From positions 1 through 64,000 of the forward strand of contig JAPOVK010000037.1 of NCBI GenBank assembly GCA_026708185.1: a DNA stretch of 64,000 nucleotides. Direction: 5' to 3'. Position 1 is the stretch's first letter. Every line of letters begins with the position of its first letter. The notes beneath the pieces are model-generated. The model was not told the origin of the DNA and did no database searches. It saw only the letters and a program-made list of their open reading frames with translations. The DNA comes from Gammaproteobacteria bacterium (GTDB lineage: Bacteria; Pseudomonadota; Gammaproteobacteria; Pseudomonadales; Azotimanducaceae). A program made the translations under genes and the position numbers. Positions 1 to 64,000 of this stretch are shown in pieces.

Positions 1-104
1 CCCCTCGCAAGGAAGAGCCCTCAGCCGGGGAGCGCGAGGGGCTTGCCCCTCGCAAGGAAGAGCCCTCAGCCGGGGAGCGCGAGGGGGCTACCCCTCGCAA
101 AGAA
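1..104 (+). repeat. 45-bp coding repeat, two full copies plus a partial, inside the serine hydrolase
   Basis: Full units lie at 15-59 and 60-104; bases 1-14 are the end of an earlier unit, so the array continues past the left edge. Each unit contains a near-palindrome, GCGAGGGGC then two bases then GCCCCTCGC in the best copies, and translates in the host frame to EPSAGEREG(L/A)(A/T)PRKE. The same unit in the same frame forms the tail of xerC at 51434-51703. There are no spacers, so it is a tandem repeat and not CRISPR. Confidence 0.95.
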
Positions 105-539
105 GAACTCGAGGCGCCTTGGGGGCACCGGCGCGATCCGGACAGCGGGAACTGGGTCCCAGACCGGCAAGACAACGCAGCGGCGCTTGGCCCGGCCGGA
201 ACGGTGCACATCACCATCGAGGACTGGGCCCGATTCTTCAGCCTTTGGCTTGCCCGTGAACCGCCAGCCATCGTCGACCGCGAGACGCTGGACAGACTGG
301 TCACGCCGGTAGCCGGGCGTTACGCCGCAGGCTGGCTGGTCGTGCGACGACTCTGGGCGCGGGGTCGGGCGATCACGCACGACGGCAGCAACGGGTCCTG
401 GTACACGAAACTGTGGGTCGCGCCGGCAGTTGGCCGTGCCTACGTCGTGGCCGCAAACTCGGTCGAACCGGATGTCCGTCGAACGTTCGCGTTGCTCGAC
501 GGAATCGTCTCGGGTTTGATGTTCCGGGGCTTGAAATAG
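1..539 (+). CDS. Serine hydrolase (beta-lactamase/class C family), C-terminal part, cut by window edge
   Basis: The frame is open at the left edge, so the start lies outside the window; codons begin at base 3 and the stop TAG is at 537-539. From about base 108 the translation is typical of periplasmic beta-lactamase-fold hydrolases: a PWGHRRD motif, then ALGPAGTVHITIEDWARF, then THDGSNGSWYTKLWVAP, whose H-x-G triad is the counterpart of the KTG box. The protein ends with a hydrophobic stretch and GLK. Bases 1-104 are not normal family sequence but copies of a 15-residue repeat (EPSAGEREGLAPRKE) in the same frame. The repeat therefore lies just before the conserved PWGH segment. The SxxK serine is expected upstream and is not visible. 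Substrate unknown. Family assignment is firm; activity of the interrupted protein is uncertain. Confidence 0.8.
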   Translation, partial: PRKEEPSAGEREGLAPRKEEPSAGEREGATPRKEELEAPWGHRRDPDSGNWVPDRQDNAAALGPAGTVHITIEDWARFFSLWLAREPPAIVDRETLDRLVTPVAGRYAAGWLVVRRLWARGRAITHDGSNGSWYTKLWVAPAVGRAYVVAANSVEPDVRRTFALLDGIVSGLMFRGLK

Positions 540-660
540 CGCCGCCGGGCCGACCACCGCGCGTTTGCGCGAACCGGGCTTAGCTGCCACACTGGAACCG
601 CTCGGTCGCGACATGGGGCGTCGCTAGTCGTGAGAATAAGAAGGACGTGCGGAGATTCTG

Positions 661-2052
661 ATGAGCGCTAAAGCCGCCACCTTGGGCGAACTCAAGGACT
701 CCGGCCACGAGATCCTGCCGGTCAAGGTGGAGATGCGCCGCAACCTGATCGGCAAGCTTAAGCGTGGCGAGACGCTGTTTCCGGGCATCGTGGGTTACGA
801 AGACACCGTCATCCCGCAGATCGCCAATGCCCTTCTCGGCGGCCAGGACATCATCCTTCTCGGCGAACGGGGCCAGGCGAAATCGCGGATCGTGCGTGGC
901 CTGGCGGCCCTCCTCGATGACGAAACGCCAGTCATCGACGGCACGGAAATCCCCGAGAATCCGTTCCGCCCAATCACCGCCGAAGGCCGCGCGATCCTCG
1001 CCGAAGGCGGCGACCGCACGCCGATCAAGTGGTTGCCGCGCGAAGACCGGTACGCGGAAAAGCTTGCCACGCCCGACATCACCATTGCCGACCTCATCGG
1101 GGAGATCGACCCGATCAAGGTCGCCGAGGGACGCTATCTTGGCGACGAACTCACCATCCACTTCGGCCTGGTGCCCCGGGTCAACCGCGGCATCTTCGCC
1201 ATCAACGAACTGCCGGACTTGGCCGAGCGGATCCAGGTCGGCTTGCTCAACGTGCTCGAGGAGCGAGACGTGCAGATTCGCGGCCACAAGGTGCGTCTCC
1301 CGCTGGACGTATTCCTCATCGCGACGGCCAATCCCGAGGACTACACCAACCGGGGCCGCATCATCACGCCGCTCAAGGACCGCTACGGCGCCCAGATCCG
1401 CACGCACTACCCGGCGGACCTGGACCACGAGATCGACATCATGGAGCAGGAGGCGGCATCGCTCGACATGGGCGACTACCGGGTCCACGTCCCGGGTTGG
1501 ATGAAGGAGATCATCGCCGAGATCACCCACCAGGCGCGGCGCTCGCCCGACGTCAATCAGCGTTCGGGGGTGTCAGTGCGCGCGTCGGTCGCCAACTACG
1601 AAGCGCTGCTCGCCAACGCGTTCCGTCGCGCATTGCGGCTGGGCGAGAAGGATGTCGTTCCGCGCATCTCCGACCTGCCGTTCATGCTGCCGTCGCTGCA
1701 AGGCAAGGTGGAGTTCGAAGCCATGGAAGAAGGACAGGAGGATCGCATCACCGGCAGACTCCTCGCACAGAGCGTCAAGGCGGTCTTCGATCGCTGCCTG
1801 GATGTCAACGACCTAGAGGCGGTCGTCGTGTCCTTCAACGAGGGAGTCAGCGTCGAGACCGGAGAAGGTGTAGGCGCCAAAGCCTACAAGGCCATCATGA
1901 CGAAGCTTGAAGGCCTCGGTGCGGCGGTCGAGCAGTTGGCGGAGCAGCCGCAGGCGGTGGCTTCCGCCGTGGAGTTCGTACTCGAGGGCCTTCACCTCCA
2001 CAAGCTGCTCAACAAGGCCAGCGCCGGCGGGCGATCCACGTTCACCGGATGA
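661..2052 (+). CDS. AAA+ ATPase, MoxR/magnesium-chelatase ChlI-like
   Basis: This 463-residue protein is a ChlI/MoxR-type AAA+ ATPase. The Walker A region is a variant, GERGQAKS (residues about 68-75). Walker B is GIFAINELPDL (about 177-187), followed by LLNVLEERDVQIRG, and sensor 1 is ATANPEDY (about 221-228). The start ATG has a GGAG six bases upstream. The next gene, 26 bp downstream, encodes a VWA-domain protein, the usual partner: the ATPase remodels a target that the VWA protein presents through its MIDAS metal site. True magnesium chelatase for chlorophyll is unlikely, because no large BchH-type subunit or pigment genes are nearby. The target here is unknown. Confidence 0.9.
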   Translation: MSAKAATLGELKDSGHEILPVKVEMRRNLIGKLKRGETLFPGIVGYEDTVIPQIANALLGGQDIILLGERGQAKSRIVRGLAALLDDETPVIDGTEIPENPFRPITAEGRAILAEGGDRTPIKWLPREDRYAEKLATPDITIADLIGEIDPIKVAEGRYLGDELTIHFGLVPRVNRGIFAINELPDLAERIQVGLLNVLEERDVQIRGHKVRLPLDVFLIATANPEDYTNRGRIITPLKDRYGAQIRTHYPADLDHEIDIMEQEAASLDMGDYRVHVPGWMKEIIAEITHQARRSPDVNQRSGVSVRASVANYEALLANAFRRALRLGEKDVVPRISDLPFMLPSLQGKVEFEAMEEGQEDRITGRLLAQSVKAVFDRCLDVNDLEAVVVSFNEGVSVETGEGVGAKAYKAIMTKLEGLGAAVEQLAEQPQAVASAVEFVLEGLHLHKLLNKASAGGRSTFTG

Positions 2053-2078
2053 GGGTCGAGACGACCTAAGGAAACCCA

Positions 2079-4085
2079 ATGCGCCTATTCCCGACTCGGC
2101 ACCGATTCTCGCAATGGGACGGGACGCAGGACTTGGGCGTTGCGGCGGACGACGTACTCGGCGCGATGGTGGACGACCTGATGGAGTACGGCGACCTCCG
2201 CTGGGCGATGCGCAACCTGATGTCGCGTGGCATGGACATCCCGCAAGGCGGCCACAAGCAGGGCTTGCGCGAGATGTTGCGTAATCTGCGCGACCGCAAG
2301 CGGGAAAACCTCGATCAGTTCAATCTCTCTGGAATCTTCAAGGACATCGAGAAGAAACTGGACGAGATTCTCGATATGGAGCGCGGATCGATCGACGAGC
2401 TTCTCGCCCAGAAGGACGATGATTTCTCCAACCAGGTTCTCCAGCAGATTGCGGAGAGCAACAAGGAGAAGCTCGACGCATTGCCGGACAATGCGGCTGG
2501 GAAGATGCAGCAGTTGGAACAGTACGAGTTTCTCAGTCCAGAGGCGCAAAAAAAATATATTGAACTATTGAACCAGCTTCGCGAGGCCATGACGCAGACG
2601 TTCTTCAAGGACATCGAACGCATGGTCAACAACATGTCCCCAGGCGATATCGAACGCATGAAGGATATGCTGAAATCGCTCAACGATCTCATGTCGAAGA
2701 AGTCGAAAGGTATCGATCCTGATGCATTGCAGTCGCATTTCGACAATTTCATGGACAAGTTCGGCGACATGTTCGGGGACAATCCGCCGAAGAATCTGGA
2801 CGAACTCATGGAACAGATGCGTCAGCAAATGGCCGCGGCGCAGTCTCTGTTCAACTCCTTGAATCCGGATCAACGCCAGCAATTGCAGTCGCTGCTCTCG
2901 GATCGTTTCGGCGATCCGGAACTGGAGTCCGAACTGCAACGCCTCGCCCAGGCCATGTCGTCGTTCAATCCGCGCGGATCGCGATACCGGTTTGGCGGTC
3001 GGGAAGACATCGACCTCGAAGCCGCGATGCGCCTCATGGCGGAGATGCGCCAGCTCGACGAACTGATCAGCCAGGTCCAGGCGGCCGAGCGGGGCGGGGA
3101 CCTGGAACGGATCGACGAGGATCTGCTCAAGGAGCTGCTCGGGGACGACGCGGGCGATTCGCTCGACGACCTCAAGAAGCTGCTCAAGGCGTTGGACGAA
3201 GCGGGTTACATCCGCCCAAACGGGGACAAATGGGAGTTGACGCCCCGCGGTTCCCGCATGATCGGTCTGAAGGCGCTCGGGGAGATCTATGCCCGTCTGC
3301 GCCGCCAGAGTCTCGGCAATCATGCACTGCCGGAAGAAGGCCGGTTCGGCGAGCGGCTCGAGCAGACCAAGTCGTACGAGTTCGGCGACCCGTTCCATCT
3401 GCACATGCCGCGTACGATCCGCAACGCCATTGATCGCGACGGGCCGAAGACACCTGTGGCGTTGCGCTACGACGATTTCGAGATCTATCGCTCGGAACTC
3501 ATCACCTCGACGGCGACGGCCATGCTCGTGGACCTGTCCTGGTCGATGGCCCTTCGAGGCTCGTTCCAAGCGGCGAAGAAGGTCGCGCTAGCGCTGCACA
3601 ACCTGATCACCTCGCAGTTCCCGAAGGACTCGTTCTACATCATCGGCTTCGCCGCCTACGCCAAGGAACTCAAAGCCCACGACCTGCCGTTCCTGCAATG
3701 GGACGAATACGTGCTCGGCACCAACATGCAGCACGCCCTGCTGCTCGCGGAACGCATGCTGGCCAAGCACTCGGTAGGATCGAAGCAGATCATCATGATC
3801 TCCGACGGCGAACCCACCGCACACCTGGAAAACGGCCGCGCGCGCTTCGCCTATCCGCCAACAGCCGAGACCTATCGAGCGACTTTCCGCGCCGTCAAGC
3901 ACTGCACGCAGAAGTCGATCGCGATCAACACGTTCATGCTCGACGCGGACTATCACCTGAAGGCGTTCATGGACGCCATCGCCCGCATCAACGGCGGCCG
4001 CGTTTTCTACACCTCACCCGAAAAGCTCGGCGAGTACATCCTGGTCGACTACGTCCAGCACAAGCGCACCAAAATCGGGCGTTAG
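2079..4085 (+). CDS. VWA domain protein, partner of the AAA+ ATPase
   Basis: The protein has 668 residues. A long, charged, helix-rich N-terminal half (about 60-370) contains many Leu/Lys/Glu/Asp heptads that look like coiled coil. A C-terminal von Willebrand A domain begins near residue 480, with MIDAS motif DLSWS (about 485-489) and the second motif SDGEPTAH. The start ATG follows TAAGGAA. The gene is in an operon with the ATPase at 661-2052, 26 bp apart, so the two probably form a MoxR-VWA chaperone-like module. Bases about 2300-2900 are visibly A/T-richer than the rest, including an A8 run near 2550. The stop codon overlaps that of the convergent MFS gene by four bases. Confidence 0.9.
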   Translation: MRLFPTRHRFSQWDGTQDLGVAADDVLGAMVDDLMEYGDLRWAMRNLMSRGMDIPQGGHKQGLREMLRNLRDRKRENLDQFNLSGIFKDIEKKLDEILDMERGSIDELLAQKDDDFSNQVLQQIAESNKEKLDALPDNAAGKMQQLEQYEFLSPEAQKKYIELLNQLREAMTQTFFKDIERMVNNMSPGDIERMKDMLKSLNDLMSKKSKGIDPDALQSHFDNFMDKFGDMFGDNPPKNLDELMEQMRQQMAAAQSLFNSLNPDQRQQLQSLLSDRFGDPELESELQRLAQAMSSFNPRGSRYRFGGREDIDLEAAMRLMAEMRQLDELISQVQAAERGGDLERIDEDLLKELLGDDAGDSLDDLKKLLKALDEAGYIRPNGDKWELTPRGSRMIGLKALGEIYARLRRQSLGNHALPEEGRFGERLEQTKSYEFGDPFHLHMPRTIRNAIDRDGPKTPVALRYDDFEIYRSELITSTATAMLVDLSWSMALRGSFQAAKKVALALHNLITSQFPKDSFYIIGFAAYAKELKAHDLPFLQWDEYVLGTNMQHALLLAERMLAKHSVGSKQIIMISDGEPTAHLENGRARFAYPPTAETYRATFRAVKHCTQKSIAINTFMLDADYHLKAFMDAIARINGGRVFYTSPEKLGEYILVDYVQHKRTKIGR

Positions 4086-5353
4086 GCCCGGGTCCACCAG
4101 ACAGCCCGCCGCGACGCAAGAATTCCCCCCGTGGTGACGAGCAGCGCCACCGCCAGCCCCGGAAACAACACCTCGAGCGAGATCAACTGACCGATTGCGG
4201 CGAGCGGTAGCGTGACGATTTGCGCGATCCCCATGTTCAGGTTGAGGACGCTCATTACGCGGCCCCGGAAATTCCCGGGCGCGATCAACTGGATCAACGC
4301 CGTACCGGCAATCTGCGAAGCTGCCATGGACACGCCGAGCCCGAAGTTGCCGATGGCCGCATTCGCCACCGTGTGACCGCCGCCGAAGACGAGGAACGAG
4401 GCGCCGAAGCCGATGCTGGCGAGCGCGACCATGACGCCCTTGCGGTCGAAGTGCGCGAACCGCGCCAGCATTCCCGAGGCGAGGAGGGCGCCGATCCCCC
4501 AGGTCGCAGCGACTAGGCCGAAGTCTCGTACGGGCACGCCGACCACCGTGGTGATCCAGGTGGGGCCGAGATTCGCAACGGCGGGGAAGCCGAGGCCCAT
4601 CATGGCGACGAGCAGCAGCACGACGGTCAGAATGACCGGCTCGCTGCGCGTATACGCGAGCCCATCCCGGATGTCCCGCAACGCGGTGCCGAGGCCGAAG
4701 TGCCCGCCGGTTTGGTGCGGCGTTTTGTGGCGCATCAAGAGCAGCGCGACGATTTCGGCGACATGCCCGAGGGCGCCGATGAGATACGCCCCGCCCGGGC
4801 CGAGTGCGTCGATGGCGAATCCCGTGCCGACCAGGGCGACCGGAAGCGCAATCTGGCCTCCCGCGGCATTGACGGCAATGCCGGCCGTGGTGAGGTCGCG
4901 ACCGACGATGTCCGGCACGATGGCCTGGCGGGTCGGCAGATCGATCGATGCCAGTGCCGAGGACAGGAACACGAGAACGTAGAAGACGAGCAGCAGAGCG
5001 CCCTCGGCCACGCCGAAGATCATCACGCAGCCGACGGCCACGTTGAAGGCGAGTGCCGCGAGTTGCGTGACGATGAGCAACTTGCGGCGGTCGAACCGGT
5101 CTGCCAATGCACCGCCGTACAGCCCGAAAACCAGCATGCCCACGCCGCGGACGGCGGCGATCAATCCGACGAGAACGATGCGGACGTCTTCGGCGGCGCT
5201 CATCTGCACCCAGATGATCTGGGCGACGAACTGGAAGGGGCTAAGCGCCTGACCGATCAGTAGCCCGAGAAAAAGCAGGCGGAAGTCGCGGACGGCGAGC
5301 GGCGCGAACATGCCGTGCGGCCGCCCGCCGGTGTTGGTCGCCGTTACAGGCAA
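4082..5353 (-). CDS. MFS transporter (MFS_3/EntS-like exporter family)
   Basis: A 423-residue protein with about 12 hydrophobic segments. It carries the MFS loop motif GGALADRFDRRKL between helices 2 and 3 and a PTRQAIVPDIVGRD segment typical of the enterobactin-exporter (EntS)/transmembrane secretion effector group. Substrate cannot be inferred. The longest frame starts at TTG 5353, with GGAA five bases upstream, and overlaps the end of the upstream kinase gene by 10 bp. An ATG at 5311 (MFAPLAVRDF) is an equally plausible start and would remove 14 residues. It converges on the VWA gene with overlapping stop codons and no terminator space. Confidence 0.85.
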   Translation of the reverse strand: MPVTATNTGGRPHGMFAPLAVRDFRLLFLGLLIGQALSPFQFVAQIIWVQMSAAEDVRIVLVGLIAAVRGVGMLVFGLYGGALADRFDRRKLLIVTQLAALAFNVAVGCVMIFGVAEGALLLVFYVLVFLSSALASIDLPTRQAIVPDIVGRDLTTAGIAVNAAGGQIALPVALVGTGFAIDALGPGGAYLIGALGHVAEIVALLLMRHKTPHQTGGHFGLGTALRDIRDGLAYTRSEPVILTVVLLLVAMMGLGFPAVANLGPTWITTVVGVPVRDFGLVAATWGIGALLASGMLARFAHFDRKGVMVALASIGFGASFLVFGGGHTVANAAIGNFGLGVSMAASQIAGTALIQLIAPGNFRGRVMSVLNLNMGIAQIVTLPLAAIGQLISLEVLFPGLAVALLVTTGGILASRRAVWWTRA

Positions 5354-5892
5354 CGCGTTCCGCGACGCGTGAATAAGGTGGCTCGCGCAACCACGTTGTC
5401 GACGGCTGCACGGTATTGTGGGGAGCTGAAGTCATCGGTCGGCACCGTCAGCACTTCGCTGCAAACCGGAGGCGGTGCGTAGGTTTCGCGGGCGCTTGGG
5501 AGATCCGCATACCGGTGGCTGGGATGCCGCTCGCCGCTGGCCGCGCGCTGGCCCATGCGAGCGCGGAGCGTGGCGTGGCTGGCGTCACAGTGGATGTGCA
5601 GCACTTCGGCACCGGCAAGCCGTTGCCGAAGCGCAGCGCCATCGCTGGCACGGAAGGCGTTCTCGACGACGAACGCACTGCTGCCGCGGACCAAGTCACC
5701 GACGAGTTGCATCAGCAGGTGGAAGCTCGCGTTGCCCAGCGCGTCCGTCCGCACATCTTCGAGCGCGTCGAACAGCGTCTCCTTGATGCGGTCCTTGGAG
5801 AGCACCGGGAGCCTCAACCGCTCTGCTAACTCGCGCGCCAGCGTCGTCTTCCCGGAGGCCGGTGCCCCGGTGATCAAGATGACGGCGGCCAC
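5344..5892 (-). CDS. P-loop AAA_33-type small kinase/ATPase
   Basis: This 182-residue single-domain protein begins with a classic Walker A at the N-terminus (ITGAPASGKTT, residues 7-17), followed by LSKDRIKETLFDALE. That layout is typical of zeta-toxin/gluconate-kinase-like AAA_33 proteins that phosphorylate small molecules. FVVENAF near residue 75 probably carries the Walker B acidic position. No dedicated substrate-binding signature is recognised, so the substrate is unknown. The start is GTG at 5892, ten bases after the stop of the acyl-CoA dehydrogenase, and the end overlaps the MFS start, which suggests one transcript. Confidence 0.75.
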   Translation of the reverse strand: MAAVILITGAPASGKTTLARELAERLRLPVLSKDRIKETLFDALEDVRTDALGNASFHLLMQLVGDLVRGSSAFVVENAFRASDGAALRQRLAGAEVLHIHCDASHATLRARMGQRAASGERHPSHRYADLPSARETYAPPPVCSEVLTVPTDDFSSPQYRAAVDNVVARATLFTRRGTRCL

Positions 5893-5902
5893 TACCGAAC
5901 GC

Positions 5903-7069
5903 TCAGTAGGATCGCGGCAACCCCAGCACGTGCTCGGTCACGTAGTTCAGCACCATTTCCTGCGAGATCGGCGCGATGCGCTGCAGGCGCGCCTCCCGCC
6001 AATAGCGCTCGACGTGGAACTCCCGGGCGTAGCCGAAGCCGCCGTGGGTCTGCACGGCCTGGTCGGCGGCCTGGAAGCAGGCGTCGGCGGCGAGCCACTT
6101 CGCCATGTTCGCCTCGGCGCCGCACGGCTGGCCGTTGTCGAGCAGCCACGATGCCTTGCGGATCATCAGTTCCGCGGCATCGAGGCGCATCTTGGCTTCG
6201 CCCAACGGGAAGGATACCCCCTGGTTCATGCCGATCGGCCGATTGAAGACGACCCGGTCGTTGGCGTAGTCCACGGCGCGGCGCATGGCGGCCTTGCCGA
6301 TGCCGAGGGCCTCGGAGGCGACCAGGACGCGTTCGGCGTTCAGTCCATCGAGCAGGTAGCGGAATCCCATGCCCTCCTCGCCGACCCGATCGGTGACGTG
6401 TACCGGCAGGTCGTCGTAGACCACCTCGCAGGTGGCGACGGCGTTGCGGCCCACCTTGTCGATGGGGGAGATGGTCACTTCCGGACGCTGCAGTTCGGCG
6501 AACAGCAACGTCATGCCCTGCGTACGCTTGGCGACCTTGTCGCGGGCTTCGGTACGCACCAGGAGGAGCACGCGCTCGGAGTCGAGGGCCTTGGTCGTCC
6601 ACACCTTGCGCCCGCGGACGACGTAGTGGTCGCCGTCCCGGCGCGCCGCGGTCTTGATGGACGTGGTGTCCGTCCCGGCATCGGGCTCGGTGACCCCGAA
6701 CGCGACGTGCAGATCGCCCGCGGCGACCCGCGGAAGGTACTTCTGCTTCATTTCCTCGGAGCCGTGCCGCACCACGGGATGCATGCCGAAAATGGATAGG
6801 TGGACGCTGCTCGCACCGTTCATCGCGGCGCCGGACGCGGCCACTTCCTCGAGAAGAATGGATGCTTCGGTGATCCCCCGGCCGCTGCCGCCATAGGCCT
6901 CGGGGATGGCGATGCCGATCCAGCCATCCTTGGCGAGCGCGTCGTAGAAGTCCCATGGGAAACGATGCTCGCGGTCGCAGTCGGACCAGTACTCGTCGGA
7001 GAACCGCGCGCACACACGCCCGATGGCGTCGCGGATGAGTTGGTGCTCGTCGTTCGTTTCGAAGTCCAT
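5903..7069 (-). CDS. Acyl-CoA dehydrogenase
   Basis: A flavoprotein acyl-CoA dehydrogenase oxidising an acyl-CoA to the 2-enoyl-CoA, with electrons passed to ETF. Visible family features are IAIPEAYGGSGRG, the FAD-binding VAFGVTEPDAGTDTTSIKT segment, the WTTKALDS turn, and the C-terminal QTHGGFGYAREFHVERYWREAR block. The ATG at 7069 (MDFETNDEHQLI) matches the family N-terminus. An ATG six codons upstream (7087) is possible but has no better ribosome site. The gene is divergent from a MaoC/CitE/enoyl-CoA hydratase run, which suggests a shared acyl-CoA degradation or assimilation role. The exact substrate is unknown. Confidence 0.9.
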   Translation of the reverse strand: MDFETNDEHQLIRDAIGRVCARFSDEYWSDCDREHRFPWDFYDALAKDGWIGIAIPEAYGGSGRGITEASILLEEVAASGAAMNGASSVHLSIFGMHPVVRHGSEEMKQKYLPRVAAGDLHVAFGVTEPDAGTDTTSIKTAARRDGDHYVVRGRKVWTTKALDSERVLLLVRTEARDKVAKRTQGMTLLFAELQRPEVTISPIDKVGRNAVATCEVVYDDLPVHVTDRVGEEGMGFRYLLDGLNAERVLVASEALGIGKAAMRRAVDYANDRVVFNRPIGMNQGVSFPLGEAKMRLDAAELMIRKASWLLDNGQPCGAEANMAKWLAADACFQAADQAVQTHGGFGYAREFHVERYWREARLQRIAPISQEMVLNYVTEHVLGLPRSY

Positions 7070-7106
7070 GGTCAATAAGGTTAGCATGGCGCCCCGGAGG
7101 GACTTG

Positions 7107-7574
7107 ATGGCCGGCCTTTACTTTGAGGACCTTGTTCTCGGGCGGACGTTTGCGCACGAGCCGGGACGGACGGTCACCGAGACCGACAACCTGCTCTTCA
7201 CCGCGCTCACGCTGAACCCGCAGCCGTTGCACCTCGACGCGGAGTTCGCGCGGGAGAGCATCCACGGCCAGATCCTGGTGAACAGCATCTTCACGCTCGG
7301 CCTGGTCGTCGGCCTGTCAGTCGGGGACACGACCCTCGGCACCACGCTCGGCAACCTCGGCTTCGACCAGACCACGTTCCCGAACCCGGTGTTCATCGGC
7401 GACACCATCCGCGTCACGTCCACCGTGGTCGACCGGCGCGAGAGCCGCAGCAAGGCCGACCGGGGCATCGTCACCTTCGAGCACGTCGGGACGAACCAGC
7501 GCGGCGAGGTGGTGTGCTCGTGCCGGCGCGGCGCCATGATGGTGCGCCGCCCCGCGGTCGAGACGGCTTCGTGA
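7107..7574 (+). CDS. MaoC-like (R)-specific dehydratase, hotdog fold
   Basis: A 155-residue MaoC-domain protein starting MAGLYFEDLVLGRTF, behind a strong GGAGG six bases upstream of the ATG. The dehydratase core is seen as TETDNLLFTALTLNPQPLHLD (Asn/His hydratase dyad region) and HGQILVNSIFTLGLVVG. Together with the overlapping CitE-like gene this resembles mesaconyl-CoA hydratase/beta-methylmalyl-CoA lyase pairs, which add water to a branched enoyl-CoA that the lyase then cleaves. That pairing is established for several proteobacteria, but the specific substrate here is inferred. It ends in a GTGA overlap with the next gene. Confidence 0.85.
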   Translation: MAGLYFEDLVLGRTFAHEPGRTVTETDNLLFTALTLNPQPLHLDAEFARESIHGQILVNSIFTLGLVVGLSVGDTTLGTTLGNLGFDQTTFPNPVFIGDTIRVTSTVVDRRESRSKADRGIVTFEHVGTNQRGEVVCSCRRGAMMVRRPAVETAS

Positions 7575-8467
7575 CCCGCCTGCGTCGCTCCCTGCACTTC
7601 GTCCCCGGCGGCAACGAGCGGATGCTCGCCAAGTCGCTCGACACGGATGCGGACTGCCTGATTCTCGATCTCGAGGACGCGGTGACGCCGGCGCGCAAGG
7701 CCGAAGTCCGCAGCGTCGTCTCGGGGTGGCTTGCGGAGGTCGATTTCGGGACGAAAGAGACGGCGGTGCGCATGAATCCGCTCGACACGCCTTGGGGCTA
7801 CGCGGACCTCGAAGAGACGATGGCGAACCCGCCGGACGTCTATCTGGTGCCGAAGTCTGAGACGCTCGACGGCGTCAATCTGATCGACGGCGAACTCCGC
7901 CGCTTGGAGCGAGAATACGCGCACGCGGACGGAAGGGTAGGCCTCGTCCCGATCGCGGGCGAAACGCCACTTGGCGCCTTGAACATATCGACGCTAGCGC
8001 GGTGTCCGCGGGTGGCGGCGATGACCTGGGGAGCCGAGGACCTGGCCACGGCCTTGGGTGCTTCGCGAAACCGCGACGCGGACGACGACTACCTGCCGCC
8101 CTACCAGCACGTCCGTGTGACGACGCTGCTCTGCGCGGCTGCCGCGGAAGTCCAGCCCATCGACACGGTCTACGCGAACTTCCGCGACCGCGACGGATTT
8201 CTGCGCGATTGCGCGGAGGGTGCGGCCATGGGCTTCACCGGCAAGATGTCCATCCATCCGGACCAGATTGACCCCATCAACGCAGCGTTCGCGCCGTCGC
8301 CGGAGCAGATCGCCGAGGCGAGGGCATTGACCGAGGCGTTCGCGGCGGCGCAGGCGGAGGGTCGCATGGCGTTTTCCTTCAATGGTGCGATGGTCGATGC
8401 GCCGCACCTGAACCGCGCAAGGGCCGTACTCGAGCGAGCGCGCCAGATCGAGGAGTCCAAGACATGA
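7571..8467 (+). CDS. HpcH/HpaI-CitE family aldolase/lyase
   Basis: A 298-residue CitE-type C-C lyase starting at GTG 7571, overlapping the MaoC stop by four bases. Family markers are RRSLHFVPGGNERM, LILDLEDAV (metal-binding acidic residues), YLVPKSE, and MTWGAEDLATALGA. It ends with the typical FTGKMSIHPDQIDPINAAF block found in malyl-CoA and citramalyl-CoA lyases. These enzymes cleave or form (hydroxy)acyl-CoA thioesters with Mg2+. The neighbours (MaoC before, enoyl-CoA hydratase homologue after, ATGA overlap) support action on a CoA intermediate from the same pathway. Confidence 0.87.
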   Translation: MTRLRRSLHFVPGGNERMLAKSLDTDADCLILDLEDAVTPARKAEVRSVVSGWLAEVDFGTKETAVRMNPLDTPWGYADLEETMANPPDVYLVPKSETLDGVNLIDGELRRLEREYAHADGRVGLVPIAGETPLGALNISTLARCPRVAAMTWGAEDLATALGASRNRDADDDYLPPYQHVRVTTLLCAAAAEVQPIDTVYANFRDRDGFLRDCAEGAAMGFTGKMSIHPDQIDPINAAFAPSPEQIAEARALTEAFAAAQAEGRMAFSFNGAMVDAPHLNRARAVLERARQIEESKT

Positions 8468-9267
8468 AGATCGAGATATCGACACCACGCATGCTCGCCG
8501 AAGTCGACGAACACGGCATCGGCCGCATGGTGTTCAACAATCCGACTAAGCGCAACGCGCTGTCGCTCGACATGTGGCAAGGCGTCGCCGACATCCTTGG
8601 AGCTTTCGAGGCCGACGATGGCGTGCGGGTGGCCGTGATGTCCGGCGCCGGGGGCAAGTCGTTCGTCTCGGGCGCCGACATCAGCGAGTTCGACTCCAAG
8701 CGCTCGAATGCCGAGCAGCGCCGCGAATACGGCCGCATCTCCGCGCGCGGCGGCCGGGTGCTCGCGACGTTCCGCAAACCTCTCATCGCCGAGATCACCG
8801 GCTACTGCATCGGCGGCGGCCTGGCCACGGCCCTCAACGCCGACATCCGCTTCGCGACACCGGATTCGACCTTTGGCATTCCGGCGGCGAAGCTCGGTCT
8901 CGGCTACCAGTACGGCGGTCTCGCGAAGCTCGCGCGCGTGGTCGGGCCGTCGCGGGCGCGTGACATCCTGATCTCCGCGCGCTTCCTCGATGCCGATGAA
9001 GCGCTCGCCATCGGGCTCATCAACTTCATCGTCCCGCGCGAGGAGATCGCCGGGCGGGTGACCGAATACGCGCAACGCGTCGCCGCCAATGCGCCGCTCA
9101 CCGTTCGGGCGGCGAAAGCGGCCGTGGACGCATGGGAGGACGGCGCATCGACCGATGATCTGGCGAACGTCCAGGCGATGGTGGATGCGTGTTTCGAATC
9201 CGACGACTACCGCGAGGGCCGGCGCGCCTTCGCCGAGAAGCGCAAGCCGGTGTTTCGCGGCATCTGA
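8464..9267 (+). CDS. Enoyl-CoA hydratase/isomerase superfamily protein
   Basis: This 267-residue crotonase-fold protein has the CoA-binding/oxyanion segments FVSGADISEF and EITGYCIGGGLATAL. The region that normally carries the two catalytic glutamates reads FGIPAAKLGLGYQYGG, with Ala where the first Glu is expected and no second Glu. Simple enoyl-CoA hydration is therefore doubtful and another crotonase reaction is likely. It is translationally coupled to the lyase upstream (ATGA) and to the sialidase downstream (TGATG). Confidence 0.87.
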   Translation: MKIEISTPRMLAEVDEHGIGRMVFNNPTKRNALSLDMWQGVADILGAFEADDGVRVAVMSGAGGKSFVSGADISEFDSKRSNAEQRREYGRISARGGRVLATFRKPLIAEITGYCIGGGLATALNADIRFATPDSTFGIPAAKLGLGYQYGGLAKLARVVGPSRARDILISARFLDADEALAIGLINFIVPREEIAGRVTEYAQRVAANAPLTVRAAKAAVDAWEDGASTDDLANVQAMVDACFESDDYREGRRAFAEKRKPVFRGI

Positions 9268-10310
9268 TGGGCCTTGTCGACGTCTACGCGGCGGGTGAGG
9301 AGGGCGTTCACACCTACCGGATCCCGGCGCTCGCCGTAACCTGCCAAGGGACGCTGCTCGCCTTCGCGGAGGCGCGGCACGATGGCCCGGGCGATGCGGG
9401 CGACATCGACCTCGTCGTGCGGCGCAGTACGGACCACGGTCGCAGTTGGAGTGCTTCGACCACGGTCTGGGACGACGGCGGGAACACCTGCGGCAATCCG
9501 GCGCCCGTTGTGGACGCGACGACCGGTCGCGTTGTCCTGCCGATGACGTGGAATCACGGCGGGGATCTCGAGCGCGACATCATCGCCGGCCGCAGCAGGG
9601 AACCGCGGCGGGCGTACGTCACCGCGAGCGACGACGACGGCGTGACATGGGCGCAGGCGCGTGAATTGGCGGAACTCCGACAACCGCAGTGGGGCTGGTA
9701 CGCCACCGGCCCCGGCAACGCTATCCAGATCGGCCACGGCCGGTACAAGGGACGAATCGTTGCGCCGGCGAACCATTCGGACCGGACGGGCGAAGGCCAC
9801 TTCTACCGGGCGCACGTGATCTGTTCGGACGATGCCGGCGAGTCGTGGTTCCTAGGCGGTGTTGCCGGTCCGGCCACCAACGAGTCCGCGGTCGCGGAAC
9901 TCGGCGACGGCTCGTTGCTGCTCAACATGCGCTCCTACGCGGGCCGGAACCGCCGGGCGCTTTCGGTGAGCTGGGACGGCGGTGCGACCTGGTCGGCGCC
10001 GCAACTGCACGAGGCGCTCGTCGAACCGGTGTGCCAAGCCAGCATGATCCGCGCAAGCCCGGACGGCCACCTGTTGTTCTCGAATCCGGACTCCGAGACG
10101 GCGCGCGAGTGCCTGACCGTTCGCTCAAGCGCCGACGACGGTCGCACCTGGCACTGGGCCAAGGTGGTCTACGCCGGCTCGGCGGCGTACTCGTCGGTGG
10201 CCGTTCTGCCGGACGGGAGGGTCGGCATCCTTTTCGAGCGCGACCGCACCACGCGGATCTCGTTCGCCGCGTTCAGTCTCGAGGAACTGATAGCATCGCC
10301 GCTTCCTTAA
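9267..10310 (+). CDS. Sialidase/neuraminidase family protein (BNR repeats)
   Basis: A 347-residue six-bladed propeller protein. The N-terminal YRIPAL matches the sialidase F/Y-R-I-P motif carrying the first catalytic arginine. Five Asp-boxes (S-x-D-x-G-x-x-W) are visible: STDHGRSWS, SDDDGVTWA, SDDAGESWF, SWDGGATWS and SADDGRTWH. There is no signal peptide with this start; ATG 9267 shares its A with the preceding stop. A cytosolic sialidase would act on imported sialosides, or this may be one of the many BNR homologues with other substrates. Its coupling to CoA-lyase genes is unexpected. Confidence 0.85.
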   Translation: MGLVDVYAAGEEGVHTYRIPALAVTCQGTLLAFAEARHDGPGDAGDIDLVVRRSTDHGRSWSASTTVWDDGGNTCGNPAPVVDATTGRVVLPMTWNHGGDLERDIIAGRSREPRRAYVTASDDDGVTWAQARELAELRQPQWGWYATGPGNAIQIGHGRYKGRIVAPANHSDRTGEGHFYRAHVICSDDAGESWFLGGVAGPATNESAVAELGDGSLLLNMRSYAGRNRRALSVSWDGGATWSAPQLHEALVEPVCQASMIRASPDGHLLFSNPDSETARECLTVRSSADDGRTWHWAKVVYAGSAAYSSVAVLPDGRVGILFERDRTTRISFAAFSLEELIASPLP

Positions 10311-10325
10311 GTCACCCGCTTGAGC

Positions 10326-11072
10326 ATGGCTGAACGCATCTACACGGCGTGTGTGCTGATCATCGGCAACGAGATCCTGTCTGGGCGCACCCAGGACGCC
10401 AACCTGAACCACATGGCGACCGTGCTCGGCGAGTCCGGCGTGCGCGTCCGCGAGGCGCGCGTCATCCCCGATGTCGAGGACGTCATCATCGACACGGTCA
10501 ACGAGGTCCGGGCTGCCTTCGACTATGTTTTGACCACCGGCGGCATCGGTCCCACCCACGACGACATCACGGCCGATTGCATCGCCAAGGCCTTTGGCGT
10601 TCCGCTGGTGATGAGCGAGGAGATCGCCGTGCGCATCCGCGGCCGTCCTGCGCCGGCCGAGGTCATGGCATCCCGGCTGCTCATGGCGAGAGTCCCCGAA
10701 GGGGCGACGTTGATCGACAACCCGACCGGCGGCCCGCAGGGGTTCCAGATGGGCAACGTCTACGTCATGGCCGGCATTCCGTCGGTCATGCGCGCGATGT
10801 TGTCGACGATTGTCTTCGAGGGCGGGGCGGTCGTCCGCTCGCGCTCGGTGGCCGCGTACCTAGGCGAGAGCCAGGTGGCGACCGGACTGACGGCCATCCA
10901 GGACGAGCACCCGGCGATCGACATCGGCAGCTACCCGTTCATGCGCGCCGACCGCTACGGTACGACGCTCGTACTCCGGGGCACGGACGAGACCGAACTC
11001 GACGCCGTCCTCGCCGAGGTCAAGCAGTTGATTGTCGATGCGGGTGGAACGCCTGAACCCGTGGCGGAATGA
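10326..11072 (+). CDS. CinA-like/molybdopterin-binding domain protein (competence/damage-inducible A family)
   Basis: A 248-residue protein with a MoaB/MogA-fold domain: ACVLIIGNEILSGRTQDANL, VLTTGGIGPTHDDITADCIAKAFG, and NPTGGPQGFQMGNVYVMAGIP. It lacks the C-terminal nicotinamide-nucleotide amidase domain of full CinA, like the short form common in proteobacteria. In full-length CinA this domain is linked to ADP-ribose/NAD metabolite hydrolysis; the role of the short form is less clear. No strong ribosome site is visible. The start is ATG 10326, 15 bases after the sialidase stop. Confidence 0.85.
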   Translation: MAERIYTACVLIIGNEILSGRTQDANLNHMATVLGESGVRVREARVIPDVEDVIIDTVNEVRAAFDYVLTTGGIGPTHDDITADCIAKAFGVPLVMSEEIAVRIRGRPAPAEVMASRLLMARVPEGATLIDNPTGGPQGFQMGNVYVMAGIPSVMRAMLSTIVFEGGAVVRSRSVAAYLGESQVATGLTAIQDEHPAIDIGSYPFMRADRYGTTLVLRGTDETELDAVLAEVKQLIVDAGGTPEPVAE

Positions 11073-11091
11073 ACCAGCTTAAGGAGAGAAC

Positions 11092-11808
11092 ATGGATCTA
11101 GCGGGCAAACGCGCAATCGTCCTCGGCGGCACGTCGGGCATCGGTCTTGCGACGACGCGCCAACTCGAGGCTGCGGGGGTGACGGTCACCGCCGGCAGCC
11201 GCTCGCCGGCCAATGTCGAAAAGGCGAAGGCCGTGACCGGTGATGCGGTCACGTTCCGCACGATCGACGTCCTCGACCGGGAGGCGCTCACGGCGCTCTT
11301 CGAAGAGCACCACGGTTACGACATCCTCGTGAACGCCGCCACCGGTGGCGAACGTGCCTCGGGCCCCTTCCTCTCGATGGACCTCGACGGTTTCCAGGGC
11401 TCGTTCCGCAAGCTCTGGGGATACACCAACAGCGTCAGGCTCGGTACCGAACACCTGGCCGAGGACGGGGCGATCACCCTGGTGAGCGGCTACCCCGCGC
11501 GCAAGGCGCGGCCTGGATCGCTCGCCATCTCGACCGTCGGCAATGCCGTGGAAGGCTTCGTCAGGGCGTTGGCCCCCGAGATCGCGCCGCGCCGCATCAA
11601 CGTCGTCTCGCCGGGCATCATCGACACGCCCATGTTCGCCGTCCAGGGCGATGCCCGGCAGCAGTTCCTCGACGGCGCCACGCGCGACATGCTGATCAAG
11701 CGGGCGGGGACGGCCGACGAATGCGCCGCCGCGATCCTGTTCACGCTGCAGAACGACTACATGACCGGCGGGCGCATCGACATCGACGGGGGTGCCACGC
11801 TGCCTTAA
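11092..11808 (+). CDS. SDR family protein lacking the YxxxK catalytic pair
   Basis: A 238-residue short-chain dehydrogenase with a good AAGGAGAG ribosome site. The Rossmann motif GGTSGIG, the NAA motif (LVNAATGG) and the C-terminal TGGRIDIDGG are all present. Where the active site YxxxK should be, the sequence reads SGYPARKARPGSLAISTVGNAVEGF. By alignment to the usual Y-x-x-x-K-A-A-V-E-G, Tyr and Lys are replaced by Ile and Gly. It may be a non-catalytic or altered-mechanism homologue. The substrate is unknown. Confidence 0.8.
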   Translation: MDLAGKRAIVLGGTSGIGLATTRQLEAAGVTVTAGSRSPANVEKAKAVTGDAVTFRTIDVLDREALTALFEEHHGYDILVNAATGGERASGPFLSMDLDGFQGSFRKLWGYTNSVRLGTEHLAEDGAITLVSGYPARKARPGSLAISTVGNAVEGFVRALAPEIAPRRINVVSPGIIDTPMFAVQGDARQQFLDGATRDMLIKRAGTADECAAAILFTLQNDYMTGGRIDIDGGATLP

Positions 11809-11854
11809 CACGGACTGTTGTTCGACCACCGGCCCCGACTCAGTCGTAGCCATC

Positions 11855-12643
11855 GTGGCACTCATCGACGGGCTGATCATGCTCGCCTTCCTGGTGGCGA
11901 TCGTGGGCGCGCTGGCTCTCGTGGCGCGAAAAGATCCGGGCATTCACGACGCTGGCGGTGTACATCGGGGCGGCTTACGTGGCGCTCGGGATCGCCGGAA
12001 TGGCGTTGCAAGGGGGCCCGGACATCCCCACGCTCGGTGGCGCCTTGGGTTTCGCACTCGAGTTCGTATCCGTGATGACATTCACGGCGGTCGGCGCGCA
12101 TTGTTGCGTGCTCGCCGGTTGGCGCCCGTTCGCATCGCCGATCGGACGTACGCTGCCCCAACCGGCGACTCCAGCGGTCGGATTGTCAGCGCGCCTGGTA
12201 CTGGTCGGGCTGTTTGTCGCGGCTTGGGCCGGCTACAGCGAATTGCTGTTTTGGGCCTTCTCACCCGAACTGTCCGAACGCGTCGTTCGTGCCTGGGGGT
12301 TGGACGGCGATGACGCCGCGGAGGTCCTGACCCCCGGCGGTGTGGCGCTACTCGGCTGGGTGGCGGTGGGCGAGGAGTTGGTGTTTCGGCTTGGCATCCA
12401 GAACTACCTCGCGAACGCCTGCAACTGGTGGGGTCGGAAATACTGGCTGGCGATCGGCGCGACCTCGGCCCTCTGGACACTCGGCCATGCCGACATTCTG
12501 GATCCCGACTGGGTCAAGTTTCTGCAGATCTCCCCGCCGGCATGGCGCTCGGCTGGTTGTTCAGGAAGCACGGCGTCGAGAGCTGCATCGCCGTGCACGC
12601 CCTGTTCAACGTCCTCCCGCCATACTCGCTCGCGCTGCCTTGA
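11855..12643 (+). pseudogene. CPBP intramembrane metalloprotease, two compensating frameshifts
   Basis: Three frame segments together make one CPBP (CAAX protease/Abi) protein. Frame A starts at GTG 11855 (VALIDGLIMLAFLVAIVGA). Near 11921-11930 the reading must shift by one extra base into REKIRAFTTLAVYIGAAY. Near 12535-12540 one base is missing, and reading continues as GMALGWLFRKHGVESCIAVH. All three CPBP motifs survive across the frames: EELVFR, WTLGH, and HALFN. The protein has several hydrophobic helices. The +1 and -1 errors nearly cancel, so this is either a recently broken gene or assembly indels. Role unknown; relatives process membrane proteins or give bacteriocin immunity. Confidence 0.75.
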
Positions 12644-12647
12644 GCGG

Positions 12648-13466
12648 CTACCGCGACGGCCGCTCGTCGCAGAGCACAGCGACGCGATGCAGTTCGCGCA
12701 CCTCGTTGCCGAAATCCGGTACCGCCGAGTGTTGCACGCACCGGTTGTCCCAGATCGCAAGCGTTCCGGGCTCGTAGCGCACCCGCGCCTGGTAGCGCGT
12801 GCGCGTACAGTGCTCGGAGAGGAACCTGATGATGGCGCTGCTCTCGCCGCGCGGCAGACCGGCGATACGCCGCGTGAAGCCCTGGTTCACGTAGAGCGCC
12901 TTGCGGCCGGTCTCCGGGTGCCGAATGACCACCGGATGGGTCGCGGGCCGCCGGATCTCTTCGATGTTGAAGTTGCGGCCGTCGTGCTCCGCGTCCAACG
13001 GCTCGAGGAACGCCTTCATGCCATCGGACAGATCCTCGTAGGCCCGGTACTGGGAACAGAACAGCGTATCGCCGCCGACCGACGGCACCTTGCGCGCATG
13101 CAGCATGGAGATCTTCGGCGGAATCACCTTCCAGCTCACGTCCGAGTGCCATCCCTCGGCCGTGCCCGGACGTTCGGGATCGGACCGGATCATCAGCACG
13201 TCGTCGAAGCCCGGCACCGTGGGCGAGTAGCCGTGGATGTCGAGCTTGCCCCAGCGCAGGCCGAAGGCGCGCAAGCCGTCATCCGTCAGGTGCTCCTGGC
13301 CGTGCAGCGCGATGGCGCTGTATTGCATCAGCAACGCGTGAACGGCGGCAAAGCCGTCGTCGTCCAACGACGCCACGTCGATGCCCCGCACTTCGGCGCC
13401 CAAGGCACCGCTCAATGGACGCACGTCGAGGTCGAGTTCCTGTAGGACAGCCGCTGGCTCCGCCAC
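12648..13466 (-). CDS. TauD/TfdA-family Fe(II)/2-oxoglutarate dioxygenase
   Basis: A 272-residue dioxygenase. The iron ligands are in WHSDVSW (H-x-D), and the distal histidine lies in the C-terminal GTLAIWDNRCVQHSAV block, followed by the 2-oxoglutarate-binding arginine near RELHRVAV. The start is GTG 13466 (VAEPAAVLQELDLDV), preceded by AGAGGGGA. Taurine, sulfonate or aryloxyalkanoate are classic substrates; nothing here decides between them. It is divergent from the esterase at 13609 with a 142-bp shared promoter region, and ends four bases after the CPBP gene on the opposite strand. Confidence 0.88.
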   Translation of the reverse strand: MAEPAAVLQELDLDVRPLSGALGAEVRGIDVASLDDDGFAAVHALLMQYSAIALHGQEHLTDDGLRAFGLRWGKLDIHGYSPTVPGFDDVLMIRSDPERPGTAEGWHSDVSWKVIPPKISMLHARKVPSVGGDTLFCSQYRAYEDLSDGMKAFLEPLDAEHDGRNFNIEEIRRPATHPVVIRHPETGRKALYVNQGFTRRIAGLPRGESSAIIRFLSEHCTRTRYQARVRYEPGTLAIWDNRCVQHSAVPDFGNEVRELHRVAVLCDERPSR

Positions 13467-13608
13467 GGTATTCCCCTCTTTTGGCTGGTCGTCTGGTCGG
13501 GTGATCGTATCGCAAAGCGATTTGCTAGCCGTCACCGTTTCGGCAACAGACCGGACGCGGTAAGGTCGCTTGGTCGTTGAATGAGACTGTAGGGTGGGTG
13601 GAGTACGC
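13467..13608. promoter_or_regulatory. Divergent promoter region between dioxygenase and esterase
   Basis: The 142-bp gap separates two genes transcribed away from each other, so promoters for both should lie here. A short inverted repeat, ATCGCAAAGCGAT, is visible near 13507-13519. No confident -35/-10 pair was recognised. Confidence 0.4.
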
Positions 13609-14601
13609 ATGAGCACAGGCTTCTCGAGGCGGCGCTTCGTGATCGCAACCGGGCTGTTCGCCGGTTACGCGTCGGCAATGGAGGTCGAGAACTACCGTCG
13701 GCTAGGGTTGGATCGCCCGTTCACCGACAGCCCGTTCGACAGGGAGGTCAACGGGCGCAGCAACATGGAGATCATGGATGCGCTGAACGTCCCGGAGGAC
13801 GCCCAATACAACCCCTGCGAGGAAGCGTTTCCGGGCGATGACGTCCCCCGTGGCGAGGTCCGTCAGTTCCCCGGCTGGGACCAAACGGACATCTTCCCGG
13901 GAACGGTCCGCGATGTCTCGATCTACGTCCCGAGCCAAATCACGAATGCCAGCGAACCGAACGTGATCGTGTTCAACGACGGCCTTGCCTATGCCGACGT
14001 GACGGGTGCGGTACGGGCTCCGCTGGTACTCGACAGCCTGATCCACGCGGGCCAGATTCCTCCGACGGTGGGCGTGTTCGTCATGCCAGGACGTATGAAG
14101 GGCACCGACCCTGCCGGGCTGAGTCCGCAGCGCAGCCTCGAGTACGACAGCCTGACGGACGACTATGTGCGGTTCGCGAAGTCCGAACTGTTGCCGTTCG
14201 TGGAGCGGGAGGTCGGGGCCAAGCTCTCGGCCAATCCGGCGAAGCGCATGATCGTGGGCATTTCGAGCGGCGGAATCTGCGCCTTCAATGCCGCCTGGCA
14301 CGATCCGACATGCTTCGGGCGTGTACTCAGCCACTGCGGCTCGTTCGTCAACATCCGGGGCGGCCACAACTACCCGTACCTGGTGAAGTCGACGCCTCGC
14401 AAGCCGATCCGCGTCGTGCTCACAAGCGGGGCCAGGGACGCCAACATCATCGTCGGCAACTGGCCGCTCGCCAACAGGATGATGGCCGCCGCCCTCGAAT
14501 ACGCGGGTTACGAGTCGCAGTTCGTGTTCGGCGAAGGCGGGCACAGCCTCAACCACGGCGGTGCGATCTTCGCTGATTCGCTGCGCTGGCTGAACGGTTG
14601 A
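13609..14601 (+). CDS. Tat-exported alpha/beta-hydrolase esterase (enterochelin esterase/esterase D-like)
   Basis: A 330-residue protein starting MSTGFSRRRFVIATGLFAGYASA, whose SRRRFV plus hydrophobic stretch looks like a twin-arginine signal. The mature part is an esterase-D/Fes-type hydrolase: nucleophile Ser in GISSGG, catalytic Asp expected in the VVLTSGARDANI region, and His in GEGGHSLNHGG. Such enzymes cleave siderophore, feruloyl or other esters. No siderophore genes are nearby, so the substrate is open. ATG 13609 was chosen over the upstream GTG-type start because the signal begins immediately. Confidence 0.85.
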   Translation: MSTGFSRRRFVIATGLFAGYASAMEVENYRRLGLDRPFTDSPFDREVNGRSNMEIMDALNVPEDAQYNPCEEAFPGDDVPRGEVRQFPGWDQTDIFPGTVRDVSIYVPSQITNASEPNVIVFNDGLAYADVTGAVRAPLVLDSLIHAGQIPPTVGVFVMPGRMKGTDPAGLSPQRSLEYDSLTDDYVRFAKSELLPFVEREVGAKLSANPAKRMIVGISSGGICAFNAAWHDPTCFGRVLSHCGSFVNIRGGHNYPYLVKSTPRKPIRVVLTSGARDANIIVGNWPLANRMMAAALEYAGYESQFVFGEGGHSLNHGGAIFADSLRWLNG

Positions 14602-14787
14602 AGCCTGACTTACATGGAAGATGCGCCAAGGGAACGAAGTGACCGCAGGTGCAGCTTTCATGTAAGGACGGCGGGGCCTTGGGCCGGAGGCGGACCCGCG
14701 CACAGCGGAGCGAAGCGCGGGTTAGGCCCTGGGGCGCTTACAGGGCCACCACGGACTCTTGTGCGGGTTGCCGTTAGATGTGTTATA
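14602..14787. repeat. Intergenic nested inverted repeats
   Basis: No gene is seen here. A 12-base imperfect inverted repeat pairs 14609-14620 with 14655-14666 (11 of 12 match, core CTTACATG/CATGTAAG). A second GC-rich hairpin pairs CCCGCGC (14695-14701) with GCGCGGG (14715-14721), enclosed by outer GGGCCT/AGGCCC arms. The second resembles the hairpin region at 29368-29460. It may act as terminator or REP-like element. Confidence 0.6.
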
Positions 14788-14815
14788 GGTACCCGTACTA
14801 GACATTACGGTTACC
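14788..14815. promoter_or_regulatory. Operator-like inverted repeat upstream of the VapB-type antitoxin
   Basis: Two 13-base arms, 14788-14800 and 14803-14815, match in 10 of 13 positions (core GGTA-CCGTA) around a two-base centre. They end five bases before the antitoxin start codon. VapB-type antitoxins usually repress their own operon by binding such palindromes, so this is a likely operator overlapping the promoter and ribosome site. Confidence 0.55.
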
Positions 14816-14819
14816 CATA

Positions 14820-15065
14820 GTGAAAACGACTATCGAGATTGCCGATGATCTGGCTGGCAAGGCCAAGGCGCACGCCGCCCGCGAGAACATCACGTTACGT
14901 GCGCTGGTCGAACGTGGCCTGCGCATGGCAATCCAGGCTGACCAGTCGCAAGAGCCCTTCACGCTGCGGGACGCCTCCGTTGGCGGTCGCGGCCTGCAAC
15001 CCGGATTTCGGGATGCGGACTGGGCACGCCTTCGCGCGGCGGCTTACGAGGATCGAGGCGGGTGA
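14820..15065 (+). CDS. VapB-type antitoxin
   Basis: An 81-residue protein beginning MKTTIEIADDLAGKAKAHAARENITLRALVERGLR, the ribbon-helix-helix fold of the VapB/DUF2191 antitoxin family. The C-terminal part (residues about 50-81, acidic and aromatic) would bind and neutralise the toxin. It starts at GTG, and its stop overlaps the start of the PIN toxin by four bases, the normal arrangement for a type II toxin-antitoxin operon. Autoregulation is suggested by the palindrome immediately upstream. Confidence 0.85.
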   Translation: MKTTIEIADDLAGKAKAHAARENITLRALVERGLRMAIQADQSQEPFTLRDASVGGRGLQPGFRDADWARLRAAAYEDRGG

Positions 15066-15496
15066 TCGCGGTCGACACGAACATCCTCATCTACGCGCAC
15101 CGCAGTGACGTCGAATGGCATGCGCAAGCGCGTGCCCACATCAGCTCGCTCGCAGAAGGACGCGTCAATTGGGGAATCCCGTGGCCATGCGTGCACGAGT
15201 TCCTGGCGATCGTGAGCCATCCCCGTATCTACGACCCGCCATCGACCATCGCCGATGCGGCGGACCAAGTGGATGCTTGGCTGGCATCGCCCGTGGCGGC
15301 GCTGCTGGGCGAGACAGAGCAGCATTGGGACGTGCTGAAGGACGTGCTCTTTGCCGGCCGCGTGCGAGGCCCGGTGGTGCACGACGCTCGTGTCGCGGCG
15401 ATCTGCATGGCTAACGGCGTGACCGAGTTCTGGACGGCGGACCGAGACTTCAGCCGCTTTCCCAAGCTCGCCGTTCGAAACCCGTTGCAAGACTGA
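15062..15496 (+). CDS. VapC-type PIN-domain ribonuclease toxin
   Basis: A 144-residue PIN-domain protein. The acidic metal-binding residues are visible: Asp in VDTNIL (residue 4), Glu in the VHEFLAIV segment, Asp in VVHDARVAAI and Asp in WTADRDF. VapC toxins cleave tRNA or rRNA; the target here is unknown. It starts at GTG overlapping the antitoxin stop. Length and motif order are intact, so the pair is probably functional. Confidence 0.88.
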   Translation: MIAVDTNILIYAHRSDVEWHAQARAHISSLAEGRVNWGIPWPCVHEFLAIVSHPRIYDPPSTIADAADQVDAWLASPVAALLGETEQHWDVLKDVLFAGRVRGPVVHDARVAAICMANGVTEFWTADRDFSRFPKLAVRNPLQD

Positions 15497-15552
15497 GCCG
15501 CTTGCAGGCCGGCGTCGCAACCCGCGTTGCCCGACCGAGACCGGATGTATAC

Positions 15553-16572
15553 ATGGCCACGATGATCGAGACGTTAGTTGGCAACGGGGCAGCGGGACGA
15601 GCCGAAGAGGGTGCGGTCGGAACGGACGCCCCGATCGCCGAGCCGTTCGGCGTGGTTCTCGCTCCCGGCGGCGGATTGGTCTTCTGCGACCTCGGCAATC
15701 ACCGCGTCTGTCATGTTGACCCGGTCTCGCGGCTGCTCTCGGTCCTGGCGGGAAACGGTGAAGCGGGTATGGGTGGTGATGGCGGCCCCGCCCGCGAGGC
15801 GACGATGCAGCAACCCTACGAGGTGCGTTTCGACCCCGGCGGCAACCTGTACATCGTGGACATGGTGGGACAAGCGATCCGCCGGGTCGACGCCGTGACG
15901 GGGACCATCGAGACCATTGCCGGCGCCGGCGAGGCGGGCTTCGGCGGCGATGGCGGGCCGGCCAAGCGGGCCCTGTTCCGCCAACCGCACAGCATCGAGG
16001 TCGCGCCGGACGGCGCGATCTTCGTCGCCGACATCGGCAACCACCGGTTGCGCCGGATCGACCCGGCGACGGGCGTCATCGAGACTTTCGCCGGCACGGG
16101 CGAAGCAGCGCCGACCGTCAACGGGGCCGGCATTCTCGCGACGCCGCTAAATGGCCCGCGCACGCTGGCTTTCGATGCCGAAGGCGATCTCTTCCTGACG
16201 TTGCGGGAAGGCAACGCGGTCTACCGGATCGACATGCGAGACCGCACCATCCACCACGTCGCCGGCACCGGTAAACCCGGCTACTCCGGCGACGGCGGCG
16301 ACGCGAAGGCCGCCGATCTCGCCGGGCCCAAGGGCATCTCGGTCGACACCGCGGGAGTCTATATCGCCGATACGGAGAGCCACACGATCCGCCGCATCGA
16401 CCGAGCCTCCGGCGTGATCACGACCGTCGTTGGCACAGGCAAGCGCTTCGACGGCGCGGACGGCGACCCGCTTGCCTGTGGGCTCGCGCGGCCACACGGC
16501 GTGTTCGTCGCGCCGGACGGGCGACTGTTCATCGGCGATACGGACAACCACCGGGTTCGGCGGTTGCTCTAG
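15553..16572 (+). CDS. NHL-repeat beta-propeller protein
   Basis: About 339 residues made of repeated NHL-type blades: LGNHRVCHVDPVSRLLSVLAG, VGQAIRRVDAVTGTIETIAG, IGNHRLRRIDPATGVIETFAG, and TESHTIRRIDRASGVITTVVG, each followed by a G-GDGG turn. There is no signal peptide or transmembrane helix with the ATG at 15553, so it is probably cytosolic. The frame opens upstream to 15502, but that segment is Arg-rich and lacks family similarity. Relatives include SMP-30-like lactonases and protein-binding propellers; no catalytic residues identify a reaction. Confidence 0.85.
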   Translation: MATMIETLVGNGAAGRAEEGAVGTDAPIAEPFGVVLAPGGGLVFCDLGNHRVCHVDPVSRLLSVLAGNGEAGMGGDGGPAREATMQQPYEVRFDPGGNLYIVDMVGQAIRRVDAVTGTIETIAGAGEAGFGGDGGPAKRALFRQPHSIEVAPDGAIFVADIGNHRLRRIDPATGVIETFAGTGEAAPTVNGAGILATPLNGPRTLAFDAEGDLFLTLREGNAVYRIDMRDRTIHHVAGTGKPGYSGDGGDAKAADLAGPKGISVDTAGVYIADTESHTIRRIDRASGVITTVVGTGKRFDGADGDPLACGLARPHGVFVAPDGRLFIGDTDNHRVRRLL

Positions 16573-16697
16573 CAGGGCACGTCGCTCCCGGCCAAACGCA
16601 CGATGGCAAGATCGTTGCAGAAGGTCTGCAACAATGCGATCCTCTAGCTGTTTTTTGATAAGTATTTCCGTGACTTGATCGTTTAGGATATCGTTTC
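16573..16697. other. A/T-richer intergenic region upstream of the Fic gene
   Basis: A 7-bp-stem hairpin GTTGCAG-AAGGT-CTGCAAC lies at 16614-16632. A run of six T is at 16651-16656, too far downstream to make a normal terminator. The composition is clearly more A/T-rich than the surroundings, and TTGATA at 16655-16660 may be part of a promoter for the Fic gene, but no -10 box at proper spacing is convincing. Confidence 0.4.
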
Positions 16698-17996
16698 ATG
16701 TCGCTGACCGAACAAGCGGTTCTCGATTACGTCCGCCTAAACCCAGACGCGGCTCGGGGGCAGGTTCGTGCGGCCGTGGCGCCAGATCGTAGCGAGACGA
16801 CCGTGTGGCGCGTCCTCAAAACACTCGTCGAGAAAGGGACCTTGACGGTGACGGGCCGCGGGCCGGCCACTCGGTATCGGCTGGCCGGTATCACGCGAAT
16901 CCGTGCCCACCTCCAGACGCCCTACTACCAACGCCCGCCCGTGGGCCACCGGCGCGAGTTTCTCGATGGGTACGTCCCAGGCAGGACGTGGTATCTCGAC
17001 AGCGGCGAACGGGCGCGGCTTGCCGAGGCCGGGTCGACGCCGGAGATGCTACCGGCGGGAACGTACGCGAAGCGGATCCTTACCCGGTTGCTGGTGGATC
17101 TGGCCTGGGCCTCGTCACGCTTGGAAGGCAACACCTACGAGATCTTGGAAACGGAGCGGTTGATCGAGGCCGGACAGGAGGCCGATGGCAAGGATCGCGC
17201 CGAGGCGTTGATGATCTTGAACCACAAGGACGCGATCCAGTACGTGGTGGATGACCTCGAGGATGTGGACGTCGACCGGCGAACTCTCTTCGATCTACAT
17301 GCCCTGCTTGCCAATGGCTTGCTCTACGACCCGGGTCTCGGCGGCCGGTTACGTCGTCTTCCGGTCAGCATTGGGCGTTCCGCGTACCTGCCCTTGGAGG
17401 ACGAGTTCGACATTGCTGCGGAGTTCGAGGCCTTCCTCGGCAAGGCAGGTGCTATCGCGGACCCGTTCGAGTTGTCCTTTTTCGTGCTCGTCCATCTGCC
17501 GTACCTGCAGCCGTTTGCCGATGTCAACAAGCGCACGTCCCGCGTCGCCGCTAATGTTCCTCTCCTCAAGGCGGGCCTCGCGCCATTGTCTTTCGTGGCG
17601 ACGGTCGACCGGGAGTACGTCGATGGAGTGCTCGGCGTATACGAACTCAACGATGTCACCTTGCTCAAGCAGGTGTATCTGGACAGCTATCTGCTTTCCG
17701 CGCGGAACTACACGGCGTTGCGTGAACAGATGGACTCCCCGCACAAGGCCGCGCTCGCCTACCGCGGTTTTGTCCGCGGGGCTGTTCGCCGATGCGTGCT
17801 CGACTGGGAGATGTTTCGGCGTGACGAAGTGCTCGCCATGGCCGCCGAAGCGGGCATTCCGGCGGACGACCGCGACGCCGTCGCCGGGTACGTGAAGGGC
17901 GAGTTCCGCGGCCTGCACGAAGGCAATGCAATCCGCTACGGCTTGGCGCGGGAGAGCGTGGTGCGGCTGATGGGCGTGCCGGCAAGGCTGCGCTAA
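16698..17996 (+). CDS. Fic-domain protein with winged-helix N-terminus and altered Fic motif
   Basis: A 432-residue protein. Residues about 1-65 resemble a winged-helix domain (LSLTEQAVLDYV through RYRLAG). A class II inhibitory helix is seen at 139-145 (SSRLEGN, matching S/T-xxx-E-G/N). The Fic loop reads YLQPFADVNKRTSR (about 269-282): the phosphate-binding D-x-N-K-R is kept, but Gln271 stands where the catalytic histidine of HxFxDxNxR is expected. AMP-transfer by the usual mechanism is therefore doubtful. Fic proteins modify target proteins with AMP or other nucleotides; targets here are unknown. The gene stands alone between an NHL protein and an epimerase. Confidence 0.85.
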   Translation: MSLTEQAVLDYVRLNPDAARGQVRAAVAPDRSETTVWRVLKTLVEKGTLTVTGRGPATRYRLAGITRIRAHLQTPYYQRPPVGHRREFLDGYVPGRTWYLDSGERARLAEAGSTPEMLPAGTYAKRILTRLLVDLAWASSRLEGNTYEILETERLIEAGQEADGKDRAEALMILNHKDAIQYVVDDLEDVDVDRRTLFDLHALLANGLLYDPGLGGRLRRLPVSIGRSAYLPLEDEFDIAAEFEAFLGKAGAIADPFELSFFVLVHLPYLQPFADVNKRTSRVAANVPLLKAGLAPLSFVATVDREYVDGVLGVYELNDVTLLKQVYLDSYLLSARNYTALREQMDSPHKAALAYRGFVRGAVRRCVLDWEMFRRDEVLAMAAEAGIPADDRDAVAGYVKGEFRGLHEGNAIRYGLARESVVRLMGVPARLR

Positions 17997-18027
17997 TCCG
18001 GCGCCTTTTATTCGAGTCGGAGACCTA

Positions 18028-18930
18028 ATGACCAAGACTGTTTTGCTCACCGGTGCAAGCGGCTACATCGCCTCGCAACTGCGCGACGAACTGAAAGCGC
18101 GCTATGACCTGCGCATGGTCGACGTGCGTGCCGAGGATCGTGACGGCGATCCGGTGCCGGGCGTCGAAGTCGCGGACCTCATCGACCCGGACCGAACCCG
18201 CTACACCGCTCTCTTCGAAGGCGTGGATGCGGTCGTGCACCTCGGCTACAAGCGCTCGGGCGGCTTCGGCGGCGAACGCGGCCTCGATGCCTTCGAGGTG
18301 GAACTCGACAACGTGCGCATGGCGGGGAACGTCTACCGCACCGCCTTCGAGGCGGGCGTCGGACGCGTGGTTATGGCGAGTTCCAACCACGCCGCCGACT
18401 TCTACGAGCATGCGCTCATTCACGAGCGCAAGAAGGAGATGGTGTCCCCGGACGAACTGCCCTTGTCGGACAACTTCTACGGCTGGGCCAAGGCCTCCTA
18501 CGAGCTGCTAGGCTTTCCGTACGCCAGCGGCATATTCGGCCGCAAGCTCGAAGTCGTGCAGATCCGGATCGGCGCGCCGCGCGACGTGTCGGGCGCCCGC
18601 TACGAAGGCGACTTGTCCGAGCAGCACACCGGCGGCACGGGATTGAGCAACTTCAAGCGCGACCTGGGCGCCTTCTTAAGTCCCCGGGACCTCTGCCAAC
18701 TGGTGGTCCGGGCCATCGAGACGCCCGACATCGAACGCCCCGACGGCGTGCCGTGGCTGGTCGTCTACGGCATCTCCGGCAATACGCGGGCGTTCTGGTC
18801 CCTGGAGTCGGCGCGCAACGTCCTGGGCTACGCCCCGGAGGACGACGCCGAGGTGAAGTACGCGGCCGATGTGGCCCGGCTGCTCACTGGCGCCGACGCC
18901 AAGATCGGCGGCGGACGCGTCGGCGGTTGA
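18028..18930 (+). CDS. NAD(P)-dependent epimerase/dehydratase-type oxidoreductase (extended SDR)
   Basis: A 300-residue extended SDR starting with the nucleotide-binding motif LLTGASGYIASQL. The active-site YxxxK is YGWAK (in NFYGWAKASYE), with an upstream Ser in VVMASSNHAAD. The layout resembles uronate dehydrogenases and sugar epimerases. A GGAGACCTA ribosome site precedes ATG 18028. Substrate uncertain; a sugar or sugar acid is most likely. Confidence 0.85.
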   Translation: MTKTVLLTGASGYIASQLRDELKARYDLRMVDVRAEDRDGDPVPGVEVADLIDPDRTRYTALFEGVDAVVHLGYKRSGGFGGERGLDAFEVELDNVRMAGNVYRTAFEAGVGRVVMASSNHAADFYEHALIHERKKEMVSPDELPLSDNFYGWAKASYELLGFPYASGIFGRKLEVVQIRIGAPRDVSGARYEGDLSEQHTGGTGLSNFKRDLGAFLSPRDLCQLVVRAIETPDIERPDGVPWLVVYGISGNTRAFWSLESARNVLGYAPEDDAEVKYAADVARLLTGADAKIGGGRVGG

Positions 18931-18990
18931 CCTCGGCGCGCGCAACGCGTTCAATCCGCCGCTTGCCGTGATTTCTTTGAGGGGGGAGGC

Positions 18991-19407
18991 ATGGCCAAAC
19001 AGGGCGTTGTGCCCGACGATTTGACGCGCCCGTTCTGGGAAGCGGCCAACCAGGACCGGCTGGTGATCCAGTGCTGCACGGCTTGCAACCGCCTGCAGCA
19101 TCCGCCGGCGGCGCACTGCCACGGATGTGGTTCGGACGAGGTCGAGTGGAAGGAGATGAGCGGCCGGGGCACGATCTACAACTACGGCGTCGTGCACGAC
19201 TGCCCGATCCGTCTGCTCCAGGACGATCAGCCTTTCAACGTCGCCGTGATCATGCTCGACGAAGACCCGGGTATCCAGATGTACTCCCATCTGCCCGGAA
19301 CCCCCGTGGACGAAGTCCCGGTCCACGCGGCGGTCGAGGTGGTGTTCGAGGAAACGGCCAACGGCCAGAAAGTGCCGGAATGGCGCGTCGTGGCTGGTGA
19401 CCGATGA
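18991..19407 (+). CDS. Zn-ribbon/OB-fold protein (DUF35), thiolase partner
   Basis: A 138-residue DUF35 protein. A rubredoxin-like zinc ribbon is formed by CTAC and CHGC pairs near residues 29-48, followed by an OB-fold (GRGTIYNYGVVHDCPI onward). It overlaps the thiolase by four bases. In known systems such as Ltp2-type aldolases and HMG-CoA synthase complexes, DUF35 proteins bind the thiolase-fold partner and help hold the acyl-CoA. A GAGGGGGGAGG ribosome site precedes the ATG. Confidence 0.88.
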   Translation: MAKQGVVPDDLTRPFWEAANQDRLVIQCCTACNRLQHPPAAHCHGCGSDEVEWKEMSGRGTIYNYGVVHDCPIRLLQDDQPFNVAVIMLDEDPGIQMYSHLPGTPVDEVPVHAAVEVVFEETANGQKVPEWRVVAGDR

Positions 19408-20726
19408 GTACGCCGACTGCGCCGGCCTCGATGTACCGCCCCGACGCGGGCGCGGGCCTATGGGAACACCGCGGCAAGGTGGCCGCCGTCGGCGTCGGCC
19501 ACTCGCCGACCGCACGGCGCTGGGACGGCAGGCCGGAGACTTCCGTCGGGGCAATCAGCCTCACCGCGTTGCGTCGGGCGATCGCCGACGCAGGCGTAGC
19601 GCCCGCCGAGATCGATGGCCTCGTCCTCGATGCGACCACCACCACCGGCGCGTACTGGCCTCCCGGCAAACCGGTTCCGCCCGAAGTACTGAATGCCTAC
19701 AACGCAACGGACGATCCGCTTGACGGGGTCGCCAAGCTAAGTGCCGAGTGGATTCTCGCGAACATGCCCGAACTCACCAACGTGAAGTTCACGATGTACG
19801 GGCCGGGCTGCATGTCGAACGCCATCTGCGTCGCCGCCCAGGCGGTGGGCGACGGGCTCGCCAACACGTGCCTGGTGCTCAAGAGCTGGCACAACTACGA
19901 GGGCCGCTACTACCAGGGCGGCGCCAACGCCGGCGACGCCTTGCCCGGATCCGCAGCGATCCGGGCCCTTTGGGGGACGCCGGCATGCTTCGGCACGGCG
20001 CTGCAGTTCGCCGAGTACTGCCGGAAGTACGGCAAGACGCACGACATGATGGCGCCGTTCATCGAGAACTCGCGCAACAACGGGCTCAAGTTCCCGGAAG
20101 GCTACTGGGCGCAACACCGGCCGGAGCAGATCACCGCCGAGGACTACAAGGCGGCACGCTGGATCGCCAAACCGGCGAACCTCTTCGACAACGACCTACC
20201 GATCATGGTCTCGGCCGCCTACCTCTACACCACCGCCGAACGGGCGCGCGACATGGATCAGAAGCCCGTGTACATCCTCAACCACGCCTGCAGCCGGGGC
20301 CGGCCGCGCAGCCTCACGCCGACGCTCGACGAGGTCGAGGAGGAGACGGCGCGAACCGCCCGCAAGATCTACGAAGGCGCCGGCATCACCGCCGACGACC
20401 TGTCGTTCGAGAACATGTACGACGGCTTCGCGCAGTTCCATCAATTCCACATCGAGGGCCTGGGCTATCGCGGCATGAAGTTCGGCGAGGCGCTCGACTT
20501 CTACCAGGGCGACATCAGCATCTCAGGCCCCAATCCCATCCTGCCGAGCGGCGGCAACGTGGGCTGCGGGCGCAGCCGGTTCTGGATGCACACGGACTGC
20601 ATCCAGCAGTTGCAGCAACGGGCCGGCGCACGGCAAGTCACAGGGGTGAAGCCCGAAATCGCGGTGTCGGGCGGCCCCATGCCCCTCGGCGGACACTTCA
20701 CCGTTTGGAGCGCCTCACCGGATTGA
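19404..20726 (+). CDS. Thiolase-fold acyl-CoA enzyme (lipid-transfer/SCPx-like)
   Basis: A 440-residue thiolase superfamily protein coupled to the DUF35 gene. The nucleophile cysteine is probably in YGPGCMSNAICVAAQAV, and the later conserved blocks are ENMYDGFAQFHQFHIEGL and LPSGGNVGCGRSRFWMH. This thiolase-DUF35 pairing is typical of enzymes that form or break C-C bonds of bulky acyl-CoAs (sterol or branched side-chain retro-aldol or thiolysis). The specific substrate is unknown. The upstream epimerase and downstream HAD protein give no clear hint. Confidence 0.87.
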   Translation: MSTPTAPASMYRPDAGAGLWEHRGKVAAVGVGHSPTARRWDGRPETSVGAISLTALRRAIADAGVAPAEIDGLVLDATTTTGAYWPPGKPVPPEVLNAYNATDDPLDGVAKLSAEWILANMPELTNVKFTMYGPGCMSNAICVAAQAVGDGLANTCLVLKSWHNYEGRYYQGGANAGDALPGSAAIRALWGTPACFGTALQFAEYCRKYGKTHDMMAPFIENSRNNGLKFPEGYWAQHRPEQITAEDYKAARWIAKPANLFDNDLPIMVSAAYLYTTAERARDMDQKPVYILNHACSRGRPRSLTPTLDEVEEETARTARKIYEGAGITADDLSFENMYDGFAQFHQFHIEGLGYRGMKFGEALDFYQGDISISGPNPILPSGGNVGCGRSRFWMHTDCIQQLQQRAGARQVTGVKPEIAVSGGPMPLGGHFTVWSASPD

Positions 20727-20728
20727 CC

Positions 20729-21070
20729 ATGAAACTGATCAGCTTCGACATCGACGGCACCCTCACCGAAGGCGACCCGCCCGGCATCCTGACCATGGAC
20801 CTGGTCCGCGAGGTCAAGGCGCAGGGCTTCCTGGTCGGCAGTTGTTCGGACCGTCCGATCAGCGCCCAACGTGCGATGTGGGAACGCCATGGCATTCCGG
20901 TCGACTTCGCCGTCTCGAAGCACATGCTGCCGGACGTCAAGAGCCAGTTCGAAGCGTCGGTCTACTATCACATCGGCGATCGCGAGGACCTCGACAAGAA
21001 GCCGGCTGAAGCCGCGGGTTTCGAGTTCCTCTGGCCTCACGAAGCGGTCGACATGCCGTGGCTGGAGTGA
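20729..21070 (+). CDS. Minimal HAD-like hydrolase
   Basis: A short 113-residue HAD-fold protein. Motif I is FDIDGTL at the N-terminus (two aspartates), followed by the motif II Ser/Thr-type GSCSDRP, and motif IV lies in YYHIGDREDLDKKPAEAAG. There is no cap domain, so it could act on macromolecules or large phosphorylated ligands. It starts two bases after the thiolase stop and is followed 14 bp later by a sulfatase, so it is probably co-transcribed. Substrate unknown. Confidence 0.8.
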   Translation: MKLISFDIDGTLTEGDPPGILTMDLVREVKAQGFLVGSCSDRPISAQRAMWERHGIPVDFAVSKHMLPDVKSQFEASVYYHIGDREDLDKKPAEAAGFEFLWPHEAVDMPWLE

Positions 21071-21084
21071 GCGGCTAGGCAGAC

Positions 21085-22491
21085 GTGAACCTGCTCTTCG
21101 TCTTCTCCGACCAGCAGCGCTACACGGCGCTGGGAGCGAACGGCAACCCGGTGGTCCGCACGCCGAACCTCGACCGCATGGGGGCACAAGGTTTGGTCGC
21201 CGAGAACATGTTCTCGAATCACCCGCTGTGTTCGCCGTTTCGCGCGATCCTGCTGACCGGCCGCTACGGCTGGCGCAACGGCGTGATCGACAACGAGTAC
21301 GCGCCGTTCCGCGACATCCCGACGCTGCCGGGCGAACTCCGGGCCGCTGGCTACCACACCGGCCACATCGGCGTATGGCACCTTGGCGTCGGACCGTACG
21401 GCCAAGACGATCGCTACGGCTTGGACTACCTGGCCGCGGTGGAAGGCGTTGGCGGCAACTACTTCGACCAGCGCTACTTCGAGAACGAACACGGTCCGAC
21501 GCGCCATGCCGGCTGGTCTCCGGTGGTGGAAACGGACCTCGCCATCCGCTTCCTCGAGAAGCACACGTCGGAGCGACAGCACGACCCGTTCGCCCTTTTC
21601 GTCTCCTGGCGACCGCCGCATTGGCCGTACCCGCAGTACCCGGACGAGTACGGGAACTACGACCCCGCCGACGTGGACCTGCCGGCCAACGTGCCGCCGC
21701 AGATGGCGGACTTCGCTCGCCGCGAGATCGCCGACTACTACGGCTGCTGCACGGGCCTGGACGCCCAGATGGGCAGGCTGCTCGACGTTCTGGACCGCCT
21801 GGACCTGGCGGACGACACGATCGTCTGCTACGCGTCGGATCACGGCGACCACCTGTCCAGCCACGGCTACGGCAAGCCCATGGACGGCTGGATGCACCCC
21901 TCGATGCGGGCCTCGAAGGCGACACCTTACGACGAATCGGCGCACATCCCGTTCCTGGTCCGTTGGCCGGGGGCGATCCGCCCCGGATCCCGGAGCACCG
22001 CGTTCATGGGCGCCATCGACATCGTGCCAAGCCTCTTGGGTGCCTGCGAGGTGCCGCTCCCGGACGGTTTGCAGGGCAGGGACCTTTCCGGCGTGTGGAG
22101 CGGCGCGCCGCTGCCGGACGAGACCGACTCCACCCGAGGTGCCAACGAGTCGGTGTACCTGATGAACATGGGCAACGGATGGCCGAACCGCCATGCCTGG
22201 GTTGGGCGGTGGCGTGGCGTCCGAACCGGACGCTATACCTACGCCCGCTGGTTCGACAACGAGCGCGGGCCTTGGCTATTCGATCGCGAGGAGGATCCGC
22301 TGGAGACGCGCAACATCGTTGGTCTCGCGGAGGCGCGGCCGGCTGTGCAGGAGATGGAAGCCCGCCTGCACCGCTGGATGGAAGCGACGGGCGATCCCTT
22401 CGAGTACGGCAAGCGGGGCCCGCGCGGCTTCATCGACGTCGGTCAGCGCTGGGCAGACCCGGATCGGTGGAAGGACTGGGGCACGGCGTAG
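21085..22491 (+). CDS. Type I sulfatase (formylglycine-dependent)
   Basis: A 468-residue arylsulfatase-superfamily enzyme starting at GTG (MNLLFVFSDQQRYTALG). The first metal-binding aspartate is in FSDQQR. The formylglycine motif is C49-S-P-F-R, followed by ILLTGRYG. The C-terminal alkaline-phosphatase-type metal site is DHGDHLSSHG. It needs conversion of Cys49 to formylglycine, and the likely maturase is the FGE at 27037. There is no obvious signal peptide, so it is probably cytoplasmic. The sulfate-ester substrate is unknown. Confidence 0.9.
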   Translation: MNLLFVFSDQQRYTALGANGNPVVRTPNLDRMGAQGLVAENMFSNHPLCSPFRAILLTGRYGWRNGVIDNEYAPFRDIPTLPGELRAAGYHTGHIGVWHLGVGPYGQDDRYGLDYLAAVEGVGGNYFDQRYFENEHGPTRHAGWSPVVETDLAIRFLEKHTSERQHDPFALFVSWRPPHWPYPQYPDEYGNYDPADVDLPANVPPQMADFARREIADYYGCCTGLDAQMGRLLDVLDRLDLADDTIVCYASDHGDHLSSHGYGKPMDGWMHPSMRASKATPYDESAHIPFLVRWPGAIRPGSRSTAFMGAIDIVPSLLGACEVPLPDGLQGRDLSGVWSGAPLPDETDSTRGANESVYLMNMGNGWPNRHAWVGRWRGVRTGRYTYARWFDNERGPWLFDREEDPLETRNIVGLAEARPAVQEMEARLHRWMEATGDPFEYGKRGPRGFIDVGQRWADPDRWKDWGTA

Positions 22492-22503
22492 TCGCCGCCT
22501 CGT

Positions 22504-23391
22504 TTACGCCAACACCAGCACCAGCACGCCGACCATGATCAGCGCGATGCCGAGCGACTCCGCCGGGGTCGGTCGTTCGCGGAAGAAGAGCACCGAGGCA
22601 GCGAACGCGAAAACGAGTTCGATTTGACCGACGGCCCGCACGTACGCGGCGTTCTCCAGCGTCATCGCCGTGAACCAGCCGGCGGATCCGAGCATCCCCA
22701 CCAGTCCGACGGGCCAGGCGCTGCGCCAGCACTTCAGGACGCGCACGAGTTCGCCGGACTCGCGGACGCGAATCCACAGGCCCATGCCGACGGTTTGCAG
22801 CACCACGGTGAACGCGAGCGTGAAAGCCGCGCGCATCAGCACGCCCCCATCGGCGAGAGCCAGCGCCCCGGCCCGGTAGCACACCGCGCTCAGGCCCAGG
22901 AGGCCGCCGCTCGCGAGTCCGATCAGGGCGGCGTGGCCCGTCCAGGCGGGCCGCGAGGCGTCCCGCACGAAGGAGATCAGCACGACACCGACCAGGCTCA
23001 CCACGATCGCGAGGGCGCCGGTGGTGGTCACCATTTCGCCCAGGATGACGAGACTGAAAACGGCCGTCTGCACGACTTCGGTCTTCGAATACGCGATGCC
23101 GGTCGCGAAGTTCCGGAGCGAAAACAGGTAGACCAGGAGTGCGGTGCCGACGACTTGGGAGACCCCGCCGGCCGCCGCGAACAGCACGAAGCGGGCATTG
23201 GGCATCGGCAACGCGGTCTCCGGGCCCAAGGTGAGCAGCAACGGGTAGGCGAGCGCAAACGGCACCGCATAGATGAACCGGCAATAGGTTGCGCCGTTGA
23301 CGGACAGTCTCACGAGAAGGCGCTTCTGCAGCGCCGAACGCAGGTTCTGCAGGAACGCCGCGGCGATGGTGATCGGAATCCAGAGTTCTAT
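22504..23391 (-). CDS. EamA/DMT-family transporter, probable AUA start codon
   Basis: An EamA-type drug/metabolite transporter with ten hydrophobic segments. The first conventional start in frame is GTG 23313 (VRLSVNGATYCRF), but the frame continues upstream as (ATA)ELWIPITIAAAFLQNLRSALQKRL, which is the natural first helix of this family. ATA at 23389-23391 has GAGAGG exactly six bases upstream, so an AUA start giving a 295-residue protein is most likely. It lies 10 bp after the stop of the FAD oxidoreductase and is probably co-transcribed with it. Substrate unknown. Confidence 0.8.
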   Translation of the reverse strand: MELWIPITIAAAFLQNLRSALQKRLLVRLSVNGATYCRFIYAVPFALAYPLLLTLGPETALPMPNARFVLFAAAGGVSQVVGTALLVYLFSLRNFATGIAYSKTEVVQTAVFSLVILGEMVTTTGALAIVVSLVGVVLISFVRDASRPAWTGHAALIGLASGGLLGLSAVCYRAGALALADGGVLMRAAFTLAFTVVLQTVGMGLWIRVRESGELVRVLKCWRSAWPVGLVGMLGSAGWFTAMTLENAAYVRAVGQIELVFAFAASVLFFRERPTPAESLGIALIMVGVLVLVLA

Positions 23392-23401
23392 GAACGTCCT
23401 C

Positions 23402-24847
23402 TCACGCCTTTCTGAAGCGCCACCCGTGCAAGGTGCGTCCGTAGAAGTTGAACCACTTCCGCGCCTCGGAATCGCCGAACGGATAGTCCGCTCCGAGCTG
23501 CCTCGCCACGGCGAGGCCCGTCACGAAGCAGGTCTCTTGGCTGTTCACCAGGGTGTGCGCGCCGCAGTACCAGCTTTTCCGCCTGCCTTGGAGGAAGCGG
23601 AAAACATGGATCAGCAAGGCAACGTGACGGACGTCGTGGACGACATGCTGGAACCACCGCTTCTCGACGATCGTGTCGGCGTCGATGGCGTTCGTCGCGT
23701 TGTAAGTCACGAGGCACGGCTTGTCCGAGGCATTCGCCCACGGCTGCTGATTGTGCATGATGTAGGTGATTTCGTAGTTGTCCGGGCGAGCGCCGTACTG
23801 CTCGATGTGGTTGCTCCGGGTGGCAAGCACATCGACCTCGTCCTCGGGTAGGACCGAGGCGTCCGAGTGAACGACGGTGTGGTTGTGCAGTTCGCTCTCG
23901 TAGCGCACGGACGCCAGGAGCCAGCTCTCGAGGAAGGTCGGTCTGTCGAGGATCATCAGCGTCTGGTTCGCGTTGCACGCGAAGACGACGTCGTCGAAGG
24001 TCTCCGTTTCGCCAGCCTCGTCCTCGACGACAACGCCGTCCCGGGACCGGAACACCTTGCGAACCCGACGGTTGAGGTCGATCCGGTCCCGGAATGCCGC
24101 GGTCATCGCCTCGTAGAGGCGGCGCGTGCCCCCGTCCCAGGTCTGCATCGGGGTGGCGGACTCGATGTCGAAGAAATCGAGATAACGGCAGAACAGCGAC
24201 GCGGGCATGTCGAAGACGTTCGTGGCCATCAGGAAGTTCACGAACATCGGCTTCAGGACCTTGTACCGGAAATCACCGGAGAACCGCCCGAGGTTGAGAA
24301 CCGTGCCCATGCTCACGTAGTTGAACGGGTTGAGGGCGTTGAGCAGTCGCGATCGGGACCGGGTGAGCCGACCGAACCGTTTCAGACGCTTGAGAAGCTT
24401 CTGGAACTTCGCGATCTCAGCACCCAACTGCCGTCGGATGTCGGAGTCGAAGTCGTGTGCGTAGACTCCGCCCCGGTACCGAACGCTGTAGCTGAACCGG
24501 GTGTCGACCAGGTCGATTCCGTGCTCCGCCATGAACAGCAGCACATGGTGGTACACGGACGGGATGCACGCCGTGACGGAGATGTCGAAGGGGATCGAGG
24601 TGCCGTCGTCCTGCGGCATGTCGGCGGTGACCGCGTTGCCGCCGATCCGATCCTCCGCCTCGTACACGCGGAAGTCGAAGCGGCCCGGGTGCCGATGCAG
24701 CGCCCACGCCGCCCCCAGCCCGGACACGCCCGCTCCGATGATCGCAACCCGTCTCGGCGAGGTCTCGGTGTGCGTCGCTCCGGCCACGTCCCTGATCTTG
24801 CCCCCCGTTGGGCAATTTTGGTCATAGCGGGCTGGACAACCAAGCAC
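23402..24847 (-). CDS. FAD/NAD-binding oxidoreductase (COG2907-like amine-oxidase fold)
   Basis: A protein of up to 481 residues. The FAD dinucleotide-binding motif is VAIIGAGVSGLGAAWAL, with the acidic VYEAEDRIGG 25 residues later and a C-terminal ETCFVTGLAVARQLGADYP block. This matches predicted NAD/FAD-binding proteins often found near cyclopropane or fatty-acid modification genes, though none is seen here. Start options are GTG 24847 and GTG 24787 (VAGATHTETSPRRVAIIG), and the second places the Rossmann motif more normally. It is followed in the same direction by the EamA transporter. Confidence 0.82.
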   Translation of the reverse strand: MLGCPARYDQNCPTGGKIRDVAGATHTETSPRRVAIIGAGVSGLGAAWALHRHPGRFDFRVYEAEDRIGGNAVTADMPQDDGTSIPFDISVTACIPSVYHHVLLFMAEHGIDLVDTRFSYSVRYRGGVYAHDFDSDIRRQLGAEIAKFQKLLKRLKRFGRLTRSRSRLLNALNPFNYVSMGTVLNLGRFSGDFRYKVLKPMFVNFLMATNVFDMPASLFCRYLDFFDIESATPMQTWDGGTRRLYEAMTAAFRDRIDLNRRVRKVFRSRDGVVVEDEAGETETFDDVVFACNANQTLMILDRPTFLESWLLASVRYESELHNHTVVHSDASVLPEDEVDVLATRSNHIEQYGARPDNYEITYIMHNQQPWANASDKPCLVTYNATNAIDADTIVEKRWFQHVVHDVRHVALLIHVFRFLQGRRKSWYCGAHTLVNSQETCFVTGLAVARQLGADYPFGDSEARKWFNFYGRTLHGWRFRKA

Positions 24848-24941
24848 TTACCGTTGCCGAGCCCCTCGCAGCCGGTCGGCGGTCGTGCCGTTTGCACGCG
24901 ATGGTACGCTTTCGGCGGAGTAACCCGTTCGGGGAGGTCGC

Positions 24942-25682
24942 ATGCCAAGGGACCGCCGTCGCGCATGGATGGCGCGGGGGCCCGCGAGTGCTGCGGTCAC
25001 CGACTCCCGCGCGAGAATCCTCCGTCGACTGGACATCGTGTCCGCGCCGCTGATCCTCCTGTCCGTCGTCTCCCTGGCGTTCAGCACGGAGATTGACTCG
25101 GCGTCGCCATGGGTTGCGTACCTCGACCATTTCGAAACCGGGCTGTCGGTCGCATTCACCGCGGAGTACATCACGCGGCTCTGCCTTGGCGGCCGGCGCT
25201 ACGCGTTCAGCTTCTTCGGTTTCGTCGACTTCCTGGCCGGTCTGCCGGGGATGCTGGTGCTCGGCGGTGGCCACGACCTCCTAGTGTTGCGAACGCTACG
25301 CGTCTTCCGCCTGGTGTCGCTGTTGAAGATCGGCCGCTACGGTGGCGCCGCGGCGAGGCTCGGGCGCGCACTGCACTCGGTTCGCGAGGAGTTCGCGCTG
25401 CTGGCGGGCGTCGCCGCGACCGTGCTCTGCTTGGCCGCATTCGGGATCCGGTACTTCGAACACGAGGCGCAGCCCGAACACTTCTCGACGTTCGGCGAAT
25501 GCCTCTGGTGGGCCGTGGTGTCGCTGACCACGGTGGGCTACGGGGACATCTACCCCGAGACGGCCGGTGGGAAGGTTTTCGCTTCGGTCGTCTTGTTGCT
25601 TTCGGTGGGGATCATAGCGGCGCCCGCCGGCCTGATCGCCGCAGCGCTGTCGACCCAGAGAAGCGCGGACGACGACACCTAA
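24942..25682 (+). CDS. Voltage-gated potassium channel (6TM)
   Basis: A 246-residue ion-transport protein. The S4-like arginine helix is LRTLRVFRLVSLLKIGR, and the pore selectivity filter is TTVGYGD, which is diagnostic for K+. Hydrophobic segments before S4 and after the filter complete a KvAP-like subunit. No cytoplasmic RCK/TrkA-N domain follows. Starts at ATG behind GGGGAGG. It is divergent from the FAD oxidoreductase across about 94 bp. Confidence 0.92.
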   Translation: MPRDRRRAWMARGPASAAVTDSRARILRRLDIVSAPLILLSVVSLAFSTEIDSASPWVAYLDHFETGLSVAFTAEYITRLCLGGRRYAFSFFGFVDFLAGLPGMLVLGGGHDLLVLRTLRVFRLVSLLKIGRYGGAAARLGRALHSVREEFALLAGVAATVLCLAAFGIRYFEHEAQPEHFSTFGECLWWAVVSLTTVGYGDIYPETAGGKVFASVVLLLSVGIIAAPAGLIAAALSTQRSADDDT

Positions 25683-27040
25683 AGCCTTCGACGGGGCCCG
25701 GTCTCCGCCAACAGCGCGTCGCGCATGCGCCGCGCGCGGCCCGGGTCGGACCGGGCGATGTCCCGGCGTTCCCACGGGTCTTCGGCGAGGTCGAAGAGCA
25801 GGCACGGGGCATCGGGGTCGGCGTCGAAGGCGCCAGCGACGCCCCGCCCGTTGGTCTCGGCGGGGAAGTTGTGCACGTACTTCATGGTGCCGTCGAAGAC
25901 GGCCCGCCACGTCCCGAGCCCGGTGGACTTGTGCCCGTCGAGCCGCTCGGTCGTCAAGTTGCGGCCCGTACTCCCGGTCGGCCGCTCGGCACCGGCGAAG
26001 TCCACGAGCGTCGCCGCGAGGTCGACCAGGTCGACCCAGTCGCTGCACGCGGGCTTGGCGTCAATCCCCGGCCCGGCCAGGACGAGCGGAATGTGCACGG
26101 ACGGCTGGTACGGCACGACCTTGCCCCAACGCTCGTGGTCGCCGAGCATCTCGCCGTGGTCGGACGCGTAGACGATGATCGTCTCATCCAGTTCGCCCCG
26201 CTGGGTCAGGACGTCCACATAACGTCCGAGGTGGTCGTCGATGTTCTCGATCATGGCCGCGTAGCAGGCGCGAATGGCCTGATGGGCGTCGGGAGTGTAT
26301 TGGTCGCTGGCGTGCGGCGCGGGGAAGACGCGGCCCGCCATGCGTTCGTGCATGGCGGCCGTGATGTCCATCGGCTCGTGCGGGCCGTTGAAGTTCACCT
26401 GTAGGAACCACGGTCCGTCGCCGGCTTGGTCGAGCAATGCCAATCCGTTGCTCGCGATCCAGTTGTCGCAGTAAGCATGTTCCGGCAGCGGTGTTGGCCC
26501 GGTGTTCGTGTACATGCGGTTGTCGACGCCGGTGCGATCGGCGTAGTCGTCGAGGTGGGCATCGAGCAGGCCATGCTGGTCGAGGAACGCCTGGAACGGC
26601 TCCGCCCGCCCGCGTCCGTGTGCGGTGACGAAATCGTGCTTGCCGGCGCTGTCGACACCGTCGGTGAAGCCGAGGTCCCTCAAGGCGCCAGCGTGGCGAC
26701 CGTCCTCGCCCCAGTCCATGGCACCCTTCAACAGGTCGAACTTGCCGCAGCCGAGCACCGCGTAGCCTGCATTGCGGAGGGCTTGGTAGATGTTGGGCTC
26801 GGCGGGGTCGACGTCGTGCTGGTTGTGACGGACGGCTTGCGCGTCGTAGGCCTTGGCCGCCGCCAGGCAGGCGCGCGCGGGCGAACACAGCGGGGATGGC
26901 GTGAGCGCGTTGTTGAACACTTGGCCGCGCGCAGCCAATGCGTCGAGGTTGGGCGTTTGCAGCGGTCCGCCCCGGTAGCCCGTCCAATCGCCCCGGTGCT
27001 GGTCGGGGAAGAACAGCAGGATGTTCGGCCTCTTGTTCAT
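25679..27040 (-). CDS. Type I sulfatase
   Basis: A 453-residue sulfatase starting [19 protein letters not shown]. The formylglycine motif is C52-S-P-A-R, with metal-site residues in FFPDQHR and [12 protein letters not shown], and a C-terminal [11 protein letters not shown] block. Its ATG overlaps the stop of the FGE gene (ATGA), so the maturase and its client are translated from one message. There is no signal peptide, so it is probably cytoplasmic. The substrate is probably a sulfated sugar or small aryl/alkyl sulfate. Confidence 0.92.
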
Positions 27041-27903
27041 GCCGCGCAACGAAATCCGGCGTTGCCGGTCGTCGAGTCGGGGGTGTTCGCGTATCGTGCG
27101 GCGACCCGATATCGGTTGCAATAGCTGTCATGGCAGAGGTAGGAACCGCCCTTCAGGATCTTGTTGTCTCCGCCTGGGGGTCCGCTGGGGTTCACGGTCG
27201 AGTGCGACCGGTGCCAATCGGGGCTGAACCAGTCCGCGCACCACTCCCAGACGTTGCCGGACATGTTGTAGAGGCCGAAGCCGTTGGCTCGGAAGGACTC
27301 GGCGGGCGCGGTGCCGTAGTGGCCGTCGGCCAGGGTATTCGACTCCGGAAAGCGGCCTTGCCAGATGTTGCACCGGTGCTTGCCGTCGCCGAGCAGCACG
27401 TCGCCCCATGGCAGCCGTTTGCCGGCCAGGCCGCCGCGGGCGGCGTATTCCCACTCGGCCTCCGTCGGCAGTCGCAGCCCCGCCCACTCGCAGTAGGCGC
27501 TTGCGTCGTGCCAGGAGACGTGGACGACGGGGTGGTGCAAGCGCTTTCTCAAGTTCGAGCCCGGCCCTTCGGGCTTGCGCCAATACGCGCCCTCGACGGC
27601 CAACCACCACGGCACCGCCTTGACGTCGTGGGTCTCACCGAGCCGGCGTTGCTTGCCCCGAGAGAGAAGTCCCTTGAAGACGTACGACCAGCCGAACGAC
27701 TCGGCCTCCGTGCGGTAGCCGGTCGCATCGACGAAAGCGCCGAACTGGCCGTTGGTGACGGCGGCGCGACCGATGCGGAAGCCGTCCACGGTGACTTCGC
27801 GTACTGGCCCTTCGCCATCCTCGGGGCGGGCGTCGGGGTCGTCGGAACCCATGAGGAAGGTGCCTCCGGGCAACTCGACCATCGCGCCCGTGTCAGGCCG
27901 CAT
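27037..27903 (-). CDS. Formylglycine-generating enzyme (sulfatase maturase)
   Basis: A 288-residue FGE/SUMF1-family protein (FGE-sulfatase domain from [14 protein letters not shown] to the end). The two copper-binding active-site cysteines, C257 and C262, are in [15 protein letters not shown], matching the spacing of known oxygen-dependent FGEs. It oxidises the Cys in C-x-P-x-R of sulfatases to formylglycine. It sits between two such sulfatases, overlapping the upstream one by 11 bp and the downstream one by four. The start ATG 27903 was chosen because the longer frame adds non-family sequence. Confidence 0.93.
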
Positions 27904-29296
27904 AGCGCTCCCAGAAACGTGCGCCGCGACCGGTGTGGCCGCCTTCCCAGGCGTCGCGGTAGCGCTGCATTTCGGCTCGTAGCTCGGCGACGATGGGCTC
28001 GGTCCCGGGCGCGCCGTACAGATCGTTCGTCTCCCAGGGATCTGCACCGAGGTCGAACAACTGCGTCTGCCGGTCACGGTCGCGGACGGCGTATTCGATG
28101 AGCTTGTGGGTGCGGTTCTTGACGGCGCGCTGCGAGGCCACGTAGGCGAAGTAGAGCGCGTCGCGCACGCGATGGTCGGGATCGTGCATGGCCGTTACCA
28201 GGCTTTCCCCCTCGACGCTCCCCGGCACCGGCGTGCCCGTGAGTTCGCAGACCGTGCGGAAGATGTCCAGCAGGTAGACGTAGGCATCGCTCTGGCGCCC
28301 TTCGGGAACGCCGGGACCCGCGAAGATCAGCGGTACGCGGACGCTGTGCTCGTAGCAGTTCTGCTTGCCCATCAGCCCGTGCTGGCCGACCGCGAGGCCG
28401 TTGTCGCCGGCGAAGACGATCACCGTATCGTCGGTCAGGCCGTGCTCGTCGAGGGCATCGAGCACCCGGCCGAACTCGTGATCGAGGTGCGTGATCATCG
28501 CGTAGTACTCGGCGATGTGCCGACGGACTTCCTCGGGCGTACGAGGGAAGCGAGCGAGCATTTCGTCGCGGATGCGCAGCGAGCCGTTGTCGAACGGGTG
28601 GCCGCCGAGGAAGTTCGGCGGCAGTTCCACCTCGTCGAACGGGTACATGTCGAGAAAGCGCTTCGGCATTGTGCGGGGATCATGCGGCGCCAGGAGCGCG
28701 ACATAGGCGAAGAACGACTGCTTGCCGTCGCGACTACCCAAGTGGTCGATCAAAGCGTCGCAGAGGAACTCGCTGGAATGCACGCCGGCATGAATGTGGT
28801 CGCAGTCCCGCCACGCGATGTCGTTGTTGCCGAAGTTCGGCGGATCGGGAATGTAGGCCAGTTGCTTGTCGTAGCGGCCGCTCGAGTCGTAGTGATAGGC
28901 GGGAACGTTCCAGTGGTCGGCCATGCCGCCGAAGTAGATCTCGTCGCCGTCCTCGAAGCCGCGGTTGAACGACTCGCGGCCGTTGTGCCACTTGCCGGCA
29001 CCCCAGGTGTGATAGCCCTCCGCACGCAGCGCTTCGCCGAGCATGGTGTGCTCGTCCGGGATGCTGCTGCCGGAGTCGTGAAGGTGGAAGAGGGTCCGCC
29101 CCGTGTGCAGCATCGCCCGGCTCGGCATGCAGATCGCGCCGTGCGTCCCGCAGGGAATGTGCGCGTGGGTGAAGGTCGTTCCCCGCGCCACGAGGCGGTC
29201 GATGTTCGGCGTGTGGACGGCGGTGCTGCCGAGCGCGCTGATCGTGTCGAAGCGTTGGTCGTCGGTGAAGAACACGAGGACGTTGGGTTTTGGCAT
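27893..29296 (-). CDS. Type I sulfatase
   Basis: A 467-residue sulfatase beginning [18 protein letters not shown]. The metal site is FFTDDQR, the formylglycine motif is C56-M-P-S-R in a [17 protein letters not shown] block, and the second metal site is [14 protein letters not shown]. It is first in the sulfatase-FGE-sulfatase operon. The start ATG follows weak ribosome sequence; the frame opens further upstream but only into Arg/Pro-rich non-family codons. Similar N-terminus and no signal peptide suggest cytoplasmic desulfation of an imported substrate. Confidence 0.92.
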
Positions 29297-29538
29297 GGTT
29301 GCGTTCGGACTTGGAGTCAGGCGGCGGATTGAATCACGAAACCGCCTCGGCGCGTTTGACGGTGCGCGCGGACCGGTAGGTCCGCCACGTCCCCGTCCGC
29401 AACCCGGTCTTGTGCCGTGTGAGAACTGCGGGCCGGGAGGCCCGCGCACCGCGACGAGCGCAGCCCGCCGGGGATATGAGTGGACGCCAACTTTCCCGGT
29501 TCGTGGAGTATGCTCCGGGCGACTAGGAGGTCCCCGAG
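29297..29538. repeat. Intergenic region with GC-rich hairpins
   Basis: No gene is seen. Two hairpins are present: GCGGACC-GGTA-GGTCCGC (29368-29385) and GCGGGCC-GGGA-GGCCCGC (29428-29445). The second is followed by GCGCACCGCGACGAGCGCAGC, similar to part of the element near 14695. Promoters for the leftward sulfatase operon and rightward yacG should also lie here. Confidence 0.6.
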
Positions 29539-29736
29539 ATGTCCGAACCCACGCGAATCCTGCCGTGCCCGAACTGCCGCAAGCCGGTCCGGTGGTCGGC
29601 GGCGAACAAGCACCGGCCGTTCTGTTCGGAACGCTGCCGGCTGATCGACTTCGGCGACTGGGTCGACGAGCGCAACCGCATCCCCGGCGAACCGCTAGAG
29701 GACGTCTCGACCGAGGATCTGGAGCGTAGGGAATGA
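29539..29736 (+). CDS. yacG: DNA gyrase inhibitor YacG
   Basis: A 65-residue zinc-finger protein. Its four zinc cysteines appear as CPNC (residues 10-13) and CSERC (about 29-33) in FCSERCRLIDFGDWV, the standard YacG signature. It binds GyrB and inhibits gyrase. The ribosome site AGGAGG precedes the ATG. In many gammaproteobacteria it lies near coaE; here it is alone. Confidence 0.93.
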   Translation: MSEPTRILPCPNCRKPVRWSAANKHRPFCSERCRLIDFGDWVDERNRIPGEPLEDVSTEDLERRE

Positions 29737-29802
29737 GGATCGGATTCGACGCTTCAACCAGCGGACAGATCTCGCCATTGAGGGGCTACAGGGGAAGCGC
29801 AG

Positions 29803-30041
29803 TCAGACCCTGACGGCGCTTCCGGCGTCTCGGAGAATTGCATTGGCCGTGTGCCGACTTTTCAGCCTGCGCGGCACGGTCACGCTCAGGGAGTTACCGA
29901 GTCGCCCCCGGCTCCGCGGAGGAGCAATTCGTCCGTGACGGACCGCCGGGCCTTCTCGTGCGAGCCTTTGCCGCCTTTGACGCGCGTGAATCCAAGCCGC
30001 GCGAGTTCCTCGGCTACAACGCGGTAGTACCCTTCGGCCAC
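29803..30041 (-). pseudogene. hicA: HicA-type mRNA interferase, frameshifted
   Basis: Starting at GTG 30041 the minus strand reads VAEGYYRVVAEELARLGFTRVKGGKGSHEKARR, the HicA double-stranded-RNA-binding fold with catalytic His in GSH. That frame ends early at ...DSVTP-stop. In the next frame the normal HicA C-terminus continues, VTVPRRLKSRHTANAILRDAG, to a stop at 29803. The 239-bp length is one short of a codon multiple, so a single indel near 29870-29940 has broken it. With its antitoxin partner immediately upstream this is a decayed toxin-antitoxin locus, or an assembly error. Confidence 0.75.
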
Positions 30042-30042
30042 G

Positions 30043-30300
30043 TCATGTGCCGCTCATGGCCAGCTCGGGCGCACGCACCACAACTGACGGAATGAGATCC
30101 TTCAGCGCCGTTGCGCCAAGCTCGTCTTGCCGCAGGTGATTGTCAAAGATGAGATCCGGCGCTAGCTCGCCTACCAGGTTCTCGAACTCCGCGAGTGTTT
30201 CGGCCTCAATGTGGAGACCCCTGATGTCGCTCTCCGACCAGAAAACTTGGGCTTCGTGGTCCCAGAGAGCCTTGAAGTAATAGCTCCGCTTGATCGCCAT
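30043..30300 (-). CDS. DUF1902/HicB-like antitoxin
   Basis: An 85-residue protein starting MAIKRSYYFKALWDHEAQVFW, followed by SDIRGLHIEAETLAEFENLVGEL, the partial RNase-H fold of DUF1902/HicB antitoxins. No DNA-binding domain is seen after it. It is one base upstream of a broken HicA gene, so it is the probable antitoxin of that pair. ATG 30300 is preferred over the 20-codon longer frame, which lacks family similarity. Confidence 0.78.
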   Translation of the reverse strand: MAIKRSYYFKALWDHEAQVFWSESDIRGLHIEAETLAEFENLVGELAPDLIFDNHLRQDELGATALKDLIPSVVVRAPELAMSGT

Positions 30301-30373
30301 GCGTGTTGCGATCCTCTTGTAGAGAAGCGGGACGCTAGTCTGTTCGGCCCGCGCACGCAAGCCGAGACGACGC

Positions 30374-31447
30374 CTATACCCGAAGCGCGAACCCGTCGCG
30401 CAGCTTCGGCTTCACCTTCGCGACGCTGAGCAGCGACTCGACGCAGTCGCGCAACGACTCGTCGAAGTCTCGGAACTCAATCCCCGTCACGGCGCGCATG
30501 CGGTCGTTGCGTAGCACGCAGCCCGCCCAGATGCCCCGGTACTTGGCCTCGCGTTCCTTGATGTAGTCGGGGAAGTTGTCGGTCACCTGCGGCGTGTCGT
30601 GACCGAGTTCGGGCAACAGCCGGTCGATGCTGGCGCAGATCTCCTCGACCTTCGGCGTATCGGTCGACCAGGCGATGTAGCGCTCGCCGTTCTTGACATG
30701 CACGCTCTCGAGCAGGCCGATGTGGCAGTCGGCGTCGTCGCGCACGTCGACGGTCATCCACGGGCGGTAGGCACCGTTCTGGAAGTACTCGCCGAGCAGC
30801 ATCATCTCGATGTTGTGCTGCCACGGGCCCATGTTCTTCTGGTGCGCCGACTGGATGGGTCCGACGTTGTCGGCCGGACAGCAGGTCACCGCGTCCCAGT
30901 CCCCGCTCTGCTCGGCGGCGTCCGAAAACGCCCGCTGGGCGATGATCTTTGCCATCGAATAGCCTTGGCGCTCGGGCGTGCGCTTAGGGTTGTGCTCGTC
31001 CGGGTAGCGGTCCTCGTAGAGAACCGGCCGGCGCACGAACTCGTTCATGTCCGACTCGGAGATGACCGCGGCGATGCTCGAGGTGACGACGACGCGGCTG
31101 ATGCTGCGCGCCTTGTTGACGCTCTCGATCAGGTGGTCGCAGACCATGCGGACGTATTCGTGGTCGCTGTAGTCGCTGACGTGGGCGACATGGGCGACGC
31201 CGTGGCAGCCCGCGAAGATGTCGTCGAACGAGCCGGGATTGTCGAGGTCCGCGGAATGCAGGGTCAGCCGCCCGGACGCGTAGCCGGGCATGGCTTTGAG
31301 GAAGTCGGTGCGCGCGGCGTTGTTGGCGTCGCGCACGCAGGCGCGGACCCGGTAGCCCTTGTCGAGCAGGCGACGGACGACCCAGCCGCCGATGAATCCA
31401 GCGCTGCCGGTGACGGCGACGGTGCCGCCCTTGGGAATCGGAGCCAT
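30374..31447 (-). CDS. NAD(P)-dependent SDR, dihydroflavonol-reductase-like
   Basis: A 357-residue extended SDR: AVTGSAGFIGGWVVRRLLDKGYRV (nucleotide binding), VVVTSSIAAV (catalytic Ser region) and the YSMAK active-site YxxxK. It resembles dihydroflavonol-4-reductase and cinnamoyl-CoA-reductase relatives, so it probably reduces a carbonyl. The start ATG 31447 has AGAGG five bases upstream; the frame stays open far upstream but without family similarity. It is divergent from the SMP-30 lipoprotein gene. Confidence 0.85.
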   Translation of the reverse strand: MAPIPKGGTVAVTGSAGFIGGWVVRRLLDKGYRVRACVRDANNAARTDFLKAMPGYASGRLTLHSADLDNPGSFDDIFAGCHGVAHVAHVSDYSDHEYVRMVCDHLIESVNKARSISRVVVTSSIAAVISESDMNEFVRRPVLYEDRYPDEHNPKRTPERQGYSMAKIIAQRAFSDAAEQSGDWDAVTCCPADNVGPIQSAHQKNMGPWQHNIEMMLLGEYFQNGAYRPWMTVDVRDDADCHIGLLESVHVKNGERYIAWSTDTPKVEEICASIDRLLPELGHDTPQVTDNFPDYIKEREAKYRGIWAGCVLRNDRMRAVTGIEFRDFDESLRDCVESLLSVAKVKPKLRDGFALRV

Positions 31448-31549
31448 GTGAACCTCTTTTCGTGGGCGAAAGGGCCAGCATAGTGCGATCCCGCGGCGAG
31501 GCACAACCGCGGGATCGGAAGTCGGAAGTGCCTTGGCAGACCGCCTACC

Positions 31550-31555
31550 TATAAT
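31550..31555 (+). promoter_or_regulatory. -10 element (TATAAT) for the SMP-30 gene
   Basis: A perfect TATAAT stands 27 bases before the ATG at 31583, just upstream of an AAGGAG ribosome site. TTGGCA at 31533-31538 is only 11 bases away, too close for a standard -35, so the -35 is unclear. Confidence 0.55.
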
Positions 31556-31582
31556 GGCCGGCGAATCGTAAGGAGTGTTGAT

Positions 31583-32626
31583 ATGCGTCAAGTTGCCGGA
31601 TTCTGCGCGTGCCTGATCCTGGTCACGGGCGTGGCATGCGACCGGGGCGGGTCCGCCGAAGACACGGGCGGTCCGGTCGGGGACGCACAAGAGTCGTCGT
31701 CGCCGGCGAGCACCTCGGGGAGCGTTGATCGCCTCGACCCTCGGCTCGACGCGTTGCTCGCCGCGGACGCCACAGTCGAGCAGGTTGCCGACGGTTTCGC
31801 GTTCATCGAGGGACCGGTCTGGGTCGGCGGTGCCGACGACGGCCATCTGCTGTTCAGCGACATCCCGGAAGACACGGTGTACCGGTGGTCGGAGTCCGAC
31901 GGCACCACGGTGTTCCTCAACCCGGTGTTTCTGCCCGAACTTGAGACCAACGGCGTGGGCGGTTCGAACGGCCTCACCCAGGACCTCGAAGGCCGCCTGG
32001 TCCTGTGCGAGCACGGCAATCGACGCGTGGCGCGTATCGAAGCCGACGGAAGCCGTGTCACGCTGGCAGACCGTTACGACGGCAAGCGGCTCAACAGCCC
32101 GAACGACATCGTCTACCACTCGAGCGGCGCTGCTTTCTTCACCGACCCGCCGTACGGTCTGGCCAGCCCCGAGGCCGGCGAACTCGGCTTTCAAGGCATC
32201 TACCGGCTCGATCCGGACGGCACGGTGACGCTACTCGCGGACGGCATGAGCCGCCCCAATGGCATCGGCCTGTCGCCCGATGAAACCACCCTCTATGTCG
32301 CCAACTCCGACGTGGAACGGGTGTGGATGGCGTACCCGGTGACGGACGATCTCGAAGTCGGCGCGGGACGCGTGCTGCTCGACCTCTCCGCCAGCGAAGA
32401 TCCGGGCGCCCCGGATGGCTTCGCCGTCGACACCCTGGGCAACATCTGGGCGAGCGGGCCGGGCGGTGTCGTGGTCATCAGCCCCGAGGGCGACCATCTC
32501 GGCACGGTGCGAACGCCCGAACTGCCGGCCAACGCAGCCTTCGGCAACGACGGCCACACGCTCTACATGACCGCCCGCACGGGGCTTTATCGCATCGACA
32601 CGCTGGTCGGCGGCCTGATGCCCTGA
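31583..32626 (+). CDS. SMP-30/gluconolactonase-family lipoprotein
   Basis: A 347-residue protein. Residues 1-19 look like a lipoprotein signal (hydrophobic stretch ending TGVAC, Cys19). A low-complexity Ser/Gly linker follows, then a six-bladed SMP-30 propeller. The metal-binding Glu is in FIEGPVW, and other metal positions are in SPNDIVY and SRPNGIGLSPD. Such proteins hydrolyse sugar lactones with a divalent metal; membrane anchoring places it in the periplasm. The substrate is unknown. Confidence 0.87.
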   Translation: MRQVAGFCACLILVTGVACDRGGSAEDTGGPVGDAQESSSPASTSGSVDRLDPRLDALLAADATVEQVADGFAFIEGPVWVGGADDGHLLFSDIPEDTVYRWSESDGTTVFLNPVFLPELETNGVGGSNGLTQDLEGRLVLCEHGNRRVARIEADGSRVTLADRYDGKRLNSPNDIVYHSSGAAFFTDPPYGLASPEAGELGFQGIYRLDPDGTVTLLADGMSRPNGIGLSPDETTLYVANSDVERVWMAYPVTDDLEVGAGRVLLDLSASEDPGAPDGFAVDTLGNIWASGPGGVVVISPEGDHLGTVRTPELPANAAFGNDGHTLYMTARTGLYRIDTLVGGLMP

Positions 32627-32635
32627 CCGGCTCGC

Positions 32636-33628
32636 TCAGTTCGCGAGCGCGGCGGAGGACAGCAGCCCGGCCCGCGCCGCGAAGCGCATGGCCGCTCGCA
32701 CATCCACCACGCGCGGTCCGTCCCGGCGCAACGTGACGTGGGCGCCCCGCGCGGGTCCCAGCTTGTGGTCCCGGTCGCCGTCCAATGCCAGCACACCGGT
32801 GCCGCGGAACAGTACCGGCGTGTCGAACGGCACGACGTCCGCGTGCGCCGCCGAGAGGTCGCGGAACAAGCCGGGCGAGACCGGTGCCTTGATCTTCCGC
32901 CCGGGTCCCATGCGCAGCAGCAGCCCGTGGTCGTCGTCGGACTCGACAACCGTGAGATAACCGCCCACGGGCGACATGCCGATGGCGTCCGGTTCTGCGC
33001 GCGTCAGCATGATCTGGCGAAGCTTGGCGGCGTCGAAGGGGCGCATGTTGCCGGTGAAATCCTCGGAGAGATAAGCGGCATCGACGAGGGCTAAGTCGGC
33101 GACGCCGTCCTGGAACTCGACGTGGAGAACCTTGCAGCGTGGCTTCAAGGCATCGTCGAGCCGGCCGCGCGCGGCGAGGCCGGCTGCCATGCCGGCGATG
33201 GTCGGTTCCGCGAGCACGGGAAAGACGTTGTTGGTGCCGGTGGACAGTGGCACCAGGTCGATGTCGCTGGTGGCGCGGGCGATGGCGCGGTTGGTACCGT
33301 CGCCGCCGAGCGAGACGAAGGCGCCAACGCCGCATTCCAGGAACGCGGCAACCGCCGCCTCGGTGTCCGAGGCGTCGTGGTTGATCGGCGTTTTCAGCCT
33401 GTGCACGCGGGCTCGCAGGGGCAACCATTCGAGGGCGACCGACGCGATGCGGAACGGCTCGTCGGCAACGTAGATGTCGGTCACGCCGACGGCGTCGGCG
33501 CCGGCGGCGATCCGCGCGACGGCATCGCGCTTGGCTTCGAAGGTCATGGTCGACGCGCGTGCCGCTAGGCGCCGGACGTCGCGGCCGGCCATCGGGTTGA
33601 CGCAGATTGCGAGCTTCGCTGGCGTCAC
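32636..33628 (-). CDS. ATP-NAD kinase-like protein (COG3199 family)
   Basis: A 330-residue protein with AICVNPMAGRDVRR at the start and the nucleotide-binding motif SLGGDGTNRA, typical of the diacylglycerol/NAD kinase superfamily. A STGTNNVFP block follows. This matches COG3199 predicted ATP-NAD kinases rather than housekeeping NadK; the true substrate is uncertain. GTG 33628 overlaps the stop of the S9 peptidase (GTGA), so the two are translated together. Confidence 0.83.
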   Translation of the reverse strand: MTPAKLAICVNPMAGRDVRRLAARASTMTFEAKRDAVARIAAGADAVGVTDIYVADEPFRIASVALEWLPLRARVHRLKTPINHDASDTEAAVAAFLECGVGAFVSLGGDGTNRAIARATSDIDLVPLSTGTNNVFPVLAEPTIAGMAAGLAARGRLDDALKPRCKVLHVEFQDGVADLALVDAAYLSEDFTGNMRPFDAAKLRQIMLTRAEPDAIGMSPVGGYLTVVESDDDHGLLLRMGPGRKIKAPVSPGLFRDLSAAHADVVPFDTPVLFRGTGVLALDGDRDHKLGPARGAHVTLRRDGPRVVDVRAAMRFAARAGLLSSAALAN

Positions 33629-35553
33629 TCGTTCGCCAGTAGCCGTGTTTTCAGGAACTGCGCCGTCACCCCGGTCAGGTAGTCGCGGTTGGCCTTCCTG
33701 CTGAAGCCGTGGCCCTCGTTTTTCGCCAGCACGTACCACACTGGCACGCCACGCGCCTGGAGGGCGGCGACGATCTGCTCGGACTCGCTCGCGGGCACGC
33801 GCGGGTCGTTCAGGCCTTGCGAGATCAGGAGCGGGGTGTCGATCTCGGCGACGTGGTTGAGTGGCGAGATGGACTCGAGGAAGGCGCGCATGTCGGGGTC
33901 GCGCTCGTCGCCGTACTCGGCACGACGAAGGTCCTGGCGGTAGGGCTGCGTATTCTCGAGGAACGTCACGAAGTTGCTGATGCCGACCCGTTCGACGCCC
34001 GCCTGCAGGCGGTCGCCGAAATGCACCAGGGAGGCGAGCACCATGTAGCCGCCGTAGGAGCCGCCCATGACCGCGACCCGGTCCGCATCGAGGTCCGGCT
34101 GCTCGGCGATCCAGTCGAGCAGCGCGCCGATGTCGCGCACGGAATCCTCGCGGGCGCGGCCGTTGTCGAGCTTCAGGTAGGACTTGCCGTAGCCGGCCGA
34201 ACCGCGCACGTTCGGAAAGATGACGGCCGCGCCAAGTTCGTTCAGGTAGAACTGCGTTGATGGCGAGAAACCGGGGCGGGCCTGGCCTTCCGGACCGCCA
34301 TGGATGTTGACGATGACCGGGTGCGGACCGCCTTGAGCAGGTTTATAAACGAAGGCGGGGATCGGGCGGCCGTCGAAGGACTCGTACGCGATGAGGGACG
34401 GTTGCGCGAGTTGTTCGCGGCGCAGTCCGCCGATTTCGCTCATGGTCCATCGTGTGAGCTGACGGCTCGCGAAGTCGACGCTGAAAACGTCCGACGGGGT
34501 CGTGGCCGAGCTCACCGTGAAGCCGACTCGATCGGCATGCGGGTCGAAGCGCAACCCCGAAACAATACCGGCGGGGATTTCGGGTAGGGCGGTGAAGCGA
34601 CGGTCCCCGGTCTCGAACGCGTAGAGCCGGCTCAAGCCGTTCTCGTTCACGACATAGGCCAGGCGCGCCTTGTCGCGGGAGACCGCGAAGGTGGCAACGT
34701 CCCACGGTGTATCGGCGGTCAGCACGGATAGTGCCCCAGTGACCAGGTCGAGCCGGTGCAGGCGCCTGAACTCGGAACCCATGTCGGACGTGAAGTAGAC
34801 GTCGTCGCCGGCGCCGTAGCGGACAGTGCCGAATGCGGCGCGCACGTCGCCGAGCAGCCGACGTCGCGCTCCGGTGCCGAGGTCGAACTCGTAGATTCGC
34901 GATTCGTTGACGGAGATGTAGCGCGAGATCAGCAAGCGGGTCTCGTCGTGGGACCAGTCGTCGATGCGCCAACCCACGCCCTCGCCTTGCTGCACCACGC
35001 GTCGTTCGCCGGCGAGGTCTTGGGTATGCAGGTCCCAATCGACGCCGTTGCCCTCGGTGGTCGAGTAGCCGACATGGCGACCGCTCGGCGACCAGGAGAC
35101 GCCGATGTAGCGTGATTTGCCATCGCTCAAACGGGACGACTGGCCGCTACCGTTGTCGAAGAAGAACAGTTGGTAGAACTCCGTGCCACCGCTGTCCTTG
35201 AGGTAGACGAAGCCGTCCCGGGCACCGGGGTTGACGCCCGCCGCGCTGACGGGTTCTTCGAAAAAGGTGATCTGCGCGCGCATGCCCAAGGGCTGGGCGA
35301 CATGGTGCAGTTGCGTCGTGTTGCCGAACCGCGTCGCAATGAGGATGCCGCCATCCATCCAGCCGAGCAGCCGGGCGGTGCGCGTGTTCTGGTAGCGACG
35401 CAGTTCGGCAAAGACCTCTGCGGGCACGGCCGGCACGCCGTCCACGACGATTGCGGCCGGTACTTCGGGATGGGGTGGTGTGCCCGGATCCTGCGGGACG
35501 ATCTGCGCGCAGCCACCGAGGAGCAACAACGCGACGGCCGGATACGGTCTCAT
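33625..35553 (-). CDS. S9-family prolyl-oligopeptidase-type peptidase, lipoprotein
   Basis: A 642-residue protein starting MRPYPAVALLLLGGCAQI, with a lipobox LGGC, so it is probably a membrane-anchored periplasmic peptidase. A WD/TolB-like beta-propeller (roughly residues 100-390) precedes the alpha/beta-hydrolase catalytic domain. The catalytic serine is S499 in GGSYGG, the Asp in QGLNDPRVP, and the His in NEGHGF. It cleaves short peptides. Its ATG overlaps the folA stop, and its stop overlaps the downstream kinase-like gene. Confidence 0.9.
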   Translation of the reverse strand: MRPYPAVALLLLGGCAQIVPQDPGTPPHPEVPAAIVVDGVPAVPAEVFAELRRYQNTRTARLLGWMDGGILIATRFGNTTQLHHVAQPLGMRAQITFFEEPVSAAGVNPGARDGFVYLKDSGGTEFYQLFFFDNGSGQSSRLSDGKSRYIGVSWSPSGRHVGYSTTEGNGVDWDLHTQDLAGERRVVQQGEGVGWRIDDWSHDETRLLISRYISVNESRIYEFDLGTGARRRLLGDVRAAFGTVRYGAGDDVYFTSDMGSEFRRLHRLDLVTGALSVLTADTPWDVATFAVSRDKARLAYVVNENGLSRLYAFETGDRRFTALPEIPAGIVSGLRFDPHADRVGFTVSSATTPSDVFSVDFASRQLTRWTMSEIGGLRREQLAQPSLIAYESFDGRPIPAFVYKPAQGGPHPVIVNIHGGPEGQARPGFSPSTQFYLNELGAAVIFPNVRGSAGYGKSYLKLDNGRAREDSVRDIGALLDWIAEQPDLDADRVAVMGGSYGGYMVLASLVHFGDRLQAGVERVGISNFVTFLENTQPYRQDLRRAEYGDERDPDMRAFLESISPLNHVAEIDTPLLISQGLNDPRVPASESEQIVAALQARGVPVWYVLAKNEGHGFSRKANRDYLTGVTAQFLKTRLLANE

Positions 35554-36047
35554 GGGCAGCGCTCGTAGACGTGGATGTCGTAAGCATAGGCGTGCCGGTC
35601 GTCGATCGGGTGGTGCGTGCTCTCGACCGTCTCCCAGCCCGCGAAGTCGAAGGGCGGGAAGAAGGTGTCGCCGTCGATGTCCGCGTCGATGAACGTGGCG
35701 TGCAACCGGTCGGCGTGCGGCAAGGCGGCGACGTAAACGTCCGCCCCGCCGATCACGAAGCACTCATCCGCGGGATCGGTTGCGGCTGCGACGAGGGCGT
35801 CCTCGATGGTGTCTACGACCGTCACCCCGTCGGCGGCGAAACCGCGTCGCGACAGCACGATGTTGAGCCGCCCGGGCATCGGCCGGTTGATCGACTGGTA
35901 GGTCCGGCGGCCCATGATGACGGGCTTCCCGGCCGTGGTGTTGCGGAAATAGGCGAGTTCGTCGGGCAGATCCCACGGCAGCCAATTGTCCTTGCCGATC
36001 ACCCGGTTCCTGGACATGGCCCAAATGAGCGACACGCGTTGTTTCAA
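35550..36047 (-). CDS. folA: Dihydrofolate reductase
   Basis: A 165-residue DHFR: SLIWAMSRNRVIGKDNWLPW at the N-terminus, catalytic acid in DLPDELAYF, NADPH-binding VIMGRRTYQSI and the VIGGADVY motif. It reduces dihydrofolate to tetrahydrofolate. The TTG at 36047 is taken as start because GGAG lies seven bases upstream and it overlaps the lgt stop (TTGA). A GTG four codons further in (36035) has no ribosome site. thyA, often between lgt and folA, is absent here. Confidence 0.9.
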   Translation of the reverse strand: MKQRVSLIWAMSRNRVIGKDNWLPWDLPDELAYFRNTTAGKPVIMGRRTYQSINRPMPGRLNIVLSRRGFAADGVTVVDTIEDALVAAATDPADECFVIGGADVYVAALPHADRLHATFIDADIDGDTFFPPFDFAGWETVESTHHPIDDRHAYAYDIHVYERCP

Positions 36048-36868
36048 GCATTCGCTCCGGTTCGATTGGACCAAAGGAGCAAGGCAATCCCGGCGAGAGC
36101 CATGGGGATGGACAGCAGTTGGCCCATGGTCATCCAGTCGAACGCGACGAAGCCCTTGTGGGGATCGGGTTCGCGCACGACCTCGGTCAGGAACCGCAAG
36201 ACCCCGTAGCCGATGAGGAACACCCCGGACACCTGCCCGGCGGAGCGTGGGCGGACGGAAAACAGCCAGACCAGTGCGAACAGTACGAGCCCTTCGGCGA
36301 CAGCCTGGTACAGGCTCGACACATGCCGGGCGGCATCCTCGTATTCGGCGAAGCAGGTCAGGTTCAGCCCGCGGACGCTGGCGCACGGGAAGTGCACGCC
36401 GAGGAACGAATCCGTCACGCGGCCCGGGAGCTCTGCGTTGATGAAGTTTCCGATGCGCCCCAAGCCGAGGCCGATCGGCGTTAGCGGCGCTACGAAATCG
36501 GTCACCCCAAGGAAATCGCGCGACGTCTTGCGGGCGAAGAGCCACATTGCGCCGACCGCGCCGACGAGGCCGCCGTGGAAGGACATGCCCCCTTCCCAGA
36601 TGCGTACCAGGGACAGCGGGTCGCGCAGGAATCCTTCGAAACCGTAGAACAGGACGGACCCGACCCGGCCGCCTATGACCACACCGACGACGCCGTAGAA
36701 CAGTAGATCGGCGACTTCCTGAGTCTTCCATTGGACCTGCCCCGAGCGAATCCGGTGTTTGGCGAGCAGGTAGAACGCCGCGAAACCGAGTACGTACATC
36801 AGGCCGTACCAGCGGATCGCCAGCGGTCCAAGGTGGAAGATGACCGGGTCGATGAGCGGGTAATTCAT
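36044..36868 (-). CDS. lgt: Prolipoprotein diacylglyceryl transferase
   Basis: A 274-residue membrane enzyme adding diacylglycerol to the lipobox cysteine of prolipoproteins, the first step of lipoprotein maturation. The Lgt signature GRIGNFINAELPGR is intact, the conserved His is in GGMSFHGG, and about seven hydrophobic helices are visible. A possible -10 (TATAAG, minus strand 36881-36886) and an AAGGAAG ribosome site precede the ATG. It heads the lgt-folA-S9 peptidase-kinase run. Confidence 0.95.
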   Translation of the reverse strand: MNYPLIDPVIFHLGPLAIRWYGLMYVLGFAAFYLLAKHRIRSGQVQWKTQEVADLLFYGVVGVVIGGRVGSVLFYGFEGFLRDPLSLVRIWEGGMSFHGGLVGAVGAMWLFARKTSRDFLGVTDFVAPLTPIGLGLGRIGNFINAELPGRVTDSFLGVHFPCASVRGLNLTCFAEYEDAARHVSSLYQAVAEGLVLFALVWLFSVRPRSAGQVSGVFLIGYGVLRFLTEVVREPDPHKGFVAFDWMTMGQLLSIPMALAGIALLLWSNRTGANA

Positions 36869-36924
36869 GGCTTCCTTTTACTTATACACTGTGCCGCTTC
36901 TTCGACCGGCGCGGTTCGCCACAC
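36869..36924. promoter_or_regulatory. Divergent promoter region lgt/NRDE
   Basis: A 56-bp gap between divergent genes. On the minus strand TATAAG (36881-36886) is a likely -10 for lgt. No clear promoter for the NRDE gene was found. Confidence 0.4.
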
Positions 36925-37725
36925 GTGTGCCTGATCCTCTTCGCCTATAGGTTGCATCCCCACCGACCCTTGGTGATGGCGGCGAACCGCGATGAATTCT
37001 ACGCGCGGGAGGCGCTGCCGGCACATTGGTGGAACGGCGTTGAGGAGGCCCGCGTATTCGGCGGGCGCGACGTCGAGGCGCACGGCACCTGGCTTGCCGT
37101 GGCCGACAACGGTCGCGTGGGCGCCGTCACCAACTGGACCGAAGACCGGTCCGCACCCAAGGCCCCGGGATCGCGTGGGGATTTGCCGCGAGACTTCCTG
37201 TTCGGCAACTGCTCGGCGGAAGATTTCGCGGCAACCATCGAGGGCCAGCGCTACGCCGGTTTCAACTTCCTCGGCTACGATGGCGACGAGTTGCTTTACA
37301 CCTCCAACCGCACCGGCGAGGTGCGCGTTCTGAATCCGGGCGTGTACGGGTTGACGAACACACGCTTGGGTCCGGGCTCGATCCGCGGGCGGCGACATCC
37401 CGAGGTCGGGCACCCGCATTCCTTCGACGAGTGGCCGAAGGCCGTGTTCGGCGCTGCGGCGCTCGAACGCATCGCAGGAACGGCCAGCACCGACGATCTC
37501 ATCGATCTGCTCGGCCAGTCGCACGTCCCGCTTGAGACGCCGGCCGACCGCGAGTTGGCCCCGGAACGCAGTTACTCGCCATGCTTCATCCACGGCGCCG
37601 AGTACGGCACGCGGGCGAGCACGGCGGTCATCGTGGGTACGGGCTCGATAGAATTCGTGGAGCAGGCGTACGGACCGTTCGGTGAACCCGGCGCCCGCGC
37701 CACTGCCACCATCCCGATCAGCTAA
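36925..37725 (+). CDS. NRDE/TANGO2-family protein
   Basis: A 266-residue protein starting with GTG-Cys (MCLILFAYRLHPHRPLVMAANRDEFYARE). The N-terminal Cys2 and the NRDE motif are the diagnostic positions of the Ntn-hydrolase-like TANGO2/DUF833 family. The biochemical role is debated (heme trafficking and metabolite repair have been proposed for relatives). It is followed ten bases later by an SDR gene with its own strong ribosome site. Confidence 0.88.
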   Translation: MCLILFAYRLHPHRPLVMAANRDEFYAREALPAHWWNGVEEARVFGGRDVEAHGTWLAVADNGRVGAVTNWTEDRSAPKAPGSRGDLPRDFLFGNCSAEDFAATIEGQRYAGFNFLGYDGDELLYTSNRTGEVRVLNPGVYGLTNTRLGPGSIRGRRHPEVGHPHSFDEWPKAVFGAAALERIAGTASTDDLIDLLGQSHVPLETPADRELAPERSYSPCFIHGAEYGTRASTAVIVGTGSIEFVEQAYGPFGEPGARATATIPIS

Positions 37726-37734
37726 GGAGACTCT

Positions 37735-38517
37735 ATGGACCTAGACCTCGCCGGCAAGACGGCCTTGATCACCGGCGCAAGCCTCGGCCTCGGTCGGGCC
37801 ATGGCCGAAGCGTTTCACGGCGCCGGTGCGAATGTCGCACTGCTCGCGCGCCGTGAGGACATCCTCGCCCAGGCGGCCGACGAGATCGCTGCCGCCAAAG
37901 GGGGCAAGGTCGGCGCCTATTCCTGCGATGTCACGGACCCGAACGCGATCGAAGCGGCCGTGACCCGGGCGACGGGCGAACTCGGCCACATCGACATCCT
38001 CGTCAACAACGCCGGGCAGTCGCAGACGGGGCGTTTCGAGGACTTGACCGACGAAGTCTGGCAGTACGACCTCGACCTCAAGCTGTTCGCCGCCATCCGA
38101 CTCTCGCGCCTGGTCTTCCCGGGCATGAAGGCGCGCCGCTGGGGCCGGATCGTCAACATCCTGAACACCGCCGCGAAGGCGCCGCCACCCGGTTCCGCGC
38201 CGACGTCGGTGTCGCGCGCGGCGGGCATGGCGCTCACCAAGGTACTCGCCGGGGAGGGTGCGCCGCACAACGTGCTGGTCAACGCGCTGATGATCGGCAG
38301 CATCAAGTCCGACCAGATCCGCCGGGCCTACGACCGCTCCGACAAGTCGGTCGGCTTCGAGGAGTTCATGGCCAACGCGGGCAAGTCGCTGCCGATGGGC
38401 CGCATGGGCGAGGCCGAGGAATGCGCCAACGTGGCGCTGTTCCTGGTCTCGGGCGGTGCGTCCTACCTGACCGGCTGCGCGATCAACATGGACGGCGGCG
38501 TCTCAAGGGTGGTTTGA
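37735..38517 (+). CDS. SDR family oxidoreductase with atypical active site
   Basis: A 260-residue SDR behind AAGGAGA. The Rossmann motif GASLGLG, the NNAG motif and the C-terminal TGCAINMDGG are normal. The catalytic region reads APTSVSRAAGMALTK, so the usual Tyr is Thr and the Lys is Arg. This variant is seen as a recognisable SDR subgroup, and its reaction is unknown. The gene ends 35 bp inside the convergent monooxygenase gene. Confidence 0.82.
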   Translation: MDLDLAGKTALITGASLGLGRAMAEAFHGAGANVALLARREDILAQAADEIAAAKGGKVGAYSCDVTDPNAIEAAVTRATGELGHIDILVNNAGQSQTGRFEDLTDEVWQYDLDLKLFAAIRLSRLVFPGMKARRWGRIVNILNTAAKAPPPGSAPTSVSRAAGMALTKVLAGEGAPHNVLVNALMIGSIKSDQIRRAYDRSDKSVGFEEFMANAGKSLPMGRMGEAEECANVALFLVSGGASYLTGCAINMDGGVSRVV

Positions 38518-40036
38518 CCGGACCTGCAGTCCGGCGCCGTGAGGCCGCTCGGTCCTCCTCGGCCGGGTTGTCGAACACCAGCACGCCGTCGTCGAACGAG
38601 GCGTCGGCCAGCGTTTCACGCTCGGCGTAGTAGTCCTGGCAGTTTGTCCACGGCTCGGCGTCGCCCTGTTTCGGCAACCGCGGTGCGCCACGCCGGATGT
38701 AGCCGGGCGCGAAATCGTCGGGGTCGATGAACGCCTTGGCGTTCATGCCGCGATCACCCGGCCGCAGCCGCGGTGTGCACTGCCGCACGCCAGTCGCATC
38801 CATGTGCTTGAGCAGCCGGCAGACGTAGTGGGCGATGAGGTCGGAGCGCAGGGTCCATGACGAGCGGATGTAGCCGAAGATCCATGCCAGGTTCGGCAGG
38901 TCCGAGATCATGACGCCCTTGTAGGTGAAGGTATCGGGGATGCTGATGGCCGCGCCGTCGACGTCGAATGCGATATCGCCGAGTCCGCACAATTCGATGC
39001 CCGTGGCCACGACGATGACGTCCGCAGGCAGAACGTCCCCCGAGGCGAGTTCGATACCGTCCGCCACGAAGCGTCGGATCTGGTCGGTGGCCACCGACGC
39101 CTTGCCGGAGCGGATCGCTTCGAACAGGTCGCCGTCGGGGAGCAGGCACAGCCGCTCCCGCCAGGGACCGTAACGGGGCGTGAAGTGCGTCTCGACGTCG
39201 TAGCCTTCCGGCAGCGCAGCCGCGGCCATGCCGATCAGTTCGCGGGCGACCGCTTCGGGCTCGCCCAAGGCGCGCTCGGTCATGACCCGGCCGAACTCGA
39301 GGATCTTGCGCTTCTTGATGCCGTGGATCCACTCCTTGGGCACGTCGAGCGCGCGGAGCTCCTGGATCATGTCGTCCTCGACGCTGTTGTCGAGGGATAT
39401 GTAGTAGGTGGGCGAGCGTTGCAACTGGGTGACCGAAGCGACGTCCTCGGCGACCGCCGGAACGATGGTCGCAGCGGTCGCGCCGGAGCCGATGACGACC
39501 ATGTGCTTGCCGCCGTAGTCGAGATCCGCCGGCCACTCCTGCGGGTGGACGATCGTGCCGTCGAACGCATCCTCGTTCGGGAACTCGGGCCGATAGCCCT
39601 TCTCGTAGCTGTAGTAGCCCTGGCACATGAAGAGGAAATTGGCCGTCAACGTGGCCTCGCCCTCGGCCGTGTCCGCGCGCACGGTCCAGCAGGCGTCCGC
39701 CGTCGACCACGACGCGTCCGTCACCCAGTGATTGAACCGAATGTGACGCTCGATGTCGTGCTCCGTCACGACCTCGTCGAGATACGACATGATCTCCGGC
39801 GCCGTCGCGATCGGCTGGCCGTGCCACGGCTTGAAGTCGTAGCCGTAGGTGTAGAGGTCGGAGTCGGAGCGGATGCCGGGGAAGCGGAACAGGTCCCAGG
39901 TGCCGCCGATGGCGTCGCGACCTTCCAGGATCACGAATCGCTTGGTCGGGCAGGCCGCTTGGAGGTGGCAAGCCGCGCCCAGTCCGGAGACGCCGGCGCC
40001 AATGATGATGAGGTCGTAGTGGTCCGCTTGGGGCAT
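38483..40036 (-). CDS. FMO/Baeyer-Villiger-type flavin monooxygenase
   Basis: A 517-residue flavoprotein. The FAD motif is IIIGAGVSGLGAACHL, the NADPH motif is GSGATAATIVP, and the monooxygenase fingerprint is F-DGTIV-H-PQE-WP (F-x-G-x3-H-x3-W-P). It inserts oxygen into a ketone, sulfide or amine substrate using NADPH and O2. ATG 40036 gives a standard N-terminus. The last codons read through 35 bp of the opposing SDR gene, so the natural end may have been lost. Confidence 0.88.
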   Translation of the reverse strand: MPQADHYDLIIIGAGVSGLGAACHLQAACPTKRFVILEGRDAIGGTWDLFRFPGIRSDSDLYTYGYDFKPWHGQPIATAPEIMSYLDEVVTEHDIERHIRFNHWVTDASWSTADACWTVRADTAEGEATLTANFLFMCQGYYSYEKGYRPEFPNEDAFDGTIVHPQEWPADLDYGGKHMVVIGSGATAATIVPAVAEDVASVTQLQRSPTYYISLDNSVEDDMIQELRALDVPKEWIHGIKKRKILEFGRVMTERALGEPEAVARELIGMAAAALPEGYDVETHFTPRYGPWRERLCLLPDGDLFEAIRSGKASVATDQIRRFVADGIELASGDVLPADVIVVATGIELCGLGDIAFDVDGAAISIPDTFTYKGVMISDLPNLAWIFGYIRSSWTLRSDLIAHYVCRLLKHMDATGVRQCTPRLRPGDRGMNAKAFIDPDDFAPGYIRRGAPRLPKQGDAEPWTNCQDYYAERETLADASFDDGVLVFDNPAEEDRAASRRRTAGPVKPPLRRRRPC

Positions 40037-40079
40037 CACGCGTTGCTCGAAGTGACGGGAGGCGGCGCATTGTAAGCGA

Positions 40080-40102
40080 AGGCGACCGCGAAGCGGTCGC
40101 CT
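40080..40102. repeat. Perfect 10-bp-arm inverted repeat in a divergent promoter region
   Basis: AGGCGACCGC and GCGGTCGCCT pair around GAA. It lies between the monooxygenase start (40036, minus) and the hotdog gene start (40180, plus). No T-run follows, so an operator site is as likely as a terminator. Confidence 0.55.
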
Positions 40103-40179
40103 CGGGCGAGGTGGTCCCCGGTCCGCAGGCTCATGCATTAAGATGGCGCGCTGGGCAACTGATTGGAGGGGTGTGGCAA

Positions 40180-41016
40180 GTGAGCGAAGGGAACGGAGAG
40201 CCGTACGTCGGCAAGACTCTCAACGAGAAGCAGTTCGTCGTCGCCGATCGGCTCATCGACGACTATTTCGACGGCCTCGAACTCGACCGCAGTGCTTTCG
40301 ATGCGGGCGAGGTGCCGGTTCCGTCGATGATCGCGACCGACGCCGACAATTACTTCGGCGAGACCGCCTTCAGTCAGCAGCGCGGCCACCTCTGGATGCG
40401 CCAGGAGTGGCGGTTCTCGAAACCGATGGAGGCCGGTGCCGCCTACACGACAACCGGACAAATCGAGGACATCTACAAGAAGCGCGACCGCACTGTGGTG
40501 AACACGGCCTTCACCATGGTGGACGGGCTAGGGGAGGAAGTCCTCAAAGGCAATCACCACCAGTCCTTCCTGCTCGACGCCCCGGTGGACCGGGTCGAGT
40601 TCCGCAAGCCCACGCAGAAAGCCGGCGCGCGCAAGTTCGTGGTCCCCGACGGCTCGGCCCTCGACGCCTTCGATCGCACGATCACCCTTGAGATGTGCGG
40701 CCAGTACTTCCACGGCAACAAGAACTACCACACGGACCTGCAGGCGTCGAAGGAACTGGGCTTCCAGGAAGTGGTCGTCGGCGGGCGCATGACCATGGCC
40801 TATCTCGGCCACCTACTCGACGGCTATTTCGGCGACCGCTGGTTCGAATCGGGTGCCCTCGACGTCAAGTTCACGAACCCCTGCTGGCCCACCGACCACA
40901 TCACCATGCGCGGCGTTTCGAGCGGCGTGACGGACGCTCGAGAAAACGTCTTCGCCTGGATCGAGAAGGACGACGGCACCATCGTCCTGATTGGCAACGC
41001 AAGCGCGGCGGCTTAA
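40180..41016 (+). CDS. Double-hotdog MaoC-like protein
   Basis: About 278 residues with two hotdog halves: an N-terminal half around FGETAFSQQRGHLWMRQEW and a C-terminal half around MCGQYFHGNKNYHTDLQASKELGFQEVVVGGRMTMAYLGHLL. The second resembles MaoC dehydratase cores. It probably binds an acyl thioester. GTG 40180 is chosen because the family N-terminus (GNGEPYVGKTLNEKQF) begins there, with GGAGGGG ten bases upstream. Reaction and substrate unknown. Confidence 0.78.
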   Translation: MSEGNGEPYVGKTLNEKQFVVADRLIDDYFDGLELDRSAFDAGEVPVPSMIATDADNYFGETAFSQQRGHLWMRQEWRFSKPMEAGAAYTTTGQIEDIYKKRDRTVVNTAFTMVDGLGEEVLKGNHHQSFLLDAPVDRVEFRKPTQKAGARKFVVPDGSALDAFDRTITLEMCGQYFHGNKNYHTDLQASKELGFQEVVVGGRMTMAYLGHLLDGYFGDRWFESGALDVKFTNPCWPTDHITMRGVSSGVTDARENVFAWIEKDDGTIVLIGNASAAA

Positions 41017-41042
41017 GCCGACTGGGCGAATCGCCTTGGCGG

Positions 41043-43334
41043 CTAGCCCAGGATCGCCGGCACCTCGTGGTGCGGAACGGCACGCTCTAGGCCGGCATCG
41101 ACAAGTTGGTCGCGCACCCAGGCCAGGATCTCCTCGCTGGAGCGCATCCTGAGGGCCCGGGCGAGGATGCGCCGGCAATCGCGCAGTGACACGCTGCGGA
41201 TGACCCACTTGACCCGCGGCAGGTTGGCGGCGTTCATCGACAGCACGTCGTAGCCCATGCCGACGCAGAGGACGGCCCCTTCGGGCGTGCCGGCAAGTTC
41301 CCCGCAGATGCCCACGGGCTTGTCCTCGGCGTGGCAGCTCTTGGCGATTTCGCGCAGGGCGATGAGCATCGACGGATGCACCTCTTCGAACAGATCCGCG
41401 ACGCGCGGGTTGTTCCGGTCCACGGCGAGCATGTACTGCGTCAAGTCGTTGGAGCCGACGGCCAGGAAGTCGACCATGCGCGCGATCTCCCGGGTCAGGT
41501 AGATCGCGGCGGGGATTTCGATCATCACGCCGACCATGGGGGTCTTGACGTCGTAGCCCTCCTCGACCACTTCGCGGTGTGCGCGCCCGATGAGCGCCTG
41601 GGCCTCGGCGATCTGCTCTATGCGGCTGACCATGGGCAACATGATGCGCAGGATGCACTCGAGGCCGGCGTTGGCCTTGAGCATGGCGCGCACCTGGCCT
41701 AGGAAAATCTCGGGGTGGTCGAGTGTCACCCGGATGCCGCGCCAGCCGAGGAAGGGGTTCTCCTCCTCGATGGGGAAATACGACAGCGGCTTGTCGCCGC
41801 CGATGTCGAGCGTGCGCATGGTCACCGGGCGGGGGTCGAATGCCTCCATGTGTTCCCGGTAGGCGGCGCGCTGCTCCTCCTCGGTGGGGAAGCGGTCGCC
41901 CATCGCGAACGGAACCTCGGTGCGGAACAAGCCGATGCCTTCGGCCCCGCGGTCGAGCGACCGCGTGATCTCGCTCACCAGGCCGATGTTCACCCAGAGG
42001 TTGATGGCATAGCCGTCGCGCGTCTCGCTCGGCAGGTCGCGCAAGCCCTCGAGCTCGCGAGCAAACTCCTCCTCCTCGGCCTCGAACTGGCCGTAGGTGT
42101 CCCGGACCACCGCGCTCGGATTGACGAAAACCTCGCCGTAGTAGCCGTCGACGATCACGGTTTGACTCTCCACCGTGTAGATCGGCACATCCATGGCGCC
42201 CATCACGGTCGGGATGCCCAAGGCGTCCGCAAGGATCGCGCCGTGCGAATTCCGTGACCCTTTCAGCGACACGATGCCGCGAAGCTGTTCGATCGGGAAG
42301 TCGGCCATCATGGGTGCGGTGACCTCCTCGGCCACCAGCACCATGTTGTCCGGATGCGGTGGTCGTTCGCCGCCGACGTCCTGCAGGTTGGCGAGTACCC
42401 GCTGGCCGAGTTCGCGAACGTCTGCGGAGCGCTCGCGCAGATAGGAATCCTGCATCTGCTCGAAGGTTGCGGCTTGTTCCAGGATCGCCTGTTTGAGCGC
42501 GCCTTGCGCCCATTGGCCGCTGCGGATACGGTCCCGGACGTCGCCGCCCAAGGCGGCATCGTCGAGCATGTGCAGGTAGGCGTCGAACAGTTCGCGCTCC
42601 TCGGGTCCGAGGTTCTTGGCCATCTGTTCGTTGATGCGCTCGATGTCCGCCCGGGCTTGGCCGATGGCGCGTTCGAAGACCTCCAATTCCGTGTCGATGT
42701 CCGTGGCTTCCTGGTCGGGTACCAGTTCGAGGCGTGCGGTGGGCAGCACCACGTAGGCCGTGCCGACCCCGATGCCGGGCACGCCGGGCACGCCCCGGAA
42801 ACGGGCCTCGGGAGACTTGGCGTCGCCGGGCCGCGCCAGTCCGCCGATGTCGCCGGTCGCCTCGGCATGGCTGACGTGGCCCGCGATCTGGGCGGCGAGC
42901 GTGGCCAGGAACGCCACTTCGTCCTCCTCGTAGCGCCGCTTTCGACGGTCCTGGATGACGAAGACGCCGAGAACCTCGCGCACGTGCACGATGGGTACGC
43001 CCAGGAATGCGTTGAAGACGTCCTCGGGCAATCCGGCGACCTTGGAGAAGCGTTCGTGCGTGGGGCCCTCATCCAAGTTCACGGGCTCGGCGCGTTCGGC
43101 GACGAGCCCGACAAGACCTTCATGCGCGGCCAGCGACACGTGACCGACCACGTTGGTGTCGAGCCCTTCGTTGGCGACCATGGTGAACCGTCCGGTGGTG
43201 CGGTCGCGCAGGTAGATGGAACTCACTTCCGCATCGAGGATCATCGCCACGCGGGCCACGAGGAGGTCGAGGCTGGCGCGGAAGCCCGGTGCGGCACCGA
43301 GGTCCTGGACGACTTGGCGGAGGGCGTCGAGCAT
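41043..43334 (-). CDS. ptsP: Phosphoenolpyruvate-protein phosphotransferase PtsP (nitrogen PTS enzyme I)
   Basis: A 763-residue protein. An N-terminal GAF domain (about 1-155) distinguishes PtsP from sugar-PTS enzyme I. The phosphohistidine is H364 in KGSRNSHGAILAD, and the C-terminal PEP-binding barrel contains GLFRTEVPF, GGDKPLSYFP and GSNDLTQYMLAVDRNN. It phosphorylates NPr in the nitrogen-regulating PTS cascade; ptsN and ptsO are not in this window. The ATG follows the rppH stop directly (TAG-G-ATG), the usual rppH-ptsP operon. Confidence 0.95.
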   Translation of the reverse strand: MLDALRQVVQDLGAAPGFRASLDLLVARVAMILDAEVSSIYLRDRTTGRFTMVANEGLDTNVVGHVSLAAHEGLVGLVAERAEPVNLDEGPTHERFSKVAGLPEDVFNAFLGVPIVHVREVLGVFVIQDRRKRRYEEDEVAFLATLAAQIAGHVSHAEATGDIGGLARPGDAKSPEARFRGVPGVPGIGVGTAYVVLPTARLELVPDQEATDIDTELEVFERAIGQARADIERINEQMAKNLGPEERELFDAYLHMLDDAALGGDVRDRIRSGQWAQGALKQAILEQAATFEQMQDSYLRERSADVRELGQRVLANLQDVGGERPPHPDNMVLVAEEVTAPMMADFPIEQLRGIVSLKGSRNSHGAILADALGIPTVMGAMDVPIYTVESQTVIVDGYYGEVFVNPSAVVRDTYGQFEAEEEEFARELEGLRDLPSETRDGYAINLWVNIGLVSEITRSLDRGAEGIGLFRTEVPFAMGDRFPTEEEQRAAYREHMEAFDPRPVTMRTLDIGGDKPLSYFPIEEENPFLGWRGIRVTLDHPEIFLGQVRAMLKANAGLECILRIMLPMVSRIEQIAEAQALIGRAHREVVEEGYDVKTPMVGVMIEIPAAIYLTREIARMVDFLAVGSNDLTQYMLAVDRNNPRVADLFEEVHPSMLIALREIAKSCHAEDKPVGICGELAGTPEGAVLCVGMGYDVLSMNAANLPRVKWVIRSVSLRDCRRILARALRMRSSEEILAWVRDQLVDAGLERAVPHHEVPAILG

Positions 43335-43335
43335 C

Positions 43336-44013
43336 CTAGCGCCCCATAGCCGTGTCCGGCACCTCGCAACGCGAACGCAGTTCGCGCGCGCTCGGCACCG
43401 GCGCGTGCCGCGTGCGGCACGCCGACTCCGGTCCAAGGCCACTCCGACCCCGCACGGAACAACCGCCGCCGCTCGCTACGCTCGCTCTGGCGGTTGTTCC
43501 ATGCGAGGGGGTCACCTGCAACGCCGGCGCGAGTTCCTTGAGCGCCCGCCGATACACCTCGCGCTTGAACGGCACCACTTGACCGACCGGGTACCAGTAA
43601 CTGACCCAGCGCCAGTGGTCGAACTCGGGCCGCGGGGAGCGGCTCACGTGCACGCTTCCGTCACCGGCGACCAGCCGGAGCAGGAACCAGCGCTGCTTCT
43701 GGCCGAGAAAGCGGGGCGTCGAGTTCTTGCGGCGCAGGTGGCGAGGGAGTCGGTAGCGCAGCCAGCCCCGGGTCTTGGCCCGAATCTCCACGTTCTTGTC
43801 AACGAGTCCGACCTCCTCGTACAACTCCCGGAACAACGCGTCCTCCGGGGATTCGCCCTTCAGGATGCCTCCTTGCGGGAATTGCCATGCATCGTGCCCG
43901 CCGACCCTGCGTGCCCAAAGCAATCGCCCGCTGTCGTTCTGAATGATGATGCCGACATTGGGCCGAAAACCGTCGCGGTCGATGTTGTCTGATCGCTGAG
44001 CCATCGCCTCCAT
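43336..44013 (-). CDS. rppH: RNA pyrophosphohydrolase with palindromic C-terminal extension
   Basis: A Nudix hydrolase that removes pyrophosphate from mRNA 5' ends and starts decay. The N-terminus is [16 protein letters not shown], and the Nudix box [23 protein letters not shown] is complete. The C-terminal RppH helix ([17 protein letters not shown]) ends near residue 165. After it come about 60 extra residues ([18 protein letters not shown] onward), encoded partly by a perfect 12-bp-arm palindrome. ATG 44013 or ATG 44004 (MAQRSDN) are both possible starts. The stop abuts ptsP. Confidence 0.92.
43456..43500. repeat. Palindromic element within the rppH 3' end
   Basis: Arms GGAACAACCGCC (43456-43467) and GGCGGTTGTTCC (43489-43500) pair perfectly around a 21-base loop that itself repeats GCTCGC-TAC-GCTCGC. 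Immediately outside the right arm is ATGCGAGGGGG, whose complement CCCCCTCGCAT matches the start of the 45-bp units in xerC and the serine hydrolase. Confidence 0.9.
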
Positions 44014-44032
44014 TGTTCCACATCTGGGGCGC

Positions 44033-45304
44033 TCAAAGTCCGTCGTCTCCGAGTAAGGCAGCGAGCATCTCGTCACGCACCTCGGCGGCGTGTTGGGTCA
44101 CCTTGGCGATGGCGTCGGCGTCGAAACCCAAGGCCGCCATGACCTCGCCGGTGTGCGCCCCGAGGCCGGGCGGCGGCGCCGGGGCCGCGGTGGGCGTGGC
44201 GCTGAAGTCCATCAGCGTGCCGACGGTCGATGTCTTGCCCACCATGGGCAGCTCGATGTCGACGACGTAGTCGTTGGCGGCATTCTGCGGATCGCTCTGG
44301 ACATCGGCATGGTCGCGCACCCGCTCCCAGACGATCCCCGGCTGCGCATTCAGGAACGCGGCCCATTCGGACCAGGGTTTGCTCGCGAAGGCGTCGCGCA
44401 CTAGCGCGCGGATTTCCTCGACGCCGGCGTCGGACCCTCCTGCGCCGACCCGTTTGCCGGGGCTGTCCCAGTCTTCGAGGAGGATGACTTCCGGCCGGTC
44501 GACGAAGATCCAGAAGTCGCTCCACGCCTCGTTGGTGATTGCCGTGACGAACAGGACGTGCACGCCGTCGCTGGTGGTGTAGACGCCGTACGGCGCCTTG
44601 ATGTTTGGGTGGTGCCCGCCGTCCCGGGACAGCGGGACCCCCGTGAGGAACGAGTGCTGGAGTTCCCACATCTGTAGCCAGAGCTGCGCGCCTAGGGACG
44701 ATGTCCGGACGACCTGGCCGCGGCCCGTGGTCGCCCGCGTCACCAATGCGGTCACGCAGCCAAGAGCCAGTTGCATCGCGCCGGCGTGGTCGGCTACTGC
44801 TGCGCCGGGCGGTGTCGGCGTGGCATCCGGGTGGCCGCTCAAGCTCGCCAGACCGCCGCGTGCTTGGGCGGCGCCGTCGAGCATGGCCTTGGCGGCATCG
44901 GGACCGCGCGGCCCGAATCCGTTGACGTGGCCGACCACGAGTCGCGGATGGCGGGCGGCCAGTCGGTCGAGGTCGAGCGACATGCGCGCCAGCGCTGCCG
45001 CCCGGTAATTGCTCAGGAACACGTCTGCGGTCTCGAGCAGCGCATGCATCACCTTGGGGCCCGGCTCGGCGTGCAGATCGAGGACTACGGACCTTTTGCC
45101 CTTGTTCATGGCGATGAACTGGGCGCCATCGGTGTGCTGGGGCAGCGTGTTGTTGACGCCGCGGTGATAACGGCTGGCATCGCCCATGGGCGGTTCGACC
45201 TTGACCACGTCGGCACCCATGTTGGCGAAGTGCAGGCCGACGGCCGGTCCCTGGATCGCGGTCGCAAGCTCCACGACACGCAAGCCGTTCAAGGGTCCGG
45301 GCAT
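44033..45304 (-). CDS. CaiB/BaiF-family (type III) CoA transferase
   Basis: A 423-residue CoA transferase: [35 protein letters not shown] at the start (fold signature), and the catalytic aspartate region [23 protein letters not shown]. Transfers CoA between carboxylic acids without a classic ping-pong intermediate pool. The ATG at 45304 has GGAG seven bases upstream. Donor and acceptor unknown; it may activate a substrate for the acyl-CoA enzymes encoded elsewhere in the window. Confidence 0.9.
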
Positions 45305-45416
45305 TGGAATTCTCCGTGCGATCAACGCGTCGGCAGTTTACGCGCGTCGGCGCGTCGCTCACGCGATGGTCGTATCATCGGCAAGGCCTTTTGTGTGTGT
45401 TTGGCGAATCGACGAC

Positions 45417-47477
45417 ATGAACCGGCTCGGCGACGAGACCAGCCCCTACCTCCTGCAACACGCCGACAACCCGGTGCACTGGTACCCGTGGTGCGCGGAT
45501 GCGCTCGATGCGGCCCGCAATGACGACCGCCCCATTCTGCTGTCGATCGGCTACTCGTCGTGCCACTGGTGCCACGTCATGGCCCACGAGTCGTTTGAGG
45601 ATCCGGCGACGGCCGAAGTCATGAACGAGCGCTTCGTGAACATCAAGGTGGACCGGGAGGAACGTCCGGATATCGACCGTATCTATCAGCTTGCGCACCA
45701 GTTGCTGAACCGGAATGCGGGAGGATGGCCGCTGACCGCCTTCCTCGACCCGCAGACCATGCTGCCGTTCTTCACGGGGACCTACTTTCCGCGCAACCCC
45801 CGTTACGGTCTGCCGGGATTCACGGACCTCTTGCGCCGAGTCGCGGAGGCCTTCCACGCGAAGCGGGAGGATCTGGGAAGCCAGGGCGAACAGCTCACCC
45901 GGGTCCTCAAGGAACTCGAGGGTCAGAAGCGCGACAGCGAGGCCGACGATCGGACGTTGCTGCAAGCTGCGCGCGAGGAACTCGAAAGCCAATTCGACAA
46001 GGTCGAGGGCGGATTCGGCTCGGCGCCGAAGTTCCCCATGCCAGCAGCGCTGGACCGCCTGCTCAAGCATTGGGGGCATGCGCGGGCGGATAGGTCGCGC
46101 AAACCCGATCGCGAAGCGCTCAACATGGTGACGACGACGCTCACGAAAATGGCGCGCGGCGGCATCTACGACCACATTGGCGGTGGCTTCTGCCGGTACG
46201 CAACGGACCGGCGCTGGGCCATCCCGCACTTCGAGAAGATGCTCTGCGACAACGGCGTCCTCCTGGCGCTGTACGCCGATGTGCTGGCACTCGCACCGGA
46301 TCCCCTGTTCACCGGTGCCGTGCGCGAGACCGCGACGTGGATGATGCGCGAGATGCAGCATCCAGAAGGCGGCTACTTCACGGCCTTGGACGCGGACAGC
46401 GAGGGCCAGGAGGGCAAGTTCTACGTCTGGCGGCGCGACCAGGTCAAGCGGCTGCTGACCGACGAGGAGTACCTGGTGGTCGAGACCTTGTACGGCCTCG
46501 ACAAGCCCCCGAACTTCGAGGGCAAGTGGAACCTCTACCGGCGCGATGCGTGGGCGGCGGTGATCGAACGGCTCTATCTGGAGCCCGGCGCCGCCAACGC
46601 GTTGCTGTCAAGTGCCAAGGCGAAGCTCTTCGAGGCGCGCAGCCAGCGCATCCCGCCTGGGAAGGACGACAAGGTGCTGAGCGGCTGGAACGGCTTGGCA
46701 ATCCATGGCATGGCCAAGGCTGGCATGCGACTCGGCGAAGCAAGTTGGGTCGAATCGGCGACCCGGGCAGCGGACTTCGTGCGGTCGCACATGGTCGAGG
46801 ACGGTCGGCTATACGCGACTTGGAAGGACGGCGCGGCGAAATACCCGGGCTACCTCGACGACTATGCGAACGTGCTCCAGGGTCTGCTGTCGCTGCTCGC
46901 GGTGCGTTGGCGCGATGCCGATCTGATGTTCGCGACGTTCCTGGGGGATGAACTGCTCGGCCGATTTCACGACCGCGAATCCGGCGGCTTCTTCTTTACG
47001 GCCCACGACCACGAACGCTTGATCCACCGGCCGAAGCCCACCGCCGACGATGCACTCCCGCCAGGCAACGGCGTTGCCGCGTGCTCCCTGGCCGCGCTTG
47101 GCCACTTGACGGGCGAGCACCGCTACCTGGAAGCCGCGGAGCATACGGTGGGTTGGGCGCGTGGCTTCGTCGAGCAGCACCCCGCCGGGCACTGTTCTCT
47201 GCTAACGGCGTTCGAAGGCACCGTCTACCCACCGGAACTGGTGATCGTTCGCGGCCCGGAGGCCGATCTCGAAGGGTGGCTCGCGGCCGCCCGGGTCGGC
47301 TATCGCCCGTCGCGCGCTGTCTACGGCATCCCGTACGACTGCACACTGGTGCCAAACTACCTGCCGCGGCTCGTCTCCGCCGACACCCGGGCACGGGTCT
47401 CCGCATTCTTCTGCAGCGGACTCAAGTGCTCGACGCCGATCACGGACTTCGAGGAATTCAAACGAGCGGTGGGCTGA
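45417..47477 (+). CDS. DUF255 thioredoxin-domain protein (YyaL/SPATA20-like)
   Basis: A 686-residue protein. The N-terminal thioredoxin-like domain reads [24 protein letters not shown] and carries the SSCHWCHVM CxxC motif. The rest is an (alpha/alpha)6 six-hairpin-like domain with [27 protein letters not shown]. The family is widespread but its reaction is not established; a cellobiose-epimerase-like fold is seen in the C-terminal part. The start ATG is at 45417; the frame is open upstream into the CaiB promoter region only by chance. Confidence 0.9.
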
Positions 47478-47531
47478 ACCGCGACCGGCCGGTCTTCGAG
47501 CCCGGCGTCACACACCGGAAGAGGAAACCCA

Positions 47532-48830
47532 ATGAACGACTCCCTTGTTCGAACTCGCGCGGCGTTTTTCGCCGTTTTTCTGCTGGTCCATGTCGGCATC
47601 GCGGGAGCCGCGGCGGATGCCCATGCTGCGGATCTCGCCCGCGCGGCGCCGGCCGACGTCGGCTTAAACGAGGCGGGGGTCGAGAAGATCGGCGCGCTGA
47701 TGCAGACGATGGTGGACGAGGGCGAACTCGTCGGTGCGGTCACGCTTGTGGCGCGGCACGGCAAGGTCGCGCATTTCGCAAGCGTCGGCAAGCAGGATCG
47801 GGACAAGGACGCGCCGATGTCCGAGGACACGATCTTCCGCATCTATTCGATGACCAAGCCGATCGCCGGCGTCGCGCTGATGACCTTCTACGACGAGGGG
47901 GCGTTCACGCTGGACGATCCCGTAGCCAAGTTCATCCCCGAGTTCAAGGGGCTGAAAGTCGCCGCCGGCGACGGGCCTGAGGGGCAACCCGTTGTCGTCG
48001 ACGCCGACCACGAGATGACCATCCGCGAACTGGTCAGCCACACCGGCGGTTTGACCTACGGATTCTTCTCGCGGTCCCAGGTCGACGCGCTCTACCAGCA
48101 AGCCGACATCCTCAACCGCGACTCGACGCTCAAGGACATGGTGGGCAAGCTCGGTGCCATTCCCCTGCGCCAGCAGCCCGGCAGCGCTTGGCACTACAGC
48201 GTCGCCGTCGACGTGCAGGGCTACCTGGTCGAGGTGCTGGCCGGGAAGCCGTTCGACGAAGTCCTGCGCGAGCGGATCTTCGAACCCTTGGGGATGGTGG
48301 ACACCGCTTTCTGGGTGCCGGCCGAGAAGACAGACCGCTTCGCGGCACTCTATCGGCAAACACCGACCGGCGACTTGGTGCCCATGCCGTCGGAGTACTT
48401 GACGAAGCCGAGTTTCCTCTCCGGCGGCGGCGGACTGGTGTCGACGGCCATGGACTATGCGCGGTTCTGCCAGATGCTCTTGGGCGGCGGCGAGCTCGCG
48501 GGCGTGCGCATCCTCAAGCCGGAGACCGTGGCGCTGATGCACACCAATCAGCTGCCCGGCCACATCGACTTCATCAGTCCGCGGGTGGCGACGCCGGGCA
48601 ACACGTTCGGCATCGACTTCGCGATCGTCGAAGAGCCCGACGGCACGACCGACCACGCGCTGGCCAAGGGCGAGTACTGGTGGTACGGGATCGCGGGGAC
48701 GTGGTTCGGCATCAACCCGGTCCAGGACGTCTTCATCGTCGGCATGATCCAGAACTTCGGCGGCCTTGGCAGCGGCAAGGCGCGGATCGCGAGCAAGCGG
48801 CTCCTCTACGAGGCTATCGTCGGCGAATAG
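47532..48830 (+). CDS. Secreted serine hydrolase (beta-lactamase/class C family)
   Basis: A 432-residue protein with a signal peptide (residues 1-32, FFAVFLLVHVGIAGAAADAHA). The catalytic serine motif is S106-M-T-K, the tyrosine motif is Y222-S-V in WHYSVAVDV, and a YWWYGIAGTWFGINP block precedes the end. It belongs to the same broad family as the truncated hydrolase at the left edge but without the repeat insertion. Substrates of this family range from esters to D-peptides. AAGAGGAAACCC precedes the ATG. Its end overlaps the convergent MFS gene by 17 bp. Confidence 0.9.
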   Translation: MNDSLVRTRAAFFAVFLLVHVGIAGAAADAHAADLARAAPADVGLNEAGVEKIGALMQTMVDEGELVGAVTLVARHGKVAHFASVGKQDRDKDAPMSEDTIFRIYSMTKPIAGVALMTFYDEGAFTLDDPVAKFIPEFKGLKVAAGDGPEGQPVVVDADHEMTIRELVSHTGGLTYGFFSRSQVDALYQQADILNRDSTLKDMVGKLGAIPLRQQPGSAWHYSVAVDVQGYLVEVLAGKPFDEVLRERIFEPLGMVDTAFWVPAEKTDRFAALYRQTPTGDLVPMPSEYLTKPSFLSGGGGLVSTAMDYARFCQMLLGGGELAGVRILKPETVALMHTNQLPGHIDFISPRVATPGNTFGIDFAIVEEPDGTTDHALAKGEYWWYGIAGTWFGINPVQDVFIVGMIQNFGGLGSGKARIASKRLLYEAIVGE

Positions 48831-49995
48831 GGCCCCGTCGGTACTCCGACGGGCGACCGGCGGCGAACGCCTCCGGGGCTCGCGGCAACGCGCCGGCGGC
48901 GATGAACACGACGAGCGCCGCGGCGGAGGCGACCGCGGCGGCACCGAACGAAACCGAGTAGTTCGAGGCGTCGTGGATGATGCCCATCGCCAGGGGGCCG
49001 CCAGCGACGCCAACGGTGGAGCAGGCGTGCGATACGGCGAACAGCCGCGGGTAGTGCTGGACGCCGAACGCCTGGACGAGTAGCAGTGGTTGCAGCATGA
49101 GCAGGTTGCCAACGCTCAGCCCGAAGACCGCCGTGCCGAGCAGGGACGTGATTGGGGTTTGAGCGTATCCGAGCACGCCGAGGCCCAACCCCTGAATGGC
49201 CAGACTGACACCCGTGAGAACGCGGATAGGGAATCCGACGGCCAGCAGAAAGCCCCCCAATAGCCGACCGAAGATGCTGACCAAGGCGAGCAAGGACACG
49301 GCAGTGGAGCCGACGATGTGGTCGGTGGCTGTAGCGACGTGGTTGAACAGGTGGGCGATGCCGCCAACCTGCGCCGCCATCAGGGCAATGTAGGCGACCG
49401 TCGCGCCGATGAAGAAGCGGCTGTGCAGATCGTCCCCCATATCTCGCGGCGGCGGCACGCCCGCGGTCGAGGGCCCTGGCGGCCAGGAACTTACGAGCAG
49501 CAGCGCCGTCGGCGCAATCACGGCTAGGTACACGACGGCGAACCAAGGCATCGCCGTCGCCACGCCGAAAAAGTGGATGACCTGGGCGGAGGCGGGCGCC
49601 AGCAGAACACCGCCCGCGGACAGACCGGTGGACGCGATGGACATGGCGATGGACCGGTTGGCGCCGGGGAACCAGCGGGTCACAACGGTGGTCGCCGGCA
49701 CCAGGGAGACGCCGCTGTTGCCGACACCGAACAGGGCGTAGAGCGCCCAGACCTGCCAGACTTCGCTGGCTGCGCCGATCAAGGCGAGCGCTGCGGCACC
49801 GACGACCGCGCCGGCCACCATGACTAAGCGGACATCGTGGCGCTCGATCAGTCGGCCCACGACAACGCCCGCGATGCCGCTCACGATGAACATCAGCGCG
49901 ACCGCCGCCGAGATGTTGGTCACCGAGAACGACCGTTCGTCGACTAGGGCGTTCATGTACACGGACAGGTTGTGGAAGCCGAATCCTGACGACAT
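48814..49995 (-). CDS. MFS transporter (monocarboxylate/oxalate-formate-like), start uncertain
   Basis: An MFS protein of at least 393 residues, with GVGNSGVSLVPATTVVTRWFPGANRSIAMSIASTG resembling the oxalate/formate and monocarboxylate transporter groups. The first in-frame ATG (49995) falls inside the first transmembrane helix: the frame upstream reads RSPWWLIAGVFVVLA, a clear helix. No ATG, GTG or TTG precedes it before the in-frame stop at about 50085; a CTG at 50076 would give a normal N-terminus. Either a CTG start or a lost start codon is implied. Confidence 0.8.
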   Translation of the reverse strand: MSSGFGFHNLSVYMNALVDERSFSVTNISAAVALMFIVSGIAGVVVGRLIERHDVRLVMVAGAVVGAAALALIGAASEVWQVWALYALFGVGNSGVSLVPATTVVTRWFPGANRSIAMSIASTGLSAGGVLLAPASAQVIHFFGVATAMPWFAVVYLAVIAPTALLLVSSWPPGPSTAGVPPPRDMGDDLHSRFFIGATVAYIALMAAQVGGIAHLFNHVATATDHIVGSTAVSLLALVSIFGRLLGGFLLAVGFPIRVLTGVSLAIQGLGLGVLGYAQTPITSLLGTAVFGLSVGNLLMLQPLLLVQAFGVQHYPRLFAVSHACSTVGVAGGPLAMGIIHDASNYSVSFGAAAVASAAALVVFIAAGALPRAPEAFAAGRPSEYRRGPIRRR

Positions 49996-50165
49996 GGCCA
50001 GGACGACGAAGACGCCGGCGATCAGCCACCAGGGCGAACGGGGTGTCTCGATGGTGCGGTCCCGCTTGCGAAGCAGCGCGGATTGTTACCACGCTACCGC
50101 CGCGAATGAAACGAGCCACCATGGATGGTCGGCGTGGCCCTGGGCCGGACACGGTTATGGTGCGC

Positions 50166-50582
50166 TCAAGGCGGGCGGATCGCGCCCGTGGCGTGCCAGG
50201 GTTCCGCACCGTTGTAGATCACCACGGGTGTCACCAGGGGTGGCTTGGTGGGCGCGCCGAATGCGCGCCGGCGGTTGACTTCCCGGCACAGCGATGCGGC
50301 GTGCCGGTCCAGACGTTGTCCCATGTCCGGCACGACGGTCGACTCGCACTTCAGCAGGAGCAGCAGGTGCGTCGCTTCGGATTCAGGTTCGTGCGGACGA
50401 AACGGGATGCACCAGGTGAGGTCCGCGTAGCGCGGCCCGTCGGGCACCCAGTCGTCGGGCACCCGGGTCATGCCGTCAAAGTCCAGGTGCTCGAGCTCGG
50501 GCCGGTCCTTGAAGATGAAGCCGCGGAGCAGGTCTTCGACCATCCGGGCGTGGGCGAACAGGGGTATGTAGGGGTGTGGCAT
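50166..50582 (-). CDS. Rpn/YhgA-like PD-(D/E)XK nuclease family protein, short form
   Basis: A 138-residue protein matching only the N-terminal half of Rpn/YhgA-like proteins: MPHPYIPLFAHARMVEDLLRGFI, VPDDWVPDGPRYADLTWCIPF, LLLLLKCES, and PPLVTPVVIYNGAEPW. Full-length relatives have about 300 residues and promote recombination. The stop follows soon after the conserved YNG-PW motif. The expected LLEFQS motif reads LLKCES, so an active-site acidic residue appears lost. It is probably a truncated, inactive remnant. Confidence 0.7.
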   Translation of the reverse strand: MPHPYIPLFAHARMVEDLLRGFIFKDRPELEHLDFDGMTRVPDDWVPDGPRYADLTWCIPFRPHEPESEATHLLLLLKCESTVVPDMGQRLDRHAASLCREVNRRRAFGAPTKPPLVTPVVIYNGAEPWHATGAIRPP

Positions 50583-50699
50583 CGACGGTTCCTCGAAGCG
50601 GTTTGCTCGTGGAAAACCGTAGGCCTCGCGATACGTGGAGAAACAGGGCAAAAGTCTCGATGTCATGTAAGACATCGACCCTGAAACCTGTAGGACGTT
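50583..50699. other. Gap between yigB and the Rpn-like gene with a small hairpin
   Basis: An inverted repeat CGATGTC-ATGTAA-GACATCG lies near 50657-50676. It may be a terminator or attenuator downstream of yigB, or part of the promoter for the Rpn-like gene. Confidence 0.4.
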
Positions 50700-51410
50700 C
50701 TAAGATCGCGTGCTCAAGCCTTGCTCCGACAGCCGGGCCACGGCCGACGGCACGTCCTCAAGCCGGGTCACGGTGGCAGTGGCGGGAGGACTCTCGTCGG
50801 CACAGGCGAGGTTGACCCAGATGGTGGCCATGCCGACCGCGGCGGCGCCTTGGACGTCGTCTACGGCATGGTCGCCGACATGCACGGCTTCGGCGGGTTC
50901 TACGCCCGCGTGGGCCATGGCACGCTCGAACATCGCGGGGTCGGGTTTCTTGGCACCCACTTCTGCCGCGCAGTAGCCGAACGCGAAATAGCGGTCGAGG
51001 CCGAGACGCTCGAAGTTCGCATTGCCATTGGTCAGCGCGGCCAGCGTGTAGCTCTCGGCCAACTCGGCCAGGACATCGACGGCGGCGGGGAAGAACTGCA
51101 CCCGGTGGCGCCAGTCCATGAACTCGGCGAACGCGTCGGCGGCCAAGCGCGCCGCGCGCGCCGGGTTGTAGCCGCAATGTTCGACCGTTTCACGCATCAC
51201 GGTCTCGCGAAGTCGCGAGATGTCGTGGACGATGCGCGGATCCGCATCGGTGACGGACTTGGCTATCGCCCGGCGCGTATCCGCGGCGAGCTGGTTGTAC
51301 TCGGGCACGCGCCGATCGAGCCAATCGTTCAGGGCACTCTCCGCGCGCCGAATCACGGCGTCGACCGCCCACAGCGTGTTGTCCAGATCGAAGGTGACGA
51401 GGCGAATCAC
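50700..51410 (-). CDS. yigB: HAD-superfamily hydrolase, YigB-like
   Basis: A 236-residue HAD phosphatase starting at GTG (MIRLVTFDLDNTLWAVD). Motif I DLDNTLW, motif II ALTNGNANFERLGL, the motif III Lys in GAKKPDPAMF, and motif IV HVGDHAVDDV are all present. In E. coli YigB dephosphorylates FMN precursors, and the gene follows xerC, as here. GTG overlaps the xerC stop (GTGA). Confidence 0.9.
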   Translation of the reverse strand: MIRLVTFDLDNTLWAVDAVIRRAESALNDWLDRRVPEYNQLAADTRRAIAKSVTDADPRIVHDISRLRETVMRETVEHCGYNPARAARLAADAFAEFMDWRHRVQFFPAAVDVLAELAESYTLAALTNGNANFERLGLDRYFAFGYCAAEVGAKKPDPAMFERAMAHAGVEPAEAVHVGDHAVDDVQGAAAVGMATIWVNLACADESPPATATVTRLEDVPSAVARLSEQGLSTRS

Positions 51411-52630
51411 GCCGCGCCTTCCCCACCCTGCGCTTTCGTGCGAGGCGCGGGCCCCTCGCGCTCCCCGGCTGAGGGCTCTTTCATGCGAGGGGCGGGCCCC
51501 TCGCGCTCCCCCGCTGAGGGCTCTTTCATGCGAGGGGCAGGCCCCTCGCGCTCCCCGGCTGAGGGCTCTTTCATGCGAGGGGCAGGCCCCTCGCGCTCCC
51601 CGGCTGAGGGCTCTTTCATGCGAGGGGCAGGCCCCTCGCGCTCCCCGGCTGAGGGCTCTTTCATGCGAGGGGCAGGCCCCTCGCGCTCCCCGGCTGAGGG
51701 CTCTACCGTCGTGCTTCCGGTTCGGGCGCGCGGGTGCGCGTCGTCGTAGACCTTGGCCAGATGCTGGAAGTCCAGGTGCGTGTAGATCTGTGTCGTCGAG
51801 ATGTTCGCGTGGCCGAGCAGTTCCTGGACGGCCCTCAAGTCGCCGCTGGACTCCAACAGGTGGCTCGCGAAACTGTGGCGCAGCATGTGGGGATGCAGGG
51901 CGTCGTTGCCGGACGTCGCTTGAGCGAGCCGCTTCAGGCGCAACTGCACGTTGCGCGCGGACAGACGCGTGCCTCGACGACCAGTGAACAACGGCTCGTC
52001 GCCGCGTACGGACTTCCGCGTGGCGAGCCAGGCCTCGAGCGCGAGCCGTGCGGCGCGCCCCACCGGGACGATCCTGACCTTCTGGCCCTTGCCGGTGACC
52101 GTCGCGAATCCGTTGGCCAGATCCAGGTCGCGGACGTCCATGCCGACTAGTTCGGACAGGCGGAGCCCCGAGCTGTAGAACAGCTCCGCCATGGCCCGGT
52201 CGCGGATCTCGATGGGGGTCGTGGCGGTGTTCGTGAACAAGGTTGCCGTCTGGTCGACGTCCAGGGTCTTCGGCAGTCGCGGGCGGAGTTTCGGCGCACG
52301 AACGCCGCTCGCGGGATTGGCGCCGACCTCGCCCCGTCCCACGAGGAATGCGAATAGACCGCGGACGCTCGACAGGTGCCGCGCGATGGACCGAGGCGAC
52401 AGACCTCGTGCGTGCAGGTGCGCGGCAAACCGGCGGATGTCCGCCGTGCCAACCGCGGCGCTCGGGGTTTCGCCGGTCTGTTCGGCGAATCGCTTCAGGT
52501 CGCGGGCGTAGGCGGCGATGGTGTTCGGCGACGAGCGGCGCTCCACGCGCAGGTGCTCGACGTAGCGATCAACGTCGACGAGGACGGTGCAGGCGCCGTG
52601 TTCGCGATGCGCGGTTCTGCGGCGCGGCAT
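51407..52630 (-). CDS. xerC: Tyrosine recombinase XerC with repeat tail
   Basis: A 407-residue tyrosine recombinase; normal XerC has about 300. The core is complete: catalytic Arg in SSGLRLSEL, HPHMLRHSFASHLLE (H-x-L-R-H), LGHANISTTQIYTHLD with nucleophile Y283, ending near AHPRA (residue about 303). It resolves chromosome dimers at dif with XerD. Residues 310-399 are six copies of EPSAGEREGPAPRMK. The tail follows the conserved C-terminal helix that contacts the partner recombinase, so it could affect the synapse. Start ATG 52630; the neighbours DUF484 and yigB are standard. Confidence 0.95.
   Translation of the reverse strand: MPRRRTAHREHGACTVLVDVDRYVEHLRVERRSSPNTIAAYARDLKRFAEQTGETPSAAVGTADIRRFAAHLHARGLSPRSIARHLSSVRGLFAFLVGRGEVGANPASGVRAPKLRPRLPKTLDVDQTATLFTNTATTPIEIRDRAMAELFYSSGLRLSELVGMDVRDLDLANGFATVTGKGQKVRIVPVGRAARLALEAWLATRKSVRGDEPLFTGRRGTRLSARNVQLRLKRLAQATSGNDALHPHMLRHSFASHLLESSGDLRAVQELLGHANISTTQIYTHLDFQHLAKVYDDAHPRARTGSTTVEPSAGEREGPAPRMKEPSAGEREGPAPRMKEPSAGEREGPAPRMKEPSAGEREGPAPRMKEPSAGEREGPAPRMKEPSAGEREGPAPRTKAQGGEGAA
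51434..51703 (-). repeat. Six tandem 45-bp coding units at the xerC 3' end
   Basis: Units lie at 51434-51478, 51479-51523, 51524-51568, 51569-51613, 51614-51658 and 51659-51703, all exactly 45 bp. Copies 3-5 are nearly identical. Each holds the palindrome GCGAGGGGC-NN-GCCCCTCGC and encodes 15 residues in the xerC frame. The same unit and frame occur at 1-104 in another gene. Confidence 0.97.
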
Positions 52631-52637
52631 CGCCTGG

Positions 52638-53384
52638 CTATCCCACCCCAAGCCGAACCAGCGTGCGGGCCAGCACGTCGCCGATGTAGAACAGGAAGAC
52701 CTTGCCCATGTCCGGCGCGAACCGGCGCGGATCCTTGGCGCCGATCACGAGAGTGGCGGTGAGGTCGCGGTTCGTGCCCGTGTTCGCAACGTGCATGGGA
52801 ACCAGCGCGATGGAGCCGGGCGCGCTTATGTCGGCCTCGGGAAACAACCGCGCGTAGTCCTCCGGTCGACAGGCTTTGCAGGACGGATCGTCGGCGTCGA
52901 AAAGGCGGGCGAGGGGCGGTTCCTCGTCTTCCCGGATGCCTGCAAGGTGGGCTAGTGGCGAGTCGCTCGCCTCGCCTGGCGCTGGCTGCCAGTCGCGCAC
53001 GAAACAGATGCCGTGGTTGGCTTCGAAGCCGTCCACAAGGTGTTTCGCCAAGGTACGGTCCAGGGTCGAGAGATCGGCGGCATCCATCAGGGCCAGCGTG
53101 AAGGTCCGCGTCCTGGCAAACGTACCGTCGTTGTCGGTTGCGTTGGCCAGAATCTCATTCAAGTGCTGGCGCAGATCCTCGTTGCGGGTCCGCAGGAGTT
53201 GCACCTGCCGGTCCACGAGCGACACCGTTCCATCGGCTGCGTGTTGCAGATCCAGTTCGGTCAGGAGCCGCGGGTGACGGGCGAAGAAGTCGGGGTTCTT
53301 GGTGAGGAAACCGGCGACCGCCTCTTCGTCGATCAGGGCTGGCGAGTGAGGGCCAGCACCTTGCGGCTTGTCGGGCTGCGTCAT
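52638..53384 (-). CDS. DUF484 (GAF-like) protein
   Basis: A 248-residue DUF484 protein: VAGFLTKNPDFFARHPRLLTEL at the N-terminus, followed by a short coiled coil (VDRQVQLLRTRNEDLRQHL), then a GAF-like domain ending FLFYIGDVLARTLVRLG. The function is unknown; the gene is conserved between dapF and xerC in gammaproteobacteria. It overlaps dapF (ATGA). Confidence 0.92.
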   Translation of the reverse strand: MTQPDKPQGAGPHSPALIDEEAVAGFLTKNPDFFARHPRLLTELDLQHAADGTVSLVDRQVQLLRTRNEDLRQHLNEILANATDNDGTFARTRTFTLALMDAADLSTLDRTLAKHLVDGFEANHGICFVRDWQPAPGEASDSPLAHLAGIREDEEPPLARLFDADDPSCKACRPEDYARLFPEADISAPGSIALVPMHVANTGTNRDLTATLVIGAKDPRRFAPDMGKVFLFYIGDVLARTLVRLGVG

Positions 53385-54211
53385 AGCTGGACTCGGCCGG
53401 TGAACACAAGATTCGCGGGTCCGGAGATTTTAACGTTGGCTCCTGCCCCGTGCCACGTCAGGCGCAGTTCGCCGCCGGGCAGCGCGATCTTGGCGCGCCG
53501 GTCGAGGCGCTTGTGTAGTCTGGCTGCGACCATGGCGGCGCAGGCGCCGCTGCCGCAGGCCAGGGTCTCGCCGACACCGCGTTCGTAGACGCGCAAGCGC
53601 GCCAATCGTCGTCCCACGACCTCCATGAAACCGACGTTGACGGCGTCTGGAAAGGCGTCGTGGCTCTGCAAGGCGCGGCCTATGCCGTCGACGTCCGCCG
53701 CCCGCACGTCATCGACGAAAAGCACTGCGTGGGGATTGCCGATCGACACCGGGGTGAGATCGACGTTCGCGCCTGCCACGTCGATCGAGTAGGAGGATGC
53801 CTGGCACTCAGTGACGAACGGGATGTCTCGAGGGTCGGTGCTCGGCACGCCCATGTCGACTTCGACATCGCCGCTGTCCAGTAGGCGGGTTCGGATCCGT
53901 CCCGTGGGTGTTTGGATGTCCAGATCCCGCTTCACCGTCAAGCCTGCATCGACAACGAAGCGCGCGAAACAGCGCGCGCCGTTGCCGCACTGCTCGGCCT
54001 CGCTGCCGTCGGCGTTGAAGATCCGGTAGCGGAAATCCGCGTCGGGATCGTCCGGGGGCAATACCTCGAGGAACTGGTCGAAGCCGATGCCGGTGCGCCG
54101 ATCCGCCCATGCGCGGATCTGCTCAGCATGGGGATCCGCACGCTGCGTCACCAGGTCCACGATCATGAAGTCGTTGCCGAGGCCGTGCATTTTCGCGAAG
54201 TGAAGTCTCAA
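53381..54211 (-). CDS. dapF: Diaminopimelate epimerase
   Basis: A 276-residue enzyme converting LL- to meso-diaminopimelate for lysine and peptidoglycan. The two active-site cysteines are C75 in EQCGNGARC and the one in ETLACGSGACA near residue 220. MRLHFAKMHGLGNDF is the usual start. The start codon is TTG 54211, with GAG six bases upstream. It is located 32 bp after lysA and is co-directional. Confidence 0.95.
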   Translation of the reverse strand: MRLHFAKMHGLGNDFMIVDLVTQRADPHAEQIRAWADRRTGIGFDQFLEVLPPDDPDADFRYRIFNADGSEAEQCGNGARCFARFVVDAGLTVKRDLDIQTPTGRIRTRLLDSGDVEVDMGVPSTDPRDIPFVTECQASSYSIDVAGANVDLTPVSIGNPHAVLFVDDVRAADVDGIGRALQSHDAFPDAVNVGFMEVVGRRLARLRVYERGVGETLACGSGACAAMVAARLHKRLDRRAKIALPGGELRLTWHGAGANVKISGPANLVFTGRVQL

Positions 54212-54243
54212 CGCTCAAGCCGGCTCTTGGATAGTAAGCAGGA

Positions 54244-55491
54244 TTATACGATGGCCTCGAGGCGCAACAGGTCGCTGATGCTCTCGCGTTGCCGGGCGAT
54301 GGCGAACGCCTCGCCATCGACAAGCACTTCGGGCGGCCGCACGCGCGTATTGTAGTTCGAGCTTTGCACGAAACCGTAGGCGCCGGTCGTGCAGACGGCG
54401 AGCAGGACGCCGGGCTCGAGAGCGAGGTCACGGTTGCGGGCGATGAAGTCGGCGGTTTCGCAAACCGGACCGACGACGTCCCAGCGCAACGGCGGGGCGT
54501 CGTGTCGCACGACCGGTTGAACGTCGTGCCAGGCACCGTACAGGGGCGGCCGGATGAGGTCGTTCATGGCGGCGTCGACCACCGCGAAGTTGCGCGTCCC
54601 GGGGGCCGTCGCCGGCTTCAGGTACTCGACGCGCGTCAGCAGGACGCCGGCCTCGGCGACGAGGTAGCGACCCGGTTCGACGAGCAGTTCGATCGCCCGG
54701 TCGCCGAGGCCGGCCCGCACCATTCGCCCGAACTGCGCCACGTCCAGGCGCTTCTCGTCGCGATAGGTCACGCCGAAGCCGCCGCCGATGTCGACGTGCT
54801 TGAGTGGGATGTCCTCGGCCGCCAACGTGTCGACGAGGTCAGTGAGCGTGGCGAGGGCATCCTGGAACGGTTCGACATCGCCGACCTGCGAGCCGATGTG
54901 GCAGTCGATGCCCACGACGTCGAGCGTGGGCGACGCGTGGGCGCGGCGGTAGAGTTGCCGTGCGAGCGGCGCTGGCACGCCGAATTTGTTCTCCTTGAGT
55001 CCCGTCGAGATGTACGGGTGGGTGTTGGCGTCCACGTCCGGATTGACGCGTACGGAGACCGCGGCGGAGCGACCGACAATCCGGCTCCTCGCCTCGATCC
55101 GCTCGAGTTCCGCTTCGCTCTCGACGTTGAACGTGCCGATTTCGCACTTGATGCCGAAGTCGATTTCGGCGTCGCACTTGCCGACGCCGGAGAATACGAC
55201 GCGTCCCGGGTCGCCGCCGGCGCGCAGCACGCGCTCGAGCTCGCCGGCCGAGACGATGTCGAAACCGGCGCCGAGCTTTGCCAGGCGCGCGAGGATGCTC
55301 AAGTTGCCGTTCGCCTTCACCGCGTAGCAGATGCGGTGATCGATCCCTTGAAGCGCGGCTTCCAGGGCTTGGTAGCGGTCGCGCACGTCGGTCCATGAAT
55401 AGACGTACGCCGGCGTGCCGATGGCGTCGGCGATGCGTGTCAGCGGCACCCCGTCGGCGTGCAGTTCGCCCGCTCGGCGCTCAAACGGCAT
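54244..55491 (-). CDS. lysA: Diaminopimelate decarboxylase
   Basis: A 415-residue PLP enzyme making lysine from meso-diaminopimelate. The PLP lysine is K59 in CYAVKANGN, with HIGSQ, GGGFGV, EPGRYLV and CETADF blocks. Its ATG lies inside the end of lptM (11-bp overlap), so translation is coupled. dapF follows. Confidence 0.95.
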   Translation of the reverse strand: MPFERRAGELHADGVPLTRIADAIGTPAYVYSWTDVRDRYQALEAALQGIDHRICYAVKANGNLSILARLAKLGAGFDIVSAGELERVLRAGGDPGRVVFSGVGKCDAEIDFGIKCEIGTFNVESEAELERIEARSRIVGRSAAVSVRVNPDVDANTHPYISTGLKENKFGVPAPLARQLYRRAHASPTLDVVGIDCHIGSQVGDVEPFQDALATLTDLVDTLAAEDIPLKHVDIGGGFGVTYRDEKRLDVAQFGRMVRAGLGDRAIELLVEPGRYLVAEAGVLLTRVEYLKPATAPGTRNFAVVDAAMNDLIRPPLYGAWHDVQPVVRHDAPPLRWDVVGPVCETADFIARNRDLALEPGVLLAVCTTGAYGFVQSSNYNTRVRPPEVLVDGEAFAIARQRESISDLLRLEAIV

Positions 55492-55600
55492 GGCGTGCTA
55501 GCGGTGCGACGGCCTGCTGGTCGTCGGGAAGCCGCAACGGCCCCTTCTGACCACAGGTGGCGACTGTCATGCAAATCAAGAGAGCGGCCAGCCAGCGCAT
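55481..55600 (-). CDS. lptM: Small lipoprotein LptM (YifL-like)
   Basis: A 39-residue protein starting directly after the argH stop codon. It has a hydrophobic signal (RWLAALLICMTVA), lipobox Cys in VATCGQKGPLRLP, and the characteristic C-G-Q-K-G-P-L sequence. LptM helps assemble the LptD LPS translocon in E. coli and is encoded just upstream of lysA, as here. Confidence 0.87.
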   Translation of the reverse strand: MRWLAALLICMTVATCGQKGPLRLPDDQQAVAPLARHAV

Positions 55601-57052
55601 TCAGATGCGTCGCCTGGCGTCCAAGATCGCCCCGCGCACGGCCTCCGGGGCCGTCCCGCCGAAGTGCCGGCGAGCCGCGACCGAGCCCTCGAGGCTCAGC
55701 ACGGCGTAGACGCTTGCGTCGATCGCGGGGCAAAGTTCCTTGAGCACGGCGAACTCAAGGTCCGCCAACGCCCTGCCTCGCTCGATGGCGACGGCGACGG
55801 CCTTGCCGACGATGGCGTGTGCGTCGCGGAACGGCACGTCCTTGCGCACCAGGTAGTCCGCGAGGTCCGTCGCCGTGGCAAAGCCCTGTTCTGCGGCCGT
55901 ACGCATGGCCGACGGATCGGGTTCCATCGCGGCGATGATCCCGGAGACCGCCTGCAGGCAGTCGAGCAGGGTGTCCGCGGTATCGAAAAGCGGCGGCTTG
56001 TCCTCCTGGTTGTCGCGGTTGTACGCGAGCGGCTGACTCTTCATCAACACCAGGAGGGCATTGAGGGCGCCGATGACACGCCCGCTCTTCCCGCGCACGA
56101 GTTCCGGCACGTCCGGGTTCTTCTTCTGCGGCATGATGCTCGAGCCGGTGCAGTAGCGATCCGGCAAGGTCACGAATCCCCACTGCGGCGACGACCACGC
56201 GACGAGCTCTTCGCACCATCGTGACAGGTGCACGGCGGTGATGCTTGCCGCCGCGCAGAACTCGAGGGCGAAGTCGCGGTCGCTGACGGCGTCCAGCGAG
56301 TTGGCCGCCGGGGCGTCGAAACCAAGCTCCTTGGCGGTCAGCGTGCGATCGACGGGAAAGCTCGTTCCCGCCAATGCGGCAGAGCCTAACGGCGAGATGT
56401 TGACCCGCTTGCGGCAGTCGCGGAAGCGCTCCCGGTCCCGGTGCGCCATCTCGAACCACGCCATCAGGTGGTGCGCGAACGTCACCGGTTGCGCGGTCTG
56501 CAAGTGCGTATAGCCGGGCATCACCGTTTCGGTGTGGGCATCGGCTAAGTCGGTCAGCCGGGTAAGAACCTCCGACAGCTGCGCGTCGACGTCGTCGACA
56601 GCCTCGCGCAACCACAGGCGGATGTCCGTCGCGACCTGGTCATTGCGCGAGCGGCCCGTGTGCAGCTTCTTGCCGGCTTCGCCGATGCGCTCGACGAGCC
56701 GCGACTCGATGTTCATGTGCACGTCCTCCAGCGCCGGGTCCCAGGAGAACGTGCCTTGTTCGATCTCGGTGCGGATGTCGGTCAGGCCGCCGACGATGGC
56801 GTCCCGCTCGGCGGCGGTGAGGACGCCGATGTCATGGAGCATGCGGGCGTGGGCCTGCGATCCCGCGATGTCCTGCCGGTAGAGGCGTTTATCGACGTCC
56901 ACGGATGAGGTGAAGCGGGCGACGAACGCGTCCGTCGGCTCGGTGAAACGCCCACCCCACATCCTGTTCCCAACGTCGGGCTCGTTTGCAGGGGACGGGC
57001 TGGCAGCGTTGCGCGCGCGTTCGGCGTTGGTGGGGTTCTTTTCGTGCGGCAT
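55601..57052 (-). CDS. argH: Argininosuccinate lyase
   Basis: A 483-residue enzyme releasing arginine and fumarate from argininosuccinate. The lyase signature [11 protein letters not shown] is at about 299-309, with [11 protein letters not shown] and [11 protein letters not shown] blocks. The family N-terminus MWGGRFTEP begins at Met31 (56962); the preceding 30 residues are extra, and the ATG at 57052 has no ribosome site, so the true start may be 56962. It is immediately followed by lptM. Confidence 0.93.
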
Positions 57053-57150
57053 CGTGGAAGCGCCGGAGGTCGGATGCGGGGCGGCGCGTTTTCGGCGAGT
57101 CTTGGATAGTATAGCGGCGCTTGAGAACCTTTGGATGCGGCTTCCCAGCC
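57053..57150. promoter_or_regulatory. Divergent argH/hemC promoter region
   Basis: About 98 bp between divergent genes. No strong consensus promoter could be assigned, though TATAGCGGCGC near 57111 on the plus strand may include a -10 for hemC. Confidence 0.35.
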
Positions 57151-58077
57151 ATGCGCAGGATCCGGATCGCTACCCGTCGCAGCCGACTCGCCATGACGCA
57201 GACGCAGTTCGTCGCGTCCCTCCTGAAGGTCCGTGAGCCGGCGCTCCAGGTGGAACTTGTGAGAATCACCTCGCAAGGCGACCGCGACCAGTCGCCGTCC
57301 CTTGCGCAGGCGGGCGGCAAGAGTTCGTTCGTAGGCGCCCTTGAGGAGGCCGTGCGGGATGGCCGCGCCGACTTGGCCGTGCACAGCATGAAGGACGTTG
57401 CCGTGCGGGTACCGGACGAGTTCGCGCTGCATACATTCGGCCCCCGTGCCGACGTCCGCGATGCGTTGGTGGCCAACGGTACCGCCGTGGCACTCACCGC
57501 GTTGCCCTGCGGTGCTCGCGTGGGCACGGCGAGCATTCGGCGGCGAGCCCTGTTGCTGACACTGCGTCGCGACCTCGAGGTCGTACCCGTCCGGGGCAAC
57601 GTGGACACGCGCCTCGACCGTCTCGATGCGGGCGGCTACCACGCCTTGCTGCTCGCCTGCGCCGGCTTGGACCGGTTGGGACTTGGCGAGCGGATCGGAC
57701 AGCGCGTTGACGCGGGAGTCCTCGTTCCTGCTCCCGGACAGGGTGCCTTGGCCGTCGAGTACCTGGCCGGGCGCGAAGACCTCGACGCCTTGGTCCGCAC
57801 CGGTGTGGACCGCGAGGTGGAACGCGCGGTCGCGGCGGAGCGGCAGGTGACTTGGCGGCTTGGTGCCGACTGCGCCATGCCATTCGGTGCCTTTTGCGCG
57901 GTGCGCGACGGCGAACTCGCGCTGACGACCGTTGCAGCCGACCCCGACGGCACGCGCATGCTGCGCGTCGAGCTAAGCGGCGACGACCCGGTGGCGCTCG
58001 GCGACGATGCGGCAGCGCGGTTGCGCAAACTCGGGGTCGGTGACCTGCTCGGCACTCGTGCCGATGACGACGGTTGA
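57151..58077 (+). CDS. hemC: Hydroxymethylbilane synthase (porphobilinogen deaminase)
   Basis: A 308-residue enzyme that polymerises four porphobilinogens into hydroxymethylbilane. The dipyrromethane cofactor cysteine is C241 in [42 protein letters not shown] and RRRALLL are the substrate and cofactor arginine/lysine blocks. It is coupled to hemD (TGATG). Confidence 0.95.
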
Positions 58078-58757
58078 TGCGGATCTGGGTGACCAGGACC
58101 GAGCCGGGCGCCAGCCGTTTGTCGCGACGACTGACCTGCGCCGGGCATGCCGTTCTCAACGCCCCGGTGCTGAACATCGAGGCCACGTCGAATGTTGCCC
58201 CGACAGGGTGCTTCGACTTCGTCCTGTTCGTATCCAGCCATGCCGTGGAGCGCGCCTTCGCGACCGGTTGGGGTCCTGCGCTTTCCCCAGGGGTCGCCGC
58301 CGGAATCGGCAGGTCGGCGGAGATCGCATTGCACAGGCGAGGCATCCGAACGAGGCTTTGCGGCGTGGCCGATGCTGCGGCGGTGACGCGCGCGCTGGTG
58401 ACACCGCCGCCGCGGACCTTGGTCGTCAAGGGCGAAGGCGGGCGCGATGTCGTGCAGAATTGGGTGCGCTCGCATGGCGCATCCGCCGCGGAGTGGGACG
58501 TCTACAGGCGCGTGCCCGCGAAACCGGTTCTCGACGACGAGCGCATCGATGCCATCGTCGCGGCGAGCGGTGACGGCTTGCGCGAGATCGCGGAAATCTG
58601 GTTCGCCGGCGGGCGCGGCGGCAGTGTCCACCTGCTGGTGCCGTCGTCGCGGGTGGCGGGTCTCGCCGTCGCCTGCGGGTTCGACAACGCCGTCGTGACC
58701 GCTGGTGCCGCGGACGACGCCGTCGTGGCGGCGCTTCTGAAGCTGCGGGAGGGTTGA
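58077..58757 (+). CDS. hemD: Uroporphyrinogen-III synthase
   Basis: A 226-residue HemD closing hydroxymethylbilane to uroporphyrinogen III. The family is poorly conserved; recognisable parts are WVTRTEPGASRLSRRL, VLFVSSHAVERAF, LVVKGEGGRDVV and the position after hemC. It overlaps the hemC stop by one base and is followed by hemX. Confidence 0.9.
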   Translation: MRIWVTRTEPGASRLSRRLTCAGHAVLNAPVLNIEATSNVAPTGCFDFVLFVSSHAVERAFATGWGPALSPGVAAGIGRSAEIALHRRGIRTRLCGVADAAAVTRALVTPPPRTLVVKGEGGRDVVQNWVRSHGASAAEWDVYRRVPAKPVLDDERIDAIVAASGDGLREIAEIWFAGGRGGSVHLLVPSSRVAGLAVACGFDNAVVTAGAADDAVVAALLKLREG

Positions 58758-58758
58758 G

Positions 58759-59838
58759 TTGGCGGAATTCGAGGACATCGACACACCGACCCCCGAGCCG
58801 CGCACGGCGCCCGTGCCGCGTGCGCCCCGCCGCGGCCTGGGGTTGTTGGCTTGTGTGCTGGCGTTGGCGGCGTTGGCGTGCAGCGGCTACCTCTATTGGC
58901 AACTTGTTTGGAGGGCTGGCGACGATATCGACGCGCGCTTCGCCGAGCTTGAGGCCGAAGTCGCTCGCGAAAGGAACGAGCGCGCTGCCACGGACGAAGC
59001 GGCGCGCGCCGAGCGCGAGCAACTCGCCGACGACTTGGCCGCGCAGGTGCAGGTGCTCGCGACCACGCGCGCAGCCCAGGCGCGGTCGACAGCCGCCAAA
59101 ACCGTGCCTGCTTCGGTCGTGCCGCGAGATTGGCAACTTGCGGAGGTCGAGTACCTGCTTCGCCTCGCCAACATGCGCGTGCGCCTGGAACGCGATGCCG
59201 ACGGTGCGACGGACGTGCTCTCGGCCGCCGATGAGATCCTCGCGCGGATCGACGACTTCGCCTTCCACGAAGTGCGCAGGTTGTTGGCTGACGAGACGGC
59301 GTCCCTGCGTGCTTTCGAGGGGGCCGATGTGGCGGGGTTGTACTTGCGGCTCGAGGCGGCCAAGGGCTTGATCGATCAGTTGCCGTTGCGGCTCCCGGAA
59401 TACGTCGGCGGTGCCGACGAGCGGGACCGTGACGATGGAGGATCGGCGGGCGCGCCACCAGACGACGAACGCTCGCTTTTCGAAGCGCTGCTCGCGCGCG
59501 CGGACGGCCTGGTTCGTTTCCGCCGCCACGACCTCGACGCGCGCCGCCCGTTGTTGCCAGCGAACGAGGTGGAGGAACTCGAACGACACCTGCGCTTGGC
59601 CTTGGACCGGGCGCAACTCGCCGCCTTGCGCCGCGACCAGGCGATCTTCACCGCCAGTCTGTCGGCCGCTCGCGACACCCTGGACGCGTTCGTGGACCCG
59701 ACCCGGGACGCGGCCGCCGCACTGGGCACGGAAATCGAGGCGCTGCTCGCCATGGATCTCGCGAAGCCCCTGCCGGACATCTCCGGCTCGCTGACCGAAC
59801 TCCGGGACCTTCGCCAGGTCACGGCCGAAGACGGCTGA
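58759..59838 (+). CDS. hemX: HemX-like membrane protein
   Basis: A 359-residue HemX, N-terminal cytoplasmic Pro-rich segment, one transmembrane helix (about 29-48, LGLLACVLALAALACSGYLY), then a coiled-coil periplasmic region (about 60-110) and the conserved WQLAEVEYLLRLANMRVRLERDA block. Its enzymatic assignment as a uroporphyrinogen methyltransferase is not supported by motifs; a scaffolding role is usually assumed. TTG start one base after the hemD stop. Confidence 0.9.
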   Translation: MAEFEDIDTPTPEPRTAPVPRAPRRGLGLLACVLALAALACSGYLYWQLVWRAGDDIDARFAELEAEVARERNERAATDEAARAEREQLADDLAAQVQVLATTRAAQARSTAAKTVPASVVPRDWQLAEVEYLLRLANMRVRLERDADGATDVLSAADEILARIDDFAFHEVRRLLADETASLRAFEGADVAGLYLRLEAAKGLIDQLPLRLPEYVGGADERDRDDGGSAGAPPDDERSLFEALLARADGLVRFRRHDLDARRPLLPANEVEELERHLRLALDRAQLAALRRDQAIFTASLSAARDTLDAFVDPTRDAAAALGTEIEALLAMDLAKPLPDISGSLTELRDLRQVTAEDG

Positions 59839-61022
59839 TGTTTTTCTGGCTCGTCCTGTTGGCCGCCGCCTTGGCGGTAGGTGGCTTGTTGGCGGCGGCG
59901 ATGCTGCACGACCCGGGTTACGTCCTGGTGGCGTACGGCGGCATCACCTTGGAGACCAGCTTGTGGCTTGCGCTCGGCGCCCTGGTCGCATTGTGGCTGA
60001 CTGTTGCCGTCGTGGCCTCGCTGATTCGACGCTCTCGGGCTGGCGGTACGCGATTGGCGGGCTGGGTGCGTCTACGCCGATCGACGGCGGTTCGCACGCG
60101 GTCCGTCCAGGGAGCGATGCTCTTGGCCGAGCAGCGCTGGCGCGATGCCGAACAGGTCTTGCTCGAGGCGGCGGAGAAAGGCGACGCCGGGCTCGCCGAC
60201 TATCTCGGTGCGGCCCGGGCGGCCAACGCCGGGAACCGGTTCGAACAGCGCGACCGCATACTCGACCAAGCCAAGACCGCTCTGCCCGAGGCGTCGTTCG
60301 CGGTCGACCTCGTCCGCTCGGAACTGCAGCAGCAGGGCGGCCAGTGGCGACGCAGCGTCGCGACGCTGGAAGCGTTGCGCGGCCAGGCCCCCCGCCATCC
60401 GGTCGTCCTCATGCGCCTGTTCGGAGCCCACAAGGCGCTCGCGGACTGGCAGGCGGTCGCCGACCTCGCGAACGCGCTGCCGACAGAGGCGGGCGCGGAT
60501 CTCGACACGGTGCAGGTGGCTGTCTGGCGAGCCCGGCTCGGTAGTTCCCAGCATAGCGGCGACAGCTCGCTGCACGTCCGAAACACGTGGAAGGCGATGC
60601 CGAAGCGGCTGCACGACAACGAGGAACTGTTGCTCGAATACGCGGAATTGGCGGCGCCGACCGATGCCGAGGCGGCCTTGCGCCAAGGACTGCAGCGACA
60701 TTGGCGGGCATCGTGGGTGCGCCGCTACGGCACGCTTGCCGGCGATGTCGCCAAGCGACGCAAGGAGGCGGGGAGCTGGCTCGCCGCCCATCCCGGGGAC
60801 GCCGACCTCCAACTCACGTTGGGTCGCCTGGCAGTCGCCGACGGCGACGTCGATCAAGCACGGACACACTTCGAGGCCAGCTTGCAGGCCCGGCGGGATG
60901 CCGAGACGTTGGTTGAATTGGCGGGTCTAGCCGACGAGTCTGGCGATCAGGCTCTGGCCAATGGCTACTACCGCGAAGCGCTGGAGAACAGTCGGGCCTT
61001 AAGCGCCCGTGCGCAGGCCTAG
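59838..61022 (+). CDS. hemY: HemY-like membrane protein
   Basis: A 394-residue HemY, with two N-terminal transmembrane helices around the family signature [19 protein letters not shown], then TPR-like repeats. It takes part in late heme synthesis by an unclear mechanism and is distinct from protoporphyrinogen oxidase. ATG 59838 shares its first base with the hemX stop. Ends in a four-base overlap with rho on the other strand. Confidence 0.93.
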
Positions 61023-62281
61023 CGTCCCCGCATCGACGAGAAGAACTGCTCGTTCGTCTTGGTTTCCTTGAGCTTGTCGACCATGAACTCGATGGCGGCG
61101 ATGTCGTCCATGTCGTGCAGGAGCTTACGCAGGATCCAGACGCGCTGCAGTTCGTCCTCGGGCAGAAGTCGCTCCTCGCGCCGGGTGCCGGACCGGCGGA
61201 TATTGATGGCCGGCCAAACGCGTTTCTCGGCGATCTTCCGCTCGAGGTGGATTTCCAAGTTGCCGCGGCCCTTGAACTCCTCGTAGATCACCTCGTCCAT
61301 CTTCGAGCCCGTGTCGATCAACGCGGTGGCGATGATCGACAGGCTCCCGCCTTCCACGAAGTTGCGCGCGGCGCCGTAGAAGCGCTTGGGCCGCTCCAGC
61401 GCATTGGCGTCCACGCCCCCGGTCAACACCTTGCCGGACGACGGCACGATCGTGTTGTAGGCACGTGCCAGGCGGGTGATGGAGTCGAGCAGGATGACGA
61501 CGTCCTTTTGGTGCTCGACGAGGCGCTTGGCCTTCTCGATGACCATCTCCGCGACCTGCACGTGCCGCGACGGGGGCTCGTCGAACGTGCTTGCCACGAC
61601 CTCGCCGCGGACCATGCGGCGCATGTCCGTCACCTCCTCGGGGCGCTCGTCGATCAACAGCACGATCAGCACGACGTCGGGGTTGTTGGCGGCGATGGAG
61701 TCGGCGATGTTCTGCAGCATCAGGGTCTTGCCGGCCTTCGGCGGTGAGACGATCAGGGCTCGCTGACCCTTGCCGATCGGTGCGATCAGATCCACGATCC
61801 GGGACGACAGGTCCTGGGTCGTTCCGTTGCCGCGTTCCAGCGTGAGGCGTTCGTCGGGGAAGTCCGGTGTCAGGTTCTCGAAGAGGATCTTCTGCTTCTT
61901 GGAGTTCGGCTCGCTGAAGTTGACCTCGTCGATCTTGAGTAGCGCGAAGTAACGCTCTCCGCCGCCCTTGGGTGGTCTGATCTTGCCGGCGATGCCGTCG
62001 CCCGTGCGCAGGTTGAAGCGCCGGATCTGGTTCTGCGAGACGTAGATGTCGTCCGGACCGGCGAGGTACGAGCCGTCGGCGGAGCGCAGGAAGCCGAATC
62101 CGTCGGGCAGGATTTCGAGGGTCCCTTCGCCGTAGATGTCGTCGCCGTTGGTGGCCTGCTTGCGCAGGATGGCGGCGACGACTTCGTTCTTGCGCGATCG
62201 CGCAAGGTTGTCGAGGCCCATGCCGCGGGCCATTTCGACGAGTTCGCCGACGGGTTTGCGTTTCAGGTCTGTGAGGTTCAT
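61019..62281 (-). CDS. rho: Transcription termination factor Rho
   Basis: A 420-residue RNA-dependent ATPase helicase. The N-terminal RNA-binding fold is [20 protein letters not shown] with GFGFLRS; the P-loop is [11 protein letters not shown]; the Q-loop and R-loop blocks ([18 protein letters not shown]) are intact. ATG 62281 starts the usual Rho N-terminus. It lies downstream of trxA with a 165-bp leader that may hold its autoregulatory sequence. Confidence 0.97.
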
Positions 62282-62446
62282 GGCGGGTCTTTCAGTGCTT
62301 CGGGGGCTGGCTCGATCGGCCGGGGGGCGCGTGGAGGGGCGCGTACCTTGGGAGTCTGGGTGGGAGCCGGCAGCGTTCGATCGCGCCGTGGCGGATGACT
62401 TTAACACCGGGGAATCGACCGCGTCCACTTACCGCGGATGACGCGG
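62282..62446. other. Leader between trxA and rho
   Basis: A 165-bp untranslated stretch. In many bacteria rho is autoregulated through its leader. No hairpin with a U-tract was recognised here. Confidence 0.35.
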
Positions 62447-62773
62447 CTAGATGTTGCTGTCGAGGAACGCCGCGAGTTGCGACTTGGACAGCGCGCCAAC
62501 CTTGGTCGCCTCGACTTCGCCGTTGCGGAACAGCATCAGGGTGGGGATGCCGCGAATGCCGTACTTGGGTGGCGTTTGCGCATTGGCGTCGATGTCGAGC
62601 TTGCATACTTGGACGCGGTCCGAGTACTCCTCCGCGATCTCCTCGAGGATCGGGGCGATCATCTTGCACGGTCCGCACCACTCGGCCCAGTAGTCGACGA
62701 GTACGGGTTTGTCGGCACCGAGGACTTTGTCGTTCCAGTCGGCATCGGTGACGTGTTGAATATGATCCGACAT
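62447..62773 (-). CDS. trxA: Thioredoxin 1
   Basis: A 108-residue thioredoxin with the redox motif W-C33-G-P-C36 in [15 protein letters not shown], cis-Pro region RGIPTLMLF, and standard length. It reduces disulfides of ribonucleotide reductase, methionine sulfoxide reductase and others. trxA followed by rho is the typical order in gammaproteobacteria. Confidence 0.97.
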
Positions 62774-62959
62774 TGCGGCTCTCCTTGACGAATGGATCGT
62801 GAGGTTGGCGTGCGATCTGCGTTGGACGAACGGCGCTTGAAACGCTATAGCGGCGACCTCAAGTCGGACACATAAGAGTTCGCGGTCACCGTTCCTCGCG
62901 AACTATAAGCAAAACCGGCGGTGGACCGCAACGCGTGGAAATCCCCGTGCCGCTCGCCC
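62774..62959. other. Intergenic region between hemB and trxA
   Basis: A 186-bp stretch without a gene. It must contain the trxA promoter on the minus strand (TATAGC near 62848 is a possible -10, without a matching -35). Confidence 0.35.
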
Positions 62960-63949
<990 letters not shown>

Positions 63950-64000
63950 CTACCAAACGAGGTTGAGCAGCGTGCCGGCTGGCGCGGCGTTGCCGCTTGC

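Follow-up and report, generated by a model that had tools for sequence, protein, structure and literature searches.

The 45-bp repeat with which the analysed stretch of DNA begins is probably a non-autonomous insertion element of two hairpins, recently active in one family of the Pseudomonadales, which inserts, amplifies in place and is then filtered by reading frame. The stretch, 64,000 nucleotides long and called the window in this work, corresponds to positions 1-64000 of contig C16 of genome G000, that is, it starts at a contig edge within an array of such units inside a serine hydrolase gene. A second array lies in the same window at the end of a xerC-type gene. The features on which the argument is built are the following.

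1-104, plus strand: array of 45-bp units in the serine hydrolase gene (partial unit 1-14, full units 15-59 and 60-104)
3-539, plus strand: C-terminal part of the serine hydrolase, beta-lactamase fold (PF00144), in frame through the array; the N-terminal part is at the end of contig C65 (L184)
17-33, plus strand: first hairpin of the unit, imperfect, the same being expected in each unit (consensus-unit fold, position transferred by hand)
34-53, plus strand: second hairpin of the unit, formed by the 8-bp stem GCGAGGGG/CCCCTCGC and a loop of 4 bases (sequence and consensus-unit folds)
51434-51703, minus strand: six 45-bp units in the C-terminal tail of xerC (270 bp, 90 codons), absent from the orthologue in the near relative G007
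51407-52630, minus strand: xerC-type tyrosine recombinase gene with the array, its start assumed at 52630

Positions 1-106 form a tandem repeat with a period of 45 bp, 2.4 copies and 93% matches, and a 24-bp core, allowing up to three mismatches, is matched eight times in the window and not once in 100 shuffles; no Rfam family matches the window at its gathering score. As originally predicted, two full units and a 14-bp partial one are read in frame within the hydrolase, as EPSAGEREGLAPRKE and EPSAGEREGATPRKE, and are followed by PWGHRRD. The family assignments of both host genes were likewise correct: in a Pfam profile search both halves of the hydrolase match PF00144 and the xerC product matches PF00589 and PF02899. 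The xerC array is indeed read in the same frame and shares the core, with EPSAGEREGPAPRMK in five units and an ending in PRTK in one, but the linker residues differ and the peptide is thus not identical to that of the hydrolase, as had been thought.

The array could be extended to the left. The N-terminal half of the hydrolase lies at the end of contig C65, together with units of the same kind, and the final 55 bases of that contig are identical to the 55 with which C16 begins. Since the two halves align to a single continuous gene of G007 with nothing between them, the array lies within the hydrolase gene and comprises at least four units across C65 and C16, with the linkers ST, ST, LA and AT. 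A misassembled xerC array at the left edge, envisaged at the outset as a way in which the prediction could fail, is unsupported: the two arrays have different linkers, and in G007 the orthologous gene runs uninterrupted through the site. All eight hydrolase orthologues examined, that of G007 among them, are without the array (at the cut-off used, seven of the 16 genomes in the genus yielded no match), and the insertion is therefore derived in G000. The xerC genes of G000 and G007 differ by exactly 270 bp, and no array beside xerC is found among the matches listed for 14 of the 15 other genomes of the genus, in which the gene end is in view (in G001 the contig stops short). Both insertions are polarised as derived. 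The structure predicted for the G007 hydrolase from the eight orthologues is poor (mean pLDDT 47.5) and places the insertion point, after residue 215, in coil within a stretch below 50; solved homologues of the hydrolase amount to 43 distinct sequences, the best being 7mdc_A (E 2.2e-13).

The 45-bp unit family consists of double hairpins that occur singly or in head-to-tail arrays of at most six, with the consensus GAGCCCTCAGCSGGGGAGC-GCGAGGGG-NNTG-CCCCTCGC-ANGAAA. This consensus folds as two adjacent hairpins, mildly better than shuffled sequences (z from -0.85 to -1.79 for single units); hairpin stability is what composition predicts, with 10 to 39 of 200 single-unit shuffles folding equally well. 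In 27 isolated units the flanks to the left of GAG are unconserved and the right edge fades past CCCCTCGCA, the conservation of the first 27 bases being partly due to their use as the search pattern. The consensus before the stem is CCGGGGAGC, and a GT(A/G)G head (GTAG or GTGG) is not present. All 103 pairs of neighbouring units less than 250 bp apart are direct and none is inverted in the sampled G000 stretches, a subset of all copies made up of 56 stretches around the places listed. Terminal inverted repeats and a target-site duplication are the hallmark of MITEs; in the 45-bp unit the hairpins are internal, the right edge is variable and there is no clear target duplication. A sister unit has the same head as the 45-bp unit, carries an extra GC-rich arm and is spaced 66 bp apart in tandem (22 codons). 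Its pattern is matched 14 times in G000, 14 times in G007 and not at all in the other 56 of the 58 relatives searched, and tandems with the 66-bp spacing were located as follows.

L162:3890-4049, minus strand: sister unit tandem
L175:13820-13913, plus strand: sister unit tandem
L242:61-286, plus strand: sister unit tandem

The genome-wide search suggested with the original prediction yielded 236 copies of a 27-bp core in G000 (5.13 Mb, 65 contigs) at up to three mismatches, and none for the reversed control. The unit is present in 27 of 195 relatives with 1 to 236 matches each, namely in 15 of the 16 genomes of the genus and in 12 genomes from four other genera of the family; the sixteenth genome of the genus, G015, gave weak similarity hits only, and none of the 75 genomes representing 46 further families of the order gave a match. 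Three of the genomes with the unit are single contigs, G096 with 105 units, G110 with 41 and G125 with 40. The named carriers among the matches listed are mostly bins labelled Gammaproteobacteria or Pseudomonadales, together with Ca. Azophilus lithoversatilis. The source group of bacteria is known chiefly from sponges, for which we take the bin codes of the carriers to stand. One further unit was seen at L074:95-121 on a contig (GC 55%) of a Candidatus Binatota bin, representing either a transfer or a wrongly binned contig. Counted by hand, no fewer than 17 of the 130 contig ends in G000 fall within arrays (for example C16:85395-85445), so that some genes are split and the number of units is probably underestimated.

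Movement of the unit is documented by the comparison of G000 with G007, which are about 90% identical at the sites compared. Forty-five of 72 segments with G000 sites were used as baits and 40 were placed in G007; at most 40 candidates were scored, so the other five may have been missed. Among the 44 aligned sites, 28 are without the unit in G007 and 16 are occupied according to the automatic count, and 12 of the 16 occupied sites have a different number of units. Twenty-three of the 28 are clean empty sites, to which the hydrolase is added as the 24th; left out of the clean set were L133 (a unit remnant in G007), L141:4019 (a G007 unit with an indel), L162 (interval of -185), L164:8094 (interval of 1049) and L177:2464 (66 bp of other sequence). 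Measured against whole units, the interval in G007 is 0 at eight of the 23 clean sites, +2 to +6 at nine and -1 to -24 at six. The empty site begins with GA in seven of 20 cases, compared with a background of 7% (p=0.0003; limited to the 20 of 24 sites with at least 45 of 60 left-flank bases matching), a preference that loses strength (p=0.01) if 13% of in-frame codons are assumed to be GAN. A search for wider or longer resemblance between target and unit junction gave no signal in the 21 empty sites scored (p=0.26; intervals above 12 and L140 excluded). The aligned sites were picked because G000 has the unit, and apart from the polarised hydrolase and xerC most of them are two-genome comparisons, to be read as gain in G000 or precise loss in G007. 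With copies throughout the genome, 24 clean empty sites and two derived insertions, the mobility that had been put forward from the window is borne out, and the designation as a mobile palindromic element is well supported.

Once inserted, the units multiply locally. Of 34 pairs of adjacent linkers within arrays (those involving the last unit were left aside), 20 are identical, compared with seven of 1778 pairs between arrays. Unit numbers also differ at shared sites, and the two observations together indicate that the initial insertion is followed by local tandem amplification.

The effect of the reading frame can be separated into three components: length, openness and peptide. At in-gene sites, judged from G007, the net length change is a multiple of three in 19 of 20 cases versus 12 of 24 elsewhere (p=0.002), the sole exception, L141:4019, being a weak gene call. 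Spacing of units departs from a multiple of three in none of 17 internal and in 11 of 46 other arrays (p=0.027), a test that is partly circular because an internal call requires an open frame. The unit is open in four or five of the six frames; frame -0 (antisense) contains a stop. In the family as a whole, the 133 unique sites include 38 that are called gene-internal, with 23 in +0, eight in +1, five in +2 and two in -2 (one of the unique sites combines 13 arrays flanked by sister repeats, and L129:5488, tallied as +0, is the 66-bp sister unit). The idea that a single frame is kept therefore holds only insofar as +0 is the commonest; 15 of the 38 sites are in other frames, and much of the bias stems from codon composition. 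The words GA, GAG and GAGCC are frame-biased in the genes of G000, which raises the expected +0 share of open insertions to 0.37-0.57, and the count of 16:4 in G000 (14:4 before L164:3994 and the hydrolase were added by hand) is modestly above this expectation (16 of 20, p 1e-4 to 0.03). The +0 bias is thus largely what codon composition gives. Synonymous and other variation between units stand at 89:178 in coding +0 arrays and at 226:465 elsewhere (p=0.88; units with more than five mismatches and arrays with spacing not a multiple of three were dropped), and by this comparison of the synonymous fraction in coding and other units no selection on the +0 peptide is seen. What is maintained is thus an open frame and a length divisible by three, not the peptide.

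Arrays are depleted in genes. Nineteen of 61 testable G000 arrays are gene-internal, compared with 72.5% of bases called coding by a home-made codon model that uses sequence only (p=2e-11), a depletion that is somewhat overstated because the caller misses insertions near gene ends. Unbiased occurrence in noncoding DNA had been named beforehand as an observation that would count against a coding element, and it applies in part: 42 of the 61 arrays are not gene-internal, seven of these lying towards the C-terminal end of a gene. The host genes include those for Lon, RsmH, RlmN, ZipA, RodZ, trigger factor, a pseudouridine synthase and XerC. According to Pfam, arrays are situated between the lid and protease domains of Lon, between the S4 and catalytic domains of the pseudouridine synthase, between the two domains of RlmN and between HTH and RodZ_C; before the ZipA_C domain and upstream of the TPR part in a CycH-like protein; past the last domain in XerC and trigger factor; and within domains in RsmH, the N-domain of DsbD, PAPS reductase, a DUF58 protein and the hydrolase. 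Two nearby ankyrin-repeat proteins (L148:3366-5303 and L148:7503-9701) contain one unit each.

In the sequence of events that we propose, one or more units first turn up at dispersed sites, in many cases with the alteration or loss of a few host bases, as the empty sites show. Head-to-tail amplification in place follows, as is evident from local homogeneity and from copy numbers that differ at shared sites. The comparison of sites within genes and outside them shows that frame-breaking insertions are not kept, and the survivors in genes would be read through as hydrophilic stretches in linkers, loops and tails. The sharp left edge, the fading right edge and the lack of a clear target duplication suggest that dispersal may occur by directional, single-strand or primed copying from the fixed GAG end; no moving enzyme for the unit was found among the RAYT and Y1 genes examined. 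A bolder formulation, which we regard as speculative, would see in the unit a bacterial micro-element of a new class: a directional hairpin with one defined end, independent of any RAYT, that inserts units of 45 bases, grows head-to-tail arrays and has remodelled housekeeping enzymes since two near species split. Such an element could act as a standing generator of protein inserts, because the unit has 15 codons and the openness described above.

Copying and expansion by replication slippage and microhomology-driven template switching, with no transposition at all, is a serious possibility, albeit one that we hold to be somewhat less than even. The weak GA microhomology at the left edge, the small gains and losses of host bases at insertion sites and the strictly direct arrays would all fit. 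On the other hand, the sharp and constant left edge of single units is more than free template switching would be expected to give, no wider similarity at the junction was found, and a unit that in 195 genomes is confined to five genera of a single family suggests a particular agent. Another explanation is mobilisation in trans of a REP-type element by a REP-associated tyrosine transposase (RAYT, Y1/HUH), and the stem-loop with its GGGGAGC foot is like the Pseudomonas REPs in the excerpts of PMC2817692. G000 also encodes a RAYT-like protein (NF047646, E 1.1e-10, 41.5 bits, below the cut-off of 80). Unit and Y1 counts correlate over the 16 genomes of the genus (rho 0.58, p 0.018), and a gene of the L040 type co-occurs with the unit in the 195 genomes (both in seven, gene only in two, unit only in 20, neither in 166; p 1.4e-5), both figures being uncorrected for kinship. 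We nevertheless consider this route unlikely, and a RAYT transposase is not supported as the mover. No unit was detected near 19 Y1 loci or near 12 further ones in flanks of up to about 1.5 kb, where about two of the 19 would be expected by chance at the density of G000, so this counts against flanking only. The single-contig genomes G110 and G125 lack any Y1_Tnp match at E<=0.01 and G096, likewise a single contig, has sub-threshold matches only, whereas G016 has strong Y1 genes and no unit; moreover, the unit lacks the GTAG/GTGG head and inverted neighbouring pairs. The genomes G000, G007, G008 and G010 contain numerous copies and fragments of the RAYT-like Y1 gene itself, often at the ends of contigs (L040, L041, L265 and L280-L293 in the first two genomes), and the gene looks like a mobile element of its own. 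In G004 a different RAYT-like type adjoins a repeat translating as VGATLVVAR or GTGQARPLR (L251), possibly a second REP family of the genus.

Two further explanations were considered. A functional peptide module spread through its usefulness, be it as affinity tail, linker or sorting signal, would account for +0 being the commonest frame and its peptide the most hydrophilic of all frames, and for the many multi-unit arrays in linkers and tails. We deem it improbable: the synonymous fraction is equal in coding and other units, 15 of 38 gene-internal sites use other frames, and the hosts are unrelated and have orthologues that manage without an array. Even less credible, indeed barely conceivable, is an artefact of metagenome bin assembly. 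It is true that contig ends of G000 lie in arrays and that the window itself starts in one, but single-contig genomes carry the unit and arrays inside contigs have orthologous flanks on both sides. A two-hairpin insertion element that inserts, amplifies in place and is filtered by frame is therefore the explanation that we prefer.

Coding palindromes are best known from Rickettsia, where RPE-1 keeps one constant reading frame; we know of no agent that moves the RPEs. In the excerpts of the sources, Rickettsia palindromic elements (RPEs) and the WPEs of Wolbachia are palindromic repeats some of which lie in preexisting genes without loss of frame, the rickettsial RPEs measuring 100-150 bp and their insertions being largely common to orthologues (PMC3767692, PMC10969869). 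Comparison with the RPEs, proposed from the window, is apt insofar as the 45-bp unit is palindromic and enters unrelated genes without breaking the frame, as well as sequences outside genes. Neither length nor constancy of frame agrees: compared by description, the unit is 45 bp long, GC-rich, arranged in direct arrays and found in Pseudomonadales, with many insertions differing between two near species, and unlike RPE-1 it occupies +0 at 23 of 38 sites and other frames at 15. Intragenic GTAG/CGTC REPs are, in the part of the paper available, short palindromes mostly between genes and sometimes within them, with clusters coding for 43 to 82 residues in Thauera and R. conorii (PMC3733652). The unit is also a short palindrome mostly outside genes and in some cases within, but its consensus has by inspection no GTAG or CGTC tag, the sample contains no inverted pairs and the unit is not beside RAYT genes. 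RAYTs are described in the excerpts of PMC2817692 as always flanked by two inverted REPs; on that description stem-loop shape, high copy number and occurrence in gammaproteobacteria are shared, whereas inverted unit copies do not flank the Y1 loci (0/19 and 0/12). The paired inverted repeats of REPINs and BIMEs are absent as well, all sampled neighbours being direct. PARCELs, in the portion of PMC2996958 consulted, are tandem coding repeats of a 25-residue amphipathic motif with dyad symmetry and variable number, in ORFs lacking assigned functions; to that extent tandem coding units, dyad symmetry and variable number are common to both, but the units studied here have 15 hydrophilic residues and are inserted in known genes. 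The unit works like RPEs and intragenic REPs, yet it is neither by the features tested. The peptide word EPSAGER is absent from the literature searched, the matches listed for the unit's DNA word have unrelated titles, and no earlier description of the 45-bp repeat is among the matches listed in the literature on sponge symbionts with palindromic repeats, Azotimanducaceae and in-frame palindromic insertions, a search whose scope left out most subscription papers.

Arrays of this kind break short-read assemblies and split genes, which calls for caution with such genomes. Presence differs at more than half of the 44 sites chosen from G000, and insertion, tandem growth and frame filtering can therefore be traced site by site, for instance in lon, rlmN, zipA and xerC. 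How such repeats move and how proteins gain segments thus become directly testable in this family, in which ordinary housekeeping proteins would, as judged from their genes, carry additional repetitive segments.
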